64,000 nt of DNA from Oscillospiraceae bacterium (lineage in GTDB: Bacteria > Bacillota > Clostridia > Oscillospirales > Oscillospiraceae), in NCBI GenBank assembly GCA_009781515.1, contig WQXY01000007.1:1-64000 (forward strand), given 5' to 3'. The position numbers were made by a program, and so were the translations under genes. The notes beneath the pieces were generated by a model. It worked only from the letters and a program-made list of their open reading frames with translations. It did no database searches and was not told where the DNA came from. Positions 1 through 64,000 of this stretch are shown one piece after another. How positions within the stretch are numbered: the stretch's first letter is position 1; the number at the start of each line of letters is the position of its first letter.

Positions 1-1
1 C

Positions 2-88
2 CTTGAAATAACCGGCGATGAAATGACGCTTGAATTGAATTTAGCATTATTGAAAATAAAGCACACAGTAAAGCGCGGGAAGAAATAA
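2..88 (+). CDS. C-terminal end of an unidentified protein (cut by window edge)
   Basis: An open frame enters from the left edge and ends at a TAA; 28 residues are visible, ending in a basic tail (HTVKRGKK). The piece alternates acidic and hydrophobic residues and is too short to assign to a family. It reads toward the zinc-ribbon genes, and a set of hairpins follows the stop directly, as expected for a gene end. The frame could be fortuitous, since only 28 codons can be seen. Confidence 0.45.
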   Translation, partial: LEITGDEMTLELNLALLKIKHTVKRGKK

Positions 89-90
89 TG

Positions 91-137
91 CCGGGGACAA
101 CCACCCCGGCACTTCGTGCCACCCCTCCAAAGAGGGG
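91..137. repeat. Three consecutive short hairpins (intergenic palindromic repeat)
   Basis: CCGGGG/CCCCGG, GGCAC-TTC-GTGCC and CCCCTC/GAGGGG follow one another with almost no spacing. The block starts two bases after a stop codon, so it may serve as a terminator. Its compact form resembles dispersed palindromic repeats seen between genes in Clostridia. No T-tract follows the last hairpin. Confidence 0.5.
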
Positions 138-264
138 AATTCTGCACCCTGTTGCCCTCGACCGACCGCTGTGGACACAAGGGACATGTTCTCTTGTGTT
201 TTCACATATTTGTGATAAAATGTAAAGAGTAAGAAATAAGCTGCGGCGAGAGGAGGACAACAAC

Positions 265-1992
265 ATGAAAAAATGCCCAAAATGTCAGGCGACATTAGAA
301 GATGCAAGCATGTTTTGTGTCAACTGCGGTTCGCAGCTTCCACAGCAGCCTCCCGCACAGCCTATGCCACCATCGCAACCCGTGCAATACCAACAGCCTC
401 TTCCGCATCAGCCGCAGTATGCGCAACCGCAGCCACAGCAATACCCGCAGTACCCATACCCACCACCGCAACACAAAAAATCAAAGGCTGGGTTAATTCT
501 TGGTATTCTTATTCCCGTTTGCCTTTTAATAGCAGCGGCACTTGTCGTTTTCCTTGTCGACCCGTTCGATTTGTTAGGTAGCAACAATGACCCAAATGGA
601 TCTGCGGGCATGGCAACCGCAGACCCGAATGTGCAAAACACACCAACCCCGACACCCCCGCAAGACACCCCAAACGGAGCAGGAAATGACGGATTATATG
701 ATTTTGTAAATACACTGCCGAGCATTATAGCTGAAATTATTGATAAATATGGATATCAAGATTTTATTTTGAATAGATTAACAGACGGAATTGTTGACGA
801 CAATGTCAGCGAGATAATAATCGCTATGAAAGCAGATGCTCTCTTTGAACCCGGCAGTGCAACACTTACCTCGACAGGTGTGGGAGTTATGAGGGTTTTT
901 GGTGAAGCATTAGCTGACATTGACAACAATATCACTATTGCAGGACACACCGATAATGTTCCAATTATAACTGCAGATTTTTCTTCTAACTACGATTTGT
1001 CTTATGCAAGAGCCTTAAGTGTCGAAAAAATCTTTTTTGAGCAGATTGACAGCCGAAGGATAACTGTAATTGCTCATGGCGAATATGAGCCGATTGCTGA
1101 TAATAATACAGCAGAAGGACGTGCAGAAAACCGCCGGATTGAATTAATAATTAGTGTATCCCAACCACCGCTTGACCAAAAAGTCGGTGGAACGGTCATT
1201 GCCGTCGGCAGTAATGAATATGGTCAGCGCAATGTTTCCGAGTGGGCTGATATTATCGCAGTGTCTGCCGGATATACGCATACTGTGGGACTAAAGTCAG
1301 ACGGAACTGTAGTTGCCGTTGAAGCAAATGGTCAAGGTCAATGCGATGTTTTAGGGTGGCGGGATATAATAGAAGTTTCTGCAAGAGGAAATCACACCGT
1401 CGGCTTGAAATCGGACGGCACAGTTGTGGCAACCGGGCAAAATAATCACGGACAATGTGATGTTTCCGAGTGGCGGGATATTGTTGCAATTGCAGCGGGC
1501 TTGCAGCATACAGTAGGACTAAAACCTGACGGAACGGTCATAGCGATTGGCTGGAATTACATAGGACAATGCAATGTTTCAGAGTGGAGCGACATTGTTG
1601 CAATTGCTGCCGATGCTACTTTTACTGCAGGATTAAAATCCGACGGGACAGTTGTTTTAACAGGGAGCTTCCCATATCCGGAGCAGGTCGAATTGTGGCG
1701 AGATATTGTGGCGATTGATGCCGGGGTGTTGCAGCTTGCAGGTCTGAAATCCGACGGTACAGTTGTTGTGACGCAATGTCCAAATACCAATGAAATTGAT
1801 GTTTCCGAGTGGCGAAATATTATCGCGGTTTCCTGCGGGGGCAGGCAGATTGTTGGACTAAAATCTGACGGTACAGTTATTGCGTCCGGATTTGACGAAC
1901 ATGGTCAGTTAAATGTTACTGATTGGCGAAATATCATAGCAATATCAATGGGTTCGTCCCACACCGTCGCGATTGTCATCCCCAACTCGTAG
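265..1992 (+). CDS. Zinc-ribbon membrane protein with OmpA-like domain and RCC1-like repeats
   Basis: 575 residues; AGGAGG lies 8 bases before the ATG. In order: a CxxC...CxxC zinc ribbon (residues 4-25); a Pro/Gln/Tyr-rich linker (~27-72); one transmembrane helix (~75-97); a Thr/Pro-rich stretch; an OmpA/MotB-like domain (~193-298) with the AGHTDNVP and NRRIEL motifs that bind peptidoglycan in this family; and seven RCC1-like repeats of ~38 residues (~307-570), each with a 'GLKSDGTV' turn. This implies a cytoplasmic zinc ribbon, one membrane pass, and wall-facing OmpA and propeller-like domains. It is first of three tandem relatives. Function is unknown. OmpA-type domains in Gram-positive bacteria are usually MotB-like, but a stator role is unlikely because the helix lacks the MotB proton-binding Asp context. 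Confidence 0.85.
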   Translation: MKKCPKCQATLEDASMFCVNCGSQLPQQPPAQPMPPSQPVQYQQPLPHQPQYAQPQPQQYPQYPYPPPQHKKSKAGLILGILIPVCLLIAAALVVFLVDPFDLLGSNNDPNGSAGMATADPNVQNTPTPTPPQDTPNGAGNDGLYDFVNTLPSIIAEIIDKYGYQDFILNRLTDGIVDDNVSEIIIAMKADALFEPGSATLTSTGVGVMRVFGEALADIDNNITIAGHTDNVPIITADFSSNYDLSYARALSVEKIFFEQIDSRRITVIAHGEYEPIADNNTAEGRAENRRIELIISVSQPPLDQKVGGTVIAVGSNEYGQRNVSEWADIIAVSAGYTHTVGLKSDGTVVAVEANGQGQCDVLGWRDIIEVSARGNHTVGLKSDGTVVATGQNNHGQCDVSEWRDIVAIAAGLQHTVGLKPDGTVIAIGWNYIGQCNVSEWSDIVAIAADATFTAGLKSDGTVVLTGSFPYPEQVELWRDIVAIDAGVLQLAGLKSDGTVVVTQCPNTNEIDVSEWRNIIAVSCGGRQIVGLKSDGTVIASGFDEHGQLNVTDWRNIIAISMGSSHTVAIVIPNS

Positions 1993-2018
1993 CAACAAAT
2001 GCCGATGAGGACAACAAC

Positions 2019-2942
2019 ATGAAAATATGCCCGAAGTGTCTGGCAATATTGGAAAATACCGCCGAATTTTGTGCCGATTGCGGAGCACAGCTTCCGCCGC
2101 AGCCCCCGCAACCGGAGCCGTATTACCCGCACCAATCGCAGCGTTCACAGCCGGAGCAGCAACATATCCTGCCATATCAATATCAGCAACAAAATGCTAT
2201 AGCAAAATCAAAGGCAGGGCTAATACTCAGTGTTCTTATTCCTTTTGTACTAATAGCTGCCGCAACTGCAGTGCTGATTTTTATAGACCCGTTAAATAAC
2301 GAAAATGACCCCGACGGCATTGACATCGCAGCAACCGCAGACCCGAATGTGCAAAAAGCACCGACACAGGGTGATATATCGGTCACACAAGAATTTGCAT
2401 ACAGAGTTGGACTTGAGGAAGCACATGTAAGATATTTCTCCGCCTTAGAACAAGCAATAGATACGATTAAAAAAGAGCTTGGATATAAGAAATTTGATGA
2501 AATAGTGATGACAAGCAGTTTTTTTGGCACAAGTTCCGTATTAGAAACAACACTTCATTTGCAAACGGATGACCTCTTTGAAACGGAAAGTGCAACGCTT
2601 ACCCCGACAGGCGAGAAAGTTATGAGATATTTAAGTGCCGCGTTGGGTGATGTGGTCAGCAATATTCAAATTGCAGGACATACCGATAATGTGCCGATAC
2701 AGACTGCTGAGTTTTCGTCAAACTATGACTTATCTTATGCCCGAGTGTTAAATGTGGCAGATATATTTTATGAACATATGGACAGCCGAAACATAACTGT
2801 AAGTGCTTATGGCGAAAATGAACCGAAAACTATCAACAGCACCGAGGAGGGTCGCTCTGAAAACCGTAGGATAGAGTTAAGAATACAAGTAATTTACACA
2901 CAAGCATTAATAACGTCGCCTTATCAAATAATCGGAGGATAA
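2019..2942 (+). CDS. Zinc-ribbon membrane protein with C-terminal OmpA-like domain
   Basis: 307 residues from the ATG at 2019. The ORF track opens 96 bases earlier, inside the previous gene, but the zinc ribbon (MKICPKC...CADCG) and a GATGAGGA ribosome binding site fix this start. Layout: zinc ribbon 3-24; Pro/Gln-rich linker; transmembrane helix ~64-86; spacer; OmpA-like domain ~185-290 with AGHTDNVP and NRRIEL. It is closely related to the OmpA part of the preceding gene but lacks the RCC1-like repeats, so one probably arose from the other by domain gain or loss. It is separated from its neighbours by 26 and 4 bases, consistent with one operon. Probably a wall-anchored membrane protein; biological role unknown. 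Confidence 0.85.
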   Translation: MKICPKCLAILENTAEFCADCGAQLPPQPPQPEPYYPHQSQRSQPEQQHILPYQYQQQNAIAKSKAGLILSVLIPFVLIAAATAVLIFIDPLNNENDPDGIDIAATADPNVQKAPTQGDISVTQEFAYRVGLEEAHVRYFSALEQAIDTIKKELGYKKFDEIVMTSSFFGTSSVLETTLHLQTDDLFETESATLTPTGEKVMRYLSAALGDVVSNIQIAGHTDNVPIQTAEFSSNYDLSYARVLNVADIFYEHMDSRNITVSAYGENEPKTINSTEEGRSENRRIELRIQVIYTQALITSPYQIIGG

Positions 2943-2946
2943 AATA

Positions 2947-4011
2947 ATGAAACTATGTCCAAACTGTCAAACATCGGTAGATGATAATTACATGTTCTGC
3001 ATCGAATGTGGAGCACAGTTCCCCGTACCACAAGCGGAGCCGCCACCGCAAGCTGAAGCAGCACCGCCCGAGCCGCAATACGCTCCACCGCCACCGCCCG
3101 AACAGCCGCAATATGCCCCGCCACTGCCACAGGAAAATCTGCAATACCAACAACCACAACCGCAATATCCCGAGCAGCCACAATATGCGCAACCGCAGCC
3201 GCAGCAATACCCGCAGTACCCATACCCTCCGCCACCGCCGCCCCGCAAAAAGTCAAAGGTTGGCTTAATCCTCGGTATTGTTATTCCCGTTGTCTTGTTA
3301 GCTGCCGCAGCTGCAGTTGTATTCTTTGTAGACCCGTTTGATTGGTTAAATAACGACAATGACCCCAACGCTCATGTCGGCATACCAACCACAGACCCGA
3401 ATATACAAAATACACCAACGCCAACGTCGACACCAACACCTACACTACCGCCCGACACACCGCCGCCAACCACCGCCATAATAGATGACGGCATTAAGGT
3501 CAACTGGGAACTGCTTCAAATGATAGGCAAAACAAATGCGGACTTGATAGCCGTCAACGGCGGTCGTGCTCCCTCTTATGTAGCCGACGGCGGAGCGTGG
3601 GTAGACTATACGGAAAGCGGAGCAATCTTCCCCGTCCATTTTTACTTTGACATGGACCATGATACATTTATAGATATTATTTATGACAATAGGAGCGGGT
3701 TGGATTGGAACACAAATATATGGCCGTCCAATGCCACTGTTTTTGCAGTGCTCCTTTGGAGAGAACAAGCCTTTACGGCATTTGAACATGACAAACCAAT
3801 CACTTATGATGCTCTTTGTGAAGTCTTCGAAGTAGACCCGGGATTAGAATTTTTTCCCGAGCACGATCAAGGTCCGGACTCATATGGTGCAGACGTTTGG
3901 ACAAGTTGGTTCGTATTTGACCGCTACATGATGTACACAGCTTTTGAAAGCAAAAATAATGAGATGGTTCTTTTGGAAGCATGGATAGCCGAGGATCAAG
4001 GCTGGTGGTAA
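2947..4011 (+). CDS. Zinc-ribbon, Pro/Gln-rich single-pass membrane protein with unknown C-terminal domain
   Basis: 354 residues; CGGAGG lies upstream of the ATG and the gene starts 4 bases after the previous stop. Zinc ribbon CPNC...CIEC (4-23), a long Pro/Gln/Tyr linker (~27-100), transmembrane helix (~102-125), a Thr/Pro-rich stalk, then a Trp-rich globular region (~165-354) that I do not recognise. The N-terminal half is nearly interchangeable with the two upstream proteins while the C-terminal domain differs, so the set looks like one membrane scaffold carrying different external modules. The last 16 bases overlap the convergent XRE gene. Confidence 0.8.
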   Translation: MKLCPNCQTSVDDNYMFCIECGAQFPVPQAEPPPQAEAAPPEPQYAPPPPPEQPQYAPPLPQENLQYQQPQPQYPEQPQYAQPQPQQYPQYPYPPPPPPRKKSKVGLILGIVIPVVLLAAAAAVVFFVDPFDWLNNDNDPNAHVGIPTTDPNIQNTPTPTSTPTPTLPPDTPPPTTAIIDDGIKVNWELLQMIGKTNADLIAVNGGRAPSYVADGGAWVDYTESGAIFPVHFYFDMDHDTFIDIIYDNRSGLDWNTNIWPSNATVFAVLLWREQAFTAFEHDKPITYDALCEVFEVDPGLEFFPEHDQGPDSYGADVWTSWFVFDRYMMYTAFESKNNEMVLLEAWIAEDQGWW

Positions 4012-4781
4012 AAAACTCCCCGCATATGCTCTGCCATAACCATAATTTCATCATATAAAGCATTATAAAGCTCTAACCAAGTGTCATAAACTATCTCAGA
4101 CACACCGTGCCCGCGCTCTAACGGCTGAAAATACTCATCAACGGGCAAGCGGAATAATCTGGTGGAGACACCGGTTTTTCGTAGTTCCAACTCGTAAACA
4201 TGTTCCACCCCGCCCAATGTAAGTTTGGGGGTTATAAAGAGCCTGATTGAATATTCTTCAAGCGAAGGATACCTGTACATAACCACCCCCGCACCAACAT
4301 CACCGTTGAAAACCAAATACGGCGGTTGATTTACTTGAATTAAATAATCGCTGTCCGGGGCAGCAAAAAATGCACCTGTCCAGCCGTTTTCATTAACAAA
4401 CCCGTCCGGTGCTTTAGGAGTGTCTAAAAACGGCGAAAATGCGTGGTGCATATAATAAAACCAGATCGCATTATATATTCCAAAAGCCAAAACAATTAAA
4501 GCAGCTACCCCAACGGCTGCTTTTTTTGCACTTTTTGTTTTCCACCACTTTTCCGAAGCAGAGGAACTATCTATTTGCTTTTCTGATATCAGCTGATCAA
4601 TGCTGACCCCAAGTGCGCAGGCAAGTGACGGGAGTTGTCTTATATCAGGTAAACCACCGCCGCTTTCCCATTTTGAAACAGCCTTGTTTGTTACAGATAA
4701 AATATCTGCAAGCTGCTGCTGTGTCAGCCCCTGCGACTTTCTCAGCGCTGCTATTTTATTTCCGATAATTAATGTATCCAT
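3996..4781 (-). CDS. XRE-family HTH transcriptional regulator with a membrane helix
   Basis: 261 residues. An N-terminal helix-turn-helix of the Cro/CI type (~7-62, with LTQQQLADILSVTNKAVSKWE) is followed by a short basic linker, one transmembrane helix (~85-108) and an external domain of ~150 residues with no recognised fold. The layout suggests a one-component sensor that binds DNA from the membrane. It overlaps the end of the third zinc-ribbon gene by 16 bases and follows a paralogue 12 bases upstream, so the two are likely co-transcribed. Regulation of the adjacent zinc-ribbon genes is a reasonable inference but is not shown. Confidence 0.8.
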   Translation of the reverse strand: MDTLIIGNKIAALRKSQGLTQQQLADILSVTNKAVSKWESGGGLPDIRQLPSLACALGVSIDQLISEKQIDSSSASEKWWKTKSAKKAAVGVAALIVLAFGIYNAIWFYYMHHAFSPFLDTPKAPDGFVNENGWTGAFFAAPDSDYLIQVNQPPYLVFNGDVGAGVVMYRYPSLEEYSIRLFITPKLTLGGVEHVYELELRKTGVSTRLFRLPVDEYFQPLERGHGVSEIVYDTWLELYNALYDEIMVMAEHMRGVFYHQP

Positions 4782-4793
4782 TCTAATAACCCT

Positions 4794-5627
4794 CTATCGG
4801 ATTTTGGCGGGCAAAAAAGCATCCTCGCCAAAAAATTCCTTCATATCCGCAAAAAACTTCATAATTGTATCGTAATATCTCTCGTGTTGCTCCAACCATA
4901 TATTGTAGAATTCGTCGGAGTCACCCGGAGACTTTCCGAGAGGTTCTCCATTCATATCAACGGCGCTGTAGCGCCGCATAGGCGCCGAACCCCAAAATTC
5001 AACATGAACTTCGTTAAAATCTGTAATACCTAAGGCATAGGTCCAATTGCCTCCTCTTCGCATAAATATTGTCAAGCTAAGTGAATGGTCGATATCATCG
5101 TTAGGGTGCGGATGCGTAGTGATGTTAATGTTGCCGCCAAAGTCTAATCTTCGAGGCATATTAATTGTGTAAACCTTCCTGCTTTCACTGTAATCCATAT
5201 ATTCGTATACAATCAGTCTGTTGCTGTGCATTACACTCCGGTCAGGTATCGCCTGCAGATTTTTGTTATTTAAGAATGGGTCAAAAGTATCTGATATATA
5301 TCTGTCCCATAGGACATTTGCAATCACAAGCACAATCAATAAGACAGAGAGCAAAATAAGCGCTGCTGCCATTACTCTCCGCTTATTAAAAACAGGAGTG
5401 CGGCTTCCTTGCTTTTCTTTGTGAGTTTCCGCCATTATGTCATCAACAGATACGCTCAAAGCGGATGCAAGCGCAGGGAGTATTGCAGTGTCCGGCAATC
5501 CGCCGCCACTTTCCCATTTAGACACTGTTTTGTTTGAAACAAACAGCTTATCGGCAAGTTCCTGCTGAGTTAAACCAAGTAATTTCCTCTGCTTGATTAT
5601 TTTCTCTCCGACTATCCGGGCGTCCAT
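4794..5627 (-). CDS. XRE-family HTH regulator with membrane helix, paralogue of the next gene
   Basis: 277 residues from the ATG at 5627. The track uses a GTG 9 bases earlier, but AGGTG sits six bases before this ATG and the paralogue starts at the equivalent residue (MDTLIIG / MDARIVG). HTH ~7-60, transmembrane helix ~85-108, then an external domain rich in aromatic and charged residues. The HTH core SKWESGGGLPD is identical to that of the downstream paralogue, while the external domains are diverged. This suggests duplication followed by change of the sensed signal. Confidence 0.8.
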   Translation of the reverse strand: MDARIVGEKIIKQRKLLGLTQQELADKLFVSNKTVSKWESGGGLPDTAILPALASALSVSVDDIMAETHKEKQGSRTPVFNKRRVMAAALILLSVLLIVLVIANVLWDRYISDTFDPFLNNKNLQAIPDRSVMHSNRLIVYEYMDYSESRKVYTINMPRRLDFGGNINITTHPHPNDDIDHSLSLTIFMRRGGNWTYALGITDFNEVHVEFWGSAPMRRYSAVDMNGEPLGKSPGDSDEFYNIWLEQHERYYDTIMKFFADMKEFFGEDAFLPAKIR

Positions 5628-5701
5628 ATTTTGCACCTGCCTCTCTAAGCAGATGATAACCCGCGCCCTATAAAAAGTAAACCTATAATCGGATTTAAGG
5701 G

Positions 5702-5718
5702 CTCTACGTTCCGTAGAG
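5702..5718 (-). terminator. Hairpin after the putative anti-sigma gene
   Basis: CTCTACG/CGTAGAG forms a 7-bp stem with a 3-base loop, 6 bases after the stop on the minus strand. The sequence that follows is only weakly T-rich, so it is a weak or hairpin-only terminator. Confidence 0.45.
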
Positions 5719-5723
5719 ATGCC

Positions 5724-7025
5724 CTAATACTTCTCAAAAAACTCCGTAAGCCGACGTGCGATATCGGTTATTTGCTCTATTGTATAGTTTTCAACACCCT
5801 CATACCAACTGAACGTCGTGCTATTATTATACGGCGAAATAGTGCCGTCAGCATTAACCTTTGCCACTGAATTCAGAGTCCATATATAAGGAATTTTATC
5901 AAGAAGATTAAATATAACTATGTACCGATTGCCCGGCTCGAACAGCCATGTTGTGTACGCCTGTGCTTCAATAACGCTGCCGTTTTCCCACTGCCATAAA
6001 TAATCATAATTGCGCTCTTCGTAGTATTCATTATTTTGAGCGTAAAATTCCAAAAGCTTATCCACCTGTGCTTTATCCGGTCTTACTAAAATGTTTTCTA
6101 TCGCAGCAACGACATCCTTCCCGTTTGTTTCGGGTAAAATAGTAACATCAAGTACTGTGTTCCAAATTTCTGATACAAAGGCTGCAAAACGGGAAGTAGC
6201 AAGCTCAAAATCTTCATCTTCAGTTATGTTGACAAGTGCATAAGCAAGCTGACTTGCAGGCTTGCCGTCATATTTATTAAATCCCGAAAGCCATGTATGT
6301 GAAAAAATTAACCCCTCATCATCAACCTCAAAGAGAACATCTGAGTCAGTTGTATACCAGCTGCTTCCTTGCTTCCAAAGTGGCAATATATAAACACCGC
6401 CCTCTCGCAGAAACATAATAGACCCGCTGCACCCGCACTTGATTATGCTTTCCCACTCTTTCCCACTTATATTATCAACAACGCCGACCAGTTTGCCTTG
6501 GTCAATCGATAAACTTTCGGGTATCGCTCTGTCGCTTCGTATGACCGAAAGAACTTTTAGGGTTGATGTTTGCATATCATAAATATCGGTATAATACTGT
6601 GATTTTTGTTTATTTGTCCACTCTTCGATAGCTGTAACCTGAACAAAAGCAAATGCGTGAGGTTCAAACTCTCTGTCAAAAAAATCGATGAGTGTTCTTG
6701 GCATCCAACGCCTCGAGTCTTTCAATACATTCGGAAAATTAATTTCTTCATGCTCGCTCACGCACGGCTCTGCTATAGGCAGTCCGGTAAATTCGGGGAT
6801 ATAATCGGAGCCCAAATCTATATCACCGCCGGACAAGCTGCTCCAAGTCATAAGTCCAAAAATACAGAGGAAACAAGCTGCTGCCCCGCAAACGCTCGAG
6901 ATAACAGCCCTTTTTATTTTTCGCCTTGTGCGAAGATGTTCTTTAGCATTAATTGCCTCGTCAATTAAGTTATCATCAATCCCGTTGATATTTTGTTCTA
7001 TTATTAAATCTATTGTAGTGCTCAT
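5724..7025 (-). CDS. Single-pass membrane protein, putative anti-sigma partner of the ECF sigma factor
   Basis: 433 residues. A ~37-residue basic cytoplasmic N-terminus is followed by one transmembrane helix (~40-60) and a long external domain (~370 residues) without recognised motifs. The start overlaps the stop of the ECF sigma gene as ATGA, the usual sigma/anti-sigma arrangement, which is the main basis for the call. The zinc-binding HxxxCxxC anti-sigma motif is absent, so it would be a non-ZAS type. A membrane protein merely controlled by the sigma factor is the alternative. Confidence 0.65.
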   Translation of the reverse strand: MSTTIDLIIEQNINGIDDNLIDEAINAKEHLRTRRKIKRAVISSVCGAAACFLCIFGLMTWSSLSGGDIDLGSDYIPEFTGLPIAEPCVSEHEEINFPNVLKDSRRWMPRTLIDFFDREFEPHAFAFVQVTAIEEWTNKQKSQYYTDIYDMQTSTLKVLSVIRSDRAIPESLSIDQGKLVGVVDNISGKEWESIIKCGCSGSIMFLREGGVYILPLWKQGSSWYTTDSDVLFEVDDEGLIFSHTWLSGFNKYDGKPASQLAYALVNITEDEDFELATSRFAAFVSEIWNTVLDVTILPETNGKDVVAAIENILVRPDKAQVDKLLEFYAQNNEYYEERNYDYLWQWENGSVIEAQAYTTWLFEPGNRYIVIFNLLDKIPYIWTLNSVAKVNADGTISPYNNSTTFSWYEGVENYTIEQITDIARRLTEFFEKY

Positions 7026-7603
7026 AGTTCTATTCCTCTCTTAATCAGGTAATCCTTTAACTTGTTTCTCGTTCTGTGCAAGGATACCTTCACTTTGCTT
7101 TCTGTGAAACTAAACATCTGCGAAATTTGTGCGACCCCGTCGCCGAGAACATATTTTCTGAGAAAAATGTTTCTGTCATTAAAGCTTAAGCTTCTCAGAA
7201 AGCTGTTAATATGTGTTATTGTTTCTTTGTTTTGGAGAGCCGCTTCCACGCCGACATCAGACAAAATAAAGTCCTCTACCTCGCTTAAAGGTATGTTCAT
7301 ATCGACGCTTCTTTTTGATGATGTGTTATAACGAAACTTTTTCAGTGAAATGTTTCGCGCGATTTTACAGATATACGAAGATAGCTTCTGAGGTTTTTCC
7401 GGAGGAACATTGTTCCATACAGCAAGATAAGTATCATTAATACATTCCTCAATATCCTCGTCACAAGACAATATGTTGCCTGCGACATGTCTGCAAAGAC
7501 TGCCGTATTTTTCCTTGAGCTTTATTAACGCATCATCGGAGCGTGACCATAATAAATCTATAATGTCACTATCGTTATTGCCTTTAACCGCTCTCACCAC
7601 CAT
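7022..7603 (-). CDS. ECF-type RNA polymerase sigma factor
   Basis: 193 residues. Sigma-70 region 2 (~13-85, including DIEECINDTYLAVWNN) and region 4 (~130-185, with an FTESKVKVSLHRTRNKL recognition helix) are present, while regions 1 and 3 are absent, as in ECF sigma factors. It would redirect RNA polymerase to a small regulon in response to an envelope signal. It is followed by an overlapping membrane protein that may hold it inactive. A GTAACC-type element upstream suggests autoregulation. No strong ribosome binding site precedes the ATG at 7603, so a slightly later GTG start is possible. Confidence 0.88.
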   Translation of the reverse strand: MVVRAVKGNNDSDIIDLLWSRSDDALIKLKEKYGSLCRHVAGNILSCDEDIEECINDTYLAVWNNVPPEKPQKLSSYICKIARNISLKKFRYNTSSKRSVDMNIPLSEVEDFILSDVGVEAALQNKETITHINSFLRSLSFNDRNIFLRKYVLGDGVAQISQMFSFTESKVKVSLHRTRNKLKDYLIKRGIEL

Positions 7604-7624
7604 TTCGAAGCTTCTGTATATTAA

Positions 7625-7650
7625 GTACCGTAAAAAACAAAAAGGTTACA
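7625..7650 (-). promoter_or_regulatory. Possible ECF-type promoter upstream of the sigma gene
   Basis: On the minus strand, TGTAACC followed by a T-rich spacer and CGGTA lies ~22-47 bases before the sigma start. GTAAC/GAAAC-type -35 boxes with a T-rich spacer are typical of ECF promoters. The spacer here is one or two bases short of the usual 16, so this is tentative. Confidence 0.35.
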
Positions 7651-7667
7651 ACTTAATTGTAACACAA

Positions 7668-7687
7668 AAGGAGCCCGCGGGCTCCTT
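7668..7687 (-). terminator. Rho-independent terminator of the YjbQ gene
   Basis: AAGGAGCCC/GGGCTCCTT is a near-perfect palindrome that overlaps the YjbQ stop codon. On the minus strand it is followed by TTTTGTGTT. Confidence 0.7.
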
Positions 7688-8075
7688 ACATCACTTTTAC
7701 GTAAAACTTCCTGTTTCGCGGGGGGTCAAACTCGCAAAAGTAAATACCCTGCCACGTTCCGAGCAGCGGCTTGCCATTTTCAATGATAATAGTCTCGCTA
7801 AAACCAACAGCCGACGCCTTTAGATGTGCCGCAGAGTTGCCCTCGTCATGCCGAAACTCCGGACGGTCAGGAAATGCCTTGCTTAAGCCAAGCAGCAAAT
7901 CATGTACAACATCGGGGTCGGCGTTTTCGTTTATCGTAATGCCCGCCGTTGTGTGAGCACAAAAAACCACGGCAACACCTGATGTTACGCCGCTTTTAGA
8001 AATGGCGTCTTTTACCTGCGCAGTTATGTTGTAAAAATCCTCGCGCTGTGCCGAGAGCGGATATTCAAAAAGCAT
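7686..8075 (-). CDS. yjbQ: YjbQ/UPF0047 family protein (secondary thiamine-phosphate synthase type)
   Basis: 129 residues, full length for the family. The FCAHTTAGITINE motif and the later RHDEGNSAAHLKAS segment hold the conserved His residues of the UPF0047 fold, and the C-terminus GTWQGIYFCEFD is typical. E. coli YjbQ has weak thiamine-phosphate synthase activity in vitro; the physiological role is unsettled. The gene stands alone, between a terminator at its 3' end and the cNMP-domain gene 37 bases upstream on the same strand. Confidence 0.9.
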   Translation of the reverse strand: MLFEYPLSAQREDFYNITAQVKDAISKSGVTSGVAVVFCAHTTAGITINENADPDVVHDLLLGLSKAFPDRPEFRHDEGNSAAHLKASAVGFSETIIIENGKPLLGTWQGIYFCEFDPPRNRKFYVKVM

Positions 8076-8112
8076 GATTTTGTTTTTCCTTTTCTAACGC
8101 AAAAGCGCTGTT

Positions 8113-10401
8113 TCAGCGCTTTGCGTATTCAAACTCGTCCATGATTTCTTTCGGAATAGTTTTGCCCGATGATTGAAGCTTTTTAATAATGAGGTTAAGG
8201 CGCTGAGCGCGCTTTTGGCGCTTTGCTCCAAAGCGTGTGAGTGCCTCGTTATATCGCATGTTCTTTGAAAGCTGCTCGCGGATTTGGGCGTTAAACGGAC
8301 AAAATGTCATAAGAATACCAAGTGCGATACTGTTCAGGCGTGCCATGCCCTTAGACTCGTTTATAATCCACATGACATAGTTTTGAACAAAAACAGTTTT
8401 GTAATTGTTTCGTGCGGCACCGAGTTCATTTCTTATTTCAGTCATGGTCTGCATGGCAATGCTTCGGTTATTCATGTAAAACTGCAGATAGTCGCAGAAG
8501 TAACTGGTAAGTGACGGGTCTGTAAGGTCGTTCCAACGTGAGCCTTGTACACGTCTGCACATTTCCCACCGGAAATCACCGATAAGGCGTATAACAATCG
8601 GCTTTAGGTCGCCCTCGAGGAAAATAGGCATAAATATACGTGCGGGTGTAGTACGGAGCCTGCCTTCAATTTCCTGCCACATAGAGCCGCGAAGTCCGAC
8701 ATTGGGCATGAGAATAAAGTTTGGAATTATCTCAACACTTATAGTCTCGTCTGTTATTCCTGCTTTTTGGTCAGAAAAGCGTGTTTCGCGATAAAATGCC
8801 GAGAAGTCAATAGTCCGTACTTCTTCAATTATTTCTCTTATCTTGGCAGCCGTTATCAGTGTGGTTTCAGGGTCACGCAAGATGTTGTGACTTGAATAAA
8901 CAGGGCAAAAACGTGACGGATTTCCGAAAGTAACCCTGTTGACGACAGGAAATGCGTTTTCCATTTCGTACTTCAAATGCTCGTTTCTGTCGGCAAGAAG
9001 TCTCTTTTCTTCGTTGGCGTCAATTTGTTTTTGATTTTTTAAGTCGCGGCAATATGTCGTAAAGTCCATATCAAATTCGCTCAGACTCGGGTCACGCACA
9101 CCTTTATATATTGAAGTCAGCCATTCGCTCACCGTGAAAATGTTGTTCTCGGGGTCGCCTTTATATGTGTCTGCAATGGAATACAGGAAATTTGCGTTAT
9201 CGTAACCTGCAAGAGCGGGGTCAACGTATCCGAAGTTGAGGAACATCTTTATGATTGTCGGCGGCGCAGCATCTTCGAGTGTTTTGAGGAACACACTTCT
9301 GTAAATCACATAAAACTGCTTTGTGATATCCCTGCGTAAATCCGGCACAGGGTCATCACTGCTGTTTCTGTCCTCAAGCTCTGTGTAATCATGTATGTTT
9401 TTCGTAAACGCATTTGAAATCTCGTCATCAACGCCTGCGTACTTTAGTATTTCGTCGAGAGAGTTAAGCAAGTTTTGATTTACAGCCTGTTCTTTTGGCG
9501 GAGCATCAAGTGTCGGCTCGCCTGCACTTGCGTCACGCTTGTTCTCGAGCGAGTCCCAATATGCTTCAAGACGTTCCTGATAATAACCGGCATTAATTGC
9601 AGACATATCGGCGAGGTTGGAGAGTGCTTCGGTGAGTGGTGCCATGAGCGCTTCAATGGCAAAATCTGCCCCGTCAATTCTCATGGAGTCCGTATGAAGC
9701 TGACCAACAAGCGAGAACAAATCATACCCGCCGCTGTCGAGCAGCAGAGCAGAAACCGTCTTGAGATAGTCTTGATATTCCGCACAGCTTTTGCTGACCG
9801 CAGAAATGTCATCTATACATCTGTTTAGAAAACCTGCTTCAATTCCGGGGTGGTTGTGGAAAAATGCCTTATGTATATTTGTGGCAAGCTCGCTTATTTC
9901 TGTGTAAAAATCATGAACCCAATCGTCAACACTCTGCGTACCCGCAAACGCTTTTAGTTCTTCAAGCCCCGGAAGCTTCTTGGGGGTTGAAGCATATGTT
10001 TTGCACAGACGGCTATATTCAGAATAAAGGTCATTTACAAGCTCAAATGCGTTTTCCGCTTCATGCTTAAGGCGTGTTCTGTAGTATAACAGTTCGGTTA
10101 TCTGCCGTCCCAAAGAGCCGACCATAAGATATGCGATATCGGCGTTTTCGCTCATTAGAGCATTTAAGCCGTCAACCGTCTTGCAAGGATATTGATACAT
10201 CGAAACATCGGTAAGTGCTGTATATGTGTGAGTATATACACCCTGCTTTAAGTCGCAAAAGCCTAACACATCAGTTTTTCCAAGCAGCGACGTATGTCCG
10301 TGAGATAAACACTCAACCTCGCCTTCTGCAATAAGTGAAATATGCTCAAGCGGGTCGCCCTCGCGAAAAATTACCGAACCCTCTTTGAAACTTGTTGCCA
10401 T
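8113..10401 (-). CDS. Large protein with N-terminal cyclic-nucleotide-binding-like domain
   Basis: 762 residues from the ATG at 10401, preceded by AGGGGT; the GTG 27 bases earlier used in the track has no ribosome binding site. Residues ~1-110 look like a cNMP-binding beta roll (FKEGSVIFREGDPLEHISLIAEGEV), but the expected phosphate-binding cassette (GE...R-A) is replaced by LGFCDLKQG, so nucleotide binding is doubtful. The remaining ~650 residues are alpha-helical in character, without a signal peptide, membrane helix or recognised enzyme motif. Probably cytoplasmic. The ortholog group seems to be a Clostridia-type uncharacterised family; I cannot name a function. Confidence 0.8.
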   Translation of the reverse strand: MATSFKEGSVIFREGDPLEHISLIAEGEVECLSHGHTSLLGKTDVLGFCDLKQGVYTHTYTALTDVSMYQYPCKTVDGLNALMSENADIAYLMVGSLGRQITELLYYRTRLKHEAENAFELVNDLYSEYSRLCKTYASTPKKLPGLEELKAFAGTQSVDDWVHDFYTEISELATNIHKAFFHNHPGIEAGFLNRCIDDISAVSKSCAEYQDYLKTVSALLLDSGGYDLFSLVGQLHTDSMRIDGADFAIEALMAPLTEALSNLADMSAINAGYYQERLEAYWDSLENKRDASAGEPTLDAPPKEQAVNQNLLNSLDEILKYAGVDDEISNAFTKNIHDYTELEDRNSSDDPVPDLRRDITKQFYVIYRSVFLKTLEDAAPPTIIKMFLNFGYVDPALAGYDNANFLYSIADTYKGDPENNIFTVSEWLTSIYKGVRDPSLSEFDMDFTTYCRDLKNQKQIDANEEKRLLADRNEHLKYEMENAFPVVNRVTFGNPSRFCPVYSSHNILRDPETTLITAAKIREIIEEVRTIDFSAFYRETRFSDQKAGITDETISVEIIPNFILMPNVGLRGSMWQEIEGRLRTTPARIFMPIFLEGDLKPIVIRLIGDFRWEMCRRVQGSRWNDLTDPSLTSYFCDYLQFYMNNRSIAMQTMTEIRNELGAARNNYKTVFVQNYVMWIINESKGMARLNSIALGILMTFCPFNAQIREQLSKNMRYNEALTRFGAKRQKRAQRLNLIIKKLQSSGKTIPKEIMDEFEYAKR

Positions 10402-10461
10402 AATAATACCCCTAATTGTGTTTTTCACAGTATGATATCATCACACACAAAAAAACGCAAG

Positions 10462-10490
10462 TTGCTAAACTTACATTTTAATGATAAAAT
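10462..10490 (+). promoter_or_regulatory. Sigma-A type promoter for ogt
   Basis: TTGCTA, 17-base spacer, TAAAAT. The expected start of transcription (~10497) is only a few bases before the ATGATG of ogt, so the mRNA may be nearly leaderless. This fits the absence of a ribosome binding site there. Confidence 0.5.
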
Positions 10491-10499
10491 ACACGTCAA

Positions 10500-10997
10500 A
10501 TGATGAATATCACAAAAGAAATCAACTACTATACCTACGAAACGGCATTTGGCAAAGTAACAGTTGCATCTGACGGCAAAAACATCATATATGTAAAATC
10601 AGAACGTAATTGTGAAATGTCAAAATTTAAGACGGCGACAAACAAACCCGACAAGCTGACAGACATGGCGGCAGGGCAGCTTGCCGAGTATTTTGCAGGA
10701 AAACGCAGGGTGTTTGAACTACCGCTCGACCCGCAGGGCACGAAATTTCAAAAGTCCGTATGGACGGCACTGCAAAAAATCCCATATGGCGAAACAAGAA
10801 GCTATAAGCAAATCGCGCAGGCGATAAAAAACCACAAAGCCTGCCGTGCGGTTGGAATGGCTAACAACAAAAACCCGATATGGATAATAATTCCCTGTCA
10901 CCGTGTCATAGGAGCAGACGGAAGCCTCACAGGCTACGGCGGCGGGTTAGAAATGAAAGAAAGGTTACTGAAACATGAAAGTAATACTAAAAACTGA
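10500..10997 (+). CDS. ogt: Methylated-DNA--protein-cysteine methyltransferase
   Basis: 165 residues. Transfers alkyl groups from O6-alkylguanine in DNA to its own cysteine in a suicide reaction. The active-site PCHRVIG motif is intact, with the preceding NKNPIWIIIPCH strand and the helix GETRSYKQIAQAI of the DNA-binding part. There is no AdaA/AdaB fusion. The start is either ATG of an ATGATG pair; neither has a clear ribosome binding site and the promoter lies very close. The 3' end overlaps the ABC ATPase gene by 23 bases, so the two are co-transcribed, although the functions are unrelated. Confidence 0.95.
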   Translation: MMNITKEINYYTYETAFGKVTVASDGKNIIYVKSERNCEMSKFKTATNKPDKLTDMAAGQLAEYFAGKRRVFELPLDPQGTKFQKSVWTALQKIPYGETRSYKQIAQAIKNHKACRAVGMANNKNPIWIIIPCHRVIGADGSLTGYGGGLEMKERLLKHESNTKN

Positions 10998-11751
10998 GGG
11001 GCTTTGCAAGACGTTTAAGTTGTCGGCAAAGCAGCAAAAACTGCAAAACACAAAGAAGAAAACAATTACAGCCGTTGATAATCTGAACTTCGAAGCATAT
11101 GAAGGTGAAATCTACGGATTGCTTGGTCCGAACGGCGCAGGCAAAACAACCACGCTTCGTATACTTGCCACACTTATCAAGGCAGATAACGGCGACGCAC
11201 TTGTTGACGGTTCAAGTGTAAAAAATGAACCCGACACAGTACGCTCAAAGATAGGTTTTCTGACCAGTGAGTTGAAGTTGGAAGATTTTTTCACACCAAA
11301 CTATCTGTTTGACTTTTTTGCAAAAATCCACCATATCGACCCCGAGGTCAGCAAGAAGCGTAAAGAAGAATTGTTCAAAAAATTCGGCATTGACGAGTTT
11401 GCAGAAGTTAAGGTTGCAAACCTATCAACAGGTATGAAGCAAAAAACATCACTTGTCATATCAATAGTTCATGACCCGAACATAATCATCTTTGACGAGC
11501 CGACCAACGGGCTTGACGTACTCACCGCAAAGGTTGTCACCGACTTTCTTACCGAGCTTAAAGCACAGGGTAAAACAATTATTATTTCGACACATATCTT
11601 TAGCCTTGTCGAAAAACTGTGCGACAGAGCGGGCGTCATTATTAACGGAAAAATGGTCGTTTGCGACACGCTGAAAAACCTCACAGCGGAGAAACCCCTT
11701 GAAGATGTCTTCTTTGACCTCTACGCAGAAAGTGCAGGTGTGAAAGTTTGA
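10975..11751 (+). CDS. ABC transporter ATP-binding protein, NatA-like
   Basis: 258 residues. Walker A GPNGAGKTT (~52-60), ABC signature LSTGMKQK, Walker B NIIIFDEPTNGLD and the switch His in STHIFSL are all present. Sequence style (KAD/LDGEPV-like DVLTAKVV) matches the NatA/CcmA-type exporters that pair with ABC-2 permeases. A GAAAGG ribosome binding site sits inside the end of ogt. The permease lies 91 bases downstream. Likely substrate class: sodium, drug or peptide efflux; this cannot be resolved from sequence. Confidence 0.92.
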   Translation: MKVILKTEGLCKTFKLSAKQQKLQNTKKKTITAVDNLNFEAYEGEIYGLLGPNGAGKTTTLRILATLIKADNGDALVDGSSVKNEPDTVRSKIGFLTSELKLEDFFTPNYLFDFFAKIHHIDPEVSKKRKEELFKKFGIDEFAEVKVANLSTGMKQKTSLVISIVHDPNIIIFDEPTNGLDVLTAKVVTDFLTELKAQGKTIIISTHIFSLVEKLCDRAGVIINGKMVVCDTLKNLTAEKPLEDVFFDLYAESAGVKV

Positions 11752-11842
11752 AAGATAAACTTTCAAACCATATTAAATGTGCCTTTCCAATTCTGGTAGG
11801 CATATATGAAACCTCCCCGAATTAGAAAGGAATGTTATAAAC

Positions 11843-13036
11843 ATGAAAAATATCATAACAATAATGATGAAAGAATTCACACGCTTTTTTACCGATAAAA
11901 GAATGGTTATCATGACAATAATGCCTGCAGTGCTTATATATGTGGTCTATTCATTTATGGGCTCAACACTTGGAAGTGCCTTTGCGCCGGACGAAGACCA
12001 TAAGCCGTGGGCTTACGCGGTAAACGTGCCCGACACAGTTTCGCAAATGATATCAGACTCCGGAGTAAGCATACTTTCTATTAACGATGATGAAATCGCA
12101 GAAACAAAAGACAGGATAAATGCCAGAGAGGTTGACCTTTTAATGGTTTTTCCGGAAAATTTCGGTGAGCTTATACAAACGCAGCTTGACGGGCTTGCCG
12201 ACGGAAGCTCGCATACGCGCGCTGCGCCAAACGTCGAAATATATTTTAACTCTATGGAGCCGAACTCCCACCAGACATATTTCGTAGTTACGGCAATACT
12301 CGATGTATACAAAACATCTCTTGCGCCTATGTTTGACATAAACAGGGGTATAGAAGATGCCGACCTCGCATCATCGGAAGACTTTATGGCAACAATGATA
12401 GCAACAATGATGCCGATGCTCCTTATGATTTTTCTGTATTCGGGCTGTATGGGGCTTGCACTTGAGTCAATCACAGGTGAAAAAGAACGCGGCACACTCG
12501 CAACGCTGCTTGTTTCGCCACTCAAACGCAGCGAGCTTGCGGCAGGAAAAATACTCAGCCTTGTAGTGTTATCATTCTTATCAGGTTCAATCACGGCAGT
12601 TGCAACAATTTTATCACTGCCAAACCTTATGGGTACGGATGGCGACGTGTTAGATGTTGCAATCTACAGCATAACGGATTACATTCTGCTTGCATGTGTC
12701 ATACTGTCCGTATTGATGCTTATGGTGGCAATGCTCTCTATCATCTCCGCATTTGCAAAAACAGTCAAGGAAGCAGGGCAGGCAGCCACACCGCTGATGA
12801 TTGTTGTTATGCTCGTGGGAGTATCAGGAATGTTTGGCGGCGGAGCACAAACAGACCCGCTATACTACCTTATCCCGCTCTACGGCAGTGTGCAGAGCAT
12901 GAGTGGAATATTCGCGCTCGACTATTCGCCGCTCAATATCGCAATAGCCTGCGCAAGTACATTAGCTTATGCAGGACTTGGCGGATATGTACTTACAAAA
13001 ATGTTTAACAGTGAAAAGGTAATGTTCTCAAAATAG
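11843..13036 (+). CDS. ABC-2 type transporter permease, NatB-like
   Basis: 397 residues. One N-terminal transmembrane helix (~22-45) is followed by a ~130-residue extracytoplasmic domain and then five or six helices from ~190 to the end. The motif EKERGTLATLLVSPLKRSELAAGK is typical of NatB/ABC-2 permeases. Together with the ATPase upstream it should form an exporter with two half-sets per complex. AGAAAGGA precedes the ATG. The sortase gene follows after 11 bases, so all three may be one transcript. Confidence 0.9.
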   Translation: MKNIITIMMKEFTRFFTDKRMVIMTIMPAVLIYVVYSFMGSTLGSAFAPDEDHKPWAYAVNVPDTVSQMISDSGVSILSINDDEIAETKDRINAREVDLLMVFPENFGELIQTQLDGLADGSSHTRAAPNVEIYFNSMEPNSHQTYFVVTAILDVYKTSLAPMFDINRGIEDADLASSEDFMATMIATMMPMLLMIFLYSGCMGLALESITGEKERGTLATLLVSPLKRSELAAGKILSLVVLSFLSGSITAVATILSLPNLMGTDGDVLDVAIYSITDYILLACVILSVLMLMVAMLSIISAFAKTVKEAGQAATPLMIVVMLVGVSGMFGGGAQTDPLYYLIPLYGSVQSMSGIFALDYSPLNIAIACASTLAYAGLGGYVLTKMFNSEKVMFSK

Positions 13037-13047
13037 AAGATTGAATA

Positions 13048-13890
13048 ATGGAAAATACTGAAAAAAAGACAAAAGAACCAAAAAGCGATAAGCGGGGACG
13101 ACGCCTGTTCGACAAAAGATATATACCATACATATGTCTTATTGCCGTAGGCGTATTCCTCGTGACCGCAGGGCTTCGTGATATAATTATGAACCGCATT
13201 GAAGCTGCCGCCGCCCGCGGCGAGTATACGCAATTGTATGATATATTTAGGGGACGCACGGGCAATCAAGGCTCAAATCAAAGCCCGCCACCTACTACAG
13301 CGGGGTCTGACAGCAGTGAGCAGCAGGGAGACGGCACGGAAGAAATATCAAAAGACGCCGAGGGTAATCTACCGTCGCTCGACGAGCTATATAAACTGAA
13401 CAACGATTTTATTGGCTGGTTTTCAATAGAAAACCTCATCGAATATCCGGTTGTCCGTGGCAGAAATAATTCAAAATATATAAACACGACCTTTTTGGGT
13501 GAGCGTAATGCTTCGGGTGCGATTTTTATGGACTACCGCCATACAGGCGGCTGGGATGAAATAGTGAGCATTATTTACGGGCATAACATGAAAGACGACT
13601 CCATGTTTGCGCAACTTGCCCGCTATCTTGATGAGACTTTTATGCAACAAAACCGCACCATTCTCGTCACAACAAGGGACGGCAGGCAGCTGACATATGA
13701 AATATTTGCAGTAAAACAAACAGATGCGTGGGACTCGGCATATACTATTGCAATATCAAATAGAGAAAGAGCAGCCGAGTTGCTCCCGAATGCTCCTCAA
13801 AATGCAAGTCACTTTATTTTGCTATCCACCTGCACCCGCAGCGCCAACCCTGATGAGAGGATTATTGTATTCGCCGCGTTGGTAGATTAG
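13048..13890 (+). CDS. srtB: Class B sortase
   Basis: 280 residues. A basic N-terminus and a membrane anchor (~27-47) are followed by a Ser/Glu-rich linker and the catalytic domain (~110-280). The transpeptidase triad is visible: His in IIYGHNMKDDSMF, Cys in LLSTCTRS, Arg in NPDERIIVFA. The class B signature 'N.D.IGWF.I' and the long insertion before the Cys support SrtB rather than class A. The enzyme joins sorted surface proteins to peptidoglycan or pilins outside the membrane. No LPXTG/NPXTG substrate is complete in this window. Confidence 0.93.
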   Translation: MENTEKKTKEPKSDKRGRRLFDKRYIPYICLIAVGVFLVTAGLRDIIMNRIEAAAARGEYTQLYDIFRGRTGNQGSNQSPPPTTAGSDSSEQQGDGTEEISKDAEGNLPSLDELYKLNNDFIGWFSIENLIEYPVVRGRNNSKYINTTFLGERNASGAIFMDYRHTGGWDEIVSIIYGHNMKDDSMFAQLARYLDETFMQQNRTILVTTRDGRQLTYEIFAVKQTDAWDSAYTIAISNRERAAELLPNAPQNASHFILLSTCTRSANPDERIIVFAALVD

Positions 13891-13900
13891 CCGCACGAGA

Positions 13901-16132
13901 TTAGTGTATATGTATATACTTGTGGATAATTTCAAGCACCTTGTTAATATCCACAGGTTTTGCTATATGCTCATTCATTCCTGCCTCAAAGCATTGCTCC
14001 ATATCCTCGCGGAAAACATCGGCAGTTACCGCAATAATCGGAATGGTTGCCGCGTTTGGTATATCAAGTGCACGAATTGCCCTTGTTGCTTCCAAACCGT
14101 CCATTTCGGGCATTTGAACGTCCATTAGTATCATAGAGTACCGCTCGGGCGAATTGTTAAACATATTTACGGCTTCCGCTCCGTTATGAGCACAGTCGAT
14201 AGTAAGGCGTGTGTGTACAAGCTGCTCAAGGAATATTTCACGGTTTATATCATTGTCCTCGGCAAATAATATAGAGTAGCCCTCAAGGTCGCTGTCATAT
14301 TCAAAGGTCTCGTCTTGCGTGCTGGATAGTGAAGTGCTATCGCTGCGTTGCAGCTGCACGGTGAAATAGAAATCGGAACCTGTTCCAAATTCGGACTCCA
14401 CCCATACCTTGCCGCCCATAAGCTCGACCAAATTTCTGCAAATTGCAAGACCGAGGCCCGTGCCGCCGTATTTTCGTGCACTGTGTGCCTGCTCAAAAGA
14501 CTCAAACAGTCTTGACATCTTCTCGGGAGATATGCCGATACCTGTGTCGCTAACTTTAACCTGCAGCTTGCACAAACCGTCTACATCTTCAAGAAGCTTC
14601 ACTTCAAGGGTGATTGAACCGTAAGAGGTTGTGAACTTCATGGCATTTGACAGGAAATTGGTTATAATTTGTGCGAGACGTTGCTCATCGCCGATAAGTA
14701 TATTCGGTATGCTATCGTCATAATGAACACTGAACACATGGCTTTTTTCGCTCGCTTGAACATTAGCAATGTCAACAACACGCTGTATTAACAAATTAAA
14801 GTCAAATGCTGCATTATTCAGGTCAAACTTGCCTGCTTCTATTTTGGAAATATCCAAGACATCGTTAATAACTCCAAGCAGATGACTTGAAACTACGTTT
14901 ATTTTATTTAGCGCGTAGTCTTTCTTTTCGATAGTAGGTGCAGTTTCGCCGATTGCCGTCATGCCTATTATTGCGTTAAGTGGCGTACGCATTTCGTGAC
15001 TCATGCGCGAGAGGAACATACCCTTTGCGGCAGACGCTTGGTCAGCTTGCACTTTAAGTACGGAGAGTTCGATGTTTTTGCCCTCAATCTCGTTGAGTGT
15101 TTTGCGATAGGCGCTGACATCTTTCATCATAAAAATATATCCGGTGCAAACCCTGTTTTCGTAGACAGTTTTGTATGTAATAGTGTATGTGCGAAGCTCG
15201 CCGGATTTTGTTTCAATGGTGCACTCGCCCTCTGTGTCCTTGCCGGATTTTAGGTTTTCTATCAGTCCCGCAGGCTCAACTTCAGTGACAATATTTCCGA
15301 GATAGCTAAAGAAACTCTTGCCCTCGGGGTGCTTGGCTGTCAGCGGAAAATCACTGAATACCGTATGTGTGCTTAGGTTGACATCTAAGATTACGTGAGA
15401 CTCGTTAAAAATAACGATGACATCACTGATTGAGTCCATCGTACTGATAAATAAAGAGGGGTTTCGGATATTCAGAATATGGAAGCGGTAACAGACATAT
15501 ACAAACAGGAGCAAGGTGGCACAATAGCCTATGGGTGCGAGGTCGCTGCGAAACGGAAATACTTCAAAGGTATATGTCATACTAAGTGCATATGGTATCA
15601 TCAGTCCCACCGCGGCAAGAATAACAACAGGATTGCTTTTGGCGTTTTTAAGTACGTACCGCATTAACATAAAAAACATAAAGAGGATAATCGAATATAC
15701 TATAACGGCATGTACCCAAAATATCGGACCGGGCAGTGTTCGAGGATAGCTTGTGTCGGAAAAATACAACTGATGCACAGGGTCTGTTATCATCGCCATG
15801 ATATCGACAGCAGGAAGTATGACGAGAAGCACTTGGAACCAGAATTTCTTTATAAGCGGCGAGCCGACAAACTGTAGAATGAACCATGCAGTTAAAAAAG
15901 GCATTATACAAACCATTGTATAACGCAAACCATTAATAAACTCAAAGTGCTCGGGCTTTCCGAAATGATTGACGGCGGTGAGCAAAATCCAAACTACAAT
16001 GCCAACACCCAAAACAAAAAGGCTAAGTAAATTTCTGTTGCGTTTATCACCAAACCAAAACATGCCAAGGATATATGCGATTATATAGCATGTAATCAGT
16101 GATATAGCAAAGAAAAGAACATCGCCCGTCAC
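13901..16132 (-). CDS. Hybrid sensor histidine kinase/response regulator with 7-TM sensor
   Basis: 743 residues. Seven N-terminal membrane helices (~1-225, 'His-kinase N-terminal 7TM' type), a PAS domain (~232-345), a HisKA dimerisation domain with SHEMRTPLNAIIG (phospho-His ~379), an HATPase domain (DTGIGI, GTGLGL), and a C-terminal receiver (~615-740) with phospho-acceptor Asp in ILMDVQMPEMDG. No HPt or output domain follows, so it must pass phosphate to a separate protein or act by interaction. It is convergent with the sortase gene (10 bases between stops). A consensus promoter lies 60 bases upstream. Confidence 0.93.
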   Translation of the reverse strand: MTGDVLFFAISLITCYIIAYILGMFWFGDKRNRNLLSLFVLGVGIVVWILLTAVNHFGKPEHFEFINGLRYTMVCIMPFLTAWFILQFVGSPLIKKFWFQVLLVILPAVDIMAMITDPVHQLYFSDTSYPRTLPGPIFWVHAVIVYSIILFMFFMLMRYVLKNAKSNPVVILAAVGLMIPYALSMTYTFEVFPFRSDLAPIGYCATLLLFVYVCYRFHILNIRNPSLFISTMDSISDVIVIFNESHVILDVNLSTHTVFSDFPLTAKHPEGKSFFSYLGNIVTEVEPAGLIENLKSGKDTEGECTIETKSGELRTYTITYKTVYENRVCTGYIFMMKDVSAYRKTLNEIEGKNIELSVLKVQADQASAAKGMFLSRMSHEMRTPLNAIIGMTAIGETAPTIEKKDYALNKINVVSSHLLGVINDVLDISKIEAGKFDLNNAAFDFNLLIQRVVDIANVQASEKSHVFSVHYDDSIPNILIGDEQRLAQIITNFLSNAMKFTTSYGSITLEVKLLEDVDGLCKLQVKVSDTGIGISPEKMSRLFESFEQAHSARKYGGTGLGLAICRNLVELMGGKVWVESEFGTGSDFYFTVQLQRSDSTSLSSTQDETFEYDSDLEGYSILFAEDNDINREIFLEQLVHTRLTIDCAHNGAEAVNMFNNSPERYSMILMDVQMPEMDGLEATRAIRALDIPNAATIPIIAVTADVFREDMEQCFEAGMNEHIAKPVDINKVLEIIHKYIHIH

Positions 16133-16192
16133 TTTTGGCTCCCCCTAACGCTAAAGAATAAATATTTGATTTTTGTATTGCATATATAGGCA

Positions 16193-16221
16193 AGTGTACA
16201 ATATAATATAAGGAGTGTCAA
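16193..16221 (-). promoter_or_regulatory. Sigma-A promoter of the hybrid kinase gene
   Basis: On the minus strand: TTGACA, 17-base spacer, TACACT. It predicts a leader of ~55 bases before the kinase ATG. Confidence 0.65.
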
Positions 16222-16309
16222 CACGGTGTCAAAAATGCTCAAAAATATGTAATAAATCACAAAAAATGATAAAATATGCAACAAAATTATATCAACATTT
16301 ACAATAAAA

Positions 16310-16338
16310 TTGTAAATGACACGATAGTGAGGTATAAT
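16310..16338 (+). promoter_or_regulatory. Sigma-A promoter of the zinc-ribbon gene
   Basis: TTGTAA, 17-base spacer, perfect TATAAT; an AGGAGGGG ribosome binding site and ATG follow ~20-30 bases later. With the kinase promoter it forms a divergent intergenic region of 237 bases. Confidence 0.65.
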
Positions 16339-16369
16339 TGTTGGCAGAAAACAGGAGGGGATAAAAGAT

Positions 16370-17395
16370 ATGGCAAAAATATGTAGTAAATGTGCAGGTG
16401 AATTACCGGATAGTGCAAAAATATGCGGCATGTGCGGTGAGAAGTTACCTGAAAACGTCAGCATAGCACAGCAGCCGTTTGGAGCAGAGCCGCCGCCACC
16501 GCAGGCATACCCGCCGCCGTTTGCGGAGCAGCCACAACCACCGCAGCAGCAGTATGCGCCGTCGCCGTTTGCAGAACAACCACCGCAACAGCAATACGCA
16601 CAGCCGCAGCAACAGTACGTGCCGCCACCACCCCAGCCGTATCAACAACCCGGGCAGGCATACCCGCCGCCACCGCCTCAGCCGCAATATCCGCAACAAC
16701 AGCAATATGCACCGCAAGCGTACCCGCAGCAGCAGCCGTATGTGCAGCAGCCATACCCGCAGACGCAGCAGTACACACCGCAACCGCAGTATTATGCGCC
16801 AATTAGAACAAAAAAACCGAGCAGCCCCGGCAAGGTTATCGTGACGCTTCTTCTGATTGCTGTGATTTTAGGTGGAGCAGGTTTTGCTGTATATTATTTC
16901 TTCTTTAACACCAACACCCCGGAGGGAGTGGCAACAATTTGGATTGAAGCTGCGTTAAAGGGCGACATAGAAAAATGCATAAACCATATGGCTCTTGGCG
17001 ATGAAATACTCGAAATGACAATACGAGAAGGACTGGCTTCATCAAAACATGATGCACTAAAGCAAATAGAAGACAGCATGTTTGGCGATATAGGCAGCAC
17101 ATTAATCAGCGTAGGTATGAGCTTATTGGATATTAAAGTTGGCGTTTCCACAAACTCAGAGCTTTCGGCTATAAGGCATGAGGGTGTGCTGAGCGAATTG
17201 AGAGCCTTAGGGAACGCCGGAGACACCATAATGAGAAATGCAACAATGGCATTATGTGATGATATTACGAATATTCATCAAATCGGAATTGGTGTGTCTA
17301 TCTTTGGGTTTGACCTCCCCGTCGACCAGCTTCTGACACTTTATGTCGCTAAGGTAAACGGAAAATGGCTTGTACTGCCGATTGGTTTTTATTAA
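16370..17395 (+). CDS. Zinc-ribbon, Pro/Gln-rich single-pass membrane protein (fourth family member)
   Basis: 341 residues with AGGAGGGG before the ATG. CSKC...CGMC zinc ribbon (4-24), a very long Pro/Gln/Tyr/Ala linker (~40-142) encoded by imperfect repeats, transmembrane helix (~153-173), and a C-terminal domain (~180-341) beginning TPEGVATIWIEAALKGD, which resembles the small DUF4878/lumazine-binding type external domains. It is separate from the cluster at the left end but has the same architecture and P/Q composition. It is divergent from a hybrid kinase. Function unknown. Confidence 0.8.
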   Translation: MAKICSKCAGELPDSAKICGMCGEKLPENVSIAQQPFGAEPPPPQAYPPPFAEQPQPPQQQYAPSPFAEQPPQQQYAQPQQQYVPPPPQPYQQPGQAYPPPPPQPQYPQQQQYAPQAYPQQQPYVQQPYPQTQQYTPQPQYYAPIRTKKPSSPGKVIVTLLLIAVILGGAGFAVYYFFFNTNTPEGVATIWIEAALKGDIEKCINHMALGDEILEMTIREGLASSKHDALKQIEDSMFGDIGSTLISVGMSLLDIKVGVSTNSELSAIRHEGVLSELRALGNAGDTIMRNATMALCDDITNIHQIGIGVSIFGFDLPVDQLLTLYVAKVNGKWLVLPIGFY

Positions 17396-17397
17396 AC

Positions 17398-18939
17398 CTA
17401 CAACCCTAAAAACGACAGCACAAAATAAACAGGTGAGTTCCAGTAGATAGCAATTTCATTTGAAGCGCAGCTGTCAATATGGTCAACATAACATTTCATT
17501 GGAGGCATACCGGAGCAATGCTGATGTAGCGCGGAGTCGGCTCTTGTGTTGCCGTTTGGACCGCCTGCAACCATCCCCGGCACAGTTTTTCCTACTGCGA
17601 CCGACGGACGGTGATGCGGATTTTTCATAGGTTTCGAGCCAAAGCCTGAAATATAGCTTTGGCTTAAAGCATTTTTACCAAGCAGGTAGTTTATATGCTC
17701 GAGTGCGGCAGCTTGATAGTCTGCCGTTTTTTCAAATAAACCTGCGAGCAGCATCGTCATAGCGTTGTTTGCGACATCCATATTGCTTCCCCACCTGTAG
17801 TTTGTTCCGAGTGAAATGCCGTAAGGGTCTGACTTGCACACCTTATAAATATCTTGCGCGGCAAACATTAATCTGTGCTTCATAAGCTGTTTTAGCTCGG
17901 GATCAGCCTTATCGCCTGTGTGTAAAAGATAAGCGATCAAGCCGAATGTGCCCATATCCCGCCAACCCAAGCCGGTTGAAAGCTCGGCAGATTGTATGTA
18001 GTTGTGGTATTTTTCGTCCCCTGTCGCGACAAAAAGCTCGCAAGCGGCCCAAAAACGCTCATCTTCGCAGTCAGGGTCGCCATATCCGCCTGTGTTAACG
18101 CCCGGCGGGTTTTTAAAGTTGCTTGCTTGTGGATTATCAATGCACCACTGCCATGCACGGGTTGCGGCATTTAATAGTTCTTCTTCTCTTTCGGCATAAA
18201 AACGTGAGGCCAATGCAATTGACGCAGCAAAATCCGCAGTAGCAGTCGCAGAAATCGGGCAAATAACAAGCTCTTCTTTTTCGTCATCGGGCATTTCGTC
18301 GAGGGCGTCAAAATTGTGACAGCTTACCTTATGATACACGCCGCCCGTTTTCTTGTCTTGCATTTTTAGCATCCACTCGATTTCAAACCAAACAATATTC
18401 AAAACAACGGGGTCAGGGTTGGGGGAGTGTTCATATGCAAGTAGCAACTGAGCGACAGTTTGCGCGGCAGGGACGATATAACGTCCATAGTCGCCCGCGT
18501 CATGCCAGCCACCCGAAACATCTTTCTTTTCGCCTGTCTTCACTCCGTTTTTGTCAATTACATGTGCAAGCGATGCGTGGCAGGCAGCGTGGGACCACTC
18601 ATCGGCATCGAGGTTAACTCCGCATTTTTGATAGTGGAAAAATTCAAGCACAGCTTGGCTCAGATTGCCGTAAGGGTTTTCATCAATAACAAAAGGATAA
18701 GACTGATTTTCACCTGATACGACCTTATATTCGCCAAGCTCTGTTAATTCCGAAAAATCTGCAATGCGCACAATTTCGCCTGATGCAAAGCTGTATCTCG
18801 GCTCACCCGTTTTGGAGCTGTAGAGCACATCATTATCGCAGATGCGCACAACATCAAACTCAACCGCATCTACGGGAAGTACAGCTTTCTTTTTGTCGTT
18901 CGGGCGATAGCCTAACTGATTAATATGTATGCTTTCCAT
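17398..18939 (-). CDS. Glycoside hydrolase family 9 enzyme without signal peptide
   Basis: 513 residues from the ATG at 18939, which has AAGGAG eight bases upstream and starts right at the conserved IHINQLGY strand. The longer frame to 18972 would overlap the upstream stop as ATGA and cannot be ruled out. An N-terminal Ig-like CelD_N domain (~1-85) precedes an (alpha/alpha)6 catalytic domain with GGWHDAGDYGRY (catalytic base Asp), NPHHRPS, and the C-terminal NEIAIYWNS holding the acid Glu. There is no signal peptide, dockerin or CBM, so it probably acts inside the cell on short beta-linked oligosaccharides taken up by the organism. Confidence 0.88.
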   Translation of the reverse strand: MESIHINQLGYRPNDKKKAVLPVDAVEFDVVRICDNDVLYSSKTGEPRYSFASGEIVRIADFSELTELGEYKVVSGENQSYPFVIDENPYGNLSQAVLEFFHYQKCGVNLDADEWSHAACHASLAHVIDKNGVKTGEKKDVSGGWHDAGDYGRYIVPAAQTVAQLLLAYEHSPNPDPVVLNIVWFEIEWMLKMQDKKTGGVYHKVSCHNFDALDEMPDDEKEELVICPISATATADFAASIALASRFYAEREEELLNAATRAWQWCIDNPQASNFKNPPGVNTGGYGDPDCEDERFWAACELFVATGDEKYHNYIQSAELSTGLGWRDMGTFGLIAYLLHTGDKADPELKQLMKHRLMFAAQDIYKVCKSDPYGISLGTNYRWGSNMDVANNAMTMLLAGLFEKTADYQAAALEHINYLLGKNALSQSYISGFGSKPMKNPHHRPSVAVGKTVPGMVAGGPNGNTRADSALHQHCSGMPPMKCYVDHIDSCASNEIAIYWNSPVYFVLSFLGL

Positions 18940-18968
18940 TTCATTTGCTCCTTGTATTTTGTTGATTT

Positions 18969-19742
18969 TCATAGCTTGATTATTGCGACCTGACTGCCCC
19001 GCTCGCCTTTTGTGTAGCGGTGCGACCAGTATTTATCGTTGCTGCAGCATGTACATTCGTCAGATATTGAAATGTTCAAAACCCCTGCTTTATTTAGTAT
19101 CAAGCGATTATATTTTTTCAAATCTGCCTTATATTTTTCTCCGCTTGCTGTTATACATTCTTGGTATTCACTTAGTGCCTGTGCCACATCATCTCCGACC
19201 TCGAAGCAGCACACAGAAATACACGGTCCGATAGCAGCATGTATATCAGAAGGGTTGCAGCCGTACTCATCTGTCATTTTCTGCACAGCTGCTCTTGCAA
19301 TATTCGCAGCAGTCCCACGCCACCCCGCATGAACGGCACCAACCACCCCTCGGGTGGGGTCATGGAGTAATATTGGTACACAATCTGCGGTAAAAACCAT
19401 AAGTGCAACATCGGGTTCATTTGTAACAAGCCCGTCAGCCTGCTCCGTCGTGCATGCCTTGTGCAACAAACCGCAGTCATTTCGGGACACAGTTCTTATA
19501 CGTGTGCCATGGACTTGGTTTGAATACACAATATCGTCGCTGCTAATGCCTATTGCCGTGCAAAGGCGGTTGTAGTTTTCCGTGACGTTTGAGCGCTCGT
19601 CGCTAAGATTTAAGCCCAAGTTCAGCGTCGAAAAAATGCCGCTGCTAACCCCGCCGAAACGTGTTGAAAAAGCGTGAGTGACCGCAATATTCGGCGAGGT
19701 CATATAAACAACCCCGTTGTGGTTGTGTTGTGTAAAGGTCAT
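18969..19742 (-). CDS. pgeF: YfiH/PgeF family purine nucleoside phosphorylase / peptidoglycan-editing factor
   Basis: 257 residues, usual length. The metal-binding His/Cys residues are visible in VFTADCVPILLHD, VHAGWRGTAANIA and AAIGPCISVCCFEVG. Members were long called laccase-like polyphenol oxidases; LACC1/YfiH has purine nucleoside phosphorylase and adenosine deaminase activity, and E. coli PgeF limits mis-incorporation of Ser in peptidoglycan. AAAGGA precedes the ATG. It ends four bases inside the longer version of the GH9 frame, so the two are probably co-transcribed. Confidence 0.92.
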   Translation of the reverse strand: MTFTQHNHNGVVYMTSPNIAVTHAFSTRFGGVSSGIFSTLNLGLNLSDERSNVTENYNRLCTAIGISSDDIVYSNQVHGTRIRTVSRNDCGLLHKACTTEQADGLVTNEPDVALMVFTADCVPILLHDPTRGVVGAVHAGWRGTAANIARAAVQKMTDEYGCNPSDIHAAIGPCISVCCFEVGDDVAQALSEYQECITASGEKYKADLKKYNRLILNKAGVLNISISDECTCCSNDKYWSHRYTKGERGSQVAIIKL

Positions 19743-19757
19743 GGCAGTTCCTTTGTT

Positions 19758-20735
19758 TTATATCCTATCACCGTACGGTAATGCTTTTATGTAACTTTCC
19801 ATATATGCCCAATCAGGCGAACCGTCCGAAGACTGAGGAAGTTTAATTAAACTATCTTTCATTTTATCTAATGTCCATTTTCTGCCATAGCTAAACCTGT
19901 AACGATTTGCTTTTATGGCAGTTATAATAAACATTGCAATATATTTATTCAACAGCCAGCCGTTCGCATAAAAAATATTGACATCATCAGATGCCCAAAA
20001 AGGTTTGTTTTGATAAAAAGCCTCGCCAACGCTACCATTATAATTAACTGTAATACAATTAGGCTTGCCCATAGGCTCAACATCAATAAATTGCCGAACT
20101 CCATTGTTGTCACTAATTGCACCAATAAAATTAACATCGCCCTCTATCATATCTGCTTTTGTTAAACGTTTCCCTTTTTGGAATTTGAATAATTCGCCTA
20201 ATGCATACTCTGTCCATTTTTTGGCATCAAGAGGCAATGCAGAATTACTGTGATTGACTGTGCTTATTGGCTCTGTTTTTGAAACAGATTTTATGTAATT
20301 CTCCATATAAAACCAATCAGGTGTGCCTTGAGATGTTTGCGGGAGTTTAATAATATGCTTTCGGGCATCTTTTTGCCGATATTGCTTTCCATATGAATAT
20401 CTGTATTTATCTGCGCTTATGACAGTAGCAATAAATAATTTTGCATATAAACTGATATGGACCTTGTCTATGAGGACTAATATATTATCGTCGCAGTAAA
20501 AATCATAGTTTCTGTAAAAAGAATTACCAAACATATCTATCGTTATTTTATCGGAATATTTCTTGCAAACATCTGTGCTTATATATTCTGCCACACCCTG
20601 ATTTTGATAGCCTGCCGTTATAAGTGGAATATCTCCGGCTTCCCGATTTTCTTTCGTTAGCCGACGCCCTCTATCAACAAAAAACAAGTCTGTTAGGAGA
20701 AATTCGCACCATTTTGAGGTGTCAAGAGTTGTCAT
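19758..20735 (-). CDS. Restriction-modification specificity subunit (HsdS/BcgIB-like)
   Basis: 325 residues from the ATG at 20735, preceded by GGGGAGG; the 20 extra residues in the track are not supported. Two half-repeats are visible, each opening with 'DxxKWxEFxLxxLF...GKRLTK' and closing with 'RYSYGKQYR / RFSYGRKW ... IKLPQSSxGxPDWxYMExYIK', i.e. two target-recognition domains separated by conserved spacers. The two domains each read one half of a bipartite site. The gene overlaps the methylase by 14 bases. No HsdR helicase is present, which argues for a BcgI-like (type IIB) or stand-alone system. Confidence 0.85.
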   Translation of the reverse strand: MTTLDTSKWCEFLLTDLFFVDRGRRLTKENREAGDIPLITAGYQNQGVAEYISTDVCKKYSDKITIDMFGNSFYRNYDFYCDDNILVLIDKVHISLYAKLFIATVISADKYRYSYGKQYRQKDARKHIIKLPQTSQGTPDWFYMENYIKSVSKTEPISTVNHSNSALPLDAKKWTEYALGELFKFQKGKRLTKADMIEGDVNFIGAISDNNGVRQFIDVEPMGKPNCITVNYNGSVGEAFYQNKPFWASDDVNIFYANGWLLNKYIAMFIITAIKANRYRFSYGRKWTLDKMKDSLIKLPQSSDGSPDWAYMESYIKALPYGDRI

Positions 20736-22590
20736 GATGCCTCCCCGCCTTAACCAAATACGCAAGATAATCATTGACAGTTTTTTGAAAATCATCTTGT
20801 GTCAACTTAGTATAATCTGTTTTCATATAAGCTTCGCAAAGCCATTCATCGTTATGTTTTACACAAGCCCTGCTTGACAATCCGTCAACAATGTCGCGAT
20901 TTCTATATAACTTTAGCCACTCAGCTTCAATGTCTTGCCATTTTTCGTTGCAATCTATGCGCCCTAACTTTTTGCGTTTCACAAAGCCGTCGTTCTTGCA
21001 ATATCCAAAAAATGTTTCCTGTGTGCTATCGTGTGGTGTATGTGCTTCCCACACCATGACACAAGGGTTAGTTGCTGTGGGGTAAAAAATATCATCAGGC
21101 ATAGAGAATACAGCTTTTAGAGTATGTTTTTTGAAAAGTCTTTCTCTGACTTCCTTAAATTTTGTTCCGATTGCACAACTCATAGGAACTACAACAACTC
21201 CCTTTCCTCCTGTGGATAATAGAGATAGCAGTTGTTCGACAAATTCCAACTCGCTTTTATCGGTTTGCGAATATGGTGGATTTATTAAGCCGACATTTAT
21301 ATTTTTCGCTTTTATTTCCTTTGTAATATCACTATTGAAACAATCGCCCTTGTAAATATTTGATTTTCCGTCTTGTCTTATTATCATGTTGGCAATAGCG
21401 AGTGTATAAAGTCCGTCATCAAATTCAATGCCATATAATTGTTCTTTTCGTATTTTTTCTACTTCTTTTGGATTGGCGCCTTTGAACATTTTGCTCATAG
21501 CAGTAACAAGGAAAGAACCGGAGCCGCAGCAGATATCTACGACACGGCTATTTTTATTTACTCCTGCCAAATCGCACATAAATTCTGTTAAATGCTGTGG
21601 TGTCAGGACAATGCCTAAACCACTGCCATCGCCGCCTGAATACTTAATAAACTCGTGATAGAAAACACCAAGAGCATCAACAGTGCTATCGGCATAGTCC
21701 ATCATAGGTTTGATTTTTATTTCTAGTTGTTCAATATACCAGTTTATTGATTTTTTTTGAATTAGCGGAATATCTGCAAATTTTGTGTTTTCTTGTAAAG
21801 TTTGAAAAACTTGCTTTATGTAAGATGCCCTATCGCTTTTTATTCCGCTGTTCTTTAATACATTTTCAATGGCAGTTTGTACATTAGACATAACCGACTT
21901 AAATGATGTCAAGCTAAGATATTCTTTGCAAAAATCATCATCCGATAATGCAATAAGGATACCCGCGATAAAAATGGGTTTATGTGCCTCCACAACTTTA
22001 ATCTCGCGCAAACATTCGTGCATTTCAATAGCAGTTTCTCGTATCTCGTCAAGAGAATAATTTTTTTGAAGCTTTTCTCCTTTGATTAGTTTCGTGTAAT
22101 TTTTAGGTTCTAAAATAATATCGCTAACCTTTTTCAGTTGCAAATAATCGTCTTGTCCTTTTTGCCAATAAAAAGTGTCAACTTTCATATTGGCAGTTGT
22201 AGTTCCGCTTATCGCAACGGCAATTACACTATATTCCTCTTTTAGAAATTTTGCATAATACAAGACGCCGTCAACGGCAAAACCGCTTGGGCAATCGAGG
22301 TTTTCGCTCTTATGCTTTTTAACAGAATTCTTACATTCAACTACAATTATAGTATTGGCATCATCATTAAAGGTAATTATGTACTCCGGTTGCGCTTTCC
22401 CCAAACCGCCCTGCGAATAATCGTCAAGAGGACAAAAACGAGGTTTCCCTCCCGCTTTTTTGAGCAAATTTTCTATTTTGTAAGCACCCGCAACATCACC
22501 TTGCGGATAAACAAATCCCCAATCATTATTACCGAGTTGGATTTTCATTTCTTTTTCCGTGAGTTTTTCAGTATATCGTTCGGTTGCCAT
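20722..22590 (-). CDS. Fused nuclease/N6-adenine DNA methyltransferase (BcgIA-like RM subunit)
   Basis: 622 residues from the ATG at 22590 (GGGGAG upstream); the 27 upstream residues in the track run into the att region and are unlikely. The N-terminal ~150 residues contain a PD-(D/E)XK-type core, PEYI...IIVVECKNS. The C-terminal part is an HsdM-type N6-adenine MTase with SAM motif DICCGSGSFLVTA and catalytic NPPYSQ. A nuclease and MTase in one chain beside a separate specificity gene is the BcgI layout, which cuts on both sides of its site. Codon use and the higher AT content differ from the flanking housekeeping genes, which suggests transfer. Confidence 0.85.
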   Translation of the reverse strand: MATERYTEKLTEKEMKIQLGNNDWGFVYPQGDVAGAYKIENLLKKAGGKPRFCPLDDYSQGGLGKAQPEYIITFNDDANTIIVVECKNSVKKHKSENLDCPSGFAVDGVLYYAKFLKEEYSVIAVAISGTTTANMKVDTFYWQKGQDDYLQLKKVSDIILEPKNYTKLIKGEKLQKNYSLDEIRETAIEMHECLREIKVVEAHKPIFIAGILIALSDDDFCKEYLSLTSFKSVMSNVQTAIENVLKNSGIKSDRASYIKQVFQTLQENTKFADIPLIQKKSINWYIEQLEIKIKPMMDYADSTVDALGVFYHEFIKYSGGDGSGLGIVLTPQHLTEFMCDLAGVNKNSRVVDICCGSGSFLVTAMSKMFKGANPKEVEKIRKEQLYGIEFDDGLYTLAIANMIIRQDGKSNIYKGDCFNSDITKEIKAKNINVGLINPPYSQTDKSELEFVEQLLSLLSTGGKGVVVVPMSCAIGTKFKEVRERLFKKHTLKAVFSMPDDIFYPTATNPCVMVWEAHTPHDSTQETFFGYCKNDGFVKRKKLGRIDCNEKWQDIEAEWLKLYRNRDIVDGLSSRACVKHNDEWLCEAYMKTDYTKLTQDDFQKTVNDYLAYLVKAGRHHDNS

Positions 22591-22661
22591 ATAATGTCCA
22601 CTCCCCTTTGAAACCATTATAACACACTCTACATTACAATATGTCCAATAACCCGCACTTC

Positions 22662-22679
22662 CTACTCCCACTCGATTGT
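22662..22679 (-). other. Left attachment site (displaced guaA tail)
   Basis: On the minus strand ACAATCGAGTGGGAGTAG encodes TIEWE and a stop, matching the end of guaA (ATIEWE-stop) at the other boundary. Twelve bases (GAGTGGGAGTAG) are identical at both ends and mark the crossover core. Confidence 0.8.
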
Positions 22680-22774
22680 TAGCATCTTGACTTAAACTAT
22701 AATGTTTAGGTGATTTAGCTCACATTATTCTGATTGCTTGTATTATCCATATCTTATAGGCTATCCGATTTTTT

Positions 22775-22791
22775 GTTGCCAAAACGTTGCC
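22775..22791 (+). repeat. Integrase arm-type site, left end
   Basis: GTTGCCAAAACGTTGCC matches the right-end copy at 33104-33120 in 16 of 17 bases, in the same orientation. Each copy itself contains GTTGCC twice, as expected for the N-terminal arm-binding domain of Tn916-type integrases. Confidence 0.65.
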
Positions 22792-22805
22792 GGGGAAAGT
22801 AAAAA

Positions 22806-25025
22806 TTAAATGATCTCAAACTGAAAAACTTTGTTGTCACAACGTTGGAGAATGTGTAAAGGAACAATATCAAATTCGCGTGGGTTAAGCTGTAAAATAT
22901 AGTCCATTTCAGAATGATACGTCTCGTTTACAAATTTTGCAAATACTAAGTCTGTCATATCGCTTTCTGCTTGTTCATATTTTTCGCTTAGACAACGGAA
23001 TAACTGTAATTTTTCGTATCCCTGAGTACAGGATTTATATATGTCAATCATTGATTTTCCTTCCCAGAATTTAGGATACTCATCACTATAGCAAAAAACT
23101 TCATTAATTTCTTGAGATATTTTCTGCTCGGCATCGCTTATGTCTATGTTATCGCCTTGAAGCGTTTTTGGAACAGGAGTATCCTTGTGGAAAAAACATG
23201 ACAAGACATCCCACACACTTGTTTTGTCGTTTTCGAGTTCTTTCAATTTTCGTAGATATATCAGTTTAGAAATAATGTTACTTGATGATATACAATTTTC
23301 CTTAAGTATATAAATATAATTCCTCACATTTGAATCTAATATGGGTTTCTCTTTAAGACAGATAGTATCATCGATAGGATTCGCTTCGTTAAATAAAAAA
23401 CTTGCTTTGACGAATTGACCTCGCTTATTTTCTTCGGGTTTCCAAGTGAAAACCCTTGAATGTGTCTTTATGGCGTCTGCAATCGGTTCAAAATCATGAG
23501 TAAACATTAAGGTTGTCAATCCCCTTAGGGTAACATCATTTCCACAAAACAGCATATCCATAATTGCGTATTTTTTGTGTTTATCAAATGATGATATTGG
23601 ATCATCGAGGATAACTAAATCTGGTTTTTCTTTAACTACATCATACATAAATAGTGCTAGAGCAAATGCATTTTTTTCACCGAAGCTTAAGTGCTTTTTT
23701 ATTTCAGGAACGTTAACTTCTCCATCTCGATACTTCAACAACATTCTATATTTTTTTGATTTTTCATCTTCTTCAATACCTACAGTATATTGATATCCCG
23801 CTTTCATTAAAAAATGATTGATTCCACGTTCGTTTCTTTTGATAGTATTTTGTATCAGAAGATTTTGATCGTCAACTGCAGTTCTTAACTCGTTCGCTTT
23901 TTGGATTATTCTTTCTAGCGACTCGTTAAGGCTGTTGACGATTGTTTCTGTTTTAGTAGATTTAAGTTCGGGATAAACCATTAGGTTAATCACGTTATTG
24001 TTCAACAAGGGGATAAAATCATCAACGTTCTTTAAGGCGTCAAAAGTGTAGAATCCTAAATTCTTTGCATTTTGAAAACGTTGGAGAAGAGCATCAATTC
24101 TTTCGCAAACAGATTTAATTAAATCTGTTTCATTTTGAGTGAATCCCGATGAATTTGAGCCTAGTTTATCTATTTGATCTCTTGTCGTTTCAACAAAAAA
24201 TTCTTTAATGCTGTCGAATGCATCAATTACTGCTTTCAGATCGTCTAAATAACTACTACTAAAATTTTCAGACAATTTTTTAATTATTGGTTTTTGGATC
24301 GTGTTAACTTCCAAGGAGCAGTATGGACAATTAACATTGTCGCAGTTCCAATCAAGATACTCGTTACCATCTTTTTGCCACTTTGCCCATCTGCCGCCGG
24401 ATGCGCTGACTATGTATGATTTATAACCCTTTAACTCATCAGGCACATCAACGGTTTTGTTTCCTTCGCTTAAGGCTTTATGCAATGGACTGGTTGTACT
24501 AATAGGTTTATTCTTACCTGGTTTCACAATTTTGGTTATGAACACGTTGAACCGTGAAATTATATCGTCAAGTTCTTCGTTATTGTTAAAAAAATCTTTT
24601 ATTTCTTGAATTAAAGCATTAATTTCCTGCATCTTCTCATCGTAATCTGGGGTCTTAACATATATTTCAAAACTATTTTGAACAACATCATCACCAACTA
24701 GCGTATGTCTTTCCACATACTCCTCGTTAAAAACACGAACAGACTTAATTGGTGACAGCTTCTTATCAAAAGACTCTATTGCATGAGAATCAGTATATAC
24801 TTCGACTGAAGGATTATGTTCGCCTAAAAGATTACCACTATTCCTTTCTGCATAATATTTAAATGGTAATAATGATTCTAAATTATCTTCTAACAAACAT
24901 AATATTGCCTGCGATATCGTTGTTTTACCAGTTCCGTTTATCGCATATTTTATGTTCAAAAAATGATCAGCTATCTCTACTTCGCCGTAATCTATATTAT
25001 TGCAATTTTTGAGTACAACTTTCAT
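22806..25025 (-). CDS. RloC/PrrC-like AAA ATPase with zinc hook (putative anticodon nuclease)
   Basis: 739 residues. Walker A AINGTGKTT (~28-36), a central coiled-coil region with a CPYC motif (C233/C236, zinc-hook like), ABC-type signature LSFGEKN (~447) and Walker B DLVILDDPISSFD (~470). This is the AAA_13 layout shared by RloC and PrrC, DNA-damage or phage-triggered tRNA nucleases linked to restriction loci. In the C-terminal part RKLKE followed by H613 gives an R-x3-E...H set, but its spacing is shorter than in PrrC/RloC, so nuclease activity is only inferred. It lies between two restriction systems, as expected for an RloC role. GAGG precedes the ATG. Confidence 0.75.
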   Translation of the reverse strand: MKVVLKNCNNIDYGEVEIADHFLNIKYAINGTGKTTISQAILCLLEDNLESLLPFKYYAERNSGNLLGEHNPSVEVYTDSHAIESFDKKLSPIKSVRVFNEEYVERHTLVGDDVVQNSFEIYVKTPDYDEKMQEINALIQEIKDFFNNNEELDDIISRFNVFITKIVKPGKNKPISTTSPLHKALSEGNKTVDVPDELKGYKSYIVSASGGRWAKWQKDGNEYLDWNCDNVNCPYCSLEVNTIQKPIIKKLSENFSSSYLDDLKAVIDAFDSIKEFFVETTRDQIDKLGSNSSGFTQNETDLIKSVCERIDALLQRFQNAKNLGFYTFDALKNVDDFIPLLNNNVINLMVYPELKSTKTETIVNSLNESLERIIQKANELRTAVDDQNLLIQNTIKRNERGINHFLMKAGYQYTVGIEEDEKSKKYRMLLKYRDGEVNVPEIKKHLSFGEKNAFALALFMYDVVKEKPDLVILDDPISSFDKHKKYAIMDMLFCGNDVTLRGLTTLMFTHDFEPIADAIKTHSRVFTWKPEENKRGQFVKASFLFNEANPIDDTICLKEKPILDSNVRNYIYILKENCISSSNIISKLIYLRKLKELENDKTSVWDVLSCFFHKDTPVPKTLQGDNIDISDAEQKISQEINEVFCYSDEYPKFWEGKSMIDIYKSCTQGYEKLQLFRCLSEKYEQAESDMTDLVFAKFVNETYHSEMDYILQLNPREFDIVPLHILQRCDNKVFQFEII

Positions 25026-25148
25026 AATGCGTAATCCTCAATAAAAATTTAGTTTTTTGGTCGTAGTATATATATATTGTTCGAAGGATTGATATAAATT
25101 ATAGTATTGCTTTGAACTGACACCTGAAGTCTTTTAATCGAGTGTTAA

Positions 25149-26522
25149 CTAATCAGTTACAGATTGAACATCAAAAACTTTTATATGCTTTGCAGCAAGA
25201 GCTTCTCTATTAAAAACATCAACGATTGAGAGAGGATTAGAAATAATTAAATCTATATCAGATCCTTCTACAAAAATAATACAAATGTTCAATGTTTTCA
25301 TTATTCCATTAGCATATTCTCTTGCTACTTCAGATACAGTTCCTGTAGTCATAATTACGATAGCATTTGATTTTAAAAGATGGTGTAAACCAACTTCTTT
25401 AGCAACATGGTCTACTGATACTTTTGACGAATTTTTGCATTGAACTTGCCAGCGTGAATAAAGAAGCTTACTAGATTCAAAAAGCACATCAACCTCTGCT
25501 CCGGAGGTTTCAGTTCCTTTTAATCGTGTTTCTACAAAATCAAGTCCAATTATATGCATGATTTTAATTGCCAATGCTTCAAGTGCTAATCCTTTTATAT
25601 AGGTATCATAAGAATCCATATCTTTTCGTATTTCTTGTAGAGGTTTTTGATAATGCTGTAAAATATCATTGCCAATTACACCCTCTATTTGCTGCAGAAA
25701 CGGAATAATAATTTCTTTTTTTGCAAATTCTGTGAGTTTTATATCATGAGATTTTGCGCCACGACCTTCGGTGGCTCTCCGTAACTCTATTAGCCCTTTG
25801 CTTTCAAGTGGATTCAAAACATTAGAAGCAAACGCTTTTTCTCCAAAACTAATGCCATAAACAGATTTTGCTAATTCGCGGACAGCAGAGGCCTTCTGAA
25901 ATTCATCGGTACCAATATTACACATTGTTTTTATATAGTAGTATTGTTCTTTACTTAACGTTTTAAATAATAACAATTCATTTTCTGATATATCAACTAG
26001 TTCGCTAAGTCTAGCTTCGTTTACTCGCCATCCTATCAATATACCCGCCATAGTTAGCCATAATTTCATAACTTGAGGATTATTAGCAGTCTTAGCATAA
26101 TTAAAGCCTCGCTCATTCAAAGCGGTTATTATAGATTCATTAGTAACTTTGCTTCCTTGTCGAGTTAATGTTCGTATGCAATCGATTAATGCTAATCCAT
26201 TGAGATTCTTTAAGATATGCTGTGCAAACGCATCATAAAGTTGCTTGTCTTCTATTTTGGTTAATAAATATTTTCCAAATTCAGAAATATTAATACCACC
26301 TCCGGAGTTAAGCAGTCCGTATGCTACTAAAGAATTCTTGCAATTGCTTGCCATATCTCGTTGAGAATTTTTTGCCACATTCGAAAAGAAAGTATCCGCT
26401 AATGCATTTATAAAAACGGTTGTTTCCTCTCCTTCATACCTATTAATTAGTTTTAAGACTGTACGCAAATCGACTACATTAGGAGAAAACTGCGTGCCAA
26501 AGGGCAACTCATTATTATTCAT
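25149..26522 (-). CDS. Type II restriction endonuclease with Mrr-like nuclease domain
   Basis: 457 residues. Residues ~1-300 are helical and contain wHTH-like segments ('AVRELAKSVYG...VLNPLESKGLIELRR') that probably read DNA. Residues ~315-440 form a PD-(D/E)XK domain of the Mrr type: LEALAIKIMHIIG, then GAEVDVLF (catalytic Asp) and WQVQCKNS (Q-C-K), followed by AIVIMTTGTVSEVA. The start codon overlaps the stop of the m5C methyltransferase upstream (TAATG), so it is translated from the same mRNA. The pairing with two C5-methyltransferases makes it the probable cognate nuclease; recognition site unknown. Confidence 0.75.
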   Translation of the reverse strand: MNNNELPFGTQFSPNVVDLRTVLKLINRYEGEETTVFINALADTFFSNVAKNSQRDMASNCKNSLVAYGLLNSGGGINISEFGKYLLTKIEDKQLYDAFAQHILKNLNGLALIDCIRTLTRQGSKVTNESIITALNERGFNYAKTANNPQVMKLWLTMAGILIGWRVNEARLSELVDISENELLLFKTLSKEQYYYIKTMCNIGTDEFQKASAVRELAKSVYGISFGEKAFASNVLNPLESKGLIELRRATEGRGAKSHDIKLTEFAKKEIIIPFLQQIEGVIGNDILQHYQKPLQEIRKDMDSYDTYIKGLALEALAIKIMHIIGLDFVETRLKGTETSGAEVDVLFESSKLLYSRWQVQCKNSSKVSVDHVAKEVGLHHLLKSNAIVIMTTGTVSEVAREYANGIMKTLNICIIFVEGSDIDLIISNPLSIVDVFNREALAAKHIKVFDVQSVTD

Positions 26523-27586
26523 TATGCATTACCTCTATTTATAAAATATTGTTTTTTTATTGCTTTTGCTAATTGTTCAACTAACAATGGCGGTACAGCG
26601 TTGCCGATTTGTCGCCATTGGTCGCGAAAATCTCCGCTGAACTCGTAATCATCACGAAATGTCTGGATTGCTTTTATTTCGTTTATCCGTAAAAATCTGT
26701 TTTTCCAATGAAATGGACCCATGTTGTTTGAAAAACTTGCTTGAATAGTCCAAGATGGTTTTTCTGGTGATAGCTTTAATAAGAATGACCAGTACCGCGA
26801 TCTCCATTTAAAAATAGGTTCTGGGTGACCTCTTTCCGCTGTAAAATAAAGATAATTATCTCCTGGAGGGATGAGTTTTAATAAATCGTGATGTTTTGAT
26901 CCTGCTGCCATGTTAATATCTTCCGGAAGGTCAATGTCAAGATGACCGATTGCTTTATCGCAGTTAACCCATTTTTCTTTTCCGTTGCCTTCATATTTTT
27001 CGGGTGCAATGTGTGTTTCCTCCGGAAAGATGAATTTATCGCCGAAATCTTTACGAACGCCAACACAAATAAATCGTTCACGGATTTGAGGAACACCATA
27101 ATTTGCGGTATTAATTACTCGATAACTAATATCATAACCTAATTCTTCTGATTTAAATTTCAATAAGTCAAACGCTTCCTGATGAGGTTTATAAACAAAT
27201 CCAAACACGTTTTCAAAAAAGTATAATTTTGGGTGTACATCTTTTACTGCACGAAAAAATTCATATAATGTGAATGAATTTTCATCTTCTAATGCACGTT
27301 TTTTTTCTGTTCGGTAAAACCTTGACTTTGAATATGCAGGACAGGGTGGACCTCCAACAACAACATCAATATCTTGTGGTGTCATTAGGATTTTAGATAA
27401 TTCAACAGAATAATTAACATCGCGAATATCGCAGCACTTAACAGATAATCCTAAATGATTATTTTTGAGTGTTTCGCAGGCGACTTCCCAAAAATCAGTG
27501 GAAAAGCATATTTGATATCCGGCATTGCGAAATCCTAAATCTATACCTCCACCACCGGAAAAAACACTTAACACATTAACTGGCAT
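26522..27586 (-). CDS. DNA (cytosine-5-)-methyltransferase, first of pair
   Basis: 354 residues. Motif I FSGGGGIDLG, catalytic motif IV GGPPCPAYS (Cys), motif VI FFENV, motif VIII QIRERF and the C-terminal motif X QIGNAVPP are present. The variable region between VIII and IX is short, as in single-specificity enzymes. It protects host DNA at the site cut by the adjacent nuclease. It overlaps the second methyltransferase by 11 bases and the nuclease start by one. Two different m5C enzymes next to one nuclease usually mean an asymmetric target with one enzyme per strand. Confidence 0.92.
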   Translation of the reverse strand: MPVNVLSVFSGGGGIDLGFRNAGYQICFSTDFWEVACETLKNNHLGLSVKCCDIRDVNYSVELSKILMTPQDIDVVVGGPPCPAYSKSRFYRTEKKRALEDENSFTLYEFFRAVKDVHPKLYFFENVFGFVYKPHQEAFDLLKFKSEELGYDISYRVINTANYGVPQIRERFICVGVRKDFGDKFIFPEETHIAPEKYEGNGKEKWVNCDKAIGHLDIDLPEDINMAAGSKHHDLLKLIPPGDNYLYFTAERGHPEPIFKWRSRYWSFLLKLSPEKPSWTIQASFSNNMGPFHWKNRFLRINEIKAIQTFRDDYEFSGDFRDQWRQIGNAVPPLLVEQLAKAIKKQYFINRGNA

Positions 27587-28646
27587 GTGATGTTAAACTC
27601 TCTTTCAAAAATTCTATCATAGCTTTTCCCATAAGAGGAGGTACCGCATTTCCAATTTGTTTTTGAACAGAACGGCGGTTTCCAACAAAGTTATAATCCT
27701 TTGGAAAAGATTGTATTGCTGCTATCTCAGGAGTTCTAAGACGGCGGTTTGTCCAATGAAAAGGACCCACCCACGGACCAGGTTGTGCCATTATGGTCCA
27801 AGAAGGCTCAGTTGGAGAGAGTTTTAATAGAAAACTCCAAAAACGTTTATCGGCTACAAACTTTGGGTTTTCATAACCTGCCCAAGCAGTTAAGGCCTTA
27901 TAATTCATACCGGGAGGCACTTGACATAAATCATCGTGATATGTACCACCAAGCGTTACTTCATAAGCTTCGGCATACTCATTTCCTTCGTAACCTGCAA
28001 TAACATCACCTGCATTTACATATGGGTTTAACCCTGTTTTATCAACCTCGTTTTTAGCACAGTGTGTTTTTATAGGAGCATCACTCTTAAAAGTGCCTTT
28101 AGTTCCAATAATGAAAATTCTCTTGCGTCGTTGAGAAACTCCGTATTCTAGTGCGTTAGCACGTATAACTTTGTATGAATAAGCAGAGGATTCAATTATT
28201 TTTAAAAAGTTTTCTATAATACTTTTATTTGTAGGGTGAAGTAAGCTTTCTACATTTTCAAAAACGAAACCATCAGGTTGGACATCAGTCACAACTCGGA
28301 GATATTCATCAACTAATGCTGCTCGCGGATCGTTTATTCCCTGCCGTGTATCATTTCCTACCCAATAACCCGCTTTAGAGAATGGTTGACATGGAGCCCC
28401 ACCTATAACAATAACTTTATCTGCTTTATTTTTTAAAGTGATATCCTTAAGGTGCGAACTCTTGATGTCGCGCAAATCGCCTTGAATTATTTCAGTGTTT
28501 CTAAAAATATCGTTTTTGTGAAGTGTTTGAATACAATCGCTATCAAAATCTGTACTAACAGCAACCGGGATACCTGCCATCATGCTTGCTATATCTAATC
28601 CTCCTGCACCTGAAAACAAGCTTATTGCCATTATTTCTTTATTCAT
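27576..28646 (-). CDS. DNA (cytosine-5-)-methyltransferase, second of pair
   Basis: 356 residues from the ATG at 28646, preceded by AAGGAG; the track's upstream extension lies inside the regulator gene and is not supported. Motif I LFSGAGGLDIA, motif IV GGAPCQPFSKAG (catalytic Cys), motif VI FENVESLL, motif VIII QRRKRIF and motif X QIGNAVPP. It shares the long C-terminal block (FWSFLLKLSP.EPSWTI...GPFHW.NR.LR..EI.AIQ.F) with its partner, so the two arose by duplication, while the recognition regions differ. Confidence 0.92.
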   Translation of the reverse strand: MNKEIMAISLFSGAGGLDIASMMAGIPVAVSTDFDSDCIQTLHKNDIFRNTEIIQGDLRDIKSSHLKDITLKNKADKVIVIGGAPCQPFSKAGYWVGNDTRQGINDPRAALVDEYLRVVTDVQPDGFVFENVESLLHPTNKSIIENFLKIIESSAYSYKVIRANALEYGVSQRRKRIFIIGTKGTFKSDAPIKTHCAKNEVDKTGLNPYVNAGDVIAGYEGNEYAEAYEVTLGGTYHDDLCQVPPGMNYKALTAWAGYENPKFVADKRFWSFLLKLSPTEPSWTIMAQPGPWVGPFHWTNRRLRTPEIAAIQSFPKDYNFVGNRRSVQKQIGNAVPPLMGKAMIEFLKESLTSHAS

Positions 28647-28647
28647 T

Positions 28648-28866
28648 TTACTTCTGCTCCTTATTATCACCGACGTATTCAACGATGTCACCAATATCGC
28701 ATTGAAGAGCATCGCAAATTTTTGTTAACGTATCCATTGATATTTGTTCGTTTTTGCTTAGTTTTGCAATAGCATTTGTGCTAATCTGCGCAGCTTTTCT
28801 AAGCTGGGTTTTGTTCATGTCTTTATCAATCATCATTTTCCAAAGTTTGTTATAACGTACTGCCAT
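28648..28866 (-). CDS. Small XRE-family regulator, putative RM controller (C) protein
   Basis: 72 residues from the ATG at 28866 with GAGG upstream; the 35 upstream residues in the track lie in the promoter and 5' leader. Nearly the whole protein is a Cro/CI-type HTH (MNKTQLRKAAQISTNAIAKLSKNEQISMDTLTKICDALQC). It ends directly before the methyltransferase genes and its stop lies in their ribosome-binding region. A perfect palindrome upstream of its promoter suggests autoregulation, as for C proteins that time methylation before restriction. Confidence 0.8.
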   Translation of the reverse strand: MAVRYNKLWKMMIDKDMNKTQLRKAAQISTNAIAKLSKNEQISMDTLTKICDALQCDIGDIVEYVGDNKEQK

Positions 28867-28918
28867 AATAACCTCATTTCTGCAAGTAGTTATTATTGTT
28901 AGCTTAAATATAGTAGGC

Positions 28919-28947
28919 AGTATATCAAATGATGCACGATAAGTCAA
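28919..28947 (-). promoter_or_regulatory. Promoter of the controller/methyltransferase/nuclease operon
   Basis: On the minus strand: TTGACT, 17-base spacer, TATACT, a near-consensus sigma-A promoter ~50-80 bases before the controller start codon. Confidence 0.75.
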
Positions 28948-28952
28948 GCTAA

Positions 28953-28970
28953 TGTTGATATATATCAACA
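28953..28970. promoter_or_regulatory. Palindromic operator upstream of the RM operon promoter
   Basis: TGTTGATATATATCAACA is a perfect 18-base palindrome placed 5 bases upstream of the -35 box, the position of an activator or autoregulator site. The adjacent small XRE protein is the likely ligand. Confidence 0.6.
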
Positions 28971-29113
28971 ATATGTGGAAGTATTATGTTATTATTTATT
29001 GTTGTTTTCCTCCTTCCTCATGCCTCTATTTTTTCATACTATGTGTCCTTTATACAGGACTACAAAAATGAAATTTTTATTTTCTCGAAACCATTTATTC
29101 CACGTTCCTCTTG

Positions 29114-29276
29114 ACAATGAGCCTCTGCGGTTATGGCTCGGGAGCATAAACGGGAGCACCACGCCCTGACGGGCGAGGATGCTCCTGCCGTCGCAAGGCT
29201 ACCATAACCGCTAACTCATTGTAAAGAGGCTTTCGCGGCATAAACGGTTTCTACCTCTGTGGAAACCGCAAGCCTC
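29114..29276. other. Strongly structured segment, possible ncRNA
   Basis: Part of a 408-base stretch without genes. Nested complementary blocks: ACAATGAG (29114) with CTCATTGT (29215), GCGGTTATGG (29127) with CCATAACCGC (29202), GGAGCA with TGCTCC, and CGCCC-TGAC-GGGCG at the tip. A second two-tier hairpin follows: GAGGCTT...AAGCCTC enclosing CGGTTTC...GAAACCG. The flanks (28971-29100) are AT-rich and hold nothing else that I see. It could be a non-coding RNA, a transfer-related DNA structure, or paired terminators at the relaxase 3' end. I do not recognise an Rfam class. Confidence 0.45.
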
Positions 29277-30561
29277 ATCGAGTATAATCCCGATTGCGTT
29301 CTTTTCTTGCTGCAAGTTGCAGTTCCCGAGCAGAATACTCGCACGAGATTGCTGTATCAATCAATTCGTTAACACGATCATCACCTAAAACACTACGAAC
29401 TCGCTTGTGGTCACATTCGACATTTTTCAAGCGACTATTATCCGATACTAATACGTCAATCCTTTTAGTAAAACTTTGCAATTTATCATTTGCCCGGTTG
29501 AGTGCAGATTGTAATTCTCTTGTTTTTTCGAAATATTGCAACAGCACTCTCCGTATGACATCCTTTAAATTCTTGAAAACAGGAAAAACGATATTATCTC
29601 GATATGATTTTGCGGACATTAACGGCTTAGGTTCCGGTAAATCATAATCGGCGCTGTCATAATGACTTGCGTTTTTAGCGATAAATTTCTCTCTGTCTTT
29701 GAGGGATTTGAATTTTTTCTCTTCATTAGCAACTTTATTCAAAAAACCACTTAACTCATCTTGAGCATTGTCTTTCTTTTGTATAAGTGATGAAACTTCA
29801 ACCTGCTTATCAGCAATGTCGCTATCAAGCGTAGTAACCTTGCTTTTCTTGTCGTTTATAACCGCATCGAGTTCAACGACTTCACCTGCCCGCTGTTCTT
29901 TTTTATAATCTAAAACACTCAAATGTTCGTGATGTGTACCAAGTTGCTCCCATTCAATCCCGTGACGCTCCATAACCAAAGCGAGTTGCTCTTTCTCCGA
30001 TTTCACCCATTGATTCCATTCTGTATCACTACGAGTGCCACCGGTGAAACCTTGTGCAGCTAAAGCCTGTTTTAAGGAAACCCGAGTATCAAGACCGCGT
30101 TTACTGCCGGTAGTAAATGGAACAAAATCAATATGTAAGTGTGGTGTCGCTTCATCCATATGTAGATGAGCAGAAAAAACGCGTATATTTGGATTCCGGT
30201 TTTCAAAATCTTTCATATATTCGTCCAAGATTTTTGCTGATAGTTTTCCGTTATCACCGGCAGCAGTCATATTATCTTTATTGCCTATCTGTAATATAAC
30301 CTCGTGAAATAATTTCTCTTGTTTGCTTGAACGAATTTTTTCATAGTAGTCAAAAATGTAACGATCGCTGCGAGTTTGCTTTTCGTTATATCGAATCACC
30401 GCATCAATAAAAAGTTCATTATAAACATCCTTGATTGATTCATTTCGGTATTCAATATTGTATTGTGATCTGTCTTTATCTATATTGCTTGCGATAAACT
30501 TTCTGCTGTTATGATTGACAGAACCTTTACCGAGCATGACGCTTATTGTACGTTTCAACAT
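29275..30561 (-). CDS. mobV: MobV-family relaxase (Pre/Mob)
   Basis: 428 residues with GGGAGG upstream. Nicks one strand at oriT and stays bound to the 5' end during transfer. The metal-binding motif HLHMDEATPHLHIDFVP (~132-148) is the Pre/Mob signature, and the N-terminal N-H-N-S-R-K segment fits motif I of this family. The C-terminal ~200 residues are coiled coil (DAVINDKKSKVTTLDSDIADKQ...). MobV relaxases normally serve small plasmids and IMEs. It is the last gene of the int-mobC-mob operon and has an inverted-repeat block immediately upstream that could be its oriT. Confidence 0.9.
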   Translation of the reverse strand: MLKRTISVMLGKGSVNHNSRKFIASNIDKDRSQYNIEYRNESIKDVYNELFIDAVIRYNEKQTRSDRYIFDYYEKIRSSKQEKLFHEVILQIGNKDNMTAAGDNGKLSAKILDEYMKDFENRNPNIRVFSAHLHMDEATPHLHIDFVPFTTGSKRGLDTRVSLKQALAAQGFTGGTRSDTEWNQWVKSEKEQLALVMERHGIEWEQLGTHHEHLSVLDYKKEQRAGEVVELDAVINDKKSKVTTLDSDIADKQVEVSSLIQKKDNAQDELSGFLNKVANEEKKFKSLKDREKFIAKNASHYDSADYDLPEPKPLMSAKSYRDNIVFPVFKNLKDVIRRVLLQYFEKTRELQSALNRANDKLQSFTKRIDVLVSDNSRLKNVECDHKRVRSVLGDDRVNELIDTAISCEYSARELQLAARKERNRDYTR

Positions 30562-30604
30562 AAAAACCTCCCGGATAAACTATTCCGGCGTGAGCCGGGG
30601 TTTT

Positions 30605-30679
30605 GTTACTTTTGTCAAAAGTAACGCAAAAGCACTTTTGACACTCCGTATCAAAAGCGCTGACTGACCTACGGTCAGT
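30605..30679. other. Candidate oriT (three inverted repeats before the relaxase)
   Basis: GTTACTTTTG/CAAAAGTAAC is a perfect 10-bp stem around one base. It is followed by CTTTTGA/TCAAAAG (9-base loop) and ACTGACC/GGTCAGT (3-base loop), all within 75 bases between mobC and the relaxase. Clustered hairpins next to the relaxase gene are the usual form of oriT. The nick position cannot be read from sequence. Confidence 0.5.
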
Positions 30680-30694
30680 TTGCGCCCTGCGGGG

Positions 30695-31054
30695 CTACTG
30701 CGGCATACTGCCGCCTACAAGTGCATCCGTACTGCATTCATCCTTCAACCCATTCATTGTTGTTGCAATAAGCCGGATAGTGTGAAGCAACTCATCACCA
30801 AAAGTATCGCTGGACGAAATTCTCTGCAGTTCTTCAAGAATAACAGCCATCTGATTGCGTAATGCTTTATGCACTCTCGGATTTCCAACAACAACTATAT
30901 CCCTGTTTTGCAATCTGCTAATAATATAGTCTTGCTTTGATAATCCCGATAAAGATACTGCAGTTTCCAACTCCGCATCTTCTTCCGGTGACATCCGAAA
31001 TGAAACAATTTTATTTCTCCAACGTCCTTTTTTATCACAAACTTTTGCCGACAT
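30695..31054 (-). CDS. mobC: MobC-like relaxosome accessory protein
   Basis: 119 residues. An N-terminal ribbon-helix-helix (KIVSFRMSPEEDAELETAVSLSGLSKQDYIISRL) is followed by a helical tail, typical of MobC/plasmid mobilisation proteins that open oriT for the relaxase. Its ribosome binding site AAGGAGGTG is formed by the last codons of the integrase gene, and the two genes are separated by a single base, so they are translationally linked. An inverted-repeat block follows its stop. Confidence 0.82.
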   Translation of the reverse strand: MSAKVCDKKGRWRNKIVSFRMSPEEDAELETAVSLSGLSKQDYIISRLQNRDIVVVGNPRVHKALRNQMAVILEELQRISSSDTFGDELLHTIRLIATTMNGLKDECSTDALVGGSMPQ

Positions 31055-31055
31055 A

Positions 31056-32135
31056 TTAAAACACCTCCTTGCGTTCGATATTTAGTTTATCTGCAATCTC
31101 AACTTGTTTTGAAGGAAATAAATGGGCGTAGCGATAAGTAATATCTATGCTTTCGTGCCCGACACGATCTGCGATAGCTACTGCAGAAAATCCCATATCA
31201 ATTAGAAGTGAAACATGGGAATGGCGAATATCGTGAACTCTGATACGCTTAACACCGGTTTCTTTTGCACCCCTATCCATTTCGTTATGAAGATAGTACT
31301 TTGTTACAGGAAACATACGTTCATTTTTGTCGCAATTATATTGTAAACATAAATACTCTTTAATTTCTTGATTAAGAAAATCCGGCATTGAGATTGTCCT
31401 GATGCTTTTTGTTGTCTTTGGTTCCGTGATTACATCATTTTGATGAAGTCTTTGAAATGTTTTGTTTATGGACACTGAACCTTTTTCAAAGTCAAAATCT
31501 GCAGGAGTGAGAGCAAGTAACTCTCCGGAACGAATGCCGGTCCAATACAACATTTCAAATGCATAGTATGAAAGTGGTTTATCCATCATCGCATCAATGA
31601 ATTGTAAATATTCATCTTTTGTCCAAAAACACATCTCTTTAGTCTCCTTCTTCCCAATGCTCCCGGCTTTAGTAACCGGATTTTCGCTGAGGTTATAAAA
31701 ACGGACAGCGTGATTGAAAATTGCATTTATTTGATTGTGTATAGTTTTAATATATGTTTGAGAAAACTTTTTCCCGTCCTTGCTCTGAGAGTTTATGATT
31801 TCGTTTTGCCATTGAATTATGTCGCTAACGCTAATATCATTCATGCGCTTACTACCAAAGTAAGGTAGCAATTTGGTGCGTATAAGGTGGGTTTTTGTCT
31901 CCCAAGTGACCTGCTTTAATCTCGGTTTCATATTTGTGCTATACACATCAACGAATGCTTTAAATGTCATATCTAAGTCACTGTGAAGTTTATTTAATTG
32001 TTCCCGCTCCCATTCCAGCGCTTCCCGTTTGGTCGAAAAACCTCGCTTACTACTCTGCTTCCGTGCTCCTGTCCAATCGGTGTGTCTATATATGACACGC
32101 CATGTGTTTGTAGATTTCTCTTTGTATGCTGCCAT
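31056..32135 (-). CDS. int: Tyrosine recombinase (element integrase)
   Basis: 359 residues. N-terminal arm-binding domain (~1-55, 'DWTGARKQSSKRGFSTKREA'), SAM-like core-binding domain (~60-150) and catalytic domain (~170-350). Catalytic residues: Arg in WTGIRSGELLAL, His-x-x-Arg in VHDIRHSHVS, His in RVGHESI, Tyr in ITYRYAHLFP. AAAGGA precedes the ATG. It is placed five bases after the small HTH gene. The att core in guaA and the arm repeats at both element ends make it the enzyme for integration and excision. Confidence 0.93.
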   Translation of the reverse strand: MAAYKEKSTNTWRVIYRHTDWTGARKQSSKRGFSTKREALEWEREQLNKLHSDLDMTFKAFVDVYSTNMKPRLKQVTWETKTHLIRTKLLPYFGSKRMNDISVSDIIQWQNEIINSQSKDGKKFSQTYIKTIHNQINAIFNHAVRFYNLSENPVTKAGSIGKKETKEMCFWTKDEYLQFIDAMMDKPLSYYAFEMLYWTGIRSGELLALTPADFDFEKGSVSINKTFQRLHQNDVITEPKTTKSIRTISMPDFLNQEIKEYLCLQYNCDKNERMFPVTKYYLHNEMDRGAKETGVKRIRVHDIRHSHVSLLIDMGFSAVAIADRVGHESIDITYRYAHLFPSKQVEIADKLNIERKEVF

Positions 32136-32139
32136 TTTG

Positions 32140-32328
32140 TCACATCCTTTCTTTTTCTCCGTAACAAAGTTTTTCTGCGAAATACTTCCTGTTGAGTCTG
32201 CCGGCGATAGTGATGTAACCCAGCTCTTTTAATTCATTGTTGAGTTTTTGAACTATCTTATATGCATAAGACTTTGACACTCCAAGTTCTGTGGCTACAT
32301 CACTTACTCGCATAAATGTGGTGTTCAT
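32140..32328 (-). CDS. Excisionase-like small HTH protein
   Basis: 62 residues from the ATG at 32328 (GGGAGG six bases upstream); the GTG start of the track lacks a site. One winged-helix/MerR-like HTH (MRVSDVATELGVSKSYAYKIVQKLNNEL) followed by a basic C-terminus (GRLNRKYFAEKLC). Position directly before int, and size, fit a recombination directionality factor or an int-operon regulator. It is the first gene of the int-mobC-mob transcript and has a consensus promoter. Confidence 0.75.
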   Translation of the reverse strand: MNTTFMRVSDVATELGVSKSYAYKIVQKLNNELKELGYITIAGRLNRKYFAEKLCYGEKERM

Positions 32329-32372
32329 GGTATTCCTCCCTTCTTCTGACACTAAACAAATAAGTTAAAGTT

Positions 32373-32401
32373 ATTATATTAAACATTATCGTTTAAGTCA
32401 A
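32373..32401 (-). promoter_or_regulatory. Promoter of the xis-int-mob operon with internal operator
   Basis: On the minus strand: TTGACT, 17-base spacer, TATAAT. The spacer coincides with the inverted repeat TTAAACATTATCGTTTAA (32379-32396), so a bound repressor would block polymerase directly. Confidence 0.75.
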
Positions 32402-32433
32402 GAGAAACTTTAGCATATTTGTTTAATAAATTG

Positions 32434-32463
32434 TTGACGTATCTTAAACATATATGTTATACT
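32434..32463 (+). promoter_or_regulatory. Promoter of the element repressor with internal operator
   Basis: TTGACG, 18-base spacer, TATACT. The palindrome AACATATATGTT (32447-32458) overlaps the spacer and the -10. Related TAAACA-type half sites occur at 32352 and 32414, suggesting multiple repressor sites across the divergent region. Confidence 0.65.
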
Positions 32464-32504
32464 GGCTTTACTTGAAGAAAATTCATTAACAGGGGGATTG
32501 TTAT

Positions 32505-32999
32505 ATGGCAATAGGAGAGAGAATTCGGCACTTTCGGGTATTACGAGGGATGACACAAAAATGGCTTGGTGGAGCAGTCGGCTTTCCCGAAAGGTCTGCA
32601 GATATTCGTATGGCACAGTATGAATCCGGAACAAGAACACCAAAGGAAAATCTTGTTGATCACTTAGCAGGCATATTTAATGTTGACCCACGAGCGCTGA
32701 CAGTTCCCGATATAGATAACTACATAGGATTGATACACACTCTCTTTGCAATTGAAGATGTTTACGGCTTGACAATAAGTACAGCAGAAGGAAAGCCATG
32801 TTTAGTACTTGACAAAGAAAGAAAAACAGATATGTCTTTACTTAATATAATCTCCGAGTGGAAGGAAGAAGCTGTAAAACTAAAAAACGGTGAAATAACA
32901 AAAGAGGATTACGACAACTGGCGATATACATATCCGAAAGCTAATATCGACCGCACAAAAGAATCTTTAAATAAACGAAGAAAGAGTAAAGAAACATAA
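32505..32999 (+). CDS. XRE-family repressor of the element
   Basis: 164 residues; AGGGGGA-like site before the ATG. Cro/CI HTH at ~5-65 (IRHFRVLRGMTQKWLGGAVGFPE...MAQYESGTRTPKENL), then an acidic/helical C-terminal region without protease motifs. It is divergent from xis-int, with operator-like palindromes inside both promoters, the classical arrangement for a maintenance repressor. It is the only gene of the element on the plus strand. Confidence 0.82.
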   Translation: MAIGERIRHFRVLRGMTQKWLGGAVGFPERSADIRMAQYESGTRTPKENLVDHLAGIFNVDPRALTVPDIDNYIGLIHTLFAIEDVYGLTISTAEGKPCLVLDKERKTDMSLLNIISEWKEEAVKLKNGEITKEDYDNWRYTYPKANIDRTKESLNKRRKSKET

Positions 33000-33017
33000 A
33001 ATGATATAACACAAAAA

Positions 33018-33050
33018 CGAGCTAACCGACTTCAAAAATCAGTTAGCTCG
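33018..33050 (+). terminator. Hairpin after the repressor gene
   Basis: CGAGCTAAC/GTTAGCTCG (9-bp perfect stem, 15-base loop) begins 19 bases after the repressor stop. A T-tract is lacking, so termination may be partial. Confidence 0.5.
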
Positions 33051-33103
33051 CTGTCTCACTCACAAGACACTATAAATATCAGATTACACAATTCCGGAAA
33101 AAT

Positions 33104-33120
33104 GTTGCCAAAATGTTGCC
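33104..33120 (+). repeat. Integrase arm-type site, right end
   Basis: GTTGCCAAAATGTTGCC, 16/17 identical to the left-end copy and in the same orientation, 60 bases inside the guaA core. Confidence 0.65.
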
Positions 33121-33180
33121 ATTCAATCAGAGGTTAAGCCAAAAACCTTGTGATACCAGCGGGAAAGAGAACGCCACCCA

Positions 33181-33192
33181 CTACTCCCACTC
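33181..33192 (-). other. Right attachment core (guaA 3' end)
   Basis: GAGTGGGAGTAG on the minus strand is both the last three codons plus stop of guaA and the 12-base sequence repeated at the left end of the element. Confidence 0.8.
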
Positions 33193-34161
33193 TATCGTCG
33201 CGGGGGGTTTGCTCGTTATGTCATAAACCACGCGCGACACGCTCGGCACTTCGCCCGTTATCCGCTCAGACATTTTCCCGAGCAACTCGTGCGGGATAGG
33301 AACATACTTGGCAGTCATAAAATCAACCGATGTTACAGCACGCAGAGCGACAGTGTAACCATATGAACGCACACCGTCAAAAACGCCGACAGTACGCAAA
33401 TCAGTCAAAACAGCAAAATATTGACTTGCACCTATATCGGAAGCCTCAAGCTCCGTGCGGAAAATCGCGTCAGCTTCCCTCAAAATATCAAGCTTTTCGC
33501 GTGTTATCTCACCAATGCAGCGAACAGCAAGCCCCGGACCGGGGAAAGGCTGTCTGTTAACAAGTGCGGCAGGCAGACCAAGCTGCAGCCCGAGCGCGCG
33601 GACATCAGCCTTGCAAAGTGCGCGAAGCGGCTCGACAAGCCCCTTAAATCCCATATCTTCGGGCAAGCCGCCGACATTATGGTGACTTTTAATGACCTTA
33701 AAGCCATTTCCGCCGGACTCCACAACATCGGGATATATTGTACCCTGAGCCAAAAATTCTATATCGCTTAGCTTTTTGGCTTCGCTTTCAAAAATACGGA
33801 CAAACTCCTGCCCGATAATCTTACGTTTTGCTTCCGGCTCGGTGACTCCTGAGAGCTCTTTAAGAAATCTATCGGCAGCATCAACAAAAATCAGATTTAA
33901 GTCATAGTCCTTAAAGGCTGCTTTGACCTCATCGCTTTCGCCCTTTCGCATAAGCCCTGTATCAACATAAATGCAGTGCAATTTGCCCGGGACAGCCTTA
34001 GCCAAAAGAGCGGCACACACAGAGGAGTCGACACCTCCCGAAAGTGCAAGAAGTACACTGCCGGAGCCGATTTGCTCTTTTATAACATCAATAACCTGTG
34101 CTTCAAAAACTGTTAAGTCAAGCACGCCGTCGCCTCTCAAAACATCATAAATATTACCCAC
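33181..34161 (-). CDS. guaA: GMP synthase, ATP-pyrophosphatase/dimerisation subunit
   Basis: 326 residues from a GTG at 34161 (GGAGG seven bases upstream). Converts XMP to GMP with ATP and ammonia. The P-loop-like [50 protein letters not shown] and C-terminal [11 protein letters not shown] are all GuaA signatures. The glutaminase (GATase) domain found N-terminally in most bacterial GuaA is absent, so ammonia must come from a separate GATase subunit encoded elsewhere, as in archaea and some Clostridia. The 3' end is the insertion site of the mobile element, and the coding sequence is restored at the junction. Confidence 0.93.
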
Positions 34162-34273
34162 TTTTTATCCTCCGTATTAATCATTAATTGCATTGTAACA
34201 AATTAAACGTAAAAAAAACAGTGAAAGAAAAAATGTATTTTTTACAAAACATAAAAAATACATAACAAAAATG

Positions 34274-34303
34274 TTGACCGCGGCATATTTGCTGTGCTAT
34301 AAT
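34274..34303 (+). promoter_or_regulatory. Promoter of rpmG-secE-nusG
   Basis: TTGACC, 18-base spacer, perfect TATAAT, ~50 bases before rpmG. The rest of the 190-base gap after the guaA start is AT-rich without other signals. Confidence 0.7.
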
Positions 34304-34353
34304 CCACGTTACCTGTCGGCAGACGGGTTCATTTTTCGAGGTGAGGTGCCACA

Positions 34354-34503
34354 ATGAGAGTTAAAGCAACGCTCAGATGCAATGAATGTAAACAGCGAAA
34401 CTACAATACAACAAAAAACAAGAAGAACACACCGGACAAGCTTGAAATGAACAAATATTGTAGATTTTGCCGTAAGCACACTGCACACAGTGAAACAAAA
34501 TAA
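34354..34503 (+). CDS. rpmG: 50S ribosomal protein L33 (zinc form)
   Basis: 49 residues, too short for the ORF track. [22 protein letters not shown] and a second CRFC pair give the four-Cys zinc site of the C+ form. GAGGTG precedes the ATG. It sits before secE and nusG as in most Firmicutes. Located at the E-site side of the large subunit. Confidence 0.95.
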
Positions 34504-34520
34504 AAGCGAGGAGAGTAGAA

Positions 34521-34805
34521 ATGCCGGAAGATAATATTGAAAAGCTGGATACTCCCGACCAAAGCTTGGCAAAAACCCGCGGTGTGCCAACAAAACGCAA
34601 GGTAAAAGGTAGCAACCGTTTTGCACGTTGGTTTCGCGAAATGCGAAGCGAGCTTAAAAAGGTTGTTTGGCCTACGCCAAAGCAAATTGCAAACAATACC
34701 TTTGTTGCACTCACGGTTATGACCGCTTCGGCGATTGCAATATGGGCATTGGACTACGCAAGCAATCAAATATTCCAAGCATTGGTAACAGTATTTAAGA
34801 ACTAA
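34521..34805 (+). CDS. secE: Preprotein translocase subunit SecE
   Basis: 94 residues, the short Gram-positive form with one transmembrane helix (~66-90) and the conserved amphipathic segment FREMRSELKKVVWPTPKQ just before it, which clamps SecY. A charged ~35-residue N-terminal extension precedes it. Seventeen bases after rpmG, so co-transcribed. A small hairpin (TTTGAAAG/CTTTCAAA, 34820-34841) separates it from nusG. Confidence 0.95.
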   Translation: MPEDNIEKLDTPDQSLAKTRGVPTKRKVKGSNRFARWFREMRSELKKVVWPTPKQIANNTFVALTVMTASAIAIWALDYASNQIFQALVTVFKN

Positions 34806-34862
34806 TGAATGGAAAGCAATTTGAAAGGTAAATCTTTCAAATGTGGAAGGAATGATTAAATA

Positions 34863-35384
34863 GTGTCTGAAGAAGCAAGATGGTATGTTGTTCATACCTA
34901 CTCAGGTTACGAAAATGCTGTTGCCGCAACGATTGAAAAAGCAGCAGAAAACCGTAAAATGCAAGACCAAATCCTTGAGATAAAAATTCCGACTGAAACC
35001 ATAACGGAAATTCACGACTCTCAAACAAAAACCGTTGAACGCAAGACGTTCCCCGGCTATGTACTCATCAAAATGATGATGAACGACGTCAGCTGGCATC
35101 TTGTAAGAAATGTTCGCGGCGTGACAGGTTTTGTCGGCTCAGCAAATAAAGCAATCCCTCTTACAGAGGATGAAATATACAATCTCGGCATCGACCGCCA
35201 CGAAATTGTTGTCGGCTTTGAAGTCGGAAGCACTGTTAAAGTCGTTGACGGTCCGCTCGAAGGATTTCTCGGAACAGTTGAAGAAATTGAATTCGATAAA
35301 AGCAGGGTAAAAGTTATCGTATCAATGTTCGGACGTGAAACACCCGTAGATTTGGACTTCGACCAAATCGAACCAATCGAGTAA
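34863..35384 (+). CDS. nusG: Transcription termination/antitermination protein NusG
   Basis: 173 residues from a GTG with GGAAGGA upstream. NGN domain (~5-110, WYVVHTYSGYENAVA...GYVLIKMMM) and C-terminal KOW domain (~122-173, GSTVKVVDGPLEGFLGTVEEI). Binds RNA polymerase and couples transcription to translation or Rho. Follows secE as usual. Confidence 0.97.
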   Translation: MSEEARWYVVHTYSGYENAVAATIEKAAENRKMQDQILEIKIPTETITEIHDSQTKTVERKTFPGYVLIKMMMNDVSWHLVRNVRGVTGFVGSANKAIPLTEDEIYNLGIDRHEIVVGFEVGSTVKVVDGPLEGFLGTVEEIEFDKSRVKVIVSMFGRETPVDLDFDQIEPIE

Positions 35385-35387
35385 AAG

Positions 35388-35409
35388 ATGCAACAACATT
35401 GCATTTTTT
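35388..35409 (+). terminator. Possible terminator/attenuator between nusG and rplK
   Basis: ATGCAA/TTGCAT with a 5-base loop followed by TTTTT, four bases after the nusG stop. The 6-bp stem is weak, so partial read-through into rplK is expected. Confidence 0.4.
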
Positions 35410-35480
35410 ATGTGGGAGGAGTGAAATTTATTAATCGCTCCGTTTTAATAACCACATCTATTTTTAGGAGGTGCACATAA

Positions 35481-35909
35481 GTGGCACAGAAAGTCATCGG
35501 AGAAATTAAACTCCAAATCCCCGCCGGAAAAGCGACACCGGCGCCACCCGTAGGGCCGGCTCTCGGTCAGCACGGTGTAAACATCGGTCAGTTTACAAAA
35601 GATTTTAACGACCGCACCAAAAACGACGAGGGTTTGATAATCCCCGTTGTAATCACTGTCTACGCAGACCGCAGTTTTTCGTTTATAACAAAAACACCGC
35701 CGGCGGCAGTTTTGCTCAAAAAAGCATGCAGCTTGGAAAAAGCTTCAGGCGAGCCGCACAGCAACAAAGTAGCAAAAATATCAAAAGAAGAACTCCGCAA
35801 GATAGCAGAAATCAAAATGCCCGACTTAAATGCAGCAGATGTCGACGCAGCCATGAGTATGGTTGCAGGAACTGCACGCAGCATGGGCATTACAGTAGCG
35901 GAGGACTAA
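35481..35909 (+). CDS. rplK: 50S ribosomal protein L11
   Basis: 142 residues from a GTG preceded by AGGAGGTG. Conserved N-terminal domain [26 protein letters not shown] and C-terminal rRNA-binding domain ([26 protein letters not shown]). Part of the GTPase-associated centre. A ~95-base leader precedes it. Confidence 0.97.
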
Positions 35910-35912
35910 GAT

Positions 35913-36605
35913 ATGTTTAGAGGAAAAAATTATAAAGAAGCTGCAAAGCTTGTTGACAGAGCAGTATTATACGACCCCGAAGATGCTTTTGCACTCGTAA
36001 TTAAAGCGTCAAAAGCAAAATTTGACGAAACAGTTGAGCTTCATATCAAGCTCGGTGTTGACTCACGCCATGCCGACCAGCAGGTTCGCGGAGCAATCGT
36101 ACTTCCGCACGGCACGGGCAAAACAGCAAGAGTTCTTGTTTTCTGTAAGGAAGAGCGCGAAAAGGAAGCCCTCGACGCAGGAGCCGACTTTGCGGGCGGG
36201 CAAGACCTTGTCGACCGCATTACCAACGAAAACTTCTTTGACTATGACGTTGTTGTTGCAACCCCCGATATGATGGGTGTTGTCGGACGTCTCGGTAAAG
36301 TGCTCGGACCTAAGGGTCTCATGCCGACACCAAAAGCAGGAACGGTTACTCCAAACATTGCGCAGGCAATATCTGAAATCAAAGCAGGTAAAATTGAGTA
36401 CCGTCTTGATAAAACCAACATCATTCACTGCCCGATTGGCAAAGTGTCATTCGGTGCAGAGAAACTGACCGAAAACTATCAGGCGCTCATTGATGCCGTA
36501 GTTAAAGCTAAACCGGCTGCCGCTAAAGGGCAATACATAAAAAGCTGCGTAACAGCTTCAACAATGGGACCCGGCGTTAAGATAAACGCACAAAAACTCG
36601 CCTAA
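35913..36605 (+). CDS. rplA: 50S ribosomal protein L1
   Basis: 230 residues, normal length. Signature [32 protein letters not shown] is intact. Starts three bases after rplK. L1 usually autoregulates this operon by binding its mRNA. Unusually, rplJ and rplL do not follow; a strong hairpin and a convergent gene end the operon here. Confidence 0.97.
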
Positions 36606-36619
36606 AAAGCAGTAAAGCC

Positions 36620-36645
36620 GGGGACAGGACTTTAGTCCTGTCCCC
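36620..36645. terminator. Bidirectional hairpin between rplA and the HD-domain gene
   Basis: GGGGACAGGACT/AGTCCTGTCCCC is a 12-bp perfect stem 14 bases after the rplA stop and 16 bases from the convergent stop. No T-tract on either side. The GGGGACAG...CTGTCCCC form also occurs as a dispersed palindrome in other genomes. Confidence 0.55.
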
Positions 36646-36661
36646 TTGCTGTGACATGGTG

Positions 36662-37321
36662 CTATATCAGTTGCTGTTCGTTAATTATCAGCTTAAACTC
36701 AAGCCCGAGCTTCTCGGCAGCCTTTCGGCACATTTTCATACGCCCGAGGAAGATTTCAAAGTAGTCCATAACAGAGCTGTACTTGGTATCAACAGTCAAT
36801 TTTAGTTTAACAAGAGTTTTTTCTTCGTTTACCTTAAGTAAGGATTTCCTTACGGAGTAGTTTACTCTATCGTGAATGTCAAAGCTTGAGATATCCTCGT
36901 TTCTCACCCTTGAGCGGCGAACGTCCGATTTATCCGCGAGAATGAGTGCAGCGCTCACGTGATTGACGGGAACGCCTGTATTTTCATCATGGTTGCCAAT
37001 GGCGGTTGTAATTGTTGCAATCTCGGCGGCACTAAAGCCAAGATGATCTAATATACGAAAAGCCATAACCGCACCCGAGAGCGAATGGTCTTCACGGTTT
37101 ACAAGGTTTCCTATATCATGCAGATACCCGGATATTTTAGCAAGCTCAACGTCACGCTCGGGATATCCGAGAGTTTCCAAGATATAACCCGCATCTTCCG
37201 CCGTTCTTGTAACATGAGAAAAGCTGTGTTCGGTAAATCCGAGAGCGCACAAAGACTCATCGGCTTTTGTAATATAAGTGCTGACATCTTCGTTATTTTT
37301 AATGTCTTCAAAGGTTAGCAT
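36662..37321 (-). CDS. HD-domain phosphohydrolase
   Basis: 219 residues from the ATG at 37321 with GGAGG ten bases upstream; the 28 extra residues of the track run through the tRNA-side promoter region. HD-type metal ligands: His in HSFSHVTRTAED, His-Asp in ISGYLHDIGN, His in EDHSLSGAVMA, and a late His-Asp in AIGNHDENT. The substrate may be a nucleotide or a phosphorylated second messenger, not determinable here. The C-terminal ~80 residues (KLTVDTKYSSVMDYFEIFLGRMKM) are conserved-looking but unassigned. Monocistronic. Confidence 0.85.
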   Translation of the reverse strand: MLTFEDIKNNEDVSTYITKADESLCALGFTEHSFSHVTRTAEDAGYILETLGYPERDVELAKISGYLHDIGNLVNREDHSLSGAVMAFRILDHLGFSAAEIATITTAIGNHDENTGVPVNHVSAALILADKSDVRRSRVRNEDISSFDIHDRVNYSVRKSLLKVNEEKTLVKLKLTVDTKYSSVMDYFEIFLGRMKMCRKAAEKLGLEFKLIINEQQLI

Positions 37322-37399
37322 AATAAGATTTCCTCCACATTTTATCCGTCTGTGACTACAGTATAACACAAAGCGAAACGATAATGTAACTAAAAGGTA

Positions 37400-37428
37400 T
37401 TGCATAGCGCCTTAATGTATGTTACAAT
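37400..37428 (+). promoter_or_regulatory. Promoter of the tRNA cluster
   Basis: TTGCAT, 17-base spacer, TACAAT, ending 15 bases before the first tRNA gene. Confidence 0.6.
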
Positions 37429-37443
37429 TCGTCCGCTAAACAT

Positions 37444-37521
37444 GGTGAGTATAGCTCAGCTGGTTAGAGCACCGGATTGTGGTTCCGGGGGTCGTGGGTT
37501 CGAATCCCATTACTCACCCCA
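37444..37521 (+). tRNA. tRNA-His (GTG)
   Basis: Anticodon loop TTGTGGT on a CCGGA/TCCGG stem. The acceptor GTGAGTA pairs perfectly with TACTCAC, and an extra 5' G (G-1) faces C73, the histidine identity element. CCA is encoded. Confidence 0.95.
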
Positions 37522-37545
37522 AGTCTTACACGACAAGACGCATAA

Positions 37546-37620
37546 TGGGCTGTCGCCAAGCGGTAAGGCACCAGACTTTGACTCTGGCATTCGTTGGTTC
37601 AAATCCAGCCAGCCCAGCCA
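37546..37620 (+). tRNA. tRNA-Gln (TTG)
   Basis: Anticodon loop CTTTGAC on a CCAGA/TCTGG stem; acceptor TGGGCTG/CAGCCCA, discriminator G, CCA encoded. Confidence 0.95.
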
Positions 37621-37631
37621 CCACACAAAAT

Positions 37632-37707
37632 GACCTGCTAGCTCAGTCGGTAGAGCAGCGCCCTTTTAAGGCGAAGGTCCTGTGTTCGAATCACAGGCAG
37701 GTCACCA
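37632..37707 (+). tRNA. tRNA-Lys (TTT)
   Basis: Anticodon loop CTTTTAA on a GCGCC/GGCG-type stem; acceptor GACCTGC/GCAGGTC, discriminator A, CCA encoded. Confidence 0.95.
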
Positions 37708-37747
37708 AAAAGAGGTTAAGTGCCAAAATGGGACTCAACCTCTTTTT
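37708..37747 (+). terminator. Rho-independent terminator of the tRNA cluster
   Basis: AAAAGAGGTT/AACCTCTTTTT stem with an 18-19 base loop directly after the Lys tRNA CCA, ending in TTTTT. Confidence 0.85.
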
Positions 37748-37770
37748 ACTACTCGTGCGTGTCTTATAGT

Positions 37771-37995
37771 CTACCGTGACACGCTTTGCAGCGTTATCAT
37801 AACACGCTTGCCGCTCTCGTCGTGAACCCTGACAATGCCCTTTTCATATTCGTCCAATGTGCATATTTGCCTAATATTAGGCCCCTTTTTTGCAATGACA
37901 TACAAAACATCGGAATAGTTCTTTAAGTACAGGCGCTCAATACCGTATATAGTTTCGATACGCGAGTCTTTTTTTGATTTATCAAAAAGCTTCAT
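37771..37995 (-). CDS. Small protein of unknown function
   Basis: 74 residues from the ATG at 37995; the track start at 38031 is a TTG without support. Basic N-terminus (MKLFDKSKKDSR), then alternating hydrophobic/charged strands ending in ITLQSVSR, consistent with a small beta-rich cytoplasmic protein. No ribosome binding site is obvious, and no family is recognised. It is convergent with the tRNA terminator and divergent from the lipoprotein gene. Confidence 0.55.
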   Translation of the reverse strand: MKLFDKSKKDSRIETIYGIERLYLKNYSDVLYVIAKKGPNIRQICTLDEYEKGIVRVHDESGKRVMITLQSVSR

Positions 37996-38118
37996 AATAA
38001 ATATACTACCATAAAAATAAATATTTATCAAAAATAATCATATTTATATTCAGATGGAACATTTAATAAAAACAATCGTCTAATATCTATCAACCACAGT
38101 CAAAAAAGGAGGCTAACC

Positions 38119-39345
38119 ATGAAAATGTTAAATACAGCCAAAAAAAGTTCATCCGGCGTTTTATGTGCAGTGCTTTGTGCTGCGTTTCTTTTTATCGCCT
38201 CGTGCGGGAATAATGAAGATAAGCCCGCTGTGGACAACGTGCCGGAAGGGCATGGTATTACCTTAGAGTTTGTGAAATATACACCTGATGAAATCTCTCT
38301 TATCATCAACAACGGCTCTGCCTTTGATATCAGATATGACAACGGGTATTCGATAAACGGCAGATTGTGGGGTGAAATGGGGACAAGCGGCAATAGAACC
38401 TTTGACCTGCCATCAGGTGAAACCTGTGAGATTATTCTTGAACCAACGGGACTCGACGGGTTTTCACTAACGCCCGGCGAATATCAATTAACAATGCAAA
38501 TAATAATTGACCCTGATAATACTGCTTCTGCCCCGCTTGCAAATATCTCTGTAAAAACATACCTGCTGCATGTAGACTTTGCGCTTGAAAACACAAAAAT
38601 CCCGCCCGACATGACAGGTGTATCCATAGAAGTCGATTTTGCAACCCCGATAGGTGTGCTGCTTAACATAACAAATGGTACAAATTACGGGCGTGTGTAT
38701 TTTGACAAGTCATATAAAGTTCAGCAAAAAGAGCTTGCGGACTATGTGGGCGCAGATTGGAAAGAAATACCAAAAATAACATCAAGTGCATTTTCAAGTG
38801 ATTTAGACGATAATAAAGACTCAATAGCCCCGCGGCAAACCTATGAAATGTATCTTATATACTGGCAGTGGCTGTATGGCGAACTGGAGCCCGGAGAGTA
38901 TCGCATAGAAATGAACATTTATCATGATGATGGAGAGGGAAATATTGCAGCAAACGTAATATATGCGTATTTCACGTTAGACGGTGAACCAATTCCGGAC
39001 ACGATAAAAAGAATGGATAGTGACTTCTATCACCCGCTTTCCGGAATTAGTACATTTCGTGCGGAAGTTATGAACCTGATTGACCAAAACTATCGTGAAG
39101 TTTCCGCAGATAATACAGGGCTTCTTGTAAAATCAATGCAGCCATTTTGGGGAAATGACACAAACGGCAGTTTGCTGTATGTGCTAAACTCTCATTCAAA
39201 TACAGTGCTTGATTTGAATGGCAAACAAATTCACTTCTCAGACATACCGATAGGTGCAATAATTGATATAACCTTTAGCGGAATAATTTTGACATCGAAC
39301 CCGGCGATAATCGGAGCAAATCTGCTAATCAGAATAATTGAATAA
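38119..39345 (+). CDS. Putative lipoprotein with Ig-like beta-domains
   Basis: 408 residues; AAAGGAGG precedes the ATG. A signal peptide with lipobox FIASC-G (Cys ~30) predicts a membrane-anchored, surface-exposed protein. The rest is beta-rich with two similar segments ('GITLEFVKYTPDEISLIINNGSAFDIRYDNGYSI' and 'GVLLNITNGTNYGRVYFDKSYKV'), each followed by a 'PGEYRLTM/PGEYRIEM' turn, resembling bacterial Ig-like domains seen in Clostridia lipoproteins. Function unknown. Monocistronic with a strong terminator. Confidence 0.8.
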   Translation: MKMLNTAKKSSSGVLCAVLCAAFLFIASCGNNEDKPAVDNVPEGHGITLEFVKYTPDEISLIINNGSAFDIRYDNGYSINGRLWGEMGTSGNRTFDLPSGETCEIILEPTGLDGFSLTPGEYQLTMQIIIDPDNTASAPLANISVKTYLLHVDFALENTKIPPDMTGVSIEVDFATPIGVLLNITNGTNYGRVYFDKSYKVQQKELADYVGADWKEIPKITSSAFSSDLDDNKDSIAPRQTYEMYLIYWQWLYGELEPGEYRIEMNIYHDDGEGNIAANVIYAYFTLDGEPIPDTIKRMDSDFYHPLSGISTFRAEVMNLIDQNYREVSADNTGLLVKSMQPFWGNDTNGSLLYVLNSHSNTVLDLNGKQIHFSDIPIGAIIDITFSGIILTSNPAIIGANLLIRIIE

Positions 39346-39360
39346 TTACTATAAAAAAGA

Positions 39361-39399
39361 AAAGAGGCTATTCTTCTTGGAGATTAGCCTCTTTTTTTT
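39361..39399 (+). terminator. Rho-independent terminator of the lipoprotein gene
   Basis: AAAGAGGCTA/TAGCCTCTTT with a 14-base loop followed by TTTTT. The convergent small ORF ends inside the same hairpin. Confidence 0.85.
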
Positions 39400-39538
39400 C
39401 GATTGCTCTGTTATACGCCTTTGGGTCAGGCGGTTTTCGTGTAACGGGATTTAGTCCGCCCCAGCTGCTGCGTTTTGCCGCATGGAATTGCTTTTGCTTT
39501 AATTTTGACTGTTTACTTAAAGGAACAAACCGTTTCAT
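39368..39538 (-). CDS. Conserved-looking 56-residue basic protein
   Basis: Too short for the ORF track. MKRFVPLSKQSKLKQKQFHAAKRSSWGG... is rich in Lys/Arg/Gln, with a WGGLNPVTRKPPDPKAYNR centre. Starts three bases after the stop of the lytic transglycosylase, without its own ribosome binding site, so it depends on coupling. It ends inside the bidirectional terminator. Frame length, position and composition argue that it is real; function unknown. Confidence 0.7.
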   Translation of the reverse strand: MKRFVPLSKQSKLKQKQFHAAKRSSWGGLNPVTRKPPDPKAYNRAIEKKEANLQEE

Positions 39539-39541
39539 GTG

Positions 39542-40258
39542 TTACAAGACGGTGTTCTTGCTGTCGCCCGAAGTGCTCATTTGCATTTCAATCAGCTTTA
39601 TGAAAAGCATTTGTGCGAGAGCTTCATTGAAATTGAAAGAAGAGCTCTTTGTGGAAGTTTCGCTAATTCTGCCTGCCATATCAAAACCGTCGTATGTGAG
39701 CATTCCCGCAGTGATTTCGCCGCCGCCCATATAGCTGAGCACCTTTGGCACATAAGCTTGAGTCTCCCGAAACGGAGGAATACCGCCGTGTTTGATAACT
39801 GCAGGCCACCCTGCGTTGTATGCTGCAAGAGCGAGCTCAACATCGCCGTCAAACCTGTCGAGTTGTTCTCTGAGATATTTTGCTCCGCCCATGATGCTTT
39901 GCTCGGCGTTGTACGGGTCGTCAACACCAAGATATTTTGCCGTACCGGGCATAAGCTGCATAATACCCATAGCACCGACCTTGGAAGTAACGTCGGCGCG
40001 GAAATTAGACTCAACTTTTGCAACTGCTTTGAGAAGATTTGGTGAAATATTATATTTTTGCCCGGCAGCATCAAAAACGGTGTCAAGGTCAACACTGCCA
40101 CTGCTTATAGTACGAGACCTTAATGTGCTCGCAAAAGATGTGGGGCTTGCATAATTTTCTGAAGGAGCAACAGTCTGTGTGCCTGCTAAAGGCAGGGCAC
40201 TTTGCCACGCACTGAAATTTACATTGTTTGCGTTTGGAATTACAGAGTCAATCGTCAT
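39542..40258 (-). CDS. Lytic transglycosylase, SLT domain
   Basis: 238 residues. C-terminal-half SLT/goose-lysozyme fold (~95-200) with catalytic Glu in LLKAVAKVESNF, the GAMGIMQLMPGTA motif and AAYNAGWPAV. It cleaves peptidoglycan glycan strands. There is no obvious signal peptide; the N-terminal ~85 residues are Ser/Thr/Ala-rich, as in enzymes exported through the flagellar or other non-Sec routes. A SigD/FliA-like promoter upstream supports a motility role. Confidence 0.88.
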   Translation of the reverse strand: MTIDSVIPNANNVNFSAWQSALPLAGTQTVAPSENYASPTSFASTLRSRTISSGSVDLDTVFDAAGQKYNISPNLLKAVAKVESNFRADVTSKVGAMGIMQLMPGTAKYLGVDDPYNAEQSIMGGAKYLREQLDRFDGDVELALAAYNAGWPAVIKHGGIPPFRETQAYVPKVLSYMGGGEITAGMLTYDGFDMAGRISETSTKSSSFNFNEALAQMLFIKLIEMQMSTSGDSKNTVL

Positions 40259-40373
40259 TATACTATGCCTTTCAACCTGTGAAATTCGGGGTGTTTTGCG
40301 GCCGTAAGTTACAGAGTCGGGATTGCTACCCCGGTCTATTTATGCTCCGGTCGCGTGTTCCCTGTGTTATATA

Positions 40374-40400
40374 TAATCGGACTTTTTATCGTAAACTTTA
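40374..40400 (-). promoter_or_regulatory. SigD (FliA)-type promoter for the lytic transglycosylase, with structured leader
   Basis: On the minus strand TAAAGTTT-N11-TCCGATTA matches the motility-sigma consensus TAAAGTTT-N11-GCCGATAA in all -35 positions and 6 of 8 at -10. The ~110-base leader (40259-40370) holds alternative pairings: GGGGT (40288) or CGGG (40318) with ACCCC (40328-40332). Confidence 0.6.
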
Positions 40401-40463
40401 ATAAAAAGCTCACTGAAATGATAAATTTTGTTAAAAAAGACGAAAAAACGTAAAAAATAAGTG

Positions 40464-40492
40464 TTGACAAGCGCTCTGGGGTTTGGTATTCT
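40464..40492 (+). promoter_or_regulatory. Promoter of the S10 ribosomal operon
   Basis: Perfect TTGACA, 17-base spacer, TATTCT, ~65 bases before rpsJ. It shares the 300-base intergenic region with the divergent transglycosylase promoter. Confidence 0.8.
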
Positions 40493-40558
40493 ATCCGAGC
40501 GTCTTCTTTTAGAACGACACACACGGCACAGTGTGCACAGATTTTTGGAGGATAAGAA

Positions 40559-40870
40559 ATGGCAGCGAAAAAGATGATACGCATCAGGCTCAAGGCTTAC
40601 GATCATCAGCTTATTGATCAGGCAGCCTCGACAATCATCGAAACAGCAAAACGTACAGACGCAAGAGTATCAGGACCTATTCCGCTTCCGACAAAAAAGG
40701 AAGTAATTACGATACTTCGTGCAGTACACAAATACAAGGATGCCAGAGAGCAGTTTGAACGTCTTACACATAAAAGACTGATTGACATTATGAGCCCGAC
40801 ACAAAAAACGGTTGAAGCTCTCATGTCGCTCGAGCTCCCTGCCGGTGTTGAAATCGAAATTAAACTGTAA
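40559..40870 (+). CDS. rpsJ: 30S ribosomal protein S10 (NusE)
   Basis: 103 residues. [18 protein letters not shown] and [17 protein letters not shown] are the conserved segments. It also acts as NusE in antitermination. First gene of the S10-spc-alpha supercluster; TTGGAGGA precedes the ATG. Confidence 0.98.
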
Positions 40871-40945
40871 ACATCGGAAGCACCCAAGGTCATGTTGGTT
40901 TATATAATGTAGCCAACCAATAACCGAAATCAGGAGGAAGAAACA

Positions 40946-41578
40946 ATGGTCAAAGCGATCATCGGAAAAAAAGTCGGTATGACGCAAATATTCGATGAAA
41001 ACGGCAAGGTTGTACCGGTTACTGTTATTGAAGCAGGTCCATGTGTCGTAGTTCAAAAGAAAACTGCAGAAAATGACGGATATGACGCTGTTCAACTCGG
41101 TTTCACCGACATCAAAGAACGCAAGCTTTCAAAACCCGAACAAGGGCACTTGAAAAAAGCAAAAGTATCTGCAAAAAAATATCTTAAGGAATTCCGCCTC
41201 GAAGACATATCCGCACTTAACGTCGGCGACGAGCTTAAAGCAGATGTTTTCGCAGAGGGCGACAAGGTTGACGTAACAGGAATATCACGAGGCAAGGGCT
41301 TCTCGGGTGTTATCAAACGCCACGGAGCAGGAAGAACAGCAACCTCACACGGTGGTGGACCCGTTCACCGTCACGCAGGCTCAATGGGCTCGGGAACAGA
41401 CCCCGCCCGCATATTTAAGGGCAAAATGGGTGCAGGACAAATGGGTAACGTACAAGTTACAGTCCAAAACCTTGATGTAGTTAAAGTAGACCCGGAGCGC
41501 AACATGATAGCTGTCAGAGGAGCAATACCCGGACCAAGAAGCGGTATTGTATATCTTAAAAATACTGTAAAGAATTAA
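40946..41578 (+). CDS. rplC: 50S ribosomal protein L3
   Basis: 210 residues, normal. [27 protein letters not shown] at the start and the peptidyl-transferase-reaching loop [25 protein letters not shown] are intact. AGGAGG upstream; 75-base gap after rpsJ. Confidence 0.98.
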
Positions 41579-41594
41579 GGAAAGGGAGAGAATA

Positions 41595-42218
41595 ATGCCG
41601 GAAGTAAAAGTACACGACATGAAGGGCAAGGTAGTCGGCGAAGTGACACTCTCCGAGGCTGTTTTTGGCATTAAGCCAAACACCGTGGCAATCCACGCAG
41701 CAGTCAAAAATCATCTTGCAAATAAAAGACAAGGCACACAATCCGCACTCACACGTGCAGAGGTTGCGGGCGGCGGAAAGAAGCCATACCGTCAAAAAGG
41801 CACAGGCAGAGCACGTCAAGGCTCAGTCAGCAATCCGCATTACACACATGGTGGCGTTGCATTTGCACCGAAACCAAGAAGCTACCGCTATACATTAAAT
41901 AAAAAGCTTAAGAGAATTGCACTTAAATCTGCATTATCTCTTAAAGTTGCAAACGACTCTATTATAGTTGTCGACAAGCTCAAAATGAAAGAAAAGAAAA
42001 CAAAAGACTTTGTCAAATTCATGACCGCTCTCGGGATTGAAGGCAAAGTTTTAATTGTTACAAACGAGCTTGATGAAAATGTAATTTTCAGCGGAAGAAA
42101 CATTCCGGGTGTTAAAACAACATACGGGTCACTGCTGAGCACCTACGACATTATGAATGCAAAAACATTTGTTGTGGACAAAGCGGCACTCGGTAAAATT
42201 GAGGAGGTATACGCATAA
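41595..42218 (+). CDS. rplD: 50S ribosomal protein L4
   Basis: 207 residues. The extended loop AGGGKKPYRQKGTGRARQGS lines the exit tunnel. In many bacteria L4 represses the S10 operon. Its stop overlaps the rplW start (TAATG). Confidence 0.98.
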   Translation: MPEVKVHDMKGKVVGEVTLSEAVFGIKPNTVAIHAAVKNHLANKRQGTQSALTRAEVAGGGKKPYRQKGTGRARQGSVSNPHYTHGGVAFAPKPRSYRYTLNKKLKRIALKSALSLKVANDSIIVVDKLKMKEKKTKDFVKFMTALGIEGKVLIVTNELDENVIFSGRNIPGVKTTYGSLLSTYDIMNAKTFVVDKAALGKIEEVYA

Positions 42219-42514
42219 TGAAAACATCATGTGATATTATCCTACGCCCGATAATCTCAGAGCAATCAACCGAGCATGTTGAGCTTAAAAAATACGTGTT
42301 TGAAGTTGCTCCCGATGCCAACAAAATCGAAATCAAAAAAGCAATCGAAGATTTATTTGATGTTGAGGTAGCGAAAGTTACTACATTAAATATGATTGGC
42401 AAAACAAAACGTATGGGTCGTCACCCCGCCGGAAAAAGAAAAGACTGGAAAAAAGCCGTTGTCAAACTTACAGACAGTTCAAAGACAATTGAGTTCTTTG
42501 AAGGCTTGGTCTAA
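42218..42514 (+). CDS. rplW: 50S ribosomal protein L23
   Basis: 98 residues. IILRPIISEQSTE and the C-terminal KTKRMGRHPAGKRKDWKKAVV loop are typical. At the tunnel exit it docks trigger factor and SRP. Translationally coupled to rplD. Confidence 0.98.
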   Translation: MKTSCDIILRPIISEQSTEHVELKKYVFEVAPDANKIEIKKAIEDLFDVEVAKVTTLNMIGKTKRMGRHPAGKRKDWKKAVVKLTDSSKTIEFFEGLV

Positions 42515-42527
42515 GGAGGAATAAGAA

Positions 42528-43364
42528 GTGGCAGTAAAATCATACAAACCAACAACACCTTCAAGAAGACATATGTCTGTTTCCGGATTTGAGGGTATTG
42601 ACAAGAAAGCCAAGCCCGAGCGCAGCTTGACGGAAGTGCTGAAAAAACATTCGGGACGTAATAACTACGGTCGTATTACAGTGCGTCATAAAGGCGGCGG
42701 CAACCGCAGAAAATACAGAATTATTGACTTCAAACGCAACAAGATTGATATCCCAGGCAAGGTTGTACGTCTTGAATATGACCCGAACCGCAGTGCAAAC
42801 ATTGCACTTATCGAATACGAAGACGGCGAGCTGCGTTATATCCTCGCTCCGGTTGGTCTTTCGGCAGGCGACGCGGTCATTTCATCAAAAGATGCAGACA
42901 TTAAACCCGGCAACGCTCTTCCGATAACATCTATTCCCGTGGGAACAGTTATTCATAATATTGAAATGCACCCCGGAAAAGGTGCCCAGCTTGTTCGCGG
43001 AGCAGGCGGAGCGGCACAGCTTATGGCAAGAGAAGGCGACATGGCACAAATCAGAATGCCGTCAGGTGAGCACAGAATGGTTCGCAGCAACTGCATGGCA
43101 ACAATCGGTCAAGTCGGCAACACCGACCATGCAAACATTCATATAGGTAAAGCAGGACGCAAACGTCACATGGGCATCCGCCCGACGGTTCGCGGCTCGG
43201 TTATGAACCCTGTAGACCACCCGCACGGCGGAGGTGAGGGAAAATCCCCGATAGGTCGCCCCGGACCTGTTACCCCTTGGGGTAAGCCGACATTAGGTTA
43301 CAAGACACGCAAGGTTAAAAATCCGAGCGACAAATACATAGTCAAACGCCGCGGTAAGAAATAA
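42528..43364 (+). CDS. rplB: 50S ribosomal protein L2
   Basis: 278 residues from a GTG with AAGGAGGA upstream. The conserved [29 protein letters not shown] segment (His needed for peptidyl transfer region) is complete. Normal length. Confidence 0.98.
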
Positions 43365-43380
43365 GAGAGAGGGAACATAA

Positions 43381-43653
43381 ATGAGTAGAAGTGTTAAGAA
43401 AGGCCCATTCGCTGCACCGGAACTTGTTAAGCGAGTTGAAGAAATGAACGCATCGGGCAAGAAAACGGCTCTTAAAACATGGTCCCGTGCCAGTACGATT
43501 TTCCCGTCATTTGTCGGACATACAATAGCAGTACACGACGGCAGACGTCATGTGCCGATATACATAACAGAAGACATGGTCGGTCATAAGCTTGGGGAAT
43601 TCGCCCCCACCCGCACATATCGCGGTCATGCCGGCAGCAAGTCATCAAAATAG
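43381..43653 (+). CDS. rpsS: 30S ribosomal protein S19
   Basis: 90 residues. [18 protein letters not shown] and [17 protein letters not shown] are diagnostic. Head of the small subunit, partner of S13. Confidence 0.98.
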
Positions 43654-43665
43654 GAGGAAGCAGAT

Positions 43666-44010
43666 ATGGAAACTAAGGTTGCGAAAGCACATTCAAGATA
43701 CGTGCGTATCTCGCCGCGAAAGGTCAAAATAGTCTGCGACCTTATCAGAGGAAAAGATACAAAAACGGCAAAAGCAATTTTAATGCAAACACCAAAAGCC
43801 GCATCGGAATACCTTATAAAACTGCTCAACAGTGCAGTGGCAAACGCAGAAAACAACCACGAAATGGATCCCGAAAACCTTTATGTATATGAAACATTCG
43901 CAAATCCGGGTCCGACACTCAAGCGAATAAGGCCTGTAGGACGCGGCAGAGCACACAGAATATTCAAAAGAACATCACATATAACAGTAGTAGTCGCAGA
44001 GAAAGAGTAG
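43666..44010 (+). CDS. rplV: 50S ribosomal protein L22
   Basis: 114 residues. Core [23 protein letters not shown] and the tunnel beta-hairpin [22 protein letters not shown] are intact, without macrolide-resistance-type deletions that I can see. Confidence 0.98.
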
Positions 44011-44024
44011 AGAAAGGGAATATT

Positions 44025-44855
44025 ATGGGACAAAAAGTTAATCCACATGGCTTTAGAGTCGGTGTAATCAAAGACTGGGATTCCCGTTGGTATGCCCGTG
44101 AAGATAAAGTGGGAGACCTTATCGTCGAGGATTACAATATCCGCAAATATCTCAAAGAACTGCTCTTTAGCGCAGGTGTGCCAAAGATTGAAATTGAACG
44201 CGACAACGCAAAAGTCAGAATTTTAATTCACTGCTCACGTCCGGGCATTGTCATCGGTAAAGGCGGAGCGGAGATTGAAAAAATCAGCAATGATGTCGAA
44301 AAAAGAATTGGCAAGCCTGTTGCACTTTCAATCATTGAAGTTAAAAATACCGACACAAACGCACAGCTTATTGCAGAGGGTATTGCACAAAAGCTCGAAA
44401 AACGTATCGGTTTTCGCCGTGCAATGAAAAATGCAATGAGCAGAGCAATGCGTCTTGGTGTACGCGGCATAAAAGTCATGGTTTCAGGACGCCTCGGCGG
44501 CGCTGAAATTGCCAGAAGCGAAGCATATCACGAGGGAACAATACCGCTTCAAACACTCAGAGCAGATATCGAATACGGATTTGCCGAAGCAGCGACAACA
44601 TACGGACGCATCGGTGTAAAAGTATGGGTATATAACGGTGAAATACTTAGTCAAACACTTCGTACCACACCAAGAACAATGGATTTATCAAGACCTCCGA
44701 GAGAACGCCGCGACCGCGGTGAACGTAGCGACCGTGGTGATCGCGGCGGCCGTGACGGTAACTTTGGCGGCGGTGGTTATAACCGCAGACCCGGCGGCGG
44801 AAACAGACCGGGCGGTGCTCCGCACTCCGCAAGAGAAGGAGGCACAAACAGATGA
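44025..44855 (+). CDS. rpsC: 30S ribosomal protein S3 with Arg/Gly-rich tail
   Basis: 276 residues versus ~210-235 usually. KH domain ([13 protein letters not shown]) and C-terminal S3 domain are complete up to ~residue 222. The last ~50 residues ([23 protein letters not shown]...) are an RG/RGG-like low-complexity tail, which can bind RNA in other proteins. The frame continues into rplP with a 4-base overlap, so the tail is genuinely translated. Confidence 0.96.
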
Positions 44856-45364
44856 TATCACCAAAAAGAGTTAAGTACCGCAAGCAACAAAGAGGCAGAA
44901 TGAAAGGCCGTGCAACACGCGGCACATCAATCACATACGGCGAATACGGCATGCAAACCTTAGAGCCCGCATGGATTACGGCAAACCAAATAGAAGCTGC
45001 ACGTATTGCCATGACGCGCTATTCAAAACGTGGCGGAAGTGTTTGGATTAAAATATTCCCGAGCAAGCCCGTCACATCAAAACCTGCCGAAACCAGAATG
45101 GGTTCCGGTAAAGGCTCGCCCGACCATTGGGTAGCCGTTGTGAAGCCCGGCAGAATACTCTTTGAAATCGGCGGAGTAACAGAAGATGTGGCACGTGAGG
45201 CAATCCGCCTTGCAGGACACAAGCTTCCGTGTAAAACAAAGTTCGTAAAACGTGAAGGCGAATTTACAGTCAGCCACGTGAGAGTCAGAGCAACTGATAC
45301 AACTGCATCAACAGGAGAAGCCGAGCAAGGCAGCGAGGCAGTAAATGAGACAGGTGGTGGGTAA
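44852..45364 (+). CDS. rplP: 50S ribosomal protein L16 with C-terminal extension
   Basis: 170 residues; the usual length is 137-147. [21 protein letters not shown] and [22 protein letters not shown] are conserved. The extra C-terminal part ([27 protein letters not shown]) is acidic and flexible. ATG overlaps the rpsC stop. The first residues read MISPKR rather than the usual MLSPKR/MLQPKR. Confidence 0.96.
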
Positions 45365-45366
45365 AG

Positions 45367-45579
45367 ATGAAGGCAAGTGAAGCAAGAACACTAAGCACGG
45401 AAGAATTAGAAGAAAAGCTTGACGGGCTAAAAAAAGACCTATTCTTTTTAAGAATGCAACATGCGACTAACCAGCTTGACAACCCGATTAAAATTAATCA
45501 AGTCAAAAAGGACATTGCCAGAGTCAAGACAGTTATTCGTGAGCAGCAGCCCGCACAGGCAGGAGGACAAGACGCATGA
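45367..45579 (+). CDS. rpmC: 50S ribosomal protein L29
   Basis: 70 residues, two-helix hairpin with [32 protein letters not shown]. Two bases after rplP; the end overlaps rpsQ by four bases. Confidence 0.97.
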
Positions 45580-45839
45580 GTGAGGCAAGAACATCCAACA
45601 GAAAGACAAGGACAGGCAAGGTTGTTTCCGACAAAATGGACAAAACCATTGTCGTTGCGGTTGAAACCCGTGTGCCGCACAAGCTGTACAAAAAAATTGT
45701 TAAGAAAACGTACAAGCTCAAAGCTCATGACGAAGAAAACAGTTGCAGCATAGGCGATATAGTACGTGTCATGGAAACACGCCCGCTGTCCAAAGACAAA
45801 CGCTGGAGATTAGTTGAAATAGTAGAAAAAGCGAAGTAA
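45576..45839 (+). CDS. rpsQ: 30S ribosomal protein S17
   Basis: 87 residues. [29 protein letters not shown] and [30 protein letters not shown] are diagnostic OB-fold segments. Confidence 0.98.
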
Positions 45840-45862
45840 AAACCAAGTAGGGGTATAAGGAA

Positions 45863-46234
45863 ATGATACAACAAGAGTCATATCTGAAGGTTGCCGATAA
45901 CACAGGAGCCAAAGAAATTAAATGCATAAGAGTGCTCGGCGGCTCCAAACGGAAGTATGCATCGGTCGGTGATGTTATTGTAGCATCTGTCCGTAAGGCT
46001 GCTCCCGCCAGTACAGTTAAGAAAGGCGAGGTTGTCAAAGCCGTGGTAGTACGCACTGCAAAGGGTGTTCACCGTGCAGATGGTACGCATGTACGCTTTG
46101 ACGAAAATGCCGCCGTACTTATAAAAGACGACGACAAAAACCCCAGAGGCACACGTATATTCGGGCCTGTGGCACGAGAGCTGCGTGACAAGGATTATAT
46201 GAAAATCCTGTCGCTTGCTCCCGAAGTAATTTAA
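45863..46234 (+). CDS. rplN: 50S ribosomal protein L14
   Basis: 123 residues. [28 protein letters not shown] start and [23 protein letters not shown] end, normal length. Confidence 0.98.
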
Positions 46235-46249
46235 CCGGAGGTGACCACA

Positions 46250-46558
46250 ATGCATATTAAAACAGATGATACAGTAGTGGTGTTATCCGGCAGGGATAAA
46301 GGCAAGCAGGGTAAAGTAATAGGTGCCGAGCCGAAAGAGGGAAAAATCCTTGTTGAGGGCGTCCTCGTTGCAAAGCGTCATAAAAAACCACGCAAGCAAG
46401 GAGAACCCGGCGGAATTATCACAAAAGAAACACCAATTTACGCAAGCAAGGTCATGCGGGTATGTCCCAAATGCAACAAGCCTACAAGACCTGCACACCG
46501 TTTCAATAAAGACGGCAAAAAAGTACGCATTTGTAAAAAGTGCGACGCAGAAATCTAA
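46250..46558 (+). CDS. rplX: 50S ribosomal protein L24 (zinc-ribbon form)
   Basis: 102 residues from the ATG at 46250, six bases after GGAGGTG; the track's GTG start at 46241 lies inside that ribosome binding site. KOW motif (DTVVVLSGRDKGKQGKV) and C-terminal CPKC...CKKC zinc pair. Assembly initiator near the tunnel exit. Confidence 0.96.
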   Translation: MHIKTDDTVVVLSGRDKGKQGKVIGAEPKEGKILVEGVLVAKRHKKPRKQGEPGGIITKETPIYASKVMRVCPKCNKPTRPAHRFNKDGKKVRICKKCDAEI

Positions 46559-46576
46559 CGAAGGGAGTAAGCCAAA

Positions 46577-47260
46577 ATGCCTGAAAAGCAAGAAAAAACT
46601 GCAAAGCAGGAAAAGCCTGTAAAAAAAGCAGAAGCTGCACCGGCAGAGCAAGAAGTTTCAGCGAAGCAGGAAAAGCCTGCTCCGAAAGAAACAAAAAAAG
46701 CAGCACCGGTAATTAAAGTACCGAGACTTAAGAAAAAATATAGGGAAGAGGCAGCTCCCGCACTGATGAAAAAATTCGGCTACAAAAGTGCTATGGAAGT
46801 TCCGCGCCTTGAAAAAGTAGTCGTAAATGTGGGATGCGGAGACGCCCGCGACAATGCAAAAGCACTTGAAGCGGTTGTCAAAGACATAACCCAAATCACA
46901 GGACAAAAAGCAGTCATCACCAAAGCGCGTAAATCAGTAGCAAACTTTAAGCTTCGTGAGGGAATGCCCGTCGGCGTTAAGGTAACACTTCGCTCAAACA
47001 TGATGTGGGAATTTTTAGACAGACTTCTCAACGTAGCACTCCCGCGTGTCCGCGACTTTAGAGGCATCAGTGCAAACGCATTTGACGGACGCGGAAACTA
47101 CGCCCTCGGATTAAAAGAACAGTTGGTCTTCCCCGAAATAGACTACGACAAAATCGAAAAAATCCGCGGAATGGACATAGCGATATGTACAACAGCAAAA
47201 ACAGACGAGGAAGCACGTGAGCTTCTTACATACTTAGGTGCACCGTTCATAACGAGTTAG
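46577..47260 (+). CDS. rplE: 50S ribosomal protein L5 with Lys/Ala/Glu-rich N-terminal extension
   Basis: 227 residues versus ~179 usually. The normal L5 core starts at ~residue 48 ([23 protein letters not shown]) and is complete ([40 protein letters not shown]). The first ~47 residues are a charged repeat-like segment ([18 protein letters not shown]...). The ATG has AAGGGAG upstream and there is no ribosome binding site at an internal Met, so the extension is likely translated. Confidence 0.95.
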
Positions 47261-47277
47261 GGAAAGGTACAATTAAT

Positions 47278-47463
47278 ATGGCAAAGAAAGCTATGATATT
47301 AAAACAACAAAGAGGCTCCAAATTCTCGGCACGCCGCTACAACCGCTGCAAAATCTGCGGTCGTCCGCACGCATATCTGCGTGACTTCGGCATCTGCCGT
47401 ATTTGCTTCCGAAATCTTGCATACAAAGGGCAAATACCGGGAGTTCGCAAGGCTTCATGGTAA
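47278..47463 (+). CDS. rpsN: 30S ribosomal protein S14 type Z
   Basis: 61 residues with the CKIC...CRIC four-Cys zinc site that defines the short C+ form of Gram-positive bacteria. AGAAAGGTACA-type site before the ATG. A 116-base gap without recognisable signals separates it from rpsH. Confidence 0.97.
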
Positions 47464-47579
47464 TACCCAAACATTATACAGCTACGAATTAGACAGTAGT
47501 CACTTGGTCAAGGAAGCGTACTTGATACCGGTGGCACGAAACAGGTCAAAGCCTGTACTCTAATCAGGAGGAAAAGAGC

Positions 47580-47975
47580 ATGCAAATAACAGACCCCATT
47601 GCCGATATGCTGACGCGTATTAGAAACGCAGGTGCAGCAAAACATGCAACAGTTGACGTTCCCGCATCAAACGTTAAAAAAGCGATTGCGGAAATACTGC
47701 AACAGGAGGGATACATCAGAAACTATCAGTTAGTTAATGACGGTGTCCAAGGCATGATTAAAATCACACTCAAATACAACGGTGCGGAAAGAGCCATCGC
47801 AGGTTTGCGCCGTGTATCAAAGCCGGGACTTCGCGTTTACGCAGGTGCCGACGAGCTTCCCTATGTTCTGCGCGGATTAGGTGTAGCTATTATTTCAACG
47901 TCCAAGGGAATTATGACCGACAAAAAAGCACGTGAAGCTAATGTCGGCGGTGAAGTCCTTGCGTTTGTATGGTAA
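47580..47975 (+). CDS. rpsH: 30S ribosomal protein S8
   Basis: 131 residues. [27 protein letters not shown] and the C-terminal [31 protein letters not shown] are conserved. AGGAGGA upstream. S8 commonly autoregulates the spc operon. Confidence 0.98.
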
Positions 47976-47987
47976 GGGGGAAAAGAC

Positions 47988-48530
47988 ATGTCAAGAATAG
48001 GAAGAGCCCCGATTGAAATCCCGCCGGGAGTAGAAGTAAAAATCACCCAAGCGAATTTTGTTACTGTCAAAGGTCCAAAAGGAACACTTGAACAGCAGGT
48101 AAGCCCCGATATGGACATCGCAGTTGAGGGCACAACCGTTAGCGTAACCCGACCGACCGACACACCAAAACACCGCAGTATGCACGGTCTCTCGCGCACA
48201 CTTATCAGCAACATGATAACAGGGGTCACTGACGGTTTTAAGAAAGAACTCGATATAAACGGCGTCGGTTACAGAGCAACAATGGAGGGCAACAAGCTCG
48301 TTATGAACCTCGGTTACTCACATCAGGTAATCATCGACAGCATCGACGGAATTTCAATTGATGTGCCGGCACCGACAAAAATCATAATCAGCGGTATAGA
48401 CAAGCAGGTAGTTGGTCAGGTTGCCGCCGATATAAGGAGTAAAAGACCGCCCGAGCCATATATGGGCAAAGGCATCAAATATGCAGACGAGGTCATACGC
48501 CGTAAGGAAGGCAAGACCGGTGTTAAATAG
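47988..48530 (+). CDS. rplF: 50S ribosomal protein L6
   Basis: 180 residues. [18 protein letters not shown] at the start and [25 protein letters not shown] near the end are diagnostic. Confidence 0.98.
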
Positions 48531-48544
48531 GGGAGAGCGTACAA

Positions 48545-48904
48545 ATGATAAAGAAAATCGATACAAACGTACAGCGTAAGAAGCGTCATAAAAGAGTTCG
48601 CGGAAAAATAACAGGTACGTCAGACCGTCCCCGACTCAATGTTTTCAGAAGCGAGAAGCATATCTATGCACAGATAATAGATGATACAAAAGGCGAAACC
48701 CTGTGTGCATCATCATCGCTTGAAAAAGGCTTCAAGGCTTCAGGCTCCAACAAAGAGGGCGCCGCAGAGGTTGGCAAGCAGGTTGCTGCCCGTGCCAAAA
48801 AGAAAGGCATTGAAGAAGTCGTTTTCGACAGAGGCGGATACATTTACCACGGACGTGTTAAGGAATTAGCAGAAGCTGCCCGTGAGGGCGGACTGAAATT
48901 TTAA
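48545..48904 (+). CDS. rplR: 50S ribosomal protein L18
   Basis: 119 residues. [31 protein letters not shown] and the terminal [27 protein letters not shown] bind 5S rRNA. Confidence 0.98.
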
Positions 48905-48922
48905 CGGGAGGAGGAAACAAAT

Positions 48923-49492
48923 ATGGCTTTTAGTGGACAAGGACAACAAGGTCAAGGGCAAGGTCATGGACGCCGAAACGACAACAGGCGAGACAACAGA
49001 CGGGAAGAAGTGCCGTCAGAATTTGTAGAAAAGGTAGTTTCCTTAAACCGTGTCGCAAAAACAGTTAAGGGCGGACGTATATTTAAGTTTTCTGCTCTTT
49101 GCGTAGTAGGCGACGAAAAAGGCAGAGTCGGATTTGGTCTCGGAAAAGCAGGCGAAATTTCGGAAGCAATCCGCAAAGGTATCGAAGATGCAAAAAAGAA
49201 TGTTACAACAATAACACTCTCAGGCTCAACAATACCGCACGAGGTTATCGGGATTTTCGGAGCAGGCAGAGTTCTTCTCAAGCCGGCACCTCCCGGAACA
49301 GGCGTTATTGCAGGAAGTGCAGTGCGTGCAGTTGTTGAAGCAGCGGGAATACATGATATCAGAACAAAATGTCTGCGTTCAAACAACCCGCAAAATATAG
49401 TTGCAGCCACCATGGTGGGGCTTAAATCTCTGCGTGATGCCGAACAGGTCGCAAAAACAAGAGGCAAAACCGTCGAAGAGATTGTAGGTTAG
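48923..49492 (+). CDS. rpsE: 30S ribosomal protein S5 with Gly/Gln/Arg-rich N-terminus
   Basis: 189 residues versus ~166. The S5 core begins near residue 32 ([35 protein letters not shown]); before it lies a low-complexity [23 protein letters not shown] segment. The [17 protein letters not shown]-like C-terminus is normal ([14 protein letters not shown]). Confidence 0.96.
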
Positions 49493-49501
49493 GAGGCTCA
49501 A

Positions 49502-49699
49502 ATGGCAGCGAAAAAAACAGAAAAACTTAAAATAAAGCTTATAAAAAGCCTAAACGGCAGGCATGACAAGCATATCGCTACAGCAATATCTCTCGGACTT
49601 AAAAGAATTGGAAACGAAACAATTCAGCCCGACAACCCTCAAACAAGAGGAAAAATCGCTCAAATCAGTTATCTTATAACTGTTACAGAAGAAAAATAA
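49502..49699 (+). CDS. rpmD: 50S ribosomal protein L30
   Basis: 65 residues. LKIKLIKSLNGRHDKHIATAISLGLKRIGNE is the family core. Short spacing to both neighbours. Confidence 0.97.
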   Translation: MAAKKTEKLKIKLIKSLNGRHDKHIATAISLGLKRIGNETIQPDNPQTRGKIAQISYLITVTEEK

Positions 49700-49713
49700 G
49701 GAGGATGCGATAA

Positions 49714-50154
49714 ATGCAAATTCACGAGCTTTCTCCGGCAAAGGGTTCTACCTCTGTTGCCAAACGTAAAGGACGCGGACACGGCACAGGAAACGGAAAA
49801 ACAGCCGGACGCGGACATAAAGGTCAAAGGTCAAGAAGCGGCGGCGGTGTAAGACGAGGCTTCGAGGGCGGACAAATGCCGCTTGCGCGTCGCGTACCTA
49901 AAAGAGGTTTTAACAACATCTTTGCAAAACCGCTTACAATAGTAAACATTGCCGCACTTAACAAGTTTAAGGCGGGCGAGGTCGTCAGTGAAAAAGAATT
50001 GTTTGAAGCAGGTGTTCTCACCAAATGCGAACATGGCGTTAAAATCTTAGGCTGCGGAAAACTCACTAAGAAACTGACAGTTAAAGCATCAGCATTCTCA
50101 GAGCTTGCAAAGAAAAAAATAGAAGAAGCAGGCGGAAAGGCCGAGGTGGTGTGA
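49714..50154 (+). CDS. rplO: 50S ribosomal protein L15
   Basis: 146 residues. Basic N-terminus [39 protein letters not shown] is the rRNA-threading extension. Ends one base before secY. Confidence 0.98.
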
Positions 50155-50155
50155 G

Positions 50156-51490
50156 GTGTTAACGACACTACGCAACGCATGGAAAGTAGAGGACATTCGC
50201 AAAAAACTCATATTTATGATGTTTATTGTTCTCATATATCGTCTTGGTAATGCGGTCACTGTGCCATATGTTGACACAGGGCTTCTGAGCTCATACTTCC
50301 AGCAGCTCAACAACACAATGCTCGGGTGGATAAACACGATGTCCGGCAGTGCTCTTGAGCGTGCGTCGATATTTGCACTGTCAATACAGCCGTACATCAA
50401 TGCATCTATCATAATGCAGCTGCTCACAATAGCAATTCCCGCACTTGAGCGTCTTCGTAAAGAGGGCGGCGAGGACGGTAAAAAGAAGATTGAAAAAATC
50501 ACACGCTACGGAACAGTCGGCATTGCAGCACTTCAAGGTTATGCATACTACATGCTCATCAGCAGCGGCGACCCCGTAACGGGCGGCTCAATGCTTGTAG
50601 ACGGTGCGGAAGGCTGGCTTCCCGCCATAGTAATAGTAGCAACATTTATGACAGGCAGTGCTCTGCTCATGTGGATGGGTGAACAGATAACAGAATTCGG
50701 TATCGGAAACGGTATATCCATAATCCTGTTTGTCAGTATTGTTGCAAGGTTCCCGACCGAAATCGGTCAAATGGTAACACAAACTATTACAAACCCGGGC
50801 AACTGGTGGATTTATGCAATCATGCTAATCGGAGCGCTTGCGATAATCATACTTATTGTCATAGTTCAAAACTCGGAGCGACGCATACCCGTACAGTATT
50901 CAAAACGTGTTGTCGGCAGAAAAATGTACGGCGGTCAGTCAACACATCTTCCGATGAAAGTCAACATGTCAGGTGTTCTTCCGGTTATCTTCGCACAATC
51001 AATCGCGTCGATACCCGCAACTATCGCAGTCTTTGTACCCGCGTGGCGTGACGGCTGGCTGATGAGAGCATTCTCGCCCCCGGGGCCGCAGCAGGACAAC
51101 ACCTACTCACTTGGTATAACATACATGATAATATACTTCCTGCTGATTGTTTTCTTCTCATATTTCTACTCAACCGTGCAGTTTAATCCGGTAGAGATAG
51201 CAAACAATCTCAAGAAAAACGGCGGATTTATTCCGGGCTTCAGAGCAGGAAAACCAACGAGCGAATTTATTCAAAAGGTGCTTACAAAGATAACCTTATT
51301 CGGTGCGTTATATCTCGCGATTGTTGCGATAACACCACTGGTTATAAGTGCGGTCTCACCTGTCGCAGCAGCGTCGGGAGTATCAATGGGAGGCACATCT
51401 ATAATAATAGTAGTCAGCGTAGCAATCGAAACAATCAAGCAGCTTGAGTCACAAATGCTCATGCGCCACTACAAAGGATTTTTAGAATAA
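50156..51490 (+). CDS. secY: Protein translocase subunit SecY
   Basis: 444 residues from a GTG; GAGGTG lies in the end of rplO. Ten transmembrane segments, plug-region sequence after TM1, and the conserved QPYINASIIMQLL, RIPVQY (here ERRIPVQYSKRVVG) and GGTSIIIVVSVAIETIKQLESQMLMRHYKGF segments. Forms the channel with SecE (encoded at 34.5 kb). Confidence 0.98.
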   Translation: MLTTLRNAWKVEDIRKKLIFMMFIVLIYRLGNAVTVPYVDTGLLSSYFQQLNNTMLGWINTMSGSALERASIFALSIQPYINASIIMQLLTIAIPALERLRKEGGEDGKKKIEKITRYGTVGIAALQGYAYYMLISSGDPVTGGSMLVDGAEGWLPAIVIVATFMTGSALLMWMGEQITEFGIGNGISIILFVSIVARFPTEIGQMVTQTITNPGNWWIYAIMLIGALAIIILIVIVQNSERRIPVQYSKRVVGRKMYGGQSTHLPMKVNMSGVLPVIFAQSIASIPATIAVFVPAWRDGWLMRAFSPPGPQQDNTYSLGITYMIIYFLLIVFFSYFYSTVQFNPVEIANNLKKNGGFIPGFRAGKPTSEFIQKVLTKITLFGALYLAIVAITPLVISAVSPVAAASGVSMGGTSIIIVVSVAIETIKQLESQMLMRHYKGFLE

Positions 51491-51502
51491 GGAGAACATA
51501 AA

Positions 51503-52135
51503 ATGAAATTAATTCTACTCGGACCGCCCGGAGCAGGCAAAGGTACACAAGCAGAAGTGCTCACAGAAAAACTGAGTGTTCCCCAAATATCAACAGGCGA
51601 TATCCTTCGTGCCGCCGTTAAAGCAGGCACACCCGTCGGACTGCAAGCAAAAGCATTCATGGATGCAGGCGACCTTGTTCCCGACAGCGTTATAATCGGT
51701 GTTGTCAAAGAGCGCCTTACGGCAGACGACTGCAAAAAAGGCTACATATTTGACGGTATGCCCCGCACAATAGCACAAGCACAGGCTCTCGATGAGCAAA
51801 ATGTTGTCATAGATGCAGTATTGTCAATTGAAGTGCCCGACGACATTATCATCAAACGTCTCGGCGGCAGACGCACATGTCCGGAATGCGGCATGATATA
51901 TCACGTCGAAACAAAAAAACCTGCTAAAGAGGGTTTTTGTGACGGATGTAATGCAGCTCTCATTATCAGAAAAGATGATGAAACCGAAACCATTAAAAAC
52001 AGGCTCGAAACATATCACAAGGAAACTGAGCCGCTCATAGACTACTACAGAAAACAAGGCAAACTCAAGGAAGTCGGCGGTGAGTTCAACATAGCAAGCC
52101 AAACCGCAGAAGTGTTCAAAGTGCTTGGTCTATGA
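51503..52135 (+). CDS. adk: Adenylate kinase, zinc-LID form
   Basis: 210 residues. P-loop [26 protein letters not shown], and a LID domain with CPEC...CDGC zinc ligands as in Gram-positive enzymes. Interconverts ATP + AMP and 2 ADP. Overlaps map by four bases. Confidence 0.97.
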
Positions 52136-52899
52136 TTAACCGTAAAACGCAGCGGGAAATTGAATTGATGCGGTGTGCAGGAAATATAGCGGCAAAAGCA
52201 CGCAGTCTTGCGGGAGGACTTGTAAAAGTCGGAGCAACAACCCAAAGCATCAACAAAGCGGTACATGATTTCATAAAATCACAAGATGCCATTCCCGCAT
52301 TTCTCGGATACAGAGACTATCCCGCAAGTATATGCATATCGGTAAACGATGAAGTCATACACGGACTGCCGTCAGGGCGAAAGCTCCTAAGGGGCGATGT
52401 GGTAAGTATAGACATCGGAGTTAAAAAAGACGGCCTTATAGGTGACTGCGCGGCAACATTCATAGCAGGCGACGGCGATAAAGACGCAGAGAACCTAATA
52501 AAAATAACACGCGAATGTTTCTTCGAAGCCTTAAAATATGCAAGAGCGGGCAACAGAGTTTCAGACATATCAAGAGCAGTTCAAAATCACGCTGAAACAA
52601 ACGGATACTCGGTGGTCCGCGAATATGTCGGACACGGTGTAGGAAAAAAAGTACATGAAGCGCCCGAGGTTCCAAACTTTATAGAGCGCCCGCGAAAAAA
52701 AGCAGACCCGCGTCTTATGCCCGGAATGACACTTGCAATCGAACCGATGATAAATGCCGGAGACGCTGAAATAAGAGTGCTTGATGACGGATGGACAGTC
52801 ATAACGGCCGACGGAAAAAACTCTGCACATTATGAAAACACAATACTCATTACAGAAAATGAACCTGAGATACTCACCCTCTGCGAGGACATGCCATGA
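52132..52899 (+). CDS. map: Methionine aminopeptidase, type I
   Basis: 255 residues. The metal ligands are visible in [19 protein letters not shown] (two Asp), [17 protein letters not shown] (His), [10 protein letters not shown] (Glu) and HYENTILIT (Glu). Removes N-terminal Met co-translationally. The start overlaps adk and the end overlaps the KOW gene. Confidence 0.97.
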
Positions 52900-53174
52900 A
52901 CATAGCTGACATAGTAGTATCAATAAACGGCAGGGATGCAGGAAAAAGGTTTGTTGTAACCGGCACAGAAAATGAGTATTCACTTATCGCCAACGGAAAA
53001 GGCAGGAGGCTCGAAAAGCCGAAACGGAAAAAGAACAAGCATTTGAGGTTTGAAGGAAAGGCAAGCAGTAACATATCAGAAAAACTGCTTGGTGGGGAAA
53101 AGATAACGAACAGCGAACTGCGACGAGAATTAGCAAGCGAAGGAGGTGTGCCAACATGCCAAAAGATGACATGA
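52896..53174 (+). CDS. KOW-domain RNA-binding protein (L14e-like)
   Basis: 92 residues. [22 protein letters not shown] is a KOW/L14e-type segment, followed by a very basic stretch ([16 protein letters not shown]). Found in this position between map and infA in many Clostridia. Overlaps map by four bases and infA by 19, so translation is tightly coupled. Probably binds rRNA; precise role unknown. Confidence 0.85.
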
Positions 53175-53374
53175 TTGAACTGGAAGGTACTGTAGTGGAC
53201 TCGCTACCAAACACCATGTTTCATGTTGATATAGGAAACGGACATGTAATACTGGCACATATCTCAGGAAAGCTAAGGATGAATTTCATAAGAATTCTTC
53301 CGGGCGATAAAGTAACAGTACAAATGTCACCATACGACCTCACCCGAGGCAGGATAACATGGAGGAGCAAATAG
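53156..53374 (+). CDS. infA: Translation initiation factor IF-1
   Basis: 72 residues, S1/OB fold: [45 protein letters not shown] and [19 protein letters not shown] precedes the ATG inside the previous gene. Confidence 0.97.
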
Positions 53375-53488
53375 ATGAAAGTTAGACCGTCAGTTAAACC
53401 CATGTGCGAGAAGTGCAAAATAGTTAAGCGCAAGGGAAAAGTTAGAGTAATATGCATCAATCCGAAGCATAAACAAAGACAAGGATAG
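53375..53488 (+). CDS. rpmJ: 50S ribosomal protein L36 (zinc form)
   Basis: 37 residues, below the ORF-track limit. [20 protein letters not shown]...[11 protein letters not shown] carries the C-x2-C-x12-C-x4-H zinc site. Starts directly after the infA stop. Confidence 0.97.
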
Positions 53489-53502
53489 GGGGCAAGAAAA
53501 TT

Positions 53503-53871
53503 ATGGCACGTATAGCCGGTGTAGACCTACCTAAGGATAAGAGAGTAGAAATAGGGTTGACTTATGTCTTTGGCATAGGCAGAACCAGTGCGAAGAAGAT
53601 TTGCAAAGAAACGGGAATTGACCCGAACACCCGCGTAAAAAATCTTACAGATGCGGAAGAAACCGCACTTCGCGATTGCATTAACAAGAGTTTTATGGTC
53701 GAAGGCGACCTTCGTCGGACTGTTGCCCTTGATATCAAGAGGCTGACAGAAATAGGCAGCTATCGTGGAATGCGTCACAGACGCGGGCTTCCCGTACGCG
53801 GGCAACGCAGCAAAACAAACGCCCGCACACGCAAAGGACCCAAACGTACGATAGCCAACAAGAAGAAGTAG
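53503..53871 (+). CDS. rpsM: 30S ribosomal protein S13
   Basis: 122 residues. [32 protein letters not shown] and [31 protein letters not shown] are diagnostic. Confidence 0.98.
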
Positions 53872-53887
53872 AGGAGGGAGCAGGTAC

Positions 53888-54286
53888 ATGGCAGCACCCA
53901 AAGGCAAGAAGACCAGAACCAGACGCCGCGAACGGAAAAATATTGATAAAGGTGCGGTTCACATTAGATCATCTTTTAACAACACGATGGTTACAGTGAC
54001 GGACGTGCACGGAAATGCCATATCGTGGGCATCTGCAGGTGGTATGGATTTTAGGGGAAGCAGAAAATCAACTCCCTTTGCCGCTCAAACAGCAGCGGAG
54101 GCGGCAGCAAGAGCCGCAATGGAACACGGTCTTAAAACAGTAGAAGTCTACGTTAAAGGACCCGGCTCCGGTCGCGAAGCCGCAATCAGAGCTTTGCAGA
54201 CAGCAGGACTTGAAGTTACCATGATTAAAGATGTAACACCAATTCCTCACAATGGTTGCAGACCGCCGAAACGGCGTAGAGTATAA
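53888..54286 (+). CDS. rpsK: 30S ribosomal protein S11
   Basis: 132 residues. [24 protein letters not shown] and [16 protein letters not shown] are conserved; platform protein near the mRNA exit. Confidence 0.98.
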
Positions 54287-54301
54287 GGAGGTAAACAGAA
54301 T

Positions 54302-54928
54302 ATGGCAAGATATACAGATGCAGTTTGCCGCCTATGCCGCAGAGAAGGACAAAAACTTTTCTTAAAAGGCGACAGATGCTACACAGACAAATGTGCAGCC
54401 GACCGCAGACCTTACCCTCCGGGACAACATGGTCAGGGACGCTCCAAAACATCAGAATATGGATTGCAATTGCGTGAAAAGCAAAAAGCAAAGAGATATT
54501 ACGGGATTTTAGAAAGCCAGTTTCGCGGATATTTCGATATGGCAAGCAAACGTAAGGGTAAAACAGGTGAAAACCTGCTCGCCATTTTAGAAAGCCGCCT
54601 CGACAACACAATTTACAGATTAGGCTTTGCTATGAGTCGCGCCGAAGCGAGACAACTCGTGCTTCACGGACATTTTCTCGTAAACGGCAGAAAGGTAAAC
54701 ATACCGTCATTTCTTGTTAAACCGGGTATGATTATCTCTCTCAGAGACAAAAGCCGACATCTCGATAAGCTGAAAATGGTTATCGAAGCAAACTCCTCAA
54801 GACAACCGCCGGGCTGGTTGGATTATGACGCAAACTCACTGATTGCAAAAGTGTCATCAATGCCGACAAGAGAAGACATTGACTTCCCGATTGAGGAACA
54901 GCTCATAGTCGAGTTGTATTCTAAGTAG
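54302..54928 (+). CDS. rpsD: 30S ribosomal protein S4 (zinc form)
   Basis: 208 residues. Starts [25 protein letters not shown] with the Cys zinc site of the C+ form; S4 RNA-binding domain [30 protein letters not shown]. Often the autoregulator of the alpha operon. Confidence 0.98.
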
Positions 54929-54977
54929 CGGATTACCCCGTGTAAGTACACGAAATAATTGTAGGAGGGTATCATTC

Positions 54978-55922
54978 ATGATAGAAATCGAAAGACCACG
55001 CATTGAGTGCATAGAGTCCCCGGAAGATGACTCGTACGGCAGGTACGTGGTTGAACCGCTCGAACGCGGATATGGAACAACACTCGGAAACTCACTTCGC
55101 AGAATACTGCTCTCATCACTCCCCGGAACAGCAGTGACAACAGTAAAAATAGCAGGCATTCAACATGAATTTTCAACTATCCCCGGTGTTAAGGAAGATG
55201 TCACGGAAATTATCTTAAACATCAAAGGATTAGTTGCAAAGCTTCACTCGGACGGTCCGAAAACGGTATATATTGAAGCATCGGGCGAGGGAATTGTCAC
55301 AGCAGGTGACATTAAAGCCGACGCAGAGGTTGAGGTACTAAACCCCGATATGCACATAGCGACACTCAGCCCCGACGGAGCACTGAGCATGGAGCTTACA
55401 ATAGACCACGGACGCGGATATATGTCTGCCGAGCGTAACAAGCTGCAGCAGCCGATTATCGGAGTTATTCCGATTGACTCCATATACACTCCGGTTCAAA
55501 AAGTCAACTACACCGTTGAAAACACACGTGTTGGAAACGTCACTGACTTTGACAAACTGACGATAGAAGTATGGACGGACAAAACTATCACAGCAAGAGA
55601 CGCACTGTCTCTCGGAGCCAAAATCCTTTGTGACCACTTTACACTCTTTACAGATTTATCCGATACAATCGGCGATAAATCAGTAGTTGTAGAAAAAGCT
55701 GAAACACAAAGAGATAAGGTTCTCGAAATGACAATCGAAGAACTCGACTTGTCGGTCAGAAGCTTCAACTGCCTTAAGCGTGTAAATATCAACACGGTAG
55801 AAAATCTGATTTCAAGAACAGAAGATGATATGATTAAGGTTCGCAACCTCGGACGCAAGTCACTTGAAGAAGTTATCCACAAGCTCTCTATGATGGGATT
55901 ATCCCTCAAAGCCGAAGAGTAA
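54978..55922 (+). CDS. rpoA: DNA-directed RNA polymerase subunit alpha
   Basis: 314 residues, normal. N-terminal dimerisation domain ([22 protein letters not shown]) and C-terminal domain ([23 protein letters not shown]...[16 protein letters not shown]), which contacts UP elements and activators. GGAGGGTA upstream. Confidence 0.98.
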
Positions 55923-55956
55923 AAAACGTCAATGTAGTACATGTTTTCCTCCCTGC

Positions 55957-55989
55957 CGTCATTGCGAGGAGCGAAGCGACGTGGCAATC
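55957..55989. repeat. Dispersed REP-like element between rpoA and rplQ
   Basis: GTCATTGCGAGGAGCGAAGC followed by GACGTGGCAATCC has imperfect dyad symmetry (ATTGC...GCAAT). This sequence type is a common dispersed repeat in many bacterial genomes. Its presence inside the alpha operon lengthens the gap to 102 bases. Confidence 0.6.
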
Positions 55990-56024
55990 CAGACCACAGA
56001 TATACAATTTAGGAGGAACAAAAA

Positions 56025-56366
56025 ATGCCGGGAACACGAAAATTAGGTAAACCGACGGATCAACGCATGGCGATGCTCCGCCAACAGGTTACTGACTTTA
56101 TCGATAACGGAAAAATGGAAACAACTGTCACACGTTGTAAAGAAATAGCACCTCTCGCCGAGAAGATGATTACACTCGGCAAGAAAAATACTCTTGCATC
56201 ACGCCGCCGTGCTGTATCCTTTATGACCCGTGAAGATGTTGTGAAGAAGCTCTTTGACGAAACAGCCCCGGGCTACGCAGAGCGAAACGGCGGATACACA
56301 CGCATAACCCGCACGGGAGTACGCCGTGGTGACGGTGCCGAAACAGCAGTACTTGAATTAGTCTAA
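56025..56366 (+). CDS. rplQ: 50S ribosomal protein L17
   Basis: 113 residues. [37 protein letters not shown] is the family core. AGGAGGA upstream. Last gene of the supercluster. Confidence 0.98.
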
Positions 56367-56376
56367 TAAATGTATT

Positions 56377-56412
56377 AAAATTCAAGTGGTCACTTTGACC
56401 ACTTGAATTTTT
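56377..56412 (+). terminator. Rho-independent terminator of the ribosomal supercluster
   Basis: AAAATTCAAGTGGTCA/TGACCACTTGAATTTT with a 3-base loop and TTTTTG after it; a very stable 16-bp stem. Confidence 0.92.
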
Positions 56413-56430
56413 GTTTGGGGGATTATTATT

Positions 56431-57852
56431 ATGACATATGACTTAATTATCGTCGGAGCGGGACCTTGCGGAATTTATGCAGCATGGGAGGCAAACAAAC
56501 TCTCGCCGTCTGCAAAAATCCTTTTAATCGACAAAGGGTATGATATATACAAAAGAAAATGCCCCATAATGAGCAAAAAGGCAAGACTTTGCCCAATGTC
56601 AGACTCCCCCGACGGCTTTGCGGGGTGCAAGCCTGCATGTTCCGTTACCTGCGGCTTTGGCGGAGCAGGAGCGTATTCGGACGGAAAGTTTAACATAACA
56701 ACAGAATTTGGCGGCTGGCTCGGTGACTATATGCCCGCATCATCTTTGTTGGAGCTAATAAACTGCGTAGATGAAACAAATCTGGCACACGGAGCGCCGA
56801 CAGATATCACAGACCCCGAAAGTGAGCATGTCAATCAGATAGAGCAAAGGGTCTACGGAGCGGGACTTAAACTGCTCAGAGCAAGGGTTCGTCATCTCGG
56901 TACAGAAATGAACCTGCGGGTTATGAAGTCGATATACGACGTATTATCGCAGAAAGTCGAAATACTCTTTGAAACCGAAGTTGCGGACATACTCACCACA
57001 AAAAAAGGTTCAGACACCCATGCGGTCGGAATTGTCACCAAAAAGGGGCAGGAAATCCAAGGTAAGGAAATCCTTATCGCACCCGGAAGAGACGGCTCTG
57101 CATGGCTTTCGGGCATCTTGGAGAAAAATGGCATACCCGTCACATGCAATCAGGTGGACATCGGCGTCAGAGCAGAAACATCAAATGTTGTCATGCGCGA
57201 TATAAACAAGCATCTCTATGAGTCCAAGCTTATTTTCAATTCATCAACAGGCTCTGTGGTGCGAACATTTTGCTCAAACCCCTCGGGCTACGTGGTTGTT
57301 GAAAATCACAGCGGAGTTATTGCGGCAAACGGACATGCATTTTATGACCCGAAGCTCGGCTCTGAAAATACAAACTTTGCCCTGCTCGTATCGCATATAT
57401 TCACAAAACCGTTTAACAAACCAAACGAATATGCCCGCGAAATTTGCAGGCGTGCAAACGATTTATCCGGCGGCGGACTGATTATCCAAAAATTCGGCGA
57501 TATTTTACGCGAAAGACGCTCAACAGAAAAACGCATAGCCGAAGGTTTCTTAGAGCCGACACTAAAAGAAGCGGTCCCCGGCGATTTAGGATTAGTACTG
57601 CCATACAATACAATGGTCAGCCTTATTGAAATGACCAAGGCACTTGACAAAGTGACACCGGGTTTTGCTTCGGAGCACACACTGTTTTATGGTGTCGAGG
57701 CAAAATTCTACTCGGCACGTCCTGAGCTGTCAGCAAACCTTGAAAGTGCGATAAAAGGCTTATATTGCGCAGGTGACGGAGCAGGCATCACACGAGGGCT
57801 TGCACAGGCGGGAGCCGCAGGCGTCCATGTCGCAAGAGTAATCTTCGGGTAG
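56431..57852 (+). CDS. FAD-dependent dehydrogenase of the COG2509 type
   Basis: 473 residues. N-terminal Rossmann fold IIVGAGPCGIYAAWEA (GxGxxG), a Cys-rich stretch (KCPIMSKKARLCPMS...CKPACSVTCGFGGAGAYSDGK) and C-terminal GLYCAGDGAGITRGLAQAGAAGVHVA, which closes the FAD site. Cytoplasmic, no signal peptide. Members are uncharacterised oxidoreductases found in many anaerobes. Only a weak GGGGG-type ribosome binding site follows the ribosomal terminator. Confidence 0.85.
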   Translation: MTYDLIIVGAGPCGIYAAWEANKLSPSAKILLIDKGYDIYKRKCPIMSKKARLCPMSDSPDGFAGCKPACSVTCGFGGAGAYSDGKFNITTEFGGWLGDYMPASSLLELINCVDETNLAHGAPTDITDPESEHVNQIEQRVYGAGLKLLRARVRHLGTEMNLRVMKSIYDVLSQKVEILFETEVADILTTKKGSDTHAVGIVTKKGQEIQGKEILIAPGRDGSAWLSGILEKNGIPVTCNQVDIGVRAETSNVVMRDINKHLYESKLIFNSSTGSVVRTFCSNPSGYVVVENHSGVIAANGHAFYDPKLGSENTNFALLVSHIFTKPFNKPNEYAREICRRANDLSGGGLIIQKFGDILRERRSTEKRIAEGFLEPTLKEAVPGDLGLVLPYNTMVSLIEMTKALDKVTPGFASEHTLFYGVEAKFYSARPELSANLESAIKGLYCAGDGAGITRGLAQAGAAGVHVARVIFG

Positions 57853-57923
57853 TGCGCTTGAAAAAAGTTCGCTTATATGTTAAAATGTCCTGATTATTCT
57901 ACAGAAATCGGGAGGAAGATGTT

Positions 57924-58898
57924 GTGAAACAAACGATAACACACGGTCTATCGTTAATAGCGTGTGTATTGCTTGTGTTTGTTGTTTCTTCATGTCAGTT
58001 TCTTCCGGGCGGCACAAGCACACCTGCACCTACCACTTCGTCAAGTACCTCGCCGCCGCCAACCGAAACACCCGACTTACCTCCGTCATACTACGACTTC
58101 CCCGAGCCGGAAGCCCCCGGTATATCCGTTAAAGCAAACGATTTGGCTGTCATGGACTATTCCAATTCAAACCTTGGTTATTTTATGGTTAAGTCATTAA
58201 AAGAGACATCAAGCCTGCTTCGTGTGCTTATTATCGGACCCGAAGAAGAGCAGTACAATTTTGTGCTTCAACCAAACAGTGACTTTCAAGCATTTCCTCT
58301 GCCTTTTGGAAATGGCAAGTATACGCTTGGTTTATATGAAAATATAGAGGGCGACAGATACACACCTGTAATAACACACAACATTGATGTAACTATTATC
58401 GACGAGTTTGCGCCGTTTTTACGCTCAAATCAATATGTCAATTTTAACAGAAGCACAAAAGCAGTAAGTATTGCAGCACAGCTTGTTGCAGGGCACGATG
58501 AATTACTCGGCAAGGTGGAAGCTATTTATGAGTTTGTTATTGCAAGTCTTGTCTACGACTATGACTTGGCAGAAGCTGTTTCGCAAGGATATATTCCCGA
58601 TTTGGACGAAGTTTTGCAAAGAGGAAAAGGGATTTGCTTTGACTACTCGGCACTTATGACAGCCATGCTTCGCAGTCAGGGAATTGCAACCAAGTTAGTT
58701 ATCGGCTATGCCGGTGATGTATATCACGCATGGATTAGTGTCTACTCCGATGAACAAGGATGGATAAGAGGCGTAATAAGGTTTGACGGTCATCAGTGGA
58801 CCCTTATGGACCCGACTTATACATCTAATTCCAATAACCCGGGAGCAGGTTCATTTATCGGAGACGGTTCAAATTATCATCCGTTGTACTTTTTTTAG
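57924..58898 (+). CDS. Lipoprotein with transglutaminase-like domain
   Basis: 324 residues from a GTG (GGGAGG upstream). Signal peptide with lipobox VVSSC (Cys ~24), a Pro/Thr/Ser-rich stalk, and a transglutaminase-like fold with Cys in GKGICFDYSALMTAMLRSQG, His in DVYHAWISVY and Asp in WTLMDPTY. Members act as proteases or cross-linkers on the cell surface. It ends 12 bases before the pilus-type operon and may share its transcript. Confidence 0.87.
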   Translation: MKQTITHGLSLIACVLLVFVVSSCQFLPGGTSTPAPTTSSSTSPPPTETPDLPPSYYDFPEPEAPGISVKANDLAVMDYSNSNLGYFMVKSLKETSSLLRVLIIGPEEEQYNFVLQPNSDFQAFPLPFGNGKYTLGLYENIEGDRYTPVITHNIDVTIIDEFAPFLRSNQYVNFNRSTKAVSIAAQLVAGHDELLGKVEAIYEFVIASLVYDYDLAEAVSQGYIPDLDEVLQRGKGICFDYSALMTAMLRSQGIATKLVIGYAGDVYHAWISVYSDEQGWIRGVIRFDGHQWTLMDPTYTSNSNNPGAGSFIGDGSNYHPLYFF

Positions 58899-58910
58899 GG
58901 AGATGACTTT

Positions 58911-59957
58911 ATGAAAGAAAAAACAATAGCAAATTCATATCTTTCGTTTTTTTGTGCGGAGCTCGCTATGCTTGTTGATGCAGGGCTCACAATAAATGAA
59001 AGTATTCAAATTTTGCATGAGGACGAAGTGTCCCATGACGGAAAGGAAGTACTAAAAAAGCTTGCTGACGAGCTGTCCGTCGACAATCAGTTTTCAAAAG
59101 CACTGCGCCGGTGTGCAGTTTTTCCGAATTATATGATACAAATGGTTGAAATAGGCGAAAAAACAGGGCGTATTGAAGAAACATTAAAAGCATTGACAGA
59201 ATATTATGACAGGCAAAGCCGTCTTACTGTCGCAGTAAAAAAATCCGTGTTATACCCTGCCATAATACTTGTGTTAATGATTGTTGTCGTGTTGGTTCTG
59301 ATAATTCAAGTGCTTCCGATATTTAGCGATGTTTTTGGAAGATTAGGCACACAAATGTCGCCCGTAGCTACGGCTCTGATGAATTTCGGAAGTATACTGA
59401 CCGGGGCCTCTGTTGTGATAGCAGCAGTTGTGGCTTTGATATTCGTTTTTATTGCAACTGTTTTACTGTCAAATAAGCTTCGTTCATCCGTAAACGCTGC
59501 ATTTCTTAATATGTGGGGCAATAAAGGAATATTCGGGAAAATAGCAACGTCAAGATTTGTATATGCAATGGCGCTAAGCATGGCAAGCGGACTTGACACA
59601 TTAGACGCAATAGAAATTGCCTCTAATGCAAGCGGCGGCTCTAAATCGGTTGATGAAATGCATAAAAAATGCAATGAGCTTATAAATGGTGGAGCACCGA
59701 TACATGAAGCTCTCACAAAGTCGGGAATATTATCAAATCAAAGCGGAAAAATGCTCGCTATCGGGACAAGAAGCGGTAAGGCAGATTTGGCAATGACAGA
59801 AATTGCAAGAAAAAGTGATGTTGAAGTCAGAGAGCGCATTGACGCAATCGTAGGAAAAATCGAACCTGCCTTAGTAATTTCTTCTTCTGTAATTGTAGGT
59901 GTAATCTTAATGTCGGTTATGCTGCCGCTTATGGGAATAATGACATCAATAGGGTAA
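58911..59957 (+). CDS. pilC: Type II secretion/type IV pilus inner-membrane protein (PilC/GspF)
   Basis: 348 residues. Two GspF cytoplasmic domains (LAMLVDAGLTINESIQIL and ALSMASGLDTLDAIEIAS) with membrane segments at ~113-137, ~160-187 and ~317-340. Provides the membrane platform for pilin assembly by the ATPases. First of six tightly spaced genes. Confidence 0.88.
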   Translation: MKEKTIANSYLSFFCAELAMLVDAGLTINESIQILHEDEVSHDGKEVLKKLADELSVDNQFSKALRRCAVFPNYMIQMVEIGEKTGRIEETLKALTEYYDRQSRLTVAVKKSVLYPAIILVLMIVVVLVLIIQVLPIFSDVFGRLGTQMSPVATALMNFGSILTGASVVIAAVVALIFVFIATVLLSNKLRSSVNAAFLNMWGNKGIFGKIATSRFVYAMALSMASGLDTLDAIEIASNASGGSKSVDEMHKKCNELINGGAPIHEALTKSGILSNQSGKMLAIGTRSGKADLAMTEIARKSDVEVRERIDAIVGKIEPALVISSSVIVGVILMSVMLPLMGIMTSIG

Positions 59958-59964
59958 CGATAAA

Positions 59965-60294
59965 ATGAAAAGACCGGATATTTTCAAAAAAAATGCATGG
60001 GATATCCTGAAAGGGGCTGTCTTACCTGTGCTTTTCACCTTGGCTGTTGTGCTGATGATTGTGTATGCAATTAACGAAACAGGGGAAAGCTCAAAACAGG
60101 AAGGTGCAAGGATATTAGAAGACAGCATCCGTCGAGCTGTTATTACGGCTTATGCACTTGAAGGTCTCTATCCCTCTACGATTGAACATATCGAACAAAA
60201 TTTCGGAGTTTTTATTGACAGAGAAAGATTTATAGTGCATTACATGGCTTTTGGTTCAAATATGATGCCCGACATTGTGGTGATAAGCAGATGA
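59965..60294 (+). CDS. Pilin-like membrane protein
   Basis: 109 residues. Basic N-terminus, one transmembrane helix (~19-36) and a short external part with a pilin-like helix (QEGARILEDSIRRAVITAYALEGLYPSTIEHIEQ). Resembles minor pseudopilins without the canonical Glu5. Seven bases after pilC and overlapping the next gene by four. Confidence 0.65.
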   Translation: MKRPDIFKKNAWDILKGAVLPVLFTLAVVLMIVYAINETGESSKQEGARILEDSIRRAVITAYALEGLYPSTIEHIEQNFGVFIDRERFIVHYMAFGSNMMPDIVVISR

Positions 60295-60773
60295 AGAATA
60301 GTTCTAAAAGCAAACATATTGATACCATATTTGTAATGGTGGTTTTTTGCATCTTCGCAGTGTCTGTACTTATTGTGTTGACCCTTAGTGCGGGTATCTA
60401 TCAAAGAATGACGGATATTTCCCGCGACAGGGATGACGAGCGTACCATTTTATCTTATATTTGGACAAAAACAAAATCCGCCGATGATGCAGGCATGATA
60501 CATATCGGGGATTTTAATGGAGTTTCTGCGCTTTTCTACGATGAAATAATAAACGATACATTATATCGCACGGCAATTTACGTTTATGACGGTTGGGTCA
60601 GAGAACTTTTCAGTAACCCCGCAGCAGGGCTCGCCCCGCAGGACGGTGCACGGCTTATAAAGCTCGACAACTTATCATTTGAGGTACAAAAAAACGGGAT
60701 AATTGTTGCCCAAACGGAAAATCTGAGCCTTATGCTCTTTCCGCGTGCAAGAACATACGGGGAGGCGGCATAG
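60291..60773 (+). CDS. DUF4860-like pilus-cluster membrane protein
   Basis: 160 residues. N-terminal transmembrane helix (~12-34), then a beta-rich external domain. The DTIFVMVVFCIFAVSVLIVLTLSAGIYQ segment and the position among pilin genes match the DUF4860 proteins of Clostridia. Overlaps both neighbours by one to four bases. Confidence 0.65.
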   Translation: MKNSSKSKHIDTIFVMVVFCIFAVSVLIVLTLSAGIYQRMTDISRDRDDERTILSYIWTKTKSADDAGMIHIGDFNGVSALFYDEIINDTLYRTAIYVYDGWVRELFSNPAAGLAPQDGARLIKLDNLSFEVQKNGIIVAQTENLSLMLFPRARTYGEAA

Positions 60774-61219
60774 TGACGATAAACAGATCTAAGTCATCAT
60801 TGTTTTTAATAGAGCAGCTTATTGCAATCGCAGTGTTTGCAATTTGTGCGGTTGCATGCATTCGGATTATCAGCACAGCATATTTTTACTCAAGAGACAG
60901 CAGAGATATCGGCTTTGCAATAATTGCCGCAGAAAACGCCGCAGAAAACTTCAAAGCAGTCTCGGGAGATTTTGAAATTGTTGCCGACATACTCGGCGGC
61001 AGCAAAACACAAGCAGACGGCAATCTTGTGATAACGGTTTATTATGATAACGACTGGCAAATAACCGATGATACAAATGCGTCGTTTGTTCTTTACTTAA
61101 ACAGCGGGAGCGTTAAGGAACTTTCATCATTTCGTCTGATTGAAGGAAATGTAAGCGTAGAGAGAACTTCGGGAGACGAGCTTATATCATTTGGTATAGC
61201 AATAACCACAAAGGGTTAA
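60773..61219 (+). CDS. Prepilin-like protein
   Basis: 148 residues from a GTG overlapping the previous stop. The N-terminal SLFLIEQLIAIAVFAICAVACI has the E5-type hydrophobic helix of type IV prepilins, with a basic leader (MTINRSK). The rest is a small beta domain. Likely a minor pilin. Confidence 0.7.
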   Translation: MTINRSKSSLFLIEQLIAIAVFAICAVACIRIISTAYFYSRDSRDIGFAIIAAENAAENFKAVSGDFEIVADILGGSKTQADGNLVITVYYDNDWQITDDTNASFVLYLNSGSVKELSSFRLIEGNVSVERTSGDELISFGIAITTKG

Positions 61220-61233
61220 GTTAGGAGTATTTC

Positions 61234-61662
61234 ATGAAATCAAGCGGAATTGGCGTCGGCAGCATTTCTATAGTGCTTGTATTTACCGTGCTGAGCCTAA
61301 CTGTTTTTTCGCTTATTATGCTTTACGTTTCGGGAAACGATAAGGCACTTGTTGATGCAAAAGCCGAAGCTGTTAAAAACTATTACTCGGCAGATGCCGA
61401 GGCAGAAGCTATTTTGGCAGAAATTATGTCATCGGAAAATTTACCTGAGAGTATTAACGGGTCAGCTATTTATAGTGAGTTTGACAGTATTAATATGACG
61501 GAAAAAATAAGCTTCGTAGCGCCGATTTCAGAAACAACCGCCTTATATGTAAACATTGTCCGCAAAGATGATAATTTTGATATTCTTTCGTGGAAAATGG
61601 TTATGATAGACACACCCGGTTATGACGGGTCGCTAAACTTATGGCCCGGCACATCAAATTAA
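61234..61662 (+). CDS. Pilin-cluster single-pass membrane protein
   Basis: 142 residues. N-terminal helix (~9-32, SISIVLVFTVLSLTVFSLIMLY) followed by 'AKAEAVKNYYSADAEAEAILAEI', a helix typical of PilX/minor-pilin-like proteins. Function inferred only from context. Confidence 0.65.
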   Translation: MKSSGIGVGSISIVLVFTVLSLTVFSLIMLYVSGNDKALVDAKAEAVKNYYSADAEAEAILAEIMSSENLPESINGSAIYSEFDSINMTEKISFVAPISETTALYVNIVRKDDNFDILSWKMVMIDTPGYDGSLNLWPGTSN

Positions 61663-61678
61663 AGGAATGGACACAACT

Positions 61679-62734
61679 ATGATTTTAGAATGGTTAAAAC
61701 TCGCTGTTGAGAAAAAAGCATCGGATATTTTTATCGCATCAGGCAGAAGCATTACATTTAAGATTAACGGAGTTATAACACCGCAAAACGGTGAAAAAGT
61801 AACACCTGCCGAAGCGGAGCAGCTGATAACAGGGCTGTTTGATTTGGCAAATAAAAAAATGGACAAATACATCGGAGCGGGCGATGATGACTTCCCCGTT
61901 ACTGTTCCCGGAGTTGCACGCTTTAGGGTAAATGCTTACAGGCAAAGAAATACAATGTCTGCCGTAATCAGAGTTGTCATGTTTGATTTGCCAAACTACA
62001 AAGACTTGCGTATTCCTGAGCAGGTTATGGATGTAGCGCATGAAAATAACGGTCTTGTTCTTGTGACGGGTCCTGCAGGCAGCGGAAAGTCTACAACCCT
62101 TGCATGTATCATTGATGAAATTAATAAAACAAAAAATTCACATATAATTACGCTCGAGGACCCGATAGAGTTTATTTACTATGATAATAAGAGCTTTATC
62201 AGTCAACGCGAGATTTCTTCCGATACAACTTCATATATGGACGCCTTGCGTGCATGTCTTCGTCAGGCTCCAAATATTATCTTGCTCGGTGAAATGCGTG
62301 ACCATGATACAATTTCCGCCGCTATGACTGCGGCCGAAACAGGTCATCTCGTAATTTCGACCCTGCATACCGTGGGAGCGGCAAATACCATTGACAGAAT
62401 TATTGACACATTCCCGCCGGGGCAGCAGCAACAAACCCGTATACAGCTTTCTATGGTGCTTCGCAGTGTTATTTCTCAAATACTAATTCCGGATATTAAT
62501 CATAACTCAATTCCGGCATTTGAGATAATGAAAGTAAATAAAGCAGTTACGAACATCATAAGAGAAGCAAAGACTCATCAAATTGACGGTGTAATTCAAA
62601 ACTCGTCAGATGAAGACATGATAAGCATGGACGCATATCTGTTAAAACTGTACAGAAACGGTGATATTGAAAAGGAAACGGCGCTCGGATATGCATCCAA
62701 TGTTGAGCAGATGCAAAGGCAAATAAGCCTGTAA
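61679..62734 (+). CDS. pilT: PilT-like retraction/secretion ATPase
   Basis: 351 residues from the ATG at 61679 (AAAGGA 12 bases upstream); the earlier ATG at 61667 overlaps that site. N-terminal PAS-like domain, Walker A GPAGSGKSTT (~126-135), Asp box ITLEDPIEF, Walker B ILLGEMRD, His box STLHTVGA. GEMRD with an E-to-R context is the PilT form, while PilB/GspE carry a zinc motif that is absent here. No PilB is in the window, so an extension ATPase must lie elsewhere or this enzyme serves both roles. Confidence 0.85.
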   Translation: MILEWLKLAVEKKASDIFIASGRSITFKINGVITPQNGEKVTPAEAEQLITGLFDLANKKMDKYIGAGDDDFPVTVPGVARFRVNAYRQRNTMSAVIRVVMFDLPNYKDLRIPEQVMDVAHENNGLVLVTGPAGSGKSTTLACIIDEINKTKNSHIITLEDPIEFIYYDNKSFISQREISSDTTSYMDALRACLRQAPNIILLGEMRDHDTISAAMTAAETGHLVISTLHTVGAANTIDRIIDTFPPGQQQQTRIQLSMVLRSVISQILIPDINHNSIPAFEIMKVNKAVTNIIREAKTHQIDGVIQNSSDEDMISMDAYLLKLYRNGDIEKETALGYASNVEQMQRQISL

Positions 62735-62772
62735 ACAGAGGGAAAGCTGTCAGATTTGTAAGCTTAGAGGTA

Positions 62773-62801
62773 TTGAAAAATCTGCATAAATATGCTATTA
62801 T
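62773..62801 (+). promoter_or_regulatory. Promoter of the (Asp-Ala)n gene
   Basis: TTGAAA, 17-base spacer, TATTAT. It predicts a ~150-base leader before the ATG at 62960. Confidence 0.6.
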
Positions 62802-62849
62802 TCAACGCAGATGTATAAAAATAATATGCATTTTCCATAGAGACTGAAC

Positions 62850-62928
62850 TCTCTAAAAAGCGTTTAACCGTGTTGCACGACAGCAAAGCGGCTGAAAACG
62901 GGGAATCCCAACCCCAGAACAAAAGAGA
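62850..62928 (+). other. Structured 5' leader, possible riboswitch or ncRNA
   Basis: Outer TCTCT (62850)/AGAGA (62924), inner CGTTT (62861)/AAACG (62896), and hairpins CGTG-TTG-CACG, CAGC-AAAGCG-GCTG and GGGG/CCCC (62900-62915). The GACAGCAAAGC segment loosely recalls the c-di-GMP-I core, but the GG(C)AAACC half and the P3 receptor are missing, so I do not assign a class. Confidence 0.4.
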
Positions 62929-62959
62929 CTAATACTAAAAAAAGTAAGGGGAAAGAAAA

Positions 62960-64000
<1,041 letters not shown>

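What the first reader, a model, noticed from the sequence alone, without database searches (positions are those of the whole stretch)
265..4011. Tandem zinc-ribbon/PQ-linker/TM scaffold with exchangeable outer domains, including OmpA plus RCC1-like repeats
Three adjacent genes, and a fourth at 16.4 kb, share the same cytoplasmic zinc ribbon, Pro/Gln linker and helix but differ outside. The OmpA-like domains keep peptidoglycan-binding residues and one protein adds seven RCC1-like repeats. This combination in a Gram-positive-type cell is unusual and may link wall state to a cytoplasmic partner.
Basis: partly seen in the sequence, partly recalled or inferred. Interest (0 to 1): 0.6.

Follow-up and report, generated by a model that had tools for sequence, protein, structure and literature searches.

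The report
Wall-anchored zinc-ribbon membrane proteins
A three-gene cluster encodes membrane proteins that share one inner half (a small zinc-binding tip, a flexible tail and one membrane helix) but carry different outer parts, including a cell-wall clip and a ring-shaped binding domain; the general design is common in related bacteria, and only this particular mix of outer parts is new.

Summary
g1 (265-1992), g2 (2019-2942) and g3 (2947-4011) form a tight tandem cluster whose N-terminal halves (zinc ribbon, Pro/Gln linker, one helix, acidic/PT spacer) are homologous down to DNA level (72-76%). g1 and g2 carry a confident MotB-type OmpA domain that keeps the three peptidoglycan-contacting residues. 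g1 adds seven 38-residue RCC1_2 repeats, predicted with high confidence to form a closed propeller closest to BLIP-II (TM-score 0.86). g4 (16370-17395) shares only the generic layout. Charge bias predicts ribbon in, ectodomain out.

The scaffold is not new: N-terminal ribbon + TM + variable ectodomain is widespread in Firmicutes (TcaA, YdjG type), and this genome has at least 11 single-pass examples. The OmpA domain is MotB-like, so OmpA in a flagellated monoderm is unremarkable. What is unusual is ribbon-TM-OmpA: no other case in about 1,190 searches of related Firmicute genomes. Ribbon-TM-RCC1 does recur (L051). Real domain exchange is shown by a same-genus genome in which g3's ectodomain is fused to MORN repeats on the same kind of scaffold.

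Best reading: wall-tethered membrane proteins with interchangeable binding heads. Signalling to a cytoplasmic partner is possible but untested.

The parts
265..1992 (+). g1: ribbon - PQ linker - TM - OmpA - seven-bladed RCC1/BLIP-II-type propeller (575 aa)
271..339 (+). g1 zinc ribbon (CPKC..CVNC), residues 3-25
   Evidence: Pfam PF13240 4.7e-6
496..558 (+). g1 transmembrane helix, residues 78-98; +3 on the N side, -3 on the C side
   Evidence: hydropathy/charge; helix 75-97 in model
841..1134 (+). g1 MotB-type OmpA domain, residues 193-290; D230, N242, R249 match peptidoglycan-contact residues
   Evidence: PF00691 7e-14
1186..1977 (+). g1 seven 38-residue RCC1_2 / BLIP-II-type blades, residues 308-571
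2019..2942 (+). g2: ribbon - PQ linker - TM - OmpA (307 aa)
2223..2285 (+). g2 transmembrane helix, residues 69-89
2574..2867 (+). g2 MotB-type OmpA domain, residues 186-283; D223, N235, R242 kept
   Evidence: PF00691 7e-13
2947..4011 (+). g3: ribbon - PQ linker - TM - ectodomain of no known family (354 aa)
3463..4008 (+). g3 ectodomain; relatives in one same-genus genome sit behind a MORN repeat on the same scaffold
16370..17395 (+). g4: ribbon - long PQ linker - TM - different ectodomain; same layout, not a recent duplicate of g1-g3

Best explanation
g1-g3 are single-pass, N-in/C-out membrane proteins made by tandem duplication of one zinc-ribbon/PQ-linker/TM scaffold followed by change of the outer half. 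In g1 and g2 a MotB-type OmpA domain clamps the protein to peptidoglycan on the outer face of the membrane. g1 then presents a BLIP-II-type seven-bladed propeller as a protein- or ligand-binding head in the wall zone, while g3 presents an unrelated head. The cytoplasmic ribbon on its flexible linker is most likely a protein-binding or self-association knob, as assumed for TcaA/YdjG-type proteins. Shown by sequence or model: homology, domain identity, intact peptidoglycan-contact residues, propeller fold, charge bias. Inferred: topology, peptidoglycan binding, co-transcription, the head as a binding module, any task of the ribbon.
For: Pfam OmpA/RCC1_2/ribbon; DNA-level homology of the scaffold; AlphaFold2 with OmpA and propeller blocks mostly at pLDDT 85-98; Foldseek top hits BLIP-II, E 5.5e-24, TM-score 0.86 to target, and profile hit to BLIP-II E 5.6e-20; closest OmpA structures MotB/TssL-type peptidoglycan binders, E 2e-15; D/N/R equivalent to PorE Asp576/Asn584/Arg591, which hydrogen-bond peptidoglycan (PMC7192894); positive-inside charges in all four proteins; no Omp85 in the genome, so probably monoderm; g3 ectodomain re-used with a MORN repeat in G013; many ribbon-TM proteins with other ectodomains in this genome and other Firmicutes.
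Against: No experiment and no orthologue of the full g1 or g2 architecture elsewhere, so no evolutionary conservation to prove that the combination is selected. Ribbon scores of g2 and g4 are below Pfam's cut-off. Co-transcription rests on spacing only, and the contig starts 264 bp upstream of g1. The relative placement of OmpA and propeller is not determined (pTM 0.56).
Confidence: 0.62

Rival explanations
1. Wall-state receptor: ligand or tension sensed by OmpA/propeller outside is passed through the helix to the zinc ribbon, which recruits or releases a cytoplasmic partner.
For: Architecture spans wall to cytoplasm; ribbon-TM proteins are linked with envelope stress in Firmicutes (YdjG next to PspA, PMC11237479; TcaA and glycopeptide response, PMC10611510).
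Against: No conserved signalling gene is shown to be linked; the nearby ECF sigma and HTH genes are on the other strand in separate units; a long disordered PQ linker is poor for passing a conformational change; no co-conservation could be tested.
Confidence: 0.22
2. The propeller works as BLIP-II does: it binds and blocks a serine beta-lactamase or a penicillin-binding protein near the membrane.
For: BLIP-II is the closest solved structure by profile and by fold; location near the wall fits such a target.
Against: Only 26-27% identity over a repeat fold that binds many unrelated partners; BLIP-II contact residues were not compared; related RCC1 proteins with no predicted membrane helix also occur.
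Confidence: 0.06
3. g1 and g2 act in the flagellar stator, as extra MotB-like anchors or decoys.
For: OmpA domain is MotB-type; the genome has MotA/MotB and flagellins.
Against: g1/g2 lack the MotB helix/plug; their OmpA domains form their own pair (support 0.996) and do not group with the genome's own MotB; not near flagellar genes.
Confidence: 0.04
4. Recent duplicates under little constraint: a lineage-specific expansion without a distinct job for each copy.
For: Full architecture seen only in this genome; blade 5 has a one-residue deletion and is diverged.
Against: Open frames and OmpA contact residues are intact at 62% domain identity, so constraint has lasted well past duplication.
Confidence: 0.08

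Closest known systems
TcaA (Firmicute zinc-ribbon membrane protein, PF22813/PF22820, NF053815)
   Same: N-terminal zinc ribbon, one membrane helix, multi-domain ectodomain; present in the scaffold survey (L097, E 8.6e-20); the RCC1-bearing relative L051 matches TcaA's N-terminal part at 1.5e-5.
   Different: No TcaA ectodomain in g1-g4; long PQ linker; OmpA/propeller instead.
Flagellar stator protein MotB/MotS and TssL-type OmpA domains
   Same: Same OmpA domain type with intact peptidoglycan-contact residues.
   Different: No MotB plug or helix, no MotA partner nearby; N-terminal ribbon instead.
BLIP-II / RCC1_2 propellers
   Same: Seven short blades, closest by profile and by fold.
   Different: Membrane-tethered, fused behind OmpA; BLIP-II is a secreted beta-lactamase inhibitor.
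YdjG and ZnR-PspC membrane proteins (PMC11237479)
   Same: Cytoplasmic-type zinc ribbon joined to a TM segment and another domain.
   Different: NTF2-like/YpeB-related or PspC domain; linked to PspA, not seen here.

Membership tests
OmpA C-terminal domain family (PF00691) | Full-length model match above cut-off | tested here: met
   g1 52.4 and g2 49.2 bits, cut-off 27.2, positions 1-98/98
OmpA C-terminal domain family (PF00691) | Asp/Asn/Arg peptidoglycan-contact residues | tested here: met
   g1 D230/N242/R249, g2 D223/N235/R242
OmpA C-terminal domain family (PF00691) | Binds peptidoglycan | not testable with these tools
   needs binding assay
MotB stator protein | MotB N-terminal helix/plug with MotA gene beside it | tested here: not met
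   g1/g2 have a ribbon and PQ linker instead; real MotA/MotB lie on contig C2
RCC1/BLIP-II propeller | Seven short blades closing a ring | tested here: met
   PF13540 7e-28; pLDDT about 95; BLIP-II TM-score 0.86
BLIP-II (beta-lactamase inhibitor) | Inhibits class A beta-lactamases through contact residues | not tested
   contact-residue paper not held
TcaA | N-terminal ribbon + TM | tested here: met
TcaA | TcaA ectodomains (PF22813, PF22820) | tested here: not met
   no match at E<=1 in g1-g4

The most novel reading that the evidence does not exclude
A genus-level family of membrane proteins that keeps one cytoplasmic zinc-ribbon tip and swaps wall-binding and partner-binding heads (OmpA, BLIP-II propeller, MORN, others), with g1 the first wall-clamped BLIP-II-type receptor that reports wall or surface ligands to the cytoplasm.
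Probability: 0.2. Interest if true: 0.55.

Novelty: new variant of a known kind. Interest (0 to 1): 0.36.

Why it matters
The general kind, a zinc ribbon on the inside of a single-pass Firmicute membrane protein, is common yet poorly understood: what the ribbon does is unknown in most cases. A set of duplicates with the same inner half and different, recognisable outer domains (one a likely peptidoglycan clamp) gives a natural comparison for asking what the shared cytoplasmic part binds and whether the outer head changes its behaviour.

Tried and rejected
Looked for orthologues of the ribbon-TM-OmpA fusion in 60 relatives plus 401 family, 394 order and 399 phylum genomes (the sets overlap a little): none; all OmpA matches inspected outside this genome in these searches were MotB-like. 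Tested whether the OmpA domain comes from the genome's own MotB: tree says no. Structure of the g3 ectodomain: pLDDT 42.5, uninformative, not searched further. g3 and g4 ectodomains are not alike. Paper with BLIP-II contact residues not held. Promoter scan not informative; terminator-like sites were above the shuffle mean but not interpretable.

Full report
1. Observation. The three genes exist where stated. g1 265-1992, g2 2019-2942 (the listed ORF starts earlier at a TTG, but ATG 2019 follows AGGACAACAAC and begins the homologous protein) and g3 2947-4011 run in one direction with gaps of 26 and 4 bases. Pfam identifies the ribbon in g1 and g3 above cut-off and in g2 and g4 below it, OmpA over the full model in g1 and g2 (7e-14, 7e-13), and RCC1_2 repeats in g1 (7e-28). 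The scaffold halves are alike in DNA (72-76%), so duplication, not chance or mere composition, made them. g4 is different: beyond 25 ribbon residues it shares only a PQ-rich linker and layout.

2. Topology. Each protein has one strong hydrophobic helix after the linker; the 15 residues before it carry net +2 to +4 and those after it -1 to -5. This predicts ribbon inside, ectodomain outside. No Omp85 was found in the genome (90% complete), in keeping with a monoderm cell.

3. OmpA domains. The closest solved structures are MotB, MotS, PomB and TssL-type peptidoglycan-binding domains. The three side chains that hydrogen-bond peptidoglycan in PorE (Asp576, Asn584, Arg591; PMC7192894) have counterparts D230/N242/R249 in g1 and D223/N235/R242 in g2, with the N-to-R spacing kept. 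The genome has a true MotA/MotB pair (L047) and six flagellin matches, so the fold as such is expected in this cell. In a tree of 42 OmpA domains g1 and g2 pair with support 0.996 and do not fall with the genome's own MotB; their source is unresolved.

4. Propeller. The repeats are 38 residues long, seven in number, 37-66% identical except blade 5, whose low ungapped identity (14-27%) reflects a one-residue deletion. AlphaFold2 on a 49-sequence alignment gives pLDDT mostly 85-98 for both OmpA and propeller, low confidence in the linkers and pTM 0.56. Foldseek ranks BLIP-II first (E 5.5e-24, TM-score 0.86 normalised to BLIP-II, 26-27% identity) before eukaryotic RCC1 proteins. A profile of the bacterial repeats also finds BLIP-II first (5.6e-20). 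RCC1/BLIP-II propellers are recognised as a mostly bacterial, repeatedly amplified group (PMC9218822).

5. Scaffold elsewhere. In this genome ribbons occur at 16 places at E<=1e-3; at least 11 single-pass proteins share the layout (g1-g4; L037 two; L038 two; L043 with a Peptidase_C26 ectodomain; L046; L202 with a degenerate ribbon). Outside, the same layout is found across Lachnospiraceae, Lactobacillaceae, Ruminococcaceae and others, with LRR, TcaA and unassigned ectodomains. A relative from the same order (L051) has ribbon + TM + repeats + RCC1. Direct evidence for exchange: in same-genus genome G013 two proteins carry ribbon(s), PQ-rich linker, TM, a MORN-like repeat (1e-4, just under cut-off) and then a relative of g3's ectodomain (26-30%).

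6. Rarity of the fusion. With g2 as query, no other genome among 401 of the family, 394 of the order and 399 of the phylum has a match that covers both ribbon/TM and OmpA; every OmpA match inspected from these searches is MotB-like. A distant fusion with a diverged ribbon could be missed, and matches beyond the fetched loci were judged by their coordinates only.

7. Mechanism. Best supported: peptidoglycan-clamped, membrane-anchored proteins with exchangeable heads. That the ribbon binds a cytoplasmic partner is plausible by analogy with ribbon proteins of envelope stress systems (PMC11237479) and TcaA (PMC10611510), but nothing here tests it.

8. Verdict.

Noticed in passing
L205:1492-2979 and L206:1486-3123 (minus strand, genome G013): Same-genus proteins with ribbon(s), PQ-rich linker, TM, a MORN-like repeat and a g3-like ectodomain; direct evidence of outer-domain exchange.
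   Followed up: partly
L043:5549-6724 (minus strand, contig C29): Ribbon + PQ/P linker + TM + Peptidase_C26 (glutamine amidotransferase-like) domain, 3e-39, predicted outside the cell, an odd place for this enzyme fold.
   Followed up: no
L050:943-2574 and L053 (519-aa frame): Proteins with no predicted membrane helix, with a different N-terminal ribbon, a repeat-like middle and RCC1 repeats; the propeller also travels with ribbons inside cells.
   Followed up: no
L039:1195-3291 (contig C4): Probable lipoprotein or secreted protein joining RCC1_2 repeats to BspA-type leucine-rich repeats.
   Followed up: no
window 3996-5636, minus strand: Two adjacent paralogous HTH_3 regulators with one membrane helix and an ectodomain, converging on g3.
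   Followed up: no
window 5724-7603, minus strand: ECF sigma factor followed by a membrane protein of no family, possibly its anti-sigma factor.
   Followed up: no
L037:9676-10914 (minus strand, contig C36): TM + RCC1 propeller protein without ribbon inside a cluster of ribbon membrane proteins; its repeats are among the closest in this genome to those of g1 (49%).
   Followed up: partly
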